29,376 nucleotides of DNA from a virus. The stretch is taken from positions 1 to 29,376 of the IMG/VR virus record IMGVR_UViG_3300044522_000852; one strand, written 5' to 3'. The first letter of the stretch is position 1; every line of letters starts with the position of its first letter. The notes under the pieces were generated by a model. The model saw only the letters and a program-made list of their open reading frames with translations, made no database searches and was not told the origin of the DNA. A program made the position numbers and the translations under genes. Shown here piece by piece: positions 1 to 29,376 of the stretch.

Positions 1-53
1 CCAATGGCTCAATGCGCCACCCCACCCTGGTGAAGATCAGGTGGGATAAGTGA
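1..53 (+). CDS. ATP-dependent DNA ligase, C-terminal end (duplicate of 29254-29306)
   Basis: This is the last 17 codons and the TGA stop of the ligase gene, whose full copy ends at 29306. It appears here only because the window repeats the junction. It is not a separate or broken gene. Confidence 0.95.
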   Translation, partial: NGSMRHPTLVKIRWDK

Positions 54-123
54 CCTTTACCCCCACAGATATGCCCAAAATGAAAAAAGAAAACCTAGTG
101 GCTGCGCCCAATGGCCAGCTCAT
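1..123. repeat. Terminal direct repeat, left copy
   Basis: Bases 1-123 are identical to 29254-29376. The repeat spans the last 53 nt of the DNA ligase gene and the first 74 nt of the HTH gene that follows it. It therefore looks like the overlap left when a circular or circularly permuted molecule is written as a line, rather than a special end sequence. The unit genome is 29,253 bp. A true physical terminal repeat cannot be excluded without read data. Confidence 0.95.
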
Positions 124-496
124 CAGCCCTAAGATGCACCAAAGATTGATGGCCTTTAAGCCCATCATTGAGAAGGCCAATGCTGAGCGCATCACCAGAC
201 CTGACCTTGCTGCCAGGCTGATCTGGAATGGCCTGCCTATGTCTGAGCTTACAGCTTATACCTATGTGGAGCTGCTTGGCATTGATTGGCATCACAAGCA
301 GGCATACAGGGCAAAGGTCAGCAGGGATAAGCTGCAGAAGATTGTGCCTGGTATGCTCCAGAAATCTCAGCCCATTTACAAGATTGCTGCCAAGATTGGC
401 TGCTCAGTAAGCACTGTGAATAGGTATATCAGAGAGGCTGAGCTGGTGGCTGATGATAAGAAGATCTGCCCTAAGAATTATCTGCCCCCCAAATAA
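50..496 (+). CDS. Helix-turn-helix DNA-binding protein
   Basis: This 148-residue protein has a probable helix-turn-helix near residues 108-132 (KIAAKIGCSVSTVNRYIREA), of the kind found in resolvase-like and HTH_23-like DNA-binding proteins. The N-terminal part is basic, with MKKEN and several Lys/Arg. The GTG at 50 overlaps the ligase stop as GTGA, which suggests translational coupling. In-frame ATGs at 71 and 80 are equally possible starts and would lose only 7 or 10 residues. It is the first gene after the ligase on the circle and could be an early regulator or a replication accessory protein. The HTH is the only recognisable part; the target is unknown. Confidence 0.7.
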   Translation: MTFTPTDMPKMKKENLVAAPNGQLISPKMHQRLMAFKPIIEKANAERITRPDLAARLIWNGLPMSELTAYTYVELLGIDWHHKQAYRAKVSRDKLQKIVPGMLQKSQPIYKIAAKIGCSVSTVNRYIREAELVADDKKICPKNYLPPK

Positions 497-503
497 GCCA
501 CCT

Positions 504-806
504 ATGGAAAAGCAATTTGAAGCTGAAGTGCTGGTGGATGGTATCCCCTACCTATGTGATGTATCCCTGGAGCTTGAGCCAGGGGATAATGGCATTGGTG
601 CTTATGAGTATTGGGGTGCTAAGGGATATGACAGCCAGCCCTGCTGGGAGCTAGTCAGCCTGGGCTTTGAAGCCTATGATGATGAAGGCAATCAGGTCAC
701 AGATCCTGGCCTGCTGGCCAAGCTGAGTGATGCCCTGACTGATAAAGCCTGGGCTGTCATTGATGATATGGATTTGCCCAGCAAAGAGGATCACAGTAAT
801 GATTAA
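504..806 (+). CDS. Small acidic protein of unknown function
   Basis: The product is 100 aa and strongly acidic, with Asp/Glu spread through the chain and a C-terminal tail SKEDHSND. I recognise no family. I chose the ATG at 504 because it lies 8 nt after the upstream stop and has the CCTATG context that recurs at many starts here; extending the frame upstream would overlap the HTH gene. A mix of aromatic and acidic residues (AYEYWGAKGYDSQPCW) suggests a small folded domain, possibly beta-rich. It is probably co-transcribed with its neighbours. Confidence 0.7.
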   Translation: MEKQFEAEVLVDGIPYLCDVSLELEPGDNGIGAYEYWGAKGYDSQPCWELVSLGFEAYDDEGNQVTDPGLLAKLSDALTDKAWAVIDDMDLPSKEDHSND

Positions 807-819
807 TCAGCCCCCCATT

Positions 820-1101
820 ATGAATAAAGATCTGGCCACCTTCACCCTGCACAATCTCCTGCAAGAGTTTATGTGCCTCAATGATCGCATCCTCTGTGGT
901 GATCTGTCTGAAAGGGCTGTGGTAAAGAAGGCCAAGGATATCCTGGCTGATGAGCAGAAGCATCTGGCCACCCTACCTGGCTGCACTGAAGCCTGGCTGG
1001 ATGCGCACATTGCTTATGGTGGGCTGCTTGCCCTGAGCTATAGGATCACCTGGCAGGATGGTGATGTGCAGAAAGGGTATTCAATCCCTGTGCGCAAATG
1101 A
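820..1101 (+). CDS. Small protein of unknown function
   Basis: The product is 93 aa from the ATG at 820 (MNKDLATF). An in-frame ATG at 799 would add seven residues and overlap the previous gene by 8 nt. The sequence looks alpha-helical: residues 1-60 carry heptad-like leucines and charged residues (KKAKDILADEQKHL). I see no catalytic motif. Its stop overlaps the start of the lysozyme-like gene as ATGA, so the two are likely translated together. Confidence 0.65.
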   Translation: MNKDLATFTLHNLLQEFMCLNDRILCGDLSERAVVKKAKDILADEQKHLATLPGCTEAWLDAHIAYGGLLALSYRITWQDGDVQKGYSIPVRK

Positions 1102-1550
1102 CATACATACAAACATACAGGATGACATACATACCAGCCCTGATCCTATCCTGCGCATCTGCTATGGCAGCTATCACCCAAGCACAGCTGGATAAAATCA
1201 TTGCCATTGAAAGCAGTGGCAATCCTACAGCCAGGGGTGACCAGGGTGCTGGCCTTGGCCTGGCTCAATTCCATTATGCCAGCTGGCAAGACACCACTGC
1301 CTGGCGCACAGCCAATGGCCTGGATGCCTACCCTTACCACAAAGCCCTGGATGCCACCATTGCCAGATCCTATCTGCACAGCTGGCTCAGCCTTAATGCC
1401 ACCAGGTTTGCCAAGGCCACAGGCAGGAAGGCCACCCTGGTGGATCTGTATGCCATCCACAATCTGGGCTTCAATGGATACAGGCAAAGGGCATTTGACA
1501 TTGGCCGTTGCCCAGGCATCACCAAGCGCAAGGCAGCACTCCTAAGATAA
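1098..1550 (+). CDS. Exported lysozyme/lytic transglycosylase-like endolysin
   Basis: The product is 150 aa. A hydrophobic N-terminal segment (PALILSCASAMA) ends in an A-x-A type signal-peptidase site, so the enzyme is probably secreted or held in the membrane by its signal. The body begins with LDKIIAIESSGNP, where E38 fits the catalytic glutamate of the lysozyme/SLT fold, followed by GAGLGLAQF, which corresponds to the conserved G-x-x-Q substrate-cleft motif. The likely role is cleavage of peptidoglycan for host lysis. The ATG at 1098 overlaps the preceding stop as ATGA and supplies an Arg in the n-region. A second in-frame ATG at 1122, inside an exact 13-nt direct repeat of the first start, would give a signal without that Arg. 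The gene sits in the replication block, far from the holin. Confidence 0.75.
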   Translation: MTYIQTYRMTYIPALILSCASAMAAITQAQLDKIIAIESSGNPTARGDQGAGLGLAQFHYASWQDTTAWRTANGLDAYPYHKALDATIARSYLHSWLSLNATRFAKATGRKATLVDLYAIHNLGFNGYRQRAFDIGRCPGITKRKAALLR

Positions 1551-1570
1551 TCCTCCAGACAAAACACCTT

Positions 1571-2041
1571 TTGGAAACCATATCCTATTTAAATCTGCCC
1601 AACGCATCAGCTGCAGCCATAGATCCAGGCAAGGCTGGTGGCATTGCCTTCTTCAATCCTGATCGGAAGATTGAGCTGCACCCTATGCCTGATGATATTG
1701 CTGACCTGGCAACCATCATCCCCTTTGGCTGCACCATCTACCTGGAGAATGTGCCTCCCTTCATTGGGCGCATCATCCCCAGCAGTGCAGCCTTCAAGCT
1801 GGGCAAAAGCTGTGGCCTCATTGAAGGCTGGTGCATTGGCCGACAGCACAGGGTGATCCTGGTATCCCCTAAGACCTGGCAGGCTGGCCTGGGTATCACC
1901 AAGGCTGGCAGCTCCAATTGGAAAGCAGCACTCAAGGCAGAAGCCTCTAGGCGCTTCCCTTGGGTGGATGGCCTCACCCTTAAGACAGCTGATGCCCTGC
2001 TGATCTTGGATCACTCCCTTAATCTCTCACCCAGAAAATAA
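1571..2041 (+). CDS. RuvC-like Holliday junction resolvase
   Basis: The product is 156 aa from a TTG at 1571. The RNase H-fold acidic residues can be followed: D18 in AIDPGKAGG, E59 in IYLENVPP, and D141 and D147 in KTADALLILD. This is the spacing expected for RuvC-type resolvases, which cut four-way junctions and branched concatemers before packaging. No ATG start exists between the upstream stop and the first catalytic Asp. TTG at 1508 would overlap the endolysin gene by 43 nt, so TTG at 1571 is preferred. Its neighbours (ERF, exonuclease, ssDNA-binding protein, ligase) support a recombination role. Confidence 0.8.
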   Translation: METISYLNLPNASAAAIDPGKAGGIAFFNPDRKIELHPMPDDIADLATIIPFGCTIYLENVPPFIGRIIPSSAAFKLGKSCGLIEGWCIGRQHRVILVSPKTWQAGLGITKAGSSNWKAALKAEASRRFPWVDGLTLKTADALLILDHSLNLSPRK

Positions 2042-2046
2042 AACCT

Positions 2047-2292
2047 ATGGCTAAAACATCCACCACCATCACCCCCATTGGCAGCACCCCTTATGTGATC
2101 CTGCCCTGTGGCACAATCGCCCGCAAGCTGAAGCCTGTGCAGATCAATGGCAAGACAGCCTGGAGCTTGGGGCTTGGGGCTTCTGGCAAATCCAAGCGCA
2201 TCAGCCTGGAGAAGCCCAACGCAATCCAGGATTATTTGGAAGCCTGTGAGAAGGCTGAGCTGGCCAAGGCTGCCAAGCACACCCAGGGCTGA
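2047..2292 (+). CDS. Small unknown protein upstream of tRNA
   Basis: The product is 81 aa, starting at an ATG in CCTATG context 5 nt after the resolvase stop. The first 60 residues look beta-rich with many Thr/Gly and basic residues (GKSKRISLEKP). The last 20 form an Ala/Glu/Lys helix (LEACEKAELAKAAK). I do not recognise the family. The small size, basic patch and position suggest a nucleic-acid-associated accessory protein, which is inference only. Confidence 0.65.
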   Translation: MAKTSTTITPIGSTPYVILPCGTIARKLKPVQINGKTAWSLGLGASGKSKRISLEKPNAIQDYLEACEKAELAKAAKHTQG

Positions 2293-2299
2293 TTACTCT

Positions 2300-2371
2300 G
2301 CTCCTGTAGCACAATGGCTGTGCGCCCCATTTGTAATGGGAAGGCTGTGGGTTCAAATCCCACCAGGAGCT
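2300..2371 (+). tRNA. tRNA-Thr (anticodon UGU)
   Basis: A full cloverleaf can be drawn: acceptor GCTCCTG/CAGGAGC, D stem GCAC/GTGC, anticodon stem with loop TTTGTAA (anticodon TGT at 2332-2334), and T arm GTGGG-TTCAAAT-CCCAC. The discriminator is T at 2371 and no CCA is encoded. G1-C72, C2-G71 and the G35/U36 anticodon positions match known threonine identity elements. One mismatch lies at the top of the anticodon stem (C27/A43). The gene reads ACA, a very common Thr codon in this genome, whereas ACG is almost absent. Confidence 0.9.
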
Positions 2372-2399
2372 TCCCCAATTTCCCCACCCCCCACAAACA

Positions 2400-3143
2400 A
2401 TGAGCAAACGCAAAGACAGCCAGGCTGCTGATGATCAGCCTATCACCCCCACCATCACCCCTGTGCAGCTTTCTGATGAGATCAGGAAGCTCAGCCCCAC
2501 TGAAGCCCTGGTGCTGGCCATTGCCAGCTGTGAGAATGTGGAAGCCAAGCGCATCAATCCCCATTTCAAATCATCCTATTTCGGGCTGGGTGATTTGCTT
2601 GCCCAGGTGAAACCATCCTTTGCAGCCTATGGCCTGGCCTTCATCCAGGTGGCCAACACATCTGATGAGCGCATCAGCATCCAGACCAAGGTGGTTCACA
2701 TCAGTGGCCACATCTTTGAATTTGGTGAGCTGGGTATAAAGGGTGGTGGCAAGCTCCAGGATACAGGATCTGCCCTGACCTATCTGCGCAGATATGCAAT
2801 GGCCACCATTGCAGGGGTGGCTGTGGATATGGATGATGATGGCAACGCTGCCAGCAAGCCCCAGCAATACAGCCAGCCCAAGCCCTACCAGGCCAAGCCT
2901 GCTGCTCCTGCCTATGTGCGCCAAGATGATAAGCTGGTGACCTGGTATGTGGATGGCCTGGGCAATCTCACCCCCGCACAAACCAAGGCAGCTGCCCAGA
3001 TCCTGGTGCAGAAGGGCTGGCTGGGTGATGGTGAAAGCCTGGAGCAGCTTGCCCCCATCCACCAGGTGGAGCTGACCACATCCCCTAAGATGTGCCAGGC
3101 TTTCCTCAAGGCCATCAATGAGAGGGTGCAGGCCAATGGATAA
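2400..3143 (+). CDS. erf: ERF-family single-strand annealing protein
   Basis: The product is 247 aa. The ERF core spans roughly residues 20-145: TEALVLAIASCENVEAKR, HFKSSYFGLGDLLAQVKPSF, then the diagnostic GSALTYLRRYA at about residue 123 followed by an acidic DMDDDGN stretch. ERF proteins bind ssDNA and anneal complementary strands, serving genome circularisation and recombination-dependent replication. The C-terminal 90 residues begin with a Gln/Pro/Ala-rich linker and end in a small helical domain. With the exonuclease at 4131 and the ssDNA-binding candidate at 5248 it forms a Red-like trio. Confidence 0.92.
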   Translation: MSKRKDSQAADDQPITPTITPVQLSDEIRKLSPTEALVLAIASCENVEAKRINPHFKSSYFGLGDLLAQVKPSFAAYGLAFIQVANTSDERISIQTKVVHISGHIFEFGELGIKGGGKLQDTGSALTYLRRYAMATIAGVAVDMDDDGNAASKPQQYSQPKPYQAKPAAPAYVRQDDKLVTWYVDGLGNLTPAQTKAAAQILVQKGWLGDGESLEQLAPIHQVELTTSPKMCQAFLKAINERVQANG

Positions 3144-3363
3144 GCCTGTGCCTTTCATCCACCCTGCCAGGCTTCAGCCCCAGGGAACACAGCCTGTCTA
3201 TAGGTTTCCCAAGGCGCACCTTCTCACAGCCAAGCAGAAGCAGGGCATTGCCCTGGATCTTCTGGCCAATGGCATCCCTGAACGGCGCATCAGGAAGGCC
3301 ATCAACATCACAGCCAGGCAGCTGGATAAGGCCAAGGCACTCAAGCACCAGGCCAATGGGTAA
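3136..3363 (+). CDS. Small basic protein with helix-turn-helix-like segment
   Basis: The product is 75 aa from the ATG at 3136 (MDKPVPF), which overlaps the erf stop by 8 nt in the sequence ATGGATAA. Residues 35-70 (KQKQGIALDLLANGIPERRIRKAINIT...) read as three helices with a turn and resemble a helix-turn-helix, with many Lys/Arg. DNA binding is plausible but the family is not recognised. The next gene starts with an almost identical overlap (ATGGGTAA). Confidence 0.65.
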   Translation: MDKPVPFIHPARLQPQGTQPVYRFPKAHLLTAKQKQGIALDLLANGIPERRIRKAINITARQLDKAKALKHQANG

Positions 3364-3685
3364 TCTCATCCCCATCAAGCTGGCTGAGGCTGCGCTGGAA
3401 GCCCAGGAGAAGCAGCACCAAGCCCAGCAATACATCAGCAAGGCTTCCTTTGATGAAGCCTGGATGCTTTACCAGCAAGCCCTGGAAGAATGCCAGCAGC
3501 TCAAGGCTGAGCTTAAGCAGCTTAGGGCTTCATCCTTCATCACAGCTGTGCCAGCTGAGGATTATGAAAGCTTGAAGGCCAAGGCCATCAGCCTGGCTGA
3601 GCTGACTGAGAGCAAGGGTTTTTTCTATTCCAAGGAAAACCAAGCCCTTTCTGATGCCATCATCAAGCAGATCAAAGCCCTATGA
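3356..3685 (+). CDS. Coiled-coil protein of unknown function
   Basis: The product is 109 aa from the ATG at 3356, which overlaps the upstream stop by 8 nt. Residues 8-58 are rich in Ala, Glu, Gln and Lys with repeated leucines (LAEAALEAQEKQHQAQQ, LEECQQLKAELKQLR), giving a long coiled coil. The rest is also helical. Its place between erf and the exonuclease suggests an accessory role in DNA metabolism, but nothing in the sequence shows an activity. Confidence 0.65.
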   Translation: MGNLIPIKLAEAALEAQEKQHQAQQYISKASFDEAWMLYQQALEECQQLKAELKQLRASSFITAVPAEDYESLKAKAISLAELTESKGFFYSKENQALSDAIIKQIKAL

Positions 3686-3891
3686 TTAATGATGACACCC
3701 AGGGCAATGCCTTCAAGCAGGAGCAGCGTTTTAATCATCTGCTGGATATTGTGGCTGACCTGATCCACCAGCAGAAGGAAGTGGCCAGCATCAATAGGCA
3801 GCTCCAATGGGATCTGCGAGAGGCTGAGCTGCGCCTTAAATCCCTGGAAGCCTGGCGAGCTGACTACAGAAAGAAGCACCAAGGTGAGTAA
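3682..3891 (+). CDS. Small coiled-coil protein
   Basis: The product is 69 aa and starts at an ATG in CCTATG context that overlaps the previous stop (ATGA). It is helical throughout, with a heptad-like stretch (LLDIVADLIHQQKEVASIN, LREAELRLKSLEAWRADY). It could pair with the larger coiled-coil protein encoded just upstream. No known family is recognised. Confidence 0.6.
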   Translation: MINDDTQGNAFKQEQRFNHLLDIVADLIHQQKEVASINRQLQWDLREAELRLKSLEAWRADYRKKHQGE

Positions 3892-4141
3892 GCACAGCCC
3901 ACTTCCCAGATACAGCACTGAGCTTGGCCGTGATAGCAATGGCAGCACCAAACACTTCATCCTGGTGGAAGGTGGCTGCTTCAAGCACAGCCCTGGCTTC
4001 CTGGCCTGGGGTGGTGTGCTGGTCAGGTTCGATACCAAGACAGATGCAGCCCTATTCTGCCAGCTGGCCAATGATGGCTTCATTGATTTCCCTTTTCTAA
4101 TTCCCACCAAATCCAAACCCACCCCCACCAATGATAACTAA
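3884..4141 (+). CDS. Small unknown protein
   Basis: The product is 85 aa from a GTG at 3884, which overlaps the previous gene by 8 nt. The following gene begins inside its end (ATG at 4131). The middle part alternates aromatic and hydrophobic residues (HFILVEGGCFKHSPGFLAWGG) and looks like a compact beta-rich fold. It ends in a Pro/Thr/Asn-rich tail. I cannot assign a function. Both overlaps support a real, coupled gene. Confidence 0.6.
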   Translation: MSKHSPLPRYSTELGRDSNGSTKHFILVEGGCFKHSPGFLAWGGVLVRFDTKTDAALFCQLANDGFIDFPFLIPTKSKPTPTNDN

Positions 4142-5009
4142 AGACCAGATCCAAGCCCTGCCCACCTTCTCCTGGGATCGTGCCACCTATGATGCGCACA
4201 AGGCTTTAAATATGTCAGGCTGTAAGGAGATCCTGCGCAGCCCTGCCCACTATAAGGCTTACCTTGATGGTGCTAAGAAGGATACAGCTGCGCTGCGCAT
4301 TGGAAGCCTCACCCACCTTTACTGCCTGCAGCCTGATCTCTTTGCCAGCCAAGTGATCACCCTGCCTGATGATGCCCCTAAGAAGCCCACAGAGAAGCAG
4401 CGCACAGCTAAGAAGCCCAAGCCTGAAACCCTGGAGGCCATCACCTGGTGGGATAACTTTGACCACATCAGCCAGGGCAAGACAGTAGCAGATAAGGATG
4501 AGCTGGAAGAAGCTGTGCGCACAGGCCAGGCAATGAAGGAAGAAATGGAGCATTGGGGTATCAAGCCCCTGGCCACTGAGCTGTGCCTGGCTACCACCTA
4601 TGGTGGCCTGAAGCTCAAGGCGCAGCTGGATATGATCACCACAGATGGCTGGATCATAGACCTGAAAAGCTTTGGTGATTACATCACCCCCCGCAATGTG
4701 TTGGCCACCACATACAAGAGGGCATACCACTTGCAGGCAGCCTTCTATTGTATGATGTTCAAACAGGTCTTTGGTGAACGGCCACAGGGCTTCAAGCTGA
4801 TCTGTGCTGAGAAGGCTGCGCCCAATGCCTCTGGCTGCTTTGAATTGTCCAGCCAGCTGATTGCTGAAGGTGGGGTGCTGGTCACCCAGGCAATGGAAGC
4901 TTATGCAGCCTGCACTGCCTTTGACAGCTATCCTGCCTATCCCAAGCAGATCCATACCCTCCAGCCCTACCCCACCAAGGGTGAAGCTGAGGCCATCACC
5001 TTTGCCTGA
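4131..5009 (+). CDS. RecE/RecB-like PD-(D/E)XK exonuclease
   Basis: The product is 292 aa. The nuclease core is visible as KLKAQLDMI (D167), WIIDLKS (D177 and K179, the D-x-K of motif III) and HLQAAFY (Q202/Y206, the QxxxY motif of RecB-type nucleases). The N-terminal part (CKEILRSPAHYKAYL, LRIGSLTHLYCLQPDLF) matches exonuclease VIII-like phage proteins. The expected role is 5'-3' resection of dsDNA ends to give ssDNA for the ERF protein. It overlaps its neighbours by 11 nt upstream and 1 nt downstream. Assignment to the fold is firm; the exact polarity is inferred from the family. Confidence 0.9.
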   Translation: MITKDQIQALPTFSWDRATYDAHKALNMSGCKEILRSPAHYKAYLDGAKKDTAALRIGSLTHLYCLQPDLFASQVITLPDDAPKKPTEKQRTAKKPKPETLEAITWWDNFDHISQGKTVADKDELEEAVRTGQAMKEEMEHWGIKPLATELCLATTYGGLKLKAQLDMITTDGWIIDLKSFGDYITPRNVLATTYKRAYHLQAAFYCMMFKQVFGERPQGFKLICAEKAAPNASGCFELSSQLIAEGGVLVTQAMEAYAACTAFDSYPAYPKQIHTLQPYPTKGEAEAITFA

Positions 5010-5251
5010 TGAAAGACCGCAGCACCTGGGTGGCAGAAGTGTTCCACCCCAGCAATCCTGGTGGCCAGCCCTTCTATATGTTCCACTGCCAGGCTGCAAA
5101 CCAGCCTGAGGCCATCCTGAAGGGCAAGGCTTACCTCTACAGTGGCAATAGCTTTGTGCGCACAGACAACCCTGCCACAGCCATCCTGATCCAGCAGCTG
5201 CTCAATGATGGCCAGCTGACTGTGAAGCCCATTTATCCCGAAACCAAATGA
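5009..5251 (+). CDS. Small unknown protein
   Basis: The product is 80 aa; its ATG shares one base with the exonuclease stop (TGATG). It contains several aromatic residues (TWVAEVFHPSNPGGQPFYMF) and a C-terminal helix (AILIQQLLNDGQ). It lies between the exonuclease and the ssDNA-binding candidate and overlaps the latter as ATGA, so it is part of the recombination operon. No family recognised. Confidence 0.65.
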   Translation: MKDRSTWVAEVFHPSNPGGQPFYMFHCQAANQPEAILKGKAYLYSGNSFVRTDNPATAILIQQLLNDGQLTVKPIYPETK

Positions 5252-5685
5252 CATACCAAAACAATAACAGCCCCCGCCCAAAGCTCACATCCATCAGCAC
5301 TCCAGGTGATTATCTGGTAAAGGTCTGCAAGATCCGTGATGAGGATGTCAGCTTTACCCAGAAGAATGATGCCAAGGTGAAGGTGCTGCTGACCACCAAA
5401 GACAGCCTCAAGGTCAATGATACCTTCTTTGGCAGCACTGATGGTGCGCTGAAGCGCGCTGCTGCGTTTGTCAGCACAGCCACAGGGAAGAAGGTGGGCT
5501 TGCCTGGCAAATCCCAGGAGCAGCTGCGCAGCTTCCTTAGCCAAGCTGAAGGGTCTTGGCTCAAGGTGACTGTGGTGCAGGAGGAAGTGACCTTCAGCAG
5601 TGGTGAGCAGAAGGTGATCTGCAAGGTCACCAAGTTCCACCCCTTCATCAATCAGGTAGATCCCTCTGCTGAACCAGGCTTCTGA
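5248..5685 (+). CDS. Probable ssDNA-binding (OB-fold-like) protein
   Basis: The product is 145 aa. It is mostly predicted beta strand with alternating charged and hydrophobic residues (GDYLVKVCKIRDEDVSF, DAKVKVLLTTKD, SWLKVTVVQEEVTF, QKVICKVTKFHPF), the pattern of phage ssDNA-binding proteins with an OB-like core. The C-terminus is short and acidic (VDPSAEPGF), as in many SSBs. The call rests mainly on this pattern and on its position between exonuclease and helicase, where recombination-type phages often encode an SSB. Confidence 0.55.
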   Translation: MTYQNNNSPRPKLTSISTPGDYLVKVCKIRDEDVSFTQKNDAKVKVLLTTKDSLKVNDTFFGSTDGALKRAAAFVSTATGKKVGLPGKSQEQLRSFLSQAEGSWLKVTVVQEEVTFSSGEQKVICKVTKFHPFINQVDPSAEPGF

Positions 5686-5698
5686 CACCCTGGATTGA

Positions 5699-5723
5699 CA
5701 GGCTGCACCCCACAAGCAGCCTG
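5699..5723 (+). promoter_or_regulatory. Hairpin upstream of the helicase gene
   Basis: A perfect 8-bp inverted repeat, CAGGCTGC-(9 nt)-GCAGCCTG, lies in the 59-nt gap before the helicase. It has no T-run after it, so it is not a classical terminator. It could modulate helicase translation or stabilise the upstream mRNA end. Confidence 0.5.
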
Positions 5724-5744
5724 CCATCCTCCCACATTTCCCCT

Positions 5745-7058
5745 ATGACAAACCACAAGCCTCAGCTCCCTTCTGACCTGGATGCTGAAAGGTGTGTGCT
5801 GGCCTCCATCCTGGTGGATGGTGACCCCCTGCACCCCATCTTCAATGCCTGCAGCAATGCCAGCCTGGATGCCAAAGCCTTCATTGAGCCAAAGCACCAG
5901 CTGATCTTCACTGCCTGCCAGCAGCTGGTCACTGAAGGCATCAGCCCTGATGAGCTTACCCTGTCCAATCAGCTGCGCAGCACCCTCAGCCTGGATCAAG
6001 CTGGTGGCCTGCCCTACATCAATGAGCTGACCAGCAGCCTCTTTGCTCCCTCAGCCAATCTGAAGCAGGCCATTGGCATCATCCAGGAGAAGCACCAGGC
6101 AAGGCAGCTCATCTACCTGGCCAGGGATATCAGTGCCAAGGCGCAGTCAGGAGCTTTCAAGCCCACTGACCTGGTGGAAACCCTGCTTGCCCAGGCCAAG
6201 GGCATCAGCACCACCACCAGCCAGGATAGCACCACTGTGCAGATGCCCCTGGCTGATCTCTACCAGGTAGATAGGCACAATGACCCCAATAATCTCATTG
6301 GGAATAGATGGATCTGCAAAGGTGGCAGCTTGCTGTTCAGTGCCCAGGCTGGCTGTGGCAAATCCACCCTGGCCACCCAGATGATCGTCAGCTGGGCACT
6401 TGGCCGTGATCTCTGGCACATCAAGCCTGTGCGCCCACTCAGGATTGTGCTGCTGCAAAGTGAGAATGACCTGGCTGATCTGGCCGAGCAATGGCAGGAT
6501 GTGACAGCCTCAATGGATCTCACCCAGGCTGACCATCAGACCTTGGCCAATAATGTTTTCATTTACAGAGAGGCCATCAAGACAGGTGATGCCTTTGGCC
6601 TGCTCATTGAGGATCTGGTGAAGAAGCACAGTGCAGATCTGCTGATAATTGACCCACTTCTAGGGTTCGCAGCAGGGGATGTATCTAAGCAAGAATATTG
6701 CAGCCACTTCCTGCGCCACATCCTCCAGCCCTGCCTGATGCGCACAGGCTGTGCCCTGATTGCCATCCACCACCAGAATAAGCCCCCTAAGAAATCTGAA
6801 GGCAAGACCAGCAGCACCTATGATTTCAGTGGGAGCAGTGAGCTAGCTAATTGGTTTAGAAGCACAGCCATCCTGCGCAGGGAGGATGATGAGCTGCCCC
6901 ACTTCATCTTCAAGCTGGGCAAAAGAGGCAGCAGGGCTGGGATGCGAGATCTCCAGGGCTTCTTCACTGAAAGCCTGAGGGTGCGTCACAGTAAGATCAG
7001 AGGCCAGATCAAATGGGAGATCAATAACGCACCCCCGCCCCAGGATGATGATGTGTGA
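5745..7058 (+). CDS. DnaB-N / RepA-type replicative helicase-loader ATPase
   Basis: The product is 437 aa. Residues 8-105 resemble the DnaB N-terminal domain (DLDAERCVLASILVD, AFIEPKHQLIFTACQQL, GGLPYINEL). After a linker comes a RecA-fold ATPase of the RepA/AAA_25 type: Walker A SAQAGCGKST (about 199-208), then LLQSEND, Walker B DLLIIDP (298-304) and an IAIHHQNKP sensor stretch. It probably unwinds DNA at the phage origin and recruits host primase and polymerase. No separate primase or polymerase gene is present. The start has the CCTATG context. The downstream 161-nt non-coding palindromic stretch may be its target. Confidence 0.88.
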   Translation: MTNHKPQLPSDLDAERCVLASILVDGDPLHPIFNACSNASLDAKAFIEPKHQLIFTACQQLVTEGISPDELTLSNQLRSTLSLDQAGGLPYINELTSSLFAPSANLKQAIGIIQEKHQARQLIYLARDISAKAQSGAFKPTDLVETLLAQAKGISTTTSQDSTTVQMPLADLYQVDRHNDPNNLIGNRWICKGGSLLFSAQAGCGKSTLATQMIVSWALGRDLWHIKPVRPLRIVLLQSENDLADLAEQWQDVTASMDLTQADHQTLANNVFIYREAIKTGDAFGLLIEDLVKKHSADLLIIDPLLGFAAGDVSKQEYCSHFLRHILQPCLMRTGCALIAIHHQNKPPKKSEGKTSSTYDFSGSSELANWFRSTAILRREDDELPHFIFKLGKRGSRAGMRDLQGFFTESLRVRHSKIRGQIKWEINNAPPPQDDDV

Positions 7059-7115
7059 GCTTCCCAGCCCTGGGCAGGCCAGCCAGATCACCCTGGCTTC
7101 AGCCTGGCACAGACC

Positions 7116-7196
7116 TATTACCCTAAAGGGTAATATAAAGGCATTACCCCTTGGGGGCTTTAACGCTGCGCTAGCCCCTAGGGGATGCTGCCTTTA
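7116..7196 (+). promoter_or_regulatory. Cluster of nested palindromes in the non-coding gap after the helicase
   Basis: Four dyads lie in 81 nt. TATTACCC-TAAA-GGGTAATA (7116-7135) has perfect 8-bp arms. TAAAGGCA (7136-7143) pairs with TGCCTTTA (7189-7196). GGGGCT (7154-7159) pairs with AGCCCC (7173-7178). CCCCTAGGGG (7175-7184) is a perfect 10-bp palindrome. ATTACCC also recurs at 7144-7150. The longer stem, the inner stem and the palindrome share bases and so are alternatives. The gap 7059-7219 has no convincing gene. It could be an origin, an operator set or a structured RNA. Confidence 0.6.
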
Positions 7197-7219
7197 TTCC
7201 ACCCCTGCCCCCTCAGTGG

Positions 7220-7570
7220 ATGTATAAGGCGAAAATCAAAGCCCTGGCTAAGCTCCAGCATTGGAAAAGGCAGTGGAAGGATAAGCCTGAGCTGATGAAG
7301 GCCAATCTGGATGCCCTGATTGCCTCCAGAAAGGCTTTGAAGGTAAGGAAGGGCAAAGTGGTCAGCCAAATCATCCAAAGGCTTCCTGAGGCTTTCCAGG
7401 CATCAAAGAGCAAGCAGCTGATGAGTGATGCACTATTGGCTCAAGGTCTGCAGCCTGATCCTGCCAGGCTTAAAAGGCTGCGCACCCAGGCTGTGCGTTA
7501 TGGCCTGCTGACCTATGATGCGCAGAAAAAGTGCTGGATTGTGATGGCTAACAGCCAATTTCTGCCCTAA
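7220..7570 (+). CDS. Basic protein with winged-helix-like C-terminus
   Basis: The product is 116 aa and very rich in Lys/Arg. The first 55 residues form a basic helix pair (MYKAKIKALAKLQHWKRQWKD). Residues 55-110 (VVSQIIQRLPEAF..., LKRLRTQAVRYGLLTYD, KCWIV) have the helix-helix-beta-beta order of a winged helix. It follows directly after the palindrome cluster, so binding to that DNA is an attractive inference. Family not recognised. Confidence 0.65.
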   Translation: MYKAKIKALAKLQHWKRQWKDKPELMKANLDALIASRKALKVRKGKVVSQIIQRLPEAFQASKSKQLMSDALLAQGLQPDPARLKRLRTQAVRYGLLTYDAQKKCWIVMANSQFLP

Positions 7571-7603
7571 TACCCCTAACATAAGCAAAAAAACTGCACA
7601 TCT

Positions 7604-8284
7604 GTGGCATCAAACCCCCGAAAAAGGAAGATTAAGCAGCAGCTGCAGCAGCTAAGGGATGGCCGTCCAGAAGAAGCAGTGTTTGATGCCTGGTTTGATG
7701 GTTTGCCAGCTGAGCAGCAGCACCACCTGAGATCCCAAATCCCTCCAATCATCCCTTATAGGGAAATGCCTTTTGCCAGGTATAGCTTCCCCATCTATGC
7801 CAATGATACCAAATTTGCGTCAGCAGATCCCAGGCGCATCACTGAGCCAGCTGATGATGATGGGTGGGTGACCAGGGAGAGAGTGGGTGAAATCATCAGT
7901 GATGTGTTGGCTATGCTTGGTGCTTCTCCAGATAAGGCTGTGCGTGCCCATTTTGATATGGTGAAGATAATTTTGCAGACAAGTGATGCCCCTACTCAGC
8001 TGGAGCTGGCTGAAAGGCTTGGCCTCACCAAGCAAGCTGTGTCAGTCAGGGTGAAGAAGCTTGCGGCCAATGCTGCGCTGCTTGCGCCTGGTCTGCTCAC
8101 CAGGATCAAAGAAGCTGCAGTGGAGCTTGATAATAATGATTTAAATGATTTAAATGATGGTTATATGACCGAAAGGGGTGCTAAGAAATCTATTCCCCCC
8201 ACCCACCCCAAGCGTGGGGCATCCACCACCGCCAAAAAACACGGGTTTTCACCACTTGGTGACCAGGAAACGCACCAGGGCTAG
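7604..8284 (+). CDS. HTH regulator with sigma-r4-like motif
   Basis: The product is 226 aa from a GTG at 7604. Residues 126-152 (TQLELAERLGLTKQAVSVRV) form a clear helix-turn-helix very like sigma-70 region 4 or MarR-type DNA-recognition helices. The N-terminus is basic (RKRKIKQQLQQLRDGR) and the C-terminal 60 residues are low-complexity (an NDLNDLND stretch, then a Pro/Lys/Thr-rich tail). It lies immediately before the packaging and head genes, a usual place for a late activator. I infer it may act at the TTGAC-N4-GGTGCA elements; nothing in the sequence proves that. It could also be an extra packaging protein. Confidence 0.7.
   Translation: MASNPRKRKIKQQLQQLRDGRPEEAVFDAWFDGLPAEQQHHLRSQIPPIIPYREMPFARYSFPIYANDTKFASADPRRITEPADDDGWVTRERVGEIISDVLAMLGASPDKAVRAHFDMVKIILQTSDAPTQLELAERLGLTKQAVSVRVKKLAANAALLAPGLLTRIKEAAVELDNNDLNDLNDGYMTERGAKKSIPPTHPKRGASTTAKKHGFSPLGDQETHQG
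8135..8158 (+). repeat. Short in-frame 9-bp tandem repeat
   Basis: The unit AATGATTTA occurs twice and is followed by a 6-nt partial copy, encoding NDLNDLND in the tail of the HTH regulator. Copies are perfect, so the tract could change length by slippage without breaking the frame. Confidence 0.7.
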
Positions 8285-8311
8285 CACAGCCAATCATTTA
8301 CAATACCAGAT

Positions 8312-8899
8312 ATGACGCAAAGAGAATTGGCCAAGCAGCTTGATCTATCAATTGGCTATGTGAGCAAGCTGTGCCAGGAAGGGATGCCTAAGGAGCTTGA
8401 GCCAGCCAGGGCTTGGCTGAAGGAGCGCAAGGCAGGAAGGCTGCGCAAGCTGCCAGCTCCAGCTGCCAAAGCTGACCAGGCACAGCTCAGCCCTGTGCAG
8501 ATCCAGGCTGCAGCAGCTATGGCCAATGGCGCATTGGATTATGCCATTGCCCAGCACATCCTCATCATTGACAGGGCAAGGGATGCATTGATGGCAGCGA
8601 TTGCTGGCAATGATCCTGCCCAGGCCAAGCTGCAGTCAGCTTATAATGGTTCACTGAAGGGGCTGGTTTTCCTCCAGGATAAGGAGAAGGCCAGGGCAGT
8701 GGAGGCCAGGGAGCTGATCAAGCTGACAGAAGCCCAGGCATTTATTGCCAAGTGGTCAGCCAAGGTGGTGCAGAAGCTGGATAAGCTTCCCCTTGAATGT
8801 GCTGAGGGATGCAATCCTGACAGACCTGAAACGGCCATCAAAGCTTTGACCAAGTGGGCAATTGAAGTGCGCACTGATCTGGCCAAGGAGATCCTATGA
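8312..8899 (+). CDS. Terminase small subunit (Nu1-like)
   Basis: The product is 195 aa. Residues 2-40 (TQRELAKQLDLSIGYVSKLCQEGMP...ARAWLKER) match the winged-helix DNA-binding domain of phage packaging proteins related to lambda Nu1. The remaining 150 residues are helical, as needed for oligomerisation and contact with the large subunit. It binds the packaging start site and brings the large subunit to it. Its end overlaps the large-subunit gene by 4 nt (ATGA). Confidence 0.85.
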   Translation: MTQRELAKQLDLSIGYVSKLCQEGMPKELEPARAWLKERKAGRLRKLPAPAAKADQAQLSPVQIQAAAAMANGALDYAIAQHILIIDRARDALMAAIAGNDPAQAKLQSAYNGSLKGLVFLQDKEKARAVEARELIKLTEAQAFIAKWSAKVVQKLDKLPLECAEGCNPDRPETAIKALTKWAIEVRTDLAKEIL

Positions 8900-10752
8900 C
8901 AAGCCAGGAAGCCAGGCTGCTGGCCACAGCACAGGAAGTGATCAGGCCAAGCTTCACAGGTGATGTGGTGCAGTGGGTGGAAGATAATGTGATGGATGTG
9001 CCTGACTCTATGATCAGGGGAAAGCTCAGCCTGAAGCGCACCCCCTGGCTGGCTGAGGCACTGCGCATCCTGACTGATCCAGAGACAAAGCTGGGTGTGG
9101 TGATAGCTGCCACCCAATCAGGCAAATCCCTGCTGCAAAGGCTGTATGCCCTGTGGCAGATTGTTAATGCACCAGCACCCTTTATGATGCTGCAGCCCAC
9201 AGATCCTGAGGCCAAAGATTTCTTCATCAGGTATGTGCGCCCACTGATCAATCAGTGCCCACCAGCCAAGGCACTCCTGGCTGAAGGGGATAATGATAAA
9301 AGCACAGTGGCTGATTTCACCAATGGTGTCACCCTGTATTGCAGGGGTGCGTGGAATGAGGGAAATCTGCAACGCCTTTCCCTGCGCACAGTGATTATGG
9401 ATGAAGCCTGGATGTATCCCAGGGGGCATATCCTGGAGGCATCAGCACGCACCCAGGCTTTCAGCTGGATGGGTAGGGTGTTGGCCTTTGGCCAGGCTGG
9501 TAATAAGGGTGATGAATTCCACAGCCTCTTTGACAGCACTGATCAAAGGGTGTGGCACTTTGCCTGCCCCAGCTGCAGCAAGCTGCAGCCCTGGCTGTGG
9601 GATTATGTGCGCCTGCCAGAAGAAGCCAAGGTGGGTGGTATGTGGGATACCAAGCTGGTGGAAGCAGGCACTACATATGAGTGCTGCCATTGCCAGGTCA
9701 GGCTGAAGGATACCCCTGGGGTAAGGGCTGAGGCCAATAACCCTGACAGGGGTGCAGGCTTCAAGGCCACCAGCTCAGGCAGCAGCTGGGGCAATGTGGG
9801 GCTGCATTGGAATTGCCTGATCAATTCATCCTGGGGCAAGGAAGCTGTGAGGATGCTAAAGGCTAAGGAGAGTGCTGACCTGTATGGTGATGACTCTGGG
9901 CGCAGGGTGTGGAAGCAAAAGAGGCTGGCACTTCCCTGGGCAGAGGATGGGGGCGAGATCTCCAGCCAGGCCAAGGCAGGGGATTATTCCCTTGGTGATG
10001 CCTGGGATCTGGAGGCAAAGATTTCCCCTGAGGCCAGGGTGGTGGATATCCACAGCAGCAATGTGCCTGAAGGATCAGTGCCTTTCCGCACCCTTTCTGT
10101 GGATGTGCAGCGTGGTCACTTCTGGGCTGAGTGCAGGAGCTGGAGCAAGGCAGGGCACAGCAGGCTGCGCTGGTTTGGCAAGGTGGATACCTGGCAGCAG
10201 CTGGATGATTTGGCCAAGCTGCACCAGGTGAACAAAGCCCTGATTGGGGTGGACTGTGGTGACCAGACGCAGGAGGTTTATGCCCAATGCGCAGCCAGGG
10301 GATGGAAGGCATTAAGGGGCAGTGGCCAGGCTGATTTCACTGTGCAGGATATGGGCACTAAGACCACCAAAAGATTTTACTCAGATAAGCAGCTGATCTT
10401 TGTGCCAGGCCAGCAGCGCAGGGCAGAAATGATTGTGTGGAGCAATCTGGCCACCAAGGATCTCCTGGCTGGTTTGCAGAAGCGCAGGCTGCATACCTAT
10501 GCAAGAAATGTGCCTGATGATTATGTGCAGCAGCTCACAGCTGAAGTGAGGGTGAAGGATAGCAGATCAGGCAAAGCCCATTGGATTATGCCAGCTGGCA
10601 AGACAGCAGGAAACCACGCCTGGGATTGTGCCTGTATGGGGCTGATCCTGGCTGTGCGCTGGGGCATCATTGGCAGGGATGTGACTGAGGGTGACCAGCC
10701 CAGGGAGCAGGCTGATGGTGGATTGACACAGGCCACTGAGGGGGCAGGCTGA
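8896..10752 (+). CDS. terL: Terminase large subunit, GpA family
   Basis: The product is 618 aa, near the usual size for lambda gpA-type terminases. The ATPase part has Walker A AATQSGKS (about 71-78) and Walker B VIMDEAW (D169/E170). A zinc-binding-like Cys set follows (FACPSCSK and later ECCHCQ). The nuclease part carries acidic residues in SVDVQRGHF (D403), GVDCGDQ (near 452) and HAWDCACMG (near 577). It cuts concatemers and drives DNA into the prohead. AAGGAG just before its start is one of few good Shine-Dalgarno matches in the genome. Confidence 0.97.
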   Translation: MTSQEARLLATAQEVIRPSFTGDVVQWVEDNVMDVPDSMIRGKLSLKRTPWLAEALRILTDPETKLGVVIAATQSGKSLLQRLYALWQIVNAPAPFMMLQPTDPEAKDFFIRYVRPLINQCPPAKALLAEGDNDKSTVADFTNGVTLYCRGAWNEGNLQRLSLRTVIMDEAWMYPRGHILEASARTQAFSWMGRVLAFGQAGNKGDEFHSLFDSTDQRVWHFACPSCSKLQPWLWDYVRLPEEAKVGGMWDTKLVEAGTTYECCHCQVRLKDTPGVRAEANNPDRGAGFKATSSGSSWGNVGLHWNCLINSSWGKEAVRMLKAKESADLYGDDSGRRVWKQKRLALPWAEDGGEISSQAKAGDYSLGDAWDLEAKISPEARVVDIHSSNVPEGSVPFRTLSVDVQRGHFWAECRSWSKAGHSRLRWFGKVDTWQQLDDLAKLHQVNKALIGVDCGDQTQEVYAQCAARGWKALRGSGQADFTVQDMGTKTTKRFYSDKQLIFVPGQQRRAEMIVWSNLATKDLLAGLQKRRLHTYARNVPDDYVQQLTAEVRVKDSRSGKAHWIMPAGKTAGNHAWDCACMGLILAVRWGIIGRDVTEGDQPREQADGGLTQATEGAG

Positions 10753-10757
10753 TCTCA

Positions 10758-10824
10758 ATGCTTCCTGGCTTGAAGCATAGCAAACAGATGGGGATCGTTG
10801 TTTTGTGGGGCAGGCCAGGAAGCA
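10758..10824 (+). promoter_or_regulatory. Two mutually exclusive stem-loops between terminase and gpW
   Basis: A local hairpin ATGCTTC-(7 nt)-GAAGCAT lies at 10758-10778. A longer stem pairs 10759-10772 (TGCTTCCTGGCTTG) with 10811-10824 (CAGGCCAGGAAGCA), 14 bp with a single G-U. Both use the same left arm, so only one can form at a time. The gap 10753-10852 has no gene and ends in a TTGAC-N4-GGTGCA element. The layout resembles an attenuator or RNA switch. Confidence 0.55.
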
Positions 10825-10830
10825 GCCCAA

Positions 10831-10845
10831 TTGACCTTTGGTGCA
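10831..10845 (+). promoter_or_regulatory. TTGAC-N4-GGTGCA element (copy 1)
   Basis: TTGAC-CTTT-GGTGCA stands 7 nt before the gpW-like ATG. The same two blocks with the same 4-nt gap recur at 13455, 15054 (TAGAC) and 16824, always between genes and before a start. It is a promoter or activator-site candidate for the head genes. Confidence 0.6.
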
Positions 10846-10852
10846 ATTTCAA

Positions 10853-11107
10853 ATGGCTTCAGGGATTTTCATTGGCCTACCAATTGCAACCCTCACAGCA
10901 ATGAGGGATGCAGCCCTGACTGAGCTGACCACAGGGGTGGTGATCACCAGCTATTCTGACAGTGGCACATCTGTATCCAAGGCCATCACAATGCCTGCAA
11001 AGGAGCGTTATAATGAAGCCTGCTTTGCTTTGTCCTATGCAGATCCTGCAGCCTTTGGTGAGCGCACCACTGTGATCAGGCAGGATTATTCCAATCTGGA
11101 AGATTAA
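10853..11107 (+). CDS. gpW-like head-tail joining protein
   Basis: The product is 84 aa, close to the 68 aa of lambda gpW and in the same position between terminase and portal. The pattern of two helices and a central beta hairpin fits: LTAMRDAALTELTTG, then VVITSYSDSGTSVS, then PAKERYNEACFALSYAD. gpW-type proteins plug the connector after packaging. The ATG at 10853 follows the regulatory element by 7 nt; TTG at 10838 would run into that element. Confidence 0.75.
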   Translation: MASGIFIGLPIATLTAMRDAALTELTTGVVITSYSDSGTSVSKAITMPAKERYNEACFALSYADPAAFGERTTVIRQDYSNLED

Positions 11108-11110
11108 TTT

Positions 11111-12622
11111 ATGGCCAAGCGCAAAACCAATACCCCCGCCATTCAAGGTGATGGGGCTGCTCCTAAGCACCAGGCTGGATCTGCTCAATTCACCAGCATC
11201 CAGAATAATGGGAACAGGGCTGCAATCTATGGCACAGCTGTAGATTTCTCAGTGGATTATACCCCCACTGACAGGCTGGAAATGATTAAGCGCCTGCGTT
11301 ATGGTGAGCGCAATTGTGGTATGGTTCGCCAGATCCTGGGTGATTATGTGACCTATGTATGTGGGGCAGATGGCATCACCATCCAATGCCACAGTGCTGA
11401 TGGGGATAAGGCTGTGCAATATGAGGAAGCCTTTGCTGAAGCCACCAAGCAGCTGGATCTGTCTGGCCGTTTCTCCTGGGCAGAAATGCAGCGCATCCTG
11501 CTTAGGGGCGCACTGCGTGACTGTGACAGCTTTGGCATCCTCACAAATGATGAGCTTGGCAATCCCAAGGTGCAGATGGTGGAAGCCCACAAGGTGGGTA
11601 ATCCTGAAGGCCAGCCTGTGCCTGATGGGATGATTGATGGTGTGCGCTTTGACAGCCTGGGGCGCATTGTGTCCTTTAATTTCCTGCAGCCCAATAAGAC
11701 CAGCAGGGAAATCCCTGCCAATTCTGTGCTGCATATCTGTGAGCAGGACTATTCTTCTGGGGCTAGAGGCTTGCCCCTGCTCCAGCACTCCTGGGCTGAT
11801 ATCCAATCTGAAGATGAGCTGCTGAAGCTAGAAATGCTGGCTGTGCGTAATGATGCAGATTTCACCAGGATCTTGCAGAAGCAGGGTGGCTTCATTGCTG
11901 GCCAGCTGAAGGATGAAATGGGTGGCAGTGGCAGCAATGGTGAAGCCCTGGCCAGGAAGCTTGGTGGCAAGCTGGCAGTGCTTGAGCCAGGTGAAAACCT
12001 GACCAGCCTGGAGAGCAAGCGACCCAATAATAATTTTGTATCTTTCCTGAAGGCCATCCAATCAGACATTTCCAGGGGAACAATCCCCTATGAATTCAGC
12101 AATCCCTCTGAAGCTGGTGGTGCTGCGCTGCGCCTGATCGCTGCCAAGGCTGATCGTGCCTTTGGTCGCTGGCAGACCATCCTGATTGAGAAGATGATTG
12201 TGCCCATCTACAGATTTGTGATTGGCACTAAGATTGCCAGGGGTGAGCTGCCTGATAGCCCTGATTGGTGGAAGGTCAGCTGCACCACTCCTAAGCGCCT
12301 TACCATTGATGCTGGCCGTGATGCTGCCCAGGATCGTGCTGATGTGGAGCTGGGGCTTCTGTCTATGTCTGAGCTTTATGCACAGCGTGGCCTGGATCTG
12401 CGCACTGAAATGGTGAAGCGAGCCAAGGATTTTAAATTTATCAAAGACCTGGCTGAAGCTGAAGGCTTGCCCCTTTGGATGCTTTACAAGCCTGGCTTCA
12501 ATTGGCTGCAATCTGGCCAGGGTAAGCCCACTGCTGCTGAAGTGCAGATGGCTGATGCCAATGGTATGCCTGAAGATGAGCCAGCCTCTGAAGAAGAAAC
12601 AAACGATCAGCCCAATTCTTAA
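11111..12622 (+). CDS. Portal protein, lambda gpB family
   Basis: The product is 503 aa. Family features include an N-terminal AIYGTAVDFSVDYTPTDR region, RYGERNCGMVRQILGDYV, a central HICEQDYSSGARGLPLL segment, and later SRGTIPYEFSNPSEAGGAALR, the signature-like stretch of lambda-type portals. Twelve copies form the head entrance and docking ring for terminase. The C-terminus is acidic (EDEPASEEETNDQPNS), as in relatives. The gene starts 3 nt after the gpW-like gene stops and ends 6 nt before the protease gene. Confidence 0.95.
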   Translation: MAKRKTNTPAIQGDGAAPKHQAGSAQFTSIQNNGNRAAIYGTAVDFSVDYTPTDRLEMIKRLRYGERNCGMVRQILGDYVTYVCGADGITIQCHSADGDKAVQYEEAFAEATKQLDLSGRFSWAEMQRILLRGALRDCDSFGILTNDELGNPKVQMVEAHKVGNPEGQPVPDGMIDGVRFDSLGRIVSFNFLQPNKTSREIPANSVLHICEQDYSSGARGLPLLQHSWADIQSEDELLKLEMLAVRNDADFTRILQKQGGFIAGQLKDEMGGSGSNGEALARKLGGKLAVLEPGENLTSLESKRPNNNFVSFLKAIQSDISRGTIPYEFSNPSEAGGAALRLIAAKADRAFGRWQTILIEKMIVPIYRFVIGTKIARGELPDSPDWWKVSCTTPKRLTIDAGRDAAQDRADVELGLLSMSELYAQRGLDLRTEMVKRAKDFKFIKDLAEAEGLPLWMLYKPGFNWLQSGQGKPTAAEVQMADANGMPEDEPASEEETNDQPNS

Positions 12623-12628
12623 TTACCA

Positions 12629-13453
12629 ATGCGCTCCCTCATCAAAGCTATTAATGGCCAAAAGCCTTTCCTGGTGGATTACCAGGTGGCTCAGCAGCAT
12701 CTGGCCATTGTCCAGAAGCAGGGCTTTACTGATCTGCTTGCCAAGTTTTTTGGCGAAGCTCCCAAGCCCTACCAGATTGGCAGCACCTTCATCATCCCTA
12801 TCCAGGGGATGATTGGCAAAGGGCTTTCGCCCCTGGAAGGCATTGGTGCTACTGATGTTGAAACCATTGATGATTGGATTGATCAGGCTGTTGCCTCTGA
12901 TGCCAAGCGCATCCTGTTTAATATCAATTCTGATGGTGGCACGATTGATGGGGTAGAGGAGCTGGCCAATAAGATCAGGGGCATTAAGAAGGAAACCATT
13001 GCCTATACCTCTGGCTCTATGAATTCCGCTGCCTATTGGATTGGCAGTGCAGCCTCCAGGGTGGTGGCCTCAGGGTCAGCTTCCGTTGGATCTGTGGGTG
13101 TCTATGCTGTTGTGACTGATGTATCTGAGCAGGCCAAGGCAATGGGCATCAATGTGCGCATCTATCGATCTGATGAGCTAAAGGGCATTGGCGTGCCTGG
13201 CCTTCCCATCACTGAAGCCCAGGATGCCTACCTGCAGAAATCTGTGATGGATGCTGCCAACACCTTTAAGGCTTCTGTGAAGATGAAGCGCACAATGGTG
13301 AATGATGCTGACCTGAATGGTGGTTCAATGTCTGGCAAAGAAGCTGCAGCCAAGGGCTTGGTGACAGGTCTGGCTGACAGCCTGAAGATCCTGCTGGGAC
13401 AGCTTGAAGGCGCAGCCACCCAGGGCATCCAGGCCAAGGCTTTTAAGAAGTGA
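12629..13453 (+). CDS. Head maturation protease, S49/SppA family
   Basis: The product is 274 aa. The ClpP/SppA fold is seen in ILFNINSDGGTIDGVEELA and in SGSMNSAAYWIGSAA, where S133 fits the nucleophile. ASVGSVGVYAVV follows, and K185 in RSDELKGIG fits the catalytic lysine of the Ser-Lys dyad of SppA enzymes. It would digest the scaffold and possibly portal termini during prohead maturation, as lambda gpC does. Unlike gpC it carries no fused scaffold domain; a separate scaffold-like gene follows. Confidence 0.92.
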   Translation: MRSLIKAINGQKPFLVDYQVAQQHLAIVQKQGFTDLLAKFFGEAPKPYQIGSTFIIPIQGMIGKGLSPLEGIGATDVETIDDWIDQAVASDAKRILFNINSDGGTIDGVEELANKIRGIKKETIAYTSGSMNSAAYWIGSAASRVVASGSASVGSVGVYAVVTDVSEQAKAMGINVRIYRSDELKGIGVPGLPITEAQDAYLQKSVMDAANTFKASVKMKRTMVNDADLNGGSMSGKEAAAKGLVTGLADSLKILLGQLEGAATQGIQAKAFKK

Positions 13454-13454
13454 T

Positions 13455-13469
13455 TTGACCATTGGTGCA
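13455..13469 (+). promoter_or_regulatory. TTGAC-N4-GGTGCA element (copy 2)
   Basis: TTGAC-CATT-GGTGCA, followed by TAAATAAG and then the ATG of the scaffold-like gene 8 nt after the element. The spacer between protease and scaffold genes is only 24 nt and is filled by this element. Confidence 0.6.
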
Positions 13470-13477
13470 TAAATAAG

Positions 13478-13939
13478 ATGGCCACAGAAATCACATCCTC
13501 CACTCCTGAAGAAATGGTTGCTCAGCTCAATGCCAGCCTTGGTGCTGCGCAGGCTGAACACTCTGAGCTGAAGAAGGCTTTTGAAGCCCTGGCAGCTGAG
13601 AAGATGGCCACCACTGAAGCCATCAAGCTTGAGGCTGCTGAGGCCACCAAGAAGCTGGCTGATGCTGAAGCCATCATTGCCACCCTCACAGGTGAGAAGG
13701 AAAGCCTGGCCAAGCAGCTTGCTGAAGCCCAGGCCAATCAGATCACAGCCAGCAAGGAAGCTGCCAAGGTGGTTGCCTCCCTGGGTGTGAAGCCTGTTGC
13801 CAATTCCCCTGCTGCTGATGCCCAGGCTGAGGCCATCGATCAGAAGCAGATTGTTGCCACCTTCCTGGCTATGAAGCCTGGTGCTGATCGCCAGGCTTTC
13901 TTCAATAAGCACAAGGGCATCATTGCCCCTGGCTTCTAA
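13478..13939 (+). CDS. Scaffold-like coiled-coil protein
   Basis: The product is 153 aa. Residues 8-100 are an almost unbroken Ala/Glu/Lys/Leu coiled coil (LKKAFEALAAEKMATTEAIK, LADAEAIIATLTGEKESLAK). A short C-terminal domain follows (QKQIVATFLAMKPGADRQAF). Long helices with a small capsid-binding C-terminus, encoded between protease and capsid gene, are typical of phage scaffolds that guide prohead assembly and are then digested. A decoration protein is the main alternative, but its helical nature argues against it. Confidence 0.75.
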   Translation: MATEITSSTPEEMVAQLNASLGAAQAEHSELKKAFEALAAEKMATTEAIKLEAAEATKKLADAEAIIATLTGEKESLAKQLAEAQANQITASKEAAKVVASLGVKPVANSPAADAQAEAIDQKQIVATFLAMKPGADRQAFFNKHKGIIAPGF

Positions 13940-13980
13940 AATTTCCCTCCTAATTCTCTAACACATAACATCTAAAACAT

Positions 13981-14856
13981 ATGGCTAATACATTCACAGC
14001 TGCTCCTGCTACATTGTCTGAGATCATCCTGGCTGGCCTTAAGGGTCGCTTGGGTGTCCTCTCTGCTTTCAGCACCAATCTCACCACAAACACCACAGGC
14101 AAGGTGGTTCAGGTTTCCCTTGTCTCTGGTGGCGCTGCCAAGGAATTTTCCAAGGCCAATGGTGGTTATACCGAAGGGGACAACGCTGATCTCACGGGTG
14201 TCCAGGTGACCCTTAAACACTACCACAGCACCAAGGAATTCACCCCTGATGAAGTGGGTGAATATGGTGAGCAATACCTGGCCAATGCCTTTGTGCCTGA
14301 GGCCATCAATCAGATCGTTAAGAAGGTTCACGCTGTCATTGGTGCTGAGCTGGTTAATGCCAATTTCTCTGCCAATGAAGTGGTAACTGCGGCCAATTTC
14401 AATTACAGCCAGGTGGTTGATCTGAACACAGATCTCAATGATGCCAAGGCTGGTGATCCTCGCTGCCTCCTGGTCAATGGTGCTTATGCTGGTGCGCTCC
14501 GTAAGGATGCTACCCTGACTGCGCCTTTCAATCAGGCTGGCCAGAATTCCCTGATCTCCTCTGGTCTCATTGGCACAATCGCTGGCTTCCAGGTTTTTGA
14601 ATTCACCGATCTTCCGACCAATTCGGAAAACCTCGGGGCTTTCGCCTGTGGTGCTGATGCGCTGGCTGTTGCTATGTCGCTGCCTTACGCTGCTGCCTTC
14701 CCTGGTGATGTTGCCTCTGCCACTGATCCTTCTGGTCTGTCTGTCCAGGTGCTGCGTGCCCAGGGCACAGATGGCATCCTGCGTTTCACGGCCACTGTGC
14801 GATTTGGGGTCAAGACCGCTCGAGGCACAGCTGGTAAGCGGATCAAGACCGCCTGA
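13981..14856 (+). CDS. Major capsid protein
   Basis: The product is 291 aa, a usual size for an HK97-fold capsid protein without a delta domain. Position and sequence fit: SEIILAGLKGRLGVLSAFSTN at the N-terminus, an E-loop-like region (FSKANGGYTEGDNADL), a P-domain helix (AINQIVKKVHAVIGAEL), and C-terminal GILRFTATVRFGVKTAR strands. Base use differs from neighbours: I count 29 CpG, 17 of them in the last 275 nt, against 5 in the first 1,020 nt of the window. More GCT, GGT and CGT codons suggest high expression. A strong terminator follows. Confidence 0.88.
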   Translation: MANTFTAAPATLSEIILAGLKGRLGVLSAFSTNLTTNTTGKVVQVSLVSGGAAKEFSKANGGYTEGDNADLTGVQVTLKHYHSTKEFTPDEVGEYGEQYLANAFVPEAINQIVKKVHAVIGAELVNANFSANEVVTAANFNYSQVVDLNTDLNDAKAGDPRCLLVNGAYAGALRKDATLTAPFNQAGQNSLISSGLIGTIAGFQVFEFTDLPTNSENLGAFACGADALAVAMSLPYAAAFPGDVASATDPSGLSVQVLRAQGTDGILRFTATVRFGVKTARGTAGKRIKTA

Positions 14857-14878
14857 GCTTAGCACTCAGCTACTCATC

Positions 14879-14908
14879 AAGCCTCACCAGAAATGGTGGG
14901 GCTTTTTT
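14879..14908 (+). terminator. Rho-independent terminator after the capsid gene
   Basis: An 11-bp stem, AAGCCTCACCA/TGGTGGGGCTT with one G-U pair and a GAAA loop, is followed directly by a run of T (six T at 14903-14908, two of them in the stem). It starts 22 nt after the capsid stop. The rest of the 14909-15053 gap is GC-rich with imperfect inverted repeats (for example GGGCAGG at 14973 and CCTGCCC at 15028) and no convincing gene. Confidence 0.92.
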
Positions 14909-15053
14909 GTGCCTGGCTGCTTTTGCCACAGGCTTTGCCTCAGGGGTGGCATCCTGGCCTGGTGGGTATCCTGGGCAGGGCAGACCATCCCAAAGGCTTC
15001 CTGAGCCAAGCCAGGGGGCAAGGCCAGCCTGCCCTGTATGGCCATCACCCCAA

Positions 15054-15068
15054 TAGACATTTGGTGCA
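15054..15068 (+). promoter_or_regulatory. TTGAC-N4-GGTGCA element (copy 3, TAGAC variant)
   Basis: TAGAC-ATTT-GGTGCA lies 5 nt before the ATG at 15074. It would restart transcription after the capsid terminator if the element is a promoter. Confidence 0.5.
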
Positions 15069-15073
15069 TCAAT

Positions 15074-15403
15074 ATGAATAGTGCCCTGGCTGCTATGATG
15101 TTGGCTGATGCGCAGGCTGTCACAGCTGAGGCTGGGCAGACAGTGACCATCAATGCTGTGACCTATGCAGCAATGGTGTCTGATGCTACCCTGTCCCAAA
15201 ACCTGGAGGCTGGTGGCCTGCTGGATAGCATCACCACCACAGTGAAGATCCCTGCCACCCCAGCAGCCCTGGCTGCTGCCAGCTCAATGGGCTTGGGCAA
15301 GAAGGTCACCTGGGCTGGGCGCACATTCAGGATCACAGGCAAGACCACCAAGCCTGGATCAGCCTGGGTGCAGCTGGCTGTGGTGGATGATGACCACAGA
15401 TGA
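15074..15403 (+). CDS. Probable head-tail connector protein (gpFII-like position)
   Basis: The product is 109 aa from the ATG at 15074; an in-frame ATG at 15038 would include the regulatory element and is less likely. The C-terminal half is beta-rich (KKVTWAGRTFRITGKTTKPG, WVQLAVVDDD), like small connector or stopper proteins such as lambda gpFII. It occupies that slot between capsid and the gpZ-like gene. The function is inferred from order and shape. Confidence 0.6.
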   Translation: MNSALAAMMLADAQAVTAEAGQTVTINAVTYAAMVSDATLSQNLEAGGLLDSITTTVKIPATPAALAAASSMGLGKKVTWAGRTFRITGKTTKPGSAWVQLAVVDDDHR

Positions 15404-15406
15404 GCT

Positions 15407-16378
15407 ATGGCTGATATCACCATCACAGTGAATAGAAGCCTCAATGCGCAGTGCGCAAAGACCTTCAAAGATTTCGGGGCTTATACCAAGCAGCTGGCTG
15501 AAGATCTTGTGAAGGAAGAAGGGGCTTTGACCTGTAGAGAGGCCATCAATTACAGCCCACCCCTAGATGGGGGTAATGGCAACAGGGGCAGTGGTGGTGG
15601 CAAAGGTGATAAGAAGATTGCCCAGCATTGGGGCAATTGGGCTATTGCCAATGATGTGCTGAGTATTGTGCAGGAGGATAGCAAAACCCTGGCCTCAGCC
15701 ATCAGCTCCAGAAATGCCCAGGAGCGTTTCAGGAAGTGGAGGCAGGGCAAGCCCCCTAAGACCAGGGGGGTGGTCAGCCAGATCTGGGAGGATGCCAATA
15801 CAGACAGGGCTTTCAAAAGGGCACAAACACTGTTCAGCAAATGGGCAGGCAGGCGCACAAACATCCTGGAGAATGATAGTGCCCTGGAGCAGAGGCATAA
15901 CAGGATCAGAAAGCTTTACAGGGGGCGCATCAGAAAAAATGCCAATCGAGATCCAATGACAGGCCAGGTATCTGGTGAGCAGCCAGCCTATGCCCCATTC
16001 AGGGTAATCAAAAACTATATCAAGAAAAGGCAGCTTAAGGTGGGCTTTATGAAAGCTGGATGGGTGACTGCCATCAAGAAAATCACCCCACCCAAAATCA
16101 ATAATGTGGAAAAGACCTTTGGCCTGCGCAAGCTGCCAGCCTGGGTGACCAGGCACAATGTTGGCCACGGAGGAGTGGGGTTCAATAAATATACCACAGG
16201 CAGCAATAATGTGCTGATGACTGTGCGCAATGACCTGGGCAACATCTTTGGGGTGGGCTACCTGGCAGGAACAAAACGCTATGTGACTGCAGTGCGAGCT
16301 GGCAAGATGGCCAGAAGGATGCGCCATTTTATGAGAGCTGCCATTGAAAAGGCCAATGGTGGCCAATCCCCTACCTAA
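15407..16378 (+). CDS. Minor tail / tail completion protein (gpZ-like position)
   Basis: The product is 323 aa and strongly basic. It has a Gly-rich loop (GGNGNRGSGGGKGDKK) and a long Arg/Lys-rich middle. It starts 3 nt after the upstream stop. In lambda-like phages a protein of this kind (gpZ or HK97 gp10 related) sits between connector and tail terminator and completes the tail interface. The high charge could reflect contact with DNA near the connector. Identification is by synteny; I see no decisive motif. Confidence 0.55.
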   Translation: MADITITVNRSLNAQCAKTFKDFGAYTKQLAEDLVKEEGALTCREAINYSPPLDGGNGNRGSGGGKGDKKIAQHWGNWAIANDVLSIVQEDSKTLASAISSRNAQERFRKWRQGKPPKTRGVVSQIWEDANTDRAFKRAQTLFSKWAGRRTNILENDSALEQRHNRIRKLYRGRIRKNANRDPMTGQVSGEQPAYAPFRVIKNYIKKRQLKVGFMKAGWVTAIKKITPPKINNVEKTFGLRKLPAWVTRHNVGHGGVGFNKYTTGSNNVLMTVRNDLGNIFGVGYLAGTKRYVTAVRAGKMARRMRHFMRAAIEKANGGQSPT

Positions 16379-16384
16379 AACTTT

Positions 16385-16819
16385 ATGCCATCCAAATCAC
16401 CACTGAACATTGTAGAAGATGCCCTGGCTGCTGTCATTGATGCATCAGCCTCCCTTAATGGCTTCCAGGTCTTTAAGGGGCAAGCTGCCACTGAGCTGCA
16501 TCTGCCCAGCATCATCATCAGCTGTGATGGTGCTACCTACCCACCTGAGCTGCCCCAGGGCTTGGGCAATTATGTGTGCAGGGTGACCATTGGCATTTTC
16601 AATAGCTGTGATGATGACACCCTGGATACCCACAGGGAAGCCTCCCAGGATGTGATGGGGCTGATGAATAACCTGGCCACCATCCAGGCCAGCTTCACCA
16701 CCATTGGTGATGCCACTTGCTATGATGTGACGCAGACCAGCCTTGATCCTGACCGCAATGACAGGGCTTTCACCACCAGCCTGGGCTTTGATGTGCTGAT
16801 CTGCCTGAGCAACACCTGA
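16385..16819 (+). CDS. Tail terminator protein (gpU-like position)
   Basis: The product is 144 aa. Its alpha/beta pattern fits tail terminators: N-terminal helix NIVEDALAAVIDA, central strands (LPSIIISCDG, YVCRVTIGIFN), a helix (ASQDVMGLMNNLA) and C-terminal strands (AFTTSLGFDVLICL). Such proteins cap the tail tube as a hexamer and join it to the head. The next gene is the tail-tube candidate, which is the expected order. Confidence 0.65.
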   Translation: MPSKSPLNIVEDALAAVIDASASLNGFQVFKGQAATELHLPSIIISCDGATYPPELPQGLGNYVCRVTIGIFNSCDDDTLDTHREASQDVMGLMNNLATIQASFTTIGDATCYDVTQTSLDPDRNDRAFTTSLGFDVLICLSNT

Positions 16820-16823
16820 GCTT

Positions 16824-16838
16824 TTGACTATAGGTGCA
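16824..16838 (+). promoter_or_regulatory. TTGAC-N4-GGTGCA element (copy 4)
   Basis: TTGAC-TATA-GGTGCA followed by TAATTAAAC, 19 nt before the ATG of the tail-tube candidate. This is the best-formed copy and lies in a 38-nt gap. Confidence 0.6.
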
Positions 16839-16857
16839 TAATTAAACCAATACCCAG

Positions 16858-17208
16858 ATGGCCACTAAAACTCAGGGCACAGCCCATATTTACGGAATTG
16901 CTGGCACTGTCAGTGGTTTGACAGTCCAAAGCTATACCACCAGCAAAAGCTACGCCAATGCTGATGAAGTGGTGGATGGCACAGGTGTGGTTAAAACAGT
17001 GCGCTATTCTGATGAGCGCACAAATCTCACAGTGGAAGGGCTTGTGCCTTCCAGCTTCACAGCTGCCATTGGCGCTAAGCTAGACTTCACAGGCAATGGC
17101 CTGGCCTTCTCTGGCCACATCACCCAGGTGGAGGAGCGTGGTGAGTCCAAGGGCTTTATGCGCATCAGTGTCACAGCTGTGCAATATGAAGGCATCACAT
17201 CTGCTTAA
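16858..17208 (+). CDS. Major tail (tube) protein candidate
   Basis: The product is 116 aa and almost all beta-strand (GTAHIYGIAGTVSGLTVQSY, TNLTVEGLVPSSF, LAFSGHITQVEER, MRISVTAVQYEG). This fits a minimal tail-tube fold shared with the Hcp/gpV family, though it is shorter than lambda gpV (246 aa) because no Ig-like domain is present. It has its own upstream element, and a terminator-like stem lies just after it, as expected for a high-copy tube protein. Confidence 0.65.
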   Translation: MATKTQGTAHIYGIAGTVSGLTVQSYTTSKSYANADEVVDGTGVVKTVRYSDERTNLTVEGLVPSSFTAAIGAKLDFTGNGLAFSGHITQVEERGESKGFMRISVTAVQYEGITSA

Positions 17209-17240
17209 GGCAGAGTGATTGACCTACCAGGCTGGGCTTC

Positions 17241-17276
17241 CTAGGGTCTGCTGTAATGGCAGACCTTAGATTTTTT
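17241..17276 (+). terminator. Terminator-like hairpin containing the next gene's start codon
   Basis: CTAGGGTCTGC (17241-17251) pairs with GCAGACCTTAG (17259-17269), 11 bp with one G-U. The 7-nt loop TGTAATG holds the ATG at 17256-17258. A and then six T follow at 17270-17276. The shape is a classic intrinsic terminator placed over a translation start. A ribosome at the start would prevent it from forming. Confidence 0.7.
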
Positions 17277-17810
17277 AGCGCCTTCCTCACCCCAGCTGGC
17301 ACATCCATCCTGGGCAAGAAGCTCAAGCCTTTCTGCCTAAAGCACAGGATCTTCCTGGAGGGAATTGCCAGCCCCTATCTGCAGCAGGATAAGGAGCTGA
17401 CACCCACAGATCTCATCATTGCCCTAAAGATCTGTGCTGATGAAAGCATTGATGGCTTCACCCTGAGGGAGAAGTGGCAAGCCCTGGTGCTTACCCTATC
17501 CAAGCGCAGGCTGGCTGAGGCATCCCTGGCCTTTGTAAAGCACATCAGCCAGCAGGCTTCCTATCCCAAATTTTACGAAAAGAAAAACACAGAAGGTGAA
17601 AGCTCAGTGCCCTGGCAGCTTAGCATCCTGGCCACCCTGATCAGAAATGGCATCACCTATACAGATGCCCTGAATATGCCTGAGGCCAAAGCCCTATGGC
17701 TGGCCACTGCTTTCAATATCCAGCAGGGTGCTAAGCTGGATATCCTGACCACAGATGATGAGGAGCTGATTGACCATCTGGCAAAATTAGAGGCAGAAAA
17801 CAAACAATGA
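17256..17810 (+). CDS. Tail assembly chaperone candidate
   Basis: The product is 184 aa, mostly helical, with a C-terminal acidic end (LDILTTDDEELIDHLAKLEA). It lies between the tail-tube candidate and the tape measure, where lambda gpG/GT-type chaperones are found. I see no second overlapping frame or clear slippery site, so a G/GT frameshift pair is not supported. The ATG at 17256 lies in a terminator-like loop; no other good start follows nearby. It overlaps the tape measure gene as ATGA. Function is by position. Confidence 0.55.
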   Translation: MADLRFFSAFLTPAGTSILGKKLKPFCLKHRIFLEGIASPYLQQDKELTPTDLIIALKICADESIDGFTLREKWQALVLTLSKRRLAEASLAFVKHISQQASYPKFYEKKNTEGESSVPWQLSILATLIRNGITYTDALNMPEAKALWLATAFNIQQGAKLDILTTDDEELIDHLAKLEAENKQ

Positions 17811-19156
17811 GCAATGACCTATCTTTCACAATCTCAGCCAAGGATCAGGCATCCAAGGCTGTAGAGACAGTGCAGAAGAAAATCCAAAACCTTGGCACAG
17901 ACCTGGCCAAAGGTTTCCTGTCTTTTGCTGCGCCACTCACCCTGGTGCAGACAGGGATTTCAATGATTGGTGATGCCATTGCTGCGCAGAAGCAAAAGGT
18001 GGCTGACTCAATTGAGGCTTACTCAGGCATTACTGATAAGGCTGCAGATATTGGGGTGGCCACTGATGAATTTTTAAAGCTTAACCAGGCTGCTCAAGTT
18101 AGTGGCATTGGGGTGAATAAGGTGGCCAAGCTATTCCAGGAAGTGACCACCATCATTGAGGAAGCCACCACATCTGGCTCATCCCAGGAAAAGATGCTGA
18201 AGGCACTAGGCTTCTCAGCTGAGCAGATTGCTGCTGGTATGCTCAAGCCCATCCAGGTCATTGAGCAGATGGGCATTGCTATGGGTGGTGCATCCACAAA
18301 CACAGACAGGATGGCAGTGGCCACAGCTATGCTTGGCAAGAATGCAGCTGACCTGATCCCTGTGCTGCTCAAGGCGCAGCAAGTGGCTCAGGGCTATGGT
18401 GAAGATCCTGGCATCAATCAGGATCAGATTGCCTTGATTGAGGAAAAGAAGCGCAGAGATCAGCAGGCCAAGAATAAGGAGCAAGCTGCCATTGCAGCCA
18501 GGGAAGCCACTCAGCTTTTCCTGGCTGAAGATCCTGAAGGCAGGGAGCTTGCCAACAGGATCAGATTGGAACAGTCCAGGCTGCGTGGTGCTGGCGGGGG
18601 TGGTGCTGGGGCTGGTGGTGCAGTCACAGTGACAGATGCGGAAATTGCTACCAGGGCTGAGGCTGAAGTGTTGGCCATCCTGAAGAAGCGCAGAGAGGAA
18701 GCTGCCAGGCTGCGCCAGGAAGCTGGTGCTGGATCTGTGGAAAATCTCAATGAGCTGGAAATGCAGAGGCTTAACACTGAGGCAGTCACCCTGGCCTTGG
18801 AAGATCTGGCCAAGCTGCAGGCTGATGAGGATAAGGGTAAGGAAGAAGCTGCTAAGAATGATGCCAAGCGCACAGCCCAGGAGCTGGATGAAGCCCAGAA
18901 GCTCAGGGATGAGAAGGTGAAGGATGCTGCTAAAAATGCCAAGCTGACTGTTTCCAGCCTCAGGGAAATTGGTGGTGCGCTGGCTGGTGAATTCATCCCA
19001 TCTGATCCTGCGCCTGAATACCTGAAAACAATTGCGGAAACAGAAAAGGAAATGCTCAAGGCCATCATTGAGCTTAAAGAAGTGATGGCCACCAAGCCCC
19101 AGCTCAATGGGGTAGATTTCACTAAAGATCCCAATCAAACAATGTTCACTGCTTAA
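17807..19156 (+). CDS. Short tail tape measure protein
   Basis: The product is 449 aa. It starts with SFTISAKDQASKAVETVQKKI, the usual opening of tape measures, and has a hydrophobic segment (FLSFAAPLTLVQTGISMIG, about 38-56). Long helical and coiled-coil parts follow, interrupted by a Gly/Ala linker near residues 263-273. The family rule of about 1.5 angstrom per residue predicts a tail near 65-70 nm, short for a siphovirus. Lys/Glu/Ala-rich helices dominate 285-395. Confidence 0.82.
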   Translation: MSNDLSFTISAKDQASKAVETVQKKIQNLGTDLAKGFLSFAAPLTLVQTGISMIGDAIAAQKQKVADSIEAYSGITDKAADIGVATDEFLKLNQAAQVSGIGVNKVAKLFQEVTTIIEEATTSGSSQEKMLKALGFSAEQIAAGMLKPIQVIEQMGIAMGGASTNTDRMAVATAMLGKNAADLIPVLLKAQQVAQGYGEDPGINQDQIALIEEKKRRDQQAKNKEQAAIAAREATQLFLAEDPEGRELANRIRLEQSRLRGAGGGGAGAGGAVTVTDAEIATRAEAEVLAILKKRREEAARLRQEAGAGSVENLNELEMQRLNTEAVTLALEDLAKLQADEDKGKEEAAKNDAKRTAQELDEAQKLRDEKVKDAAKNAKLTVSSLREIGGALAGEFIPSDPAPEYLKTIAETEKEMLKAIIELKEVMATKPQLNGVDFTKDPNQTMFTA

Positions 19157-19159
19157 CCT

Positions 19160-19897
19160 ATGGCCGAAATTAATAAAAAGGGTGACAAGCTCACCAGCCT
19201 CCAGCTCCAGCCTGGGTGGACAATTGAAGGTGATGGCTATGGCCTGCTGACATCCAGGCTGACCTATGCTTGTGATGCTGCTGTGGCTGATGCAAAGAAG
19301 CCCAAGCCCAATGAAGCCCACCCAAAGAATGGGAAGCTGCTGTGCCACAAGGCTAGCTATACAATCAATGATAATGATGTGGCCATCATTTCAGCTGATT
19401 ATGTGGGCATTGAGTCAGGATCTATGACCAGGGTGATTATCTCTGGTGATACAGCCCTGGCCACCCAGGATATCCAGACACACCCCAAATTTTTCCAGGG
19501 CAATGCTGGCCAATCTGGGAAGCCCCTGATGGATTTGGGATGGGATATGGCTGAGCGAGCTTTTCCTGCCACCAATGCATTGGCCAAGGAAAGCAGCCTG
19601 GTGGGAGTCAAAAGCTACCTTGCGCCTGATCTTCAATTCACAGGCACTTACTATACCAGCAGCAAGGAAACCTTGAGCAATAACCAGAAGCTGGTGGGCA
19701 AGACCTTCAAAGACATTGCAGGCTGGCAGGATATTGTTGTGCCCAGCACCCTCACAGCAGCTAGTGCCAAGCACACCAGGTGGGCATTGATGACCAGCTG
19801 CAATTATGAGTTATTCGCCAACATCTATAAAGTGCGCTTCACCTTCAGAGTGGCCACAGGTGGATGGCACAGCTACATCTACGAAACCTATAACTGA
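19160..19897 (+). CDS. Distal tail structural protein, unknown family
   Basis: The product is 245 aa, starting in CCTATG context 3 nt after the tape measure stop. It is mixed beta/coil with many Tyr/Trp/Thr and a C-terminal strand pattern (YKVRFTFRVATGGWHSYIYE). In other siphoviruses this slot holds the distal tail protein, but I do not see its usual motifs. It overlaps the next gene by one base (TGATG). Confidence 0.55.
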   Translation: MAEINKKGDKLTSLQLQPGWTIEGDGYGLLTSRLTYACDAAVADAKKPKPNEAHPKNGKLLCHKASYTINDNDVAIISADYVGIESGSMTRVIISGDTALATQDIQTHPKFFQGNAGQSGKPLMDLGWDMAERAFPATNALAKESSLVGVKSYLAPDLQFTGTYYTSSKETLSNNQKLVGKTFKDIAGWQDIVVPSTLTAASAKHTRWALMTSCNYELFANIYKVRFTFRVATGGWHSYIYETYN

Positions 19898-20367
19898 TGA
19901 ATAACATCCAGCCAGGTGTTGGGTATAATTTCACAAGTGACAGCAAAGGCTTCAGCCTGACCATAGACAGCCTAGGCAGGAAGCGCACACCCCTTGAGGT
20001 CTATAGCAATCCCACCAGCTCCACCCAGGCAGCTGTGTCTGTGCAGCCTGGATCAGTCAATGGCCTCATCCCTACCATTGGTGGTGCTTACCTGGATGCC
20101 ACCCCTGCCCCCACCCTGGCAGTAGGGGCTTCTGGTTATATCTATGTGAAGGCCACCAGGGTGAGTGGCTCACCTTTCCCTGCCACAGTGGAGATCCTCT
20201 TTGGATCTACTGTGCCCAATGACACCTTGAGCATTGGCCACTTTGCCCTGGCCTCCATCACTAAGACAGGCAACAGCCTTCAGATCAGCCAGCTGGTGCG
20301 CACAAGCCTGGTGGCTGGGCGAGCTGCCACCAATACATCTGCAGCCTGGTATTGGTTCAATGTCTGA
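19897..20367 (+). CDS. Tail-associated beta-rich protein
   Basis: The product is 156 aa with alternating Thr/Ser/Gly and hydrophobic residues (GYNFTSDSKGFSLTIDSLG, GASGYIYVKATRVSGSPFP, ATVEILFGSTVP), typical of beta-sandwich tail or adhesin domains. No signal or membrane segment. It overlaps the next gene by 8 nt. The role is inferred from position in the tail-tip block. Confidence 0.55.
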   Translation: MNNIQPGVGYNFTSDSKGFSLTIDSLGRKRTPLEVYSNPTSSTQAAVSVQPGSVNGLIPTIGGAYLDATPAPTLAVGASGYIYVKATRVSGSPFPATVEILFGSTVPNDTLSIGHFALASITKTGNSLQISQLVRTSLVAGRAATNTSAAWYWFNV

Positions 20368-21247
20368 TTATTACCCCAATGGGTATTACCCCAGCAGCAC
20401 CACCACACCACCAATGTGGGGCACAGCTGCTGCTTCTAGTGCTTCAATCGTCCAGCTTAATGGCCTGGTATATAGGAAAAATGAAAGGCACACAGGTGGC
20501 ACAGGCAGGCCAGATGAGGAAGTGGATGGTGCAGGCTTCCGCACCTGGTCACTTTATGGGGGTAATTCTCTAGCCCCTGGCTTCAGGTTTAACTTTGTTT
20601 TCCTGGATAACCAGATTTCAAAGACAGTGGAAATGGATGATGACACCTATTCATCCACATCAAATTATTTCTATGATGGTGCTTTTGGTGGGATCAAAGC
20701 CAGCATCAATGTAAGCACTGAGGATTGTGATATCAATGATGTGGCTGCAGTGCTGCCATTGGCTCAGAGTGAATTCACCACCAGGAGCGCAGGCAGTCCT
20801 TTCCTTGTATATGAGCCACAGCATAATCCAGGGGTGCGCACAGTGCCCTGGAGTGATGGCTATAATGGCTATTATTCTGATCCTCCTGGTGGGATACCAC
20901 GAACCCCACCCACCCTTGCCCCCATTGAGCTTATGGTGGGTGAGCATATCCTATTCAATCATTTCTGGTTTGTTGGGCGCACTTATACAGGCTACCTGGA
21001 AGTGCTGACCAGCACAGGCAGCTGGGTGGCCAATGGCTGGGGCAGTTATGATTATGTGGTGCAGCCTGCCACTGTCACACAGATCCCCATCACCTGTGAG
21101 GCCAAGGCTTCTGATTATGAGCTATATCTGCAAGGGCTTTCTCAGTCTACAAATAATGTGACACACAGCATCACAGGTGGCCTGGATACCTGGGTGCAAT
21201 TTGGTGATCTGGTTTTAAGCTCAGTAAGCCCTGGAGCTACCAATTGA
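20360..21247 (+). CDS. Tail tip protein, unknown family
   Basis: The product is 295 aa from the ATG at 20360, which overlaps the previous stop. The N-terminus is Tyr/Pro/Thr-rich (MSDYYPNGYYPSSTTTPPMW). The rest is beta-rich with many aromatic residues and loops of Pro/Gly/Tyr (SDGYNGYYSDPPGGIPRTPP), which suits a surface-exposed carbohydrate-binding or baseplate domain. No homology motif is recognised. Confidence 0.55.
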   Translation: MSDYYPNGYYPSSTTTPPMWGTAAASSASIVQLNGLVYRKNERHTGGTGRPDEEVDGAGFRTWSLYGGNSLAPGFRFNFVFLDNQISKTVEMDDDTYSSTSNYFYDGAFGGIKASINVSTEDCDINDVAAVLPLAQSEFTTRSAGSPFLVYEPQHNPGVRTVPWSDGYNGYYSDPPGGIPRTPPTLAPIELMVGEHILFNHFWFVGRTYTGYLEVLTSTGSWVANGWGSYDYVVQPATVTQIPITCEAKASDYELYLQGLSQSTNNVTHSITGGLDTWVQFGDLVLSSVSPGATN

Positions 21248-21270
21248 CCTATCAGCAATTTTAGAAGCCA

Positions 21271-23190
21271 ATGCCTCTACCTACCACCCTCAAGCTTTTC
21301 ATTGATGCCAAGGCTGGGCTTGCCTATCCCACCTATACCAGCAGCAGCCCCATCAGCAATCCCAGCTTCTACCTGGGTGATCTGGCCAAGCTGAAGATCT
21401 ACCTGATTGAGCAGACAGGCTTGGGCACTTACCCCCGCCAGGAAGTGCCTGGCCTGGGATCTCCTGGCATCAAGGTGGCCATTGGTGAGATTGATGCCAA
21501 TCCCACAGCTGGCCATTTCACCCTGACCTTTGGGGGTGATACCACCCAAAGCCTGGATTATAACATCACAGCTTCTATGCTGGAAACCAGGCTTAACCAG
21601 CTGGCTTCCATTGATGCAGCTGGTGATGTGACTGTCAGCAAGGTGGGTGACAATTATGCCATCAAATTTAATACCAATGGCAGCAGGGGTGCTTTCACAG
21701 GTGATGGTGCTGCGCTCATCCCTCTCAGCACTGTGGGCATTTCTGTGCTGCAGGAAGGTGATGGCACAAAGCCTGAGATTGTGCTGGTGCATCTGCAGCA
21801 GAATGTGGCTGCGCTGGCCACCAGCTTCACAGCTTCAGCTTCCAGCGCCATCACATCCACAGTGCTTTCTGCCTGGGATGGCACAAGGGCTTCCTATCGA
21901 ATTGCCATCAGCCCTGATCCCAAGGCTGGCACATTCACCCTGGCCTTTGATGCGGACACAGGCACAGATGTAAGCACAAGCTCCCTGGCTGTGGGAAGCA
22001 CTGCGCTTGAAGTGCAAAATGCCCTGGGCATCAATGCCCTGGAAAATAAAGTGACTGTGCAACAGGTGGGGGCTTATGCCTATGATATCACAGTCACAGC
22101 TGAGCCAGGTGGTGGTGGCCTCACTGCTGATGGTGCTGGCCTGATCTCCTTTGCTGGCTTTGAAGGTGACCTGGATATCAATACGGCCAATGCCCTGAGC
22201 TACCTGAATGGGGCTGAAAGCATTGAGACAACCCTGGAGGTGGAGATTTCTGATGGCACTTCCCATCAGACAGTGCTGCAAATCCCCTGCACCCTGCGCT
22301 CATCTGTGGTGGATGAAACCACCATAAATGCTGTCACCCTAGATCCTGTGCTGACAGAGGCCACAGCTGATGGCCGTTATCTGCGCCAGGCCAATGACCT
22401 TTCAGATCTGGACAGTGCTGCCACAGCTCGCACAAATTTGGATGTATATTCCAAGGCTGAGACAGATGCAGCTGTGGCTGGAAGTGGCAGTGGCATTTAT
22501 CTTCCCCTGGCTGGTGGGACAATGACAGGTGCGATTGTCTTTGATGCCACAGGTGGGCAGAATATCAATAAGGGCACTTTCGACAATGGAGCTGGTGGCA
22601 CATACAATGGCATTTCTCTCACCTGTGCTGTTGGCTATGAATTGAATTGGCAGGGTGGCCGTCTGGCCAATCGATACAGTGGGGCAAATCAGCTGCTGCT
22701 GATTGATAGCCCATTGAAGATCACTGATGCTGGTGGCCTGACCTTTGAAGATAACACAGTGCAGACCACTGCAGCCACCACTTATGATGGTGGAACAGTC
22801 AGCACATCTGTCACTGTTTCTTCTGGTGGCAGCAGCACCACTGTGGCCAATACAGGCATCACCTTCCCTGATAGCTCAGTGCAGACCACTGCAGCTGTGG
22901 CTATGGCCAATGTAGCTGACTGCCTGGCGCACACCATTCACAATGTATCCTGGACAGGCAGTGCCTGGACAATGACATTTCAGCCAATCAATGCTCACAT
23001 CAATAATCTGATGGCTGGTGGAAATCTGAAGATTTACAGCGCATCTGGCACTGACAATGTGACAGGTCTTTCAATCAGTGCCACAGCCACCTTCACCACC
23101 ACATCTGCCACCAGCACTGATTATATCTATCTGAGGATGGTGATTGGTGGGGTGACGATCACCAGCACCCAGCCCATCAATTATCCCTGA
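21271..23190 (+). CDS. Tail fibre-like protein with two repeated domains
   Basis: The product is 639 aa. Two related beta domains can be seen near residues 72-165 and 210-300 (GHFTLTFGGDTT and GTFTLAFDADTG, each followed by a VTV...GDGA/TADGA pattern). Then come fibre signatures: LSDLDSAATARTNL, YSKAETDA (about 392), YLPLAGGTMTGAI (about 408) and twice the G-(I/L)-T-F-x-D-x-(T/S)-VQTTAA motif (about 490 and 530) found in many tail fibres. It probably forms a trimeric fibre that reaches the host surface. Confidence 0.8.
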   Translation: MPLPTTLKLFIDAKAGLAYPTYTSSSPISNPSFYLGDLAKLKIYLIEQTGLGTYPRQEVPGLGSPGIKVAIGEIDANPTAGHFTLTFGGDTTQSLDYNITASMLETRLNQLASIDAAGDVTVSKVGDNYAIKFNTNGSRGAFTGDGAALIPLSTVGISVLQEGDGTKPEIVLVHLQQNVAALATSFTASASSAITSTVLSAWDGTRASYRIAISPDPKAGTFTLAFDADTGTDVSTSSLAVGSTALEVQNALGINALENKVTVQQVGAYAYDITVTAEPGGGGLTADGAGLISFAGFEGDLDINTANALSYLNGAESIETTLEVEISDGTSHQTVLQIPCTLRSSVVDETTINAVTLDPVLTEATADGRYLRQANDLSDLDSAATARTNLDVYSKAETDAAVAGSGSGIYLPLAGGTMTGAIVFDATGGQNINKGTFDNGAGGTYNGISLTCAVGYELNWQGGRLANRYSGANQLLLIDSPLKITDAGGLTFEDNTVQTTAATTYDGGTVSTSVTVSSGGSSTTVANTGITFPDSSVQTTAAVAMANVADCLAHTIHNVSWTGSAWTMTFQPINAHINNLMAGGNLKIYSASGTDNVTGLSISATATFTTTSATSTDYIYLRMVIGGVTITSTQPINYP

Positions 23191-23194
23191 TCTT

Positions 23195-23404
23195 ATGCCT
23201 TCCACTCCCATCCAGCCTGGCACTGATGGCCAGCCTTACAATGTCACAATCAATCAGGGGCAGACCATCCTGCTGCACAATGGCAGCAAGGTGATCCTCA
23301 AGCTCACTGCCACCAAGCCAATGCGTTATTTCACTGCGCATCTTTCCTTTGTGGGAACACTTGCCCAAGTGGATGCCAAGATTGCCCAGCTCCAGCTCAA
23401 ATAA
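23195..23404 (+). CDS. Small beta-rich tail-region protein
   Basis: The product is 69 aa (VTINQGQTILLHNGSKVILKL) and lies 4 nt after the fibre gene. Small beta proteins between fibre genes are often fibre chaperones or caps, but no motif shows this. The next gene begins 1 nt after its stop. Confidence 0.55.
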   Translation: MPSTPIQPGTDGQPYNVTINQGQTILLHNGSKVILKLTATKPMRYFTAHLSFVGTLAQVDAKIAQLQLK

Positions 23405-23405
23405 A

Positions 23406-23708
23406 ATGGCCAATTATTCCCTGGTTAAAGACAGCACATTTTCTGTGAGCTATGCCTATGCCCCTGGTGCTGGTGATCCTGCCACTCTGTCTGGCATCAC
23501 CCTCACAGCTGGCCTGGTGGATGGGGCTGGTGCTTATCACCCCCTGACAGTCACCAAGGCTGGTGACAATATGAGCTTCACCCTTTCATCTGACACCACT
23601 GCCTGGGCTTTGGGGCAGGCCACCTATGATGTGCGCCTGCAGAATGGGGCTGTGATCCAATATTTCCCCAAGACCTTTGTGAATGTTTCCCAGGGCATTA
23701 CCCAATAA
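23406..23708 (+). CDS. Small tail/adhesin-associated protein
   Basis: The product is 100 aa from the ATG at 23406 (MANYSLVKDSTFS). It is a single beta-sandwich-like domain (GITLTAGLVDGAGAYHPLTV, MSFTLSSDTTAWALG, ATYDVRLQNGAVIQYFPKTF). Its pattern resembles the Ig-like domains placed before phage fibres. It ends 2 nt before the glycine-rich adhesin gene. Confidence 0.6.
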   Translation: MANYSLVKDSTFSVSYAYAPGAGDPATLSGITLTAGLVDGAGAYHPLTVTKAGDNMSFTLSSDTTAWALGQATYDVRLQNGAVIQYFPKTFVNVSQGITQ

Positions 23709-23710
23709 CA

Positions 23711-25474
23711 ATGGAATTCAATGCCACCTTCAACAGTGCTGCCCTGGGTGGTAGCTTCACCACAAACCAGCCAGCCATCACAGGTGCGCCTTCCCAGGCC
23801 ATCACCTATACAGTAGAGGCTGGCACTCCTGGTGCAGCTGCCACCATCCAGGTAGGCACAGTGACCACAGGCGCAGCTGGATCTGCTGTGTCTGTCACCA
23901 ATGCTGGCAGTGCCTCTGCTGCCATCCTTAATTTCACTATTCCCCAAGGCCAGCAAGGTATCCAGGGCATCCAGGGGCAGCAAGGATTGCAAGGCATCCA
24001 AGGGGTGGAAGGCCAGGCTGGGCAGACAGGCCAGCAGGGTATCCAAGGCATCCCAGGATCTGCAGCCACCATCCAGGTGGGCACGATTACCACAGGTGCT
24101 GCTGGCTCATCTGCGACAGTCACCAATGCTGGCAGCTCATCTGCAGCTGTGTTTGATTTCACAATTCCCCAAGGGGTTCAGGGGGTGCAGGGAAACCAGG
24201 GCACAGCTGCCACCATCCAGCTTGGGACAGTCACCACAGGTGCTGCAGGATCTTCTGCCAGCATCACCAATGTGGGAAGCTCCTCTGCAGCCACATTCAA
24301 TTTCACCATCCCCAGGGGTGACACAGGCCAGCAAGGTAGCCAGGGCACAGCTGGAACAGCTGCCACCATCCAGGTGGGCACAGTCACCACAGGCGCAGCT
24401 GGCTCATCTGCCACAGTGACCAATGTGGGCAGCTCCTCTGCAGCCACCCTGAATTTCTCAATCCCTCAAGGCCAGCAGGGTATCCAAGGCATCCAGGGTA
24501 ATCCTGGTGCTGGCCTCCCAGCTGGGGGCACTGCAGGCCAGGTGGCCACCAAGGTGGATGGCACTGATTACAATGTCAGCTGGGCTACCCCTGCTGCTGG
24601 TGGTGGTGGGGTAAATGTTCAGACCTTCAGCACAGCAGGCAGCTTCACCTGGACAAAGCCAGCTGGTGCAAAGGTGGTGGATATTCTGCTGGTGGGTGGT
24701 GGTGGCGGGGGTGGATCTGGTGGAAGGTATGCCACTACATCAGCCAGAAGTGGTGGTGGCGGGGGTGCTGGTGGTAGCCAATGCTATATCAGGCTTAGTG
24801 CTGATAAGCTTGGTGCTACTGAAACCATCACTGTGGGTGGTGGTGGTGCTGGGGGTGCGTCTGTCACCACTGATAGCTCACCTGGCAATGGTGGGACAGC
24901 TGGCACAGCCACTAGCTTTGCCAATTTCCGTGCGCACGGGGGTAATTTTGGTGGTGGTGGAAGCACAATCAATGGATCAGGTGGTGGCGCTCGCACATCC
25001 TTCCTGCTTTTCAATACAGGTTTTGCCAGCAACAGTGGAGCAAGCGGGGCAACATCTACAGGGCAAGCTGGCTCAACTTTTAACAGCAATCCTTTCTTTG
25101 GCACAGGTGGTGGGGGTGGGGGTGGTGCGTTGGCAAACATCCTAACATCAGCTGCTGGGGGTAATGGCTCAGCAGTGAACAATGGCACAAGTGTTTCGGG
25201 CTGCAATTTTGCAATTGCTGGCGGTGCTGGTGGAACAGCTGTCAGCATCAATGGTGGTGCTGGTGTTGGCTATGTAAGCACAGATTATTGGCCGAATGGT
25301 GGCACAGGTGGCGGGGGTGGTGCTTATGTCAATGGATCAGTGGGTGGCCAGGGTGGTGCTGGCGGCTGGCCTGCTGGTGGCGGGGGTGGTGGTGCTGCCA
25401 GCAATAACACTTTTGCTTCTGGTGCTGGTGGTGCTGGTGCTGCAGGCTTTGCCTTAATCATAACCTATTCCTGA
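23711..25474 (+). CDS. Collagen-like and glycine-rich tail adhesin (receptor-binding candidate)
   Basis: The product is 587 aa. Residues 40-255 hold four copies of a beta unit (TIQVGTVTTGAAGSSATVTN... ending in NFTIPQG), with collagen-like G-x-x runs between them (longest about 78-115: QGIQGIQGQQGLQGIQ). A linker (PAGGTAGQVATKVDG) leads to a C-terminal region (about 325-577) with many poly-Gly runs, ending in AGFALIITYS. Poly-Gly sandwiches of this type are known from the gp38 receptor-binding adhesins of T4-like phages. It probably decides host range. Confidence 0.8.
   Translation: MEFNATFNSAALGGSFTTNQPAITGAPSQAITYTVEAGTPGAAATIQVGTVTTGAAGSAVSVTNAGSASAAILNFTIPQGQQGIQGIQGQQGLQGIQGVEGQAGQTGQQGIQGIPGSAATIQVGTITTGAAGSSATVTNAGSSSAAVFDFTIPQGVQGVQGNQGTAATIQLGTVTTGAAGSSASITNVGSSSAATFNFTIPRGDTGQQGSQGTAGTAATIQVGTVTTGAAGSSATVTNVGSSSAATLNFSIPQGQQGIQGIQGNPGAGLPAGGTAGQVATKVDGTDYNVSWATPAAGGGGVNVQTFSTAGSFTWTKPAGAKVVDILLVGGGGGGGSGGRYATTSARSGGGGGAGGSQCYIRLSADKLGATETITVGGGGAGGASVTTDSSPGNGGTAGTATSFANFRAHGGNFGGGGSTINGSGGGARTSFLLFNTGFASNSGASGATSTGQAGSTFNSNPFFGTGGGGGGGALANILTSAAGGNGSAVNNGTSVSGCNFAIAGGAGGTAVSINGGAGVGYVSTDYWPNGGTGGGGGAYVNGSVGGQGGAGGWPAGGGGGGAASNNTFASGAGGAGAAGFALIITYS
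23837..24474 (+). repeat. Four-copy degenerate repeat in the adhesin gene
   Basis: Units start at about 23837, 24062, 24206 and 24359 with the shared opening GC(T/A)GCCACCATCCAG. Each encodes the same strand-turn-strand unit and closes with a collagen-like run of different length. The copies are close enough at DNA level to recombine. Confidence 0.8.
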
Positions 25475-25477
25475 CCT

Positions 25478-25699
25478 ATGGAAACAATCATTGATGATGC
25501 TGGCCTGACCTGGGTGCGCTCAGAAGATCGCACCAGGCTTACCTGTCAGGATGGCAGGGTGGTCTTTGGCATCCCTGAAATGTCCACTGCTTATCTGCTG
25601 AGTGCTGCAAACATCCAGCCTTCTCCTTCAGATGCTGAGCGCATTGCCCAGCTTGAAGCCCAGGTGCAGCAGCTCCTTTCCAAGCTTTCCAATCCATAA
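25478..25699 (+). CDS. Small protein with C-terminal coiled coil
   Basis: The product is 73 aa, in CCTATG context 3 nt after the adhesin gene. Its first 45 residues are beta-rich (LTWVRSEDRTRLTCQDGRVV). The last 25 form a coiled coil (AERIAQLEAQVQQLLSKL) of the trimeric-stalk type. It may be an adhesin-associated oligomer or chaperone. Family unknown. Confidence 0.6.
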   Translation: METIIDDAGLTWVRSEDRTRLTCQDGRVVFGIPEMSTAYLLSAANIQPSPSDAERIAQLEAQVQQLLSKLSNP

Positions 25700-25704
25700 T
25701 CATT

Positions 25705-25845
25705 ATGCTCCTTCTCATCATTTCTTCTGTGAGCTGCTACCTGGCTGGTGCTATCACAGGCATCCTGATCTATCGAAACAACACTGCCAAGCTGAAGGCT
25801 GCTGAGGATAAGGCCAAGGCTGTCATTGCTGCTGCCAAGCAGTAA
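25705..25845 (+). CDS. 46-aa membrane protein, possible inner-membrane spanin
   Basis: This ORF encodes an N-terminal transmembrane segment (LLLIISSVSCYLAGAITGIL), then YRNN and a charged Ala/Lys helix (TAKLKAAEDKAKAVIAAAKQ). One membrane segment followed by a coiled helix is the plan of an i-spanin. It begins 5 nt after the previous stop and ends 4 nt before a gene with a lipoprotein-like N-terminus. It could also be an antiholin. Confidence 0.6.
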   Translation: MLLLIISSVSCYLAGAITGILIYRNNTAKLKAAEDKAKAVIAAAKQ

Positions 25846-25849
25846 GCCA

Positions 25850-26650
25850 ATGCGCCTGGCATTTGTTGGCATCCTGGCACTGTTCCAATCCTGCCAGCCA
25901 GGTGGAGATCTGCCCAGCCCCAAGCCTGAGCCAGCTGAGCAGACCACCCAGGTCTTTGGTGATAAGCAAGACAAGGCTGATCACAGGGTGGCTGCAGCTG
26001 TGGCCGTTGCCAGGGAAGCCAACACAGCTGGCCAGCCTGCCAAGGTAGAGGCTGAGCTGTCTGTGGCTGCAGCCTATCTGCCCCCTGCCCCTGAGGGTGA
26101 TCTGGCATTTGCCAGGCAGCGTGCCCAGGCTGCTGATCCCAAAGCCTATGCTGACGCAGTGGCCTATGGCCAGAAGCTCAAGGGTGACCTGGATGATCTG
26201 TGGAAGAAGATGGAAGCCCAGCAGAAGCAGGCGCAGCTGGAGATTGCTGCACTGAAGAAGCACTGTGATGATAAGCAGATGGAGCTGGATGCAGCTGCCA
26301 AGGAAAAGAGGGTGCTGATCCTGGCTGGCCTGGGTGCAGCTATGCTTGCCCTAGGGGTGGCACTCCTGGCCTTTGGCCATTTCATTGGGGTATCCAAATG
26401 GTCAGCTGCCCTGGTCATCCTGGGTGGTGCGCTCACATCTGCCCTGCCCTGGGTAATTGAAAGCACTTATTTCCCCTGGATCATTGGCATCACCCTTGGC
26501 CTGGCCAGCCTCCAGGGGCTGATGGTGCTGGGGGTTAAGACCTGGGTGATGGTCAGAAACCTTCTGACTCCAGGTGCAAAGGTGCAGGCTGAACCAATCA
26601 AGCCAGCTGAAGCACCCACCACTGAGGAAGCACCCACCACTGAGCAATGA
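25850..26650 (+). CDS. Lipoprotein-like protein with coiled coil and three membrane segments
   Basis: The product is 266 aa from the ATG at 25850. The N-terminus MRLAFVGILALFQSCQPGG looks like a lipoprotein signal with a weak lipobox before Cys. A Pro/Gln/Ala-rich region and a coiled coil (about 105-160, KKMEAQQKQAQLEIAALKK) follow. Three hydrophobic segments lie at about 160-250 (VLILAGLGAAMLALGVALLA, WSAALVILGGALTSALPWVI, IIGITLGLASLQGLMVLGV). The tail ends in a repeated APTTEE. Placed before the holin, it is probably part of the lysis set, but this topology is unlike known spanins. Confidence 0.6.
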   Translation: MRLAFVGILALFQSCQPGGDLPSPKPEPAEQTTQVFGDKQDKADHRVAAAVAVAREANTAGQPAKVEAELSVAAAYLPPAPEGDLAFARQRAQAADPKAYADAVAYGQKLKGDLDDLWKKMEAQQKQAQLEIAALKKHCDDKQMELDAAAKEKRVLILAGLGAAMLALGVALLAFGHFIGVSKWSAALVILGGALTSALPWVIESTYFPWIIGITLGLASLQGLMVLGVKTWVMVRNLLTPGAKVQAEPIKPAEAPTTEEAPTTEQ

Positions 26651-27033
26651 GCGCAGCCCCCTCCACAGGCTTTGAAGGCATCACATCTGATGAAGCTGTG
26701 AAGCAGGGGGTGATCTCTGCAATGCTTGGTGGTGCAGCTATGGTGGCCAGGCAGCTCCTTTCCACTGATCGCCCCAGCTGGGGATACCTGGTGCGCTCAG
26801 GCGCAGCTGCTATGGTCACTGCCTATTTCGTCAATTTCGCTGCCAAAGATTATGTGCAGAGTGAAAATCTCAGGGTGTGCATTTGTGGCATTGCTGGATT
26901 TGCCTCACCTGAAATCTTAAATTATGGCCTGCAATTTCTGAAGGCAAAGATGCAGGCCAAGGTGGATGAGGCAAAGGCTGGCTTGAAGAAGGCCACCAAA
27001 AAACCTAAGCCCAAGCGCAATGGCAGGAAGTGA
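26647..27033 (+). CDS. Holin, LydA/superfamily III-like
   Basis: The product is 128 aa. Hydrophobic segments appear at about 20-35 (QGVISAMLGGAAMVARQLL), 50-66 (SGAAAMVTAYFVNFAA) and 75-95 (LRVCICGIAGFASPEILNYG), followed by a very basic tail (KKATKKPKPKRNGRK). The R-Q-L-L, G-Y-L-V-R-S and G-I-A-G-F-A-S-P-E arrangement resembles LydA-type holins. It would make the inner-membrane hole that triggers lysis. The start overlaps the upstream stop (ATGA). Confidence 0.75.
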   Translation: MSAAPSTGFEGITSDEAVKQGVISAMLGGAAMVARQLLSTDRPSWGYLVRSGAAAMVTAYFVNFAAKDYVQSENLRVCICGIAGFASPEILNYGLQFLKAKMQAKVDEAKAGLKKATKKPKPKRNGRK

Positions 27034-27373
27034 TGCACAGCCTAGGATCTGGGGGATGCACCCTGCCAATCTTCTCCTGGCTGTGATTGGAAGCCTGGTC
27101 ATTGCCAGCCTGTGCGCTGCCACTGTTTATTTCACTTCCCAATTCATCCTGGATAGCATCCAGAATTCCAATGTGATGGCACTCCTCATCACTGATCAGC
27201 CAGGTCAGACCTTTGTGGCTGATGATAAAAACCTGGAGAGAAATCTGAACAGTGCCAAGGCTGCGCTCCTGACCTGTAGGGATCTCAGCCTGGCTTTGTT
27301 TGTGAGCTGTGCCCTGATTGGGTGCAGCCTGGCCTGGAAGGGGCTGGGCTTTGGGGATAAGGGGAATAAGTGA
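27020..27373 (+). CDS. Two-membrane-segment protein, lysis-region
   Basis: The product is 117 aa and overlaps the holin by 14 nt; an in-frame ATG at 27056 is another possible start. Two transmembrane segments are visible: NLLLAVIGSLVIASLCAATV (about 17-36) and LSLALFVSCALIGCSLAW (about 89-106), with a soluble loop between. It could be an antiholin or a second holin component. No family recognised. Confidence 0.6.
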   Translation: MAGSDAQPRIWGMHPANLLLAVIGSLVIASLCAATVYFTSQFILDSIQNSNVMALLITDQPGQTFVADDKNLERNLNSAKAALLTCRDLSLALFVSCALIGCSLAWKGLGFGDKGNK

Positions 27374-27414
27374 GGCTTGCAGCCTTGCCCTTTGGCTGGC
27401 CTGCTAAAGCCCCT

Positions 27415-27573
27415 ATGCCCCCTAAGCCAAGGCCAAGCCTGCCTGACCTAGCCAAATGGCTTAGGAAGGCCAGCAAAGCAGGGGAAACGGCCAAGGCCAC
27501 CAGGCTGGGCAAGGTGATCTGGCTGCGGAAAAGGCAGGCCACCAGGCACAGGGCTAGGGACAGGCTGAAATGA
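27415..27573 (+). CDS. Very basic 52-aa protein
   Basis: The product is 52 aa from the ATG at 27415, in CCTATG context (MPPKPRPSLPDLAKWL). GTG at 27370, overlapping the previous stop as GTGA, would add 15 residues. More than a third of residues are Lys/Arg, in helices with a C-terminal RKRQATRHRARDRLK. It probably binds nucleic acid or the membrane surface. The 63-nt gap after it holds no recognised signal. Confidence 0.5.
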   Translation: MPPKPRPSLPDLAKWLRKASKAGETAKATRLGKVIWLRKRQATRHRARDRLK

Positions 27574-27636
27574 TTTGCTTTTAAGGCTGGACAGGTGGCA
27601 CATCATTTGCCTAGGGTGCTGGCCTTCCCACATCCT

Positions 27637-27864
27637 ATGACAAACGAAACCACCCCCGCCCAGATCCCTGCCCCTATCTACCTTGTCACCAGAATTGGCA
27701 GGGGTGCTAAGCTGCACCTGTCCCAAGATTATAACAGTGGCAGGCTGTATCCTGCTTGTGGCAATGATAGCCCCTATAGCCAGGCAAGGCGCACCACCTA
27801 TGGCTTCAGCCAGATCACTTGCATCAAGTGCCAGAAGAAGGCAAAGGAGCTTGGCCTGATCTAA
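27637..27864 (+). CDS. Small Cys-containing protein, possible zinc-binding
   Basis: The product is 75 aa from the ATG at 27637 in CCTATG context. It contains LHLSQDYNSGRLYPACG and, near the C-terminus, TCIKCQKKAKELG. A lone Cys plus a CxxC pair and a nearby His could bind zinc, the layout of small phage zinc-ribbon-like proteins. No function is assigned. Confidence 0.6.
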   Translation: MTNETTPAQIPAPIYLVTRIGRGAKLHLSQDYNSGRLYPACGNDSPYSQARRTTYGFSQITCIKCQKKAKELGLI

Positions 27865-27895
27865 AGCCACCTTTCACCCCTAAGATAATCCACCT

Positions 27896-28264
27896 ATGAA
27901 AAAGCCCCCTGCCCCCGCCAATCGTTTTGATCTCAAGACCTGGAGCGCAGACCAGCTTGAATACGCAGCCCCCATCTGGGTGGCCAAGCTTGAAGCCTGG
28001 ATGCAGGAAGATGCTCAGCTGGCAGCTCAGTGCCCCAGCAATTCCCAGCTGCTGGTGGATGCCCTGGGCATCATCAAGCGCAGGCAGGAGCAGCTCACCT
28101 ATTGGAAGCTGATCAAGGAAGGCCACAAGACCTATAGGGTTTTGCCTCCCTCCCTGCGCACTTATTTCAAGCAGGCTTCCTATGATGAATGTGGCCTGGT
28201 GATGAAAGGCTGCACTGTGGGTGCTTGGGATAAAGCTGATGGCATCTGGTGGAATTCTCTTTAA
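27896..28264 (+). CDS. Unknown protein of 122 aa
   Basis: It starts at an ATG in CACCTATG context. The first half is helical (QLEYAAPIWVAKLEAWMQED, LLVDALGIIKRRQEQL). The second half has Tyr/Trp-rich strands (TYRVLPPSLRTYF, ADGIWWNSL). It is not membrane-bound and no motif is recognised. It lies between small genes before the ligase and may belong to the early block. Confidence 0.65.
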   Translation: MKKPPAPANRFDLKTWSADQLEYAAPIWVAKLEAWMQEDAQLAAQCPSNSQLLVDALGIIKRRQEQLTYWKLIKEGHKTYRVLPPSLRTYFKQASYDECGLVMKGCTVGAWDKADGIWWNSL

Positions 28265-28274
28265 TCTTTCCCCT

Positions 28275-28433
28275 ATGAAAAACCAAACCACCACCCCCGC
28301 CCACCACCAGGGTATCAGCCAAGCTGACTACAGCCAGGGCTGCTATGGCCTCACCCTATTCTTCCTGACCATCCTGATCCCTGTGATCCTGGGTGTCAGC
28401 CTCTGTGCCCTGTTCACCCCCAAGCGCAAGTGA
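28275..28433 (+). CDS. Small single-pass membrane protein
   Basis: The product is 52 aa from the ATG at 28275 in CCTATG context. The N-terminal 22 residues are polar; LTLFFLTILIPVILGVSLCA forms one transmembrane segment; the end is basic (FTPKRK), giving an N-out or hairpin-free single pass. Candidate roles are antiholin or host-membrane modifier. It ends 3 nt before the ligase. Confidence 0.6.
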   Translation: MKNQTTTPAHHQGISQADYSQGCYGLTLFFLTILIPVILGVSLCALFTPKRK

Positions 28434-28436
28434 CCT

Positions 28437-29306
28437 ATGCACCTTAAGATTTTCAGCCCTATGCTGGCCAGCCCCCTGCCTGCCCTGGATACCCTGGGTG
28501 ATCGCTGCTGGGCTGTTGAACCAAAGCTCGATGGCATCAGGGTGATTGCCACTGTGGATGCCAAGCAGGGGTGGGTGAGCTTCCAGACCAGAAACGGAAA
28601 GCCCATCACCACCCTTGGCAATTGTGTGCCCCATCTGCTGCGCCTGGCCACTGCCATTGGCAAGCCCTGCTGCTTTGACTGTGAGGCCATTGCTGGCTCA
28701 GGCTTCTATGATGGGGCTGGCAAGCTGATGAAGAAAGATGGCACTGATGCTGATGGCATCCTGGCTATCTTTGATATCCCCTGGGTGGAAGGCTGGATGC
28801 CCACTGATCTTGTGCCCTGGTCTGATCGCAGGGATCTGCTCACCAAAGCCTTTGATGATACCCAGCGGAACAGCTTGCAGTGCGTTAAGCAAGTGCCCCT
28901 ATTTGATACCATCAGCACAGCTGACATTGACCCTCAAGCCCTGGTGCAGAAGGCCATCAGCCTGGGCTGGGAAGGGGTGGTGCTTAAGGACATTGATGCC
29001 CCATATTACCAGGGCAAGCGCAGCAAAGCCTGGATCAAGCTGAAGGGATCTGAGACCTATGATTGCCCCATTGTGGGCTTTGTGCCTGGTAAGGGCAGGT
29101 TTGATGGCGCAGCTGGTGCTATCCTGGTGAATTACCTGGGCACAGTGGTGGCTGTTGGATCTGGCCTGAGTGATGAGCTGCGCCTGGCCATCAATGACAA
29201 GCCCCAGGATTACATTGGCAAGCTGGCTGAAGTGCAGTGCCAGGAGATCACCCCCAATGGCTCAATGCGCCACCCCACCCTGGTGAAGATCAGGTGGGAT
29301 AAGTGA
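28437..29306 (+). CDS. ATP-dependent DNA ligase
   Basis: The product is 289 aa, with the minimal core of viral and bacterial LigD/T7-type ligases. Motif I is EPKLDGIR with K30 as the adenylated lysine; SFQTRNGK follows, then FDCEAIAG (motif III), GWEGVVLKD (motif IV) and AWIKLK (motif V). The C-terminal OB domain runs from GFVPGKGRF to RHPTLVKIRWDK. It seals nicks during replication and recombination. It starts in CCTATG context, and its stop overlaps the next gene's GTG across the circular junction. The full set of motifs indicates an active enzyme. Confidence 0.95.
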   Translation: MHLKIFSPMLASPLPALDTLGDRCWAVEPKLDGIRVIATVDAKQGWVSFQTRNGKPITTLGNCVPHLLRLATAIGKPCCFDCEAIAGSGFYDGAGKLMKKDGTDADGILAIFDIPWVEGWMPTDLVPWSDRRDLLTKAFDDTQRNSLQCVKQVPLFDTISTADIDPQALVQKAISLGWEGVVLKDIDAPYYQGKRSKAWIKLKGSETYDCPIVGFVPGKGRFDGAAGAILVNYLGTVVAVGSGLSDELRLAINDKPQDYIGKLAEVQCQEITPNGSMRHPTLVKIRWDK

Positions 29307-29376
29307 CCTTTACCCCCACAGATATGCCCAAAATGAAAAAAGAAAACCTAGTGGCTGCGCCCAATGGCCAGCTCAT
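29254..29376. repeat. Terminal direct repeat, right copy
   Basis: Identical to bases 1-123. It closes the genome into a 29,253-bp unit and shows that ligase is followed directly by the HTH gene. Confidence 0.95.
29303..29376 (+). CDS. HTH DNA-binding protein, N-terminal part (duplicate of 50-123)
   Basis: This is the same gene as at 50-496, cut by the window end after 24 codons. It is not a second copy in the genome. Confidence 0.95.
   Translation, partial: MTFTPTDMPKMKKENLVAAPNGQL

Follow-up and report, generated by a model that had tools for sequence, protein, structure and literature searches.

Partial terminators that set the ratio between gene products have been described in several operons, among them T-phi after gene 10 of phage T7, the central terminator of M13 at genes VIII/III and the rpsU-dnaG and rplL-rpoB attenuators, which are generally described as intergenic. 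In some riboswitch expression platforms the terminator overlaps the ribosome-binding site, and the coat and replicase starts of phage MS2 carry hairpins of the translational operator type that tune initiation. Here we describe a start-codon hairpin of uncultivated tailed phages that shares features with each of these devices. It resembles an intrinsic (Rho-independent) terminator in its GC-containing stem, in the U-run directly after the stem and in its location behind a highly expressed gene, whereas codons 2-7 of the gene that follows supply its 3' arm and U-run, and the start codon of that gene lies in its loop. As with the T7, M13, rpsU-dnaG and rplL-rpoB elements, a leaky terminator would split the high- and low-copy products of one operon; in contrast to them, the start codon is enclosed, so that the same stem can limit translation. 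It has in common with the riboswitch platforms that a single stem is able to affect both termination and initiation, but no aptamer, Shine-Dalgarno (SD) site or conserved alternative structure was found. The start codon lies within the hairpin as in the MS2 RNA-phage starts, yet the phage is a DNA phage, a U-run follows the stem and no protein-recognition nucleotides are conserved. Our literature search of open-licence papers returned no account of a start codon placed within a terminator in this way. The component devices are known; what is new is that the terminator encloses the start codon, an arrangement that covariation shows to be conserved within a family of phages.

The window is the whole stretch of 29,376 nucleotides that was analysed, a virus record (IMGVR_UViG_3300044522_000852, positions 1 to 29,376). 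On its + strand the genes follow the order gene 13478, major capsid protein gene (13981..14856; phrog_283, E 2e-12), a terminator, connector-type genes, tail-tube protein gene (16858..17208, 116 aa), the hairpin, a tail-assembly chaperone candidate (17256..17810, 184 aa) and the tape-measure protein gene (17807..19156; phrog_9483, E 5e-10). The predicted fold of the product of gene 16858 (pLDDT 79.5) matches solved tail-tube structures (phage 812 neck/tube, monocin, siphophage R4C) with modest scores (best E 6e-4), which together with its position suggests a tail-tube protein. The 184-aa ORF had no match in Pfam and PHROG searches and its structure model was of low confidence; only its place between the tube and tape-measure genes makes it a candidate for the chaperone. 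Its stop codon overlaps the tape-measure start (ATGA), and we infer that tube, chaperone candidate and tape measure lie on one transcript. The hairpin sits between the high-copy tube gene upstream and the low-copy chaperone candidate and tape measure downstream, in agreement with the initial annotation.

Direct reading of the letters bore out the earlier description of an 11-bp stem, a 7-nt loop with the ATG and a T6 run at the start of the chaperone candidate. The noncoding 5' arm CTAGGGTCTGC (17241..17251, + strand) pairs with the 3' arm GCAGACCTTAG (17259..17269), which forms codons 2-5 of the chaperone candidate, around the apical loop TGTAATG (17252..17258) with the start codon at 17256-17258. 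A17270 and then the T6 run (17271..17276), codons 6-7 (Phe-Phe), follow as the presumed terminator U-tract, and a spacer of 32 nt (17209..17240) with a TTGAC box at 17219-17223 separates the tube stop codon from the stem. The 11 pairs comprise ten Watson-Crick pairs and one G-U pair, with T17252-G17258 as a possible extra pair on folding, and have a stability of about -20 kcal/mol; they provide the GC-containing stem-loop, and the A followed by T6 the U-rich tract, that characterise an intrinsic terminator. The T-score of the run is 4.26, the 99th percentile in the window being 3.08, and among 30 terminator-like sites from a general scan of the window the hairpin took the first rank. With stricter limits (stem of 8 or longer, T-score of 3 or higher) the whole window yielded three sites on the + strand and zero on the - strand, compared with 0.25 per strand in shuffles, and a stem of at least 11 with at least 6 GC pairs was absent from all 40 shuffles. 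When the coding arm was fixed and the noncoding 32 nt were shuffled, equal pairing arose in 2 of 1000 cases. Among the three sites, the one at 13876 was rejected, its pairing being altered in the nearest relatives, which leaves the start-codon hairpin and the post-capsid site as the only strong and conserved intrinsic-terminator-like sites in the window. A helix outside the main hairpin and a hairpin at the tube stop codon, both present in group A (see below), are not conserved. An Rfam scan of the window had a tRNA as its only match and thus identified no riboswitch aptamer; the phage record carries a tRNA-Thr (TGT) gene at 2300-2371.

Relatives were collected by protein-guided scans of IMG/VR, which gave 36 close loci and then dozens more distant; loci from separate scans often share a contig, and identical junctions were merged before counting. 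We distinguished group A (the window, L001/L054, L021-L025, L008), group B (L026-L035, L011, L052, L053), group C (L036-L047, L049), group D (L050/L120), group E (L048/L063, L066) and group F (L062, L065, L068, L072, L073, L076, L077). Zero relatives of the chaperone candidate or the tube protein were present among 50,697 phage records, and a search of genomes for chaperone relatives found none. TerL has its best matches, at 25%, in Synechococcus siphophages. A contig of the phage family with a tube relative (L186:1-12171) was binned in a Verrucomicrobiota MAG; this is the only host hint, a weak one, and the contig may be misbinned.

The start codon is enclosed by the hairpin in nearly all short-gap lineages although both arms vary. 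The coding arm reads GCAGACCTTAG in group A, GCTGACCAGCG in B and C, GGAGATCTGAG in D, GCTGACCTACG in L121 and GCTGATAATCG in L092, and in each case the noncoding arm matches. Over 15 distinct representatives, 95% of cells are paired and compensatory changes on both sides occur at 7 of the 11 pairs; we counted 22 such both-side changes, where shuffles gave 6.6 and the slid controls, which all fail, gave 0-4, pairing dropping to 16-45% in the slid registers. These representatives were aligned by hand with bulged bases of the 5' arm omitted, which biases the alignment toward structure, and automatic partner counts therefore serve as an independent check; in them position +12 takes all four Watson-Crick pairs. 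Between groups A, B/C and D, which have diverged, exchanged arms no longer pair properly whereas own-group arms do, and B-C swaps stay paired because the coding arm is common to both. In L166 and L163 a synonymous difference, GCT versus GCA, is accompanied by a matching change in the 5' arm, and the z-scores of the start hairpin are strong also where the sequences have diverged. Lineages differ freely in stem sequence, in bulges and in the length and sequence of the loop; little is constant apart from the MAD[QL]R codons and the start codon itself. The comparison of stem pairing in relatives proposed in the initial annotation thus returned retained pairing with changes on both sides, despite the coding constraint, which argues that the hairpin is under selection; judged from these sequences, it is almost certainly a real and selected structure. 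By-product pairing, arising by chance or from coding constraint on a 3' arm that encodes a conserved peptide, has a practically negligible probability, since changes of the coding arm, synonymous or not, are matched in the noncoding arm, and is refuted barring alignment error. The MADRRFL lineage (L096 and L100-L119 in part) pairs weakly, with no strong stem and no good U-run, and homologues of 30% identity (L171-L174) form a small start-codon hairpin without a U-run.

Codon choice in the coding arm is restricted in group B, where synonymous differences in codons 2-8 amount to 0.00 among 11 members (0.02 when the truncated twelfth member, with TTC TTT, is included) versus 0.34-0.40 in later codons; only 1 of 179 synonymous windows in this group is equally low, and no dip was seen at the starts of three control genes. 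The constraint covers the T-run codons and ends right after them. In groups A and C the synonymous effects are weaker and indistinguishable from the remaining gene. Of the 36 loci tabulated, 35 use TTT for Phe codon 6, general use being about one half, and the broader locus set contains TTC members at this codon.

Several observations bear on termination. The T-score exceeds the window 99th percentile in groups A, B (all but one), D and most of C, and also in L062, L071, L117, L121-L127 and L163/L166. Loss of the T-run in close relatives had been named beforehand as an observation that would speak against a terminator, and here the outcome is divided: the run is kept in the nearest relatives of the window (T5-T6) and in group B (T7, once interrupted), whereas the stem is kept with a U-run that is interrupted in group C and poor in E, in F except L062, and in L092. 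Together with the MADRRFL lineage, which lacks a strong stem as well as a good U-run, these cases indicate that termination at the start hairpin is not universal. Capsid terminators are intact in groups E and F and in L092 despite the poor U-run of the start hairpin. The window's own post-capsid terminator (14879..14908, + strand; stem 14879-14904, GAAA loop, T6) lies about 22 nt past the stop codon, and the site, often with a GAAA-type loop, keeps this position in nearly every lineage examined. An ATG at 14893 (62-aa ORF) in its loop was considered as a second enclosed start and discarded; L033 and group C have no such ATG, and outside the nearest relatives the ORF can no longer be recognised. 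The most telling case is a long-gap lineage (L064, L067, L078, L093, L101, L186, L235), in which the 111-141 nt between tube and chaperone candidate contain an intergenic terminator of the ordinary kind while the start-codon hairpin is absent (starts of L064, L067, L078, L093 and L101 tested), so that tube-chaperone termination seems a retained function there. The chaperone tree requires at least 7 changes among five states, which marks these differences as lineage-level events. No other conserved promoter was found for the genes downstream of the hairpin, and some read-through is therefore expected. Sequence comparison thus points to the start hairpin as a likely terminator of transcription in this phage.

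The initial annotation also suggested that read-through could depend on ribosomes or a factor at the start codon; for ribosomes we regard this as geometrically implausible. With the polymerase at 17276 the AUG is 18 nt behind it; of the RNA behind a polymerase, the hybrid takes up about 9 nt and the exit channel covers several more. At the T-run the AUG would for the most part still be covered by the polymerase or have only just emerged from it, leaving no room for a 30S subunit to load first. In E. coli, terminators more than about 27-30 nt past a stop codon have full efficiency, and closer ones are repressed by the ribosome at the stop codon (PMC4824070). The ribosome on the tube gene halts 32 nt before the stem and thus outside this range, and since the capsid terminator is also close to its stop, stop-to-stem spacing alone is no signature. 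A possible alternative pairing, of the kind on which a ribosome-mediated (leader-peptide) attenuator depends, lies near the tube stop in group A and is not conserved in group B. A slippery heptamer in the T-run was dismissed by reasoning, on a frame mismatch.

With respect to translation, no clear SD sites were found at the phage starts, and for SD-less messages an unfolded start has been reported as necessary (PMC3121790). The opening energy is 21.6 kcal/mol at the chaperone start versus 2.6 at the capsid and 4.7 at the tube start, the chaperone start being the most structured among the structural genes; only one other start, 3118 (of uncertain annotation), is equally closed. The start of gene 15407 (15377-15436) is unusually structured, with a z of -2.4. 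That some lineages keep the stem although their U-run is poor suggests that the hairpin probably also limits translation, and the small start hairpins of the 30%-identical homologues likewise point to a translational role. It is likely, but less sure than termination, that the start hairpin limits translation of the chaperone candidate. If the predicted stability applied in vivo, the hairpin would all but abolish translation unless it is opened.

The reading that we consider probable joins both levels, namely an attenuating terminator that gives a fixed ratio and at the same time serves as a lid over the chaperone candidate's start. Transcription would start at a promoter-like motif before the tube gene, most transcripts would stop at the T-run and give an abundant short tube message, and a minority would read through into the chaperone candidate, the tape measure and the tail-tip genes. 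On the read-through message the same stem would lid the SD-less start codon and lower translation of the chaperone candidate, and probably that of the tape measure through the ATGA overlap. As the stem encloses the start codon, every read-through message would carry the lid on its first low-copy gene. That the hairpin is a translation lid alone, with the T-run a by-product of the conserved Arg-Phe-Phe/Leu and no termination, is unlikely: the decayed U-runs of E, F and L092, the small hairpins of L171-L174 and the closed chaperone start all agree with it, but the group B synonymous constraint takes in the T-run codons and ends just past them, the T-run passes the 99th percentile in many lineages and the long-gap lineage has an ordinary intergenic terminator without a start hairpin.

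The opposite reduction, a plain terminator that overlaps the start codon through genome compaction and has no translational effect of its own, is quite improbable; the genomes are compact with short gaps, and an ordinary terminator follows the capsid gene and, in a single lineage, the tube gene as well, yet nearly all lineages with a short gap have the start codon within the stem-loop, even where the U-run is poor, and SD-less starts normally require unfolded RNA. We give a similarly low probability to a switchable double gate, in which a phage or host factor would open the hairpin late in infection and bring about antitermination and release of the start codon simultaneously; if true, chaperone and tape measure would be made only after enough tube protein, and the conserved TTGAC box of the leader would be part of the control. 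Very improbable is an operator at which the tube or chaperone protein binds and stops translation as the MS2 coat protein does, for which the enclosed start codon speaks and against which stands the freedom of loop, bulges and stem sequence to differ, the conserved nucleotides of an MS2-type site being absent. The combined terminator and lid would be a compact setting of the tail-tube versus chaperone and tape-measure ratio, with one stem acting at two levels and also coding. That a noncoding arm covaries with a coding one argues strongly for a selected RNA element in these uncultivated tailed phages, and the lineages with a displaced terminator or a lost U-run constitute a natural experiment on termination versus translational control.

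The motif TTTGAC-N5-GTGCATAATTAA occurs in exactly two copies in the window, with 0 expected in shuffles: upstream of the tube gene (16823..16845, + strand) and before gene 13478 and the major capsid gene (13454..13476, + strand). Many relatives have it at both homologous places, at 1 to about 34 nt from the start. An exact scan of the collection found it in 25 contigs, nearly all of the same phage family; the match in L269 is unrelated and probably due to chance. The motif looks like a promoter, with a spacing unlike that of a sigma-70 promoter. Together with the two terminators it frames both high-copy products, which suggests two promoter-gene-terminator cassettes, one for the tube and one for the two-gene capsid unit. 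The TTGAC box of the spacer that precedes the hairpin is kept in groups A, B and F and in L163/L166 while its flanks diverge, and in the group B leaders (L026-L035) it appears as GGTTGACAGT in all 12.
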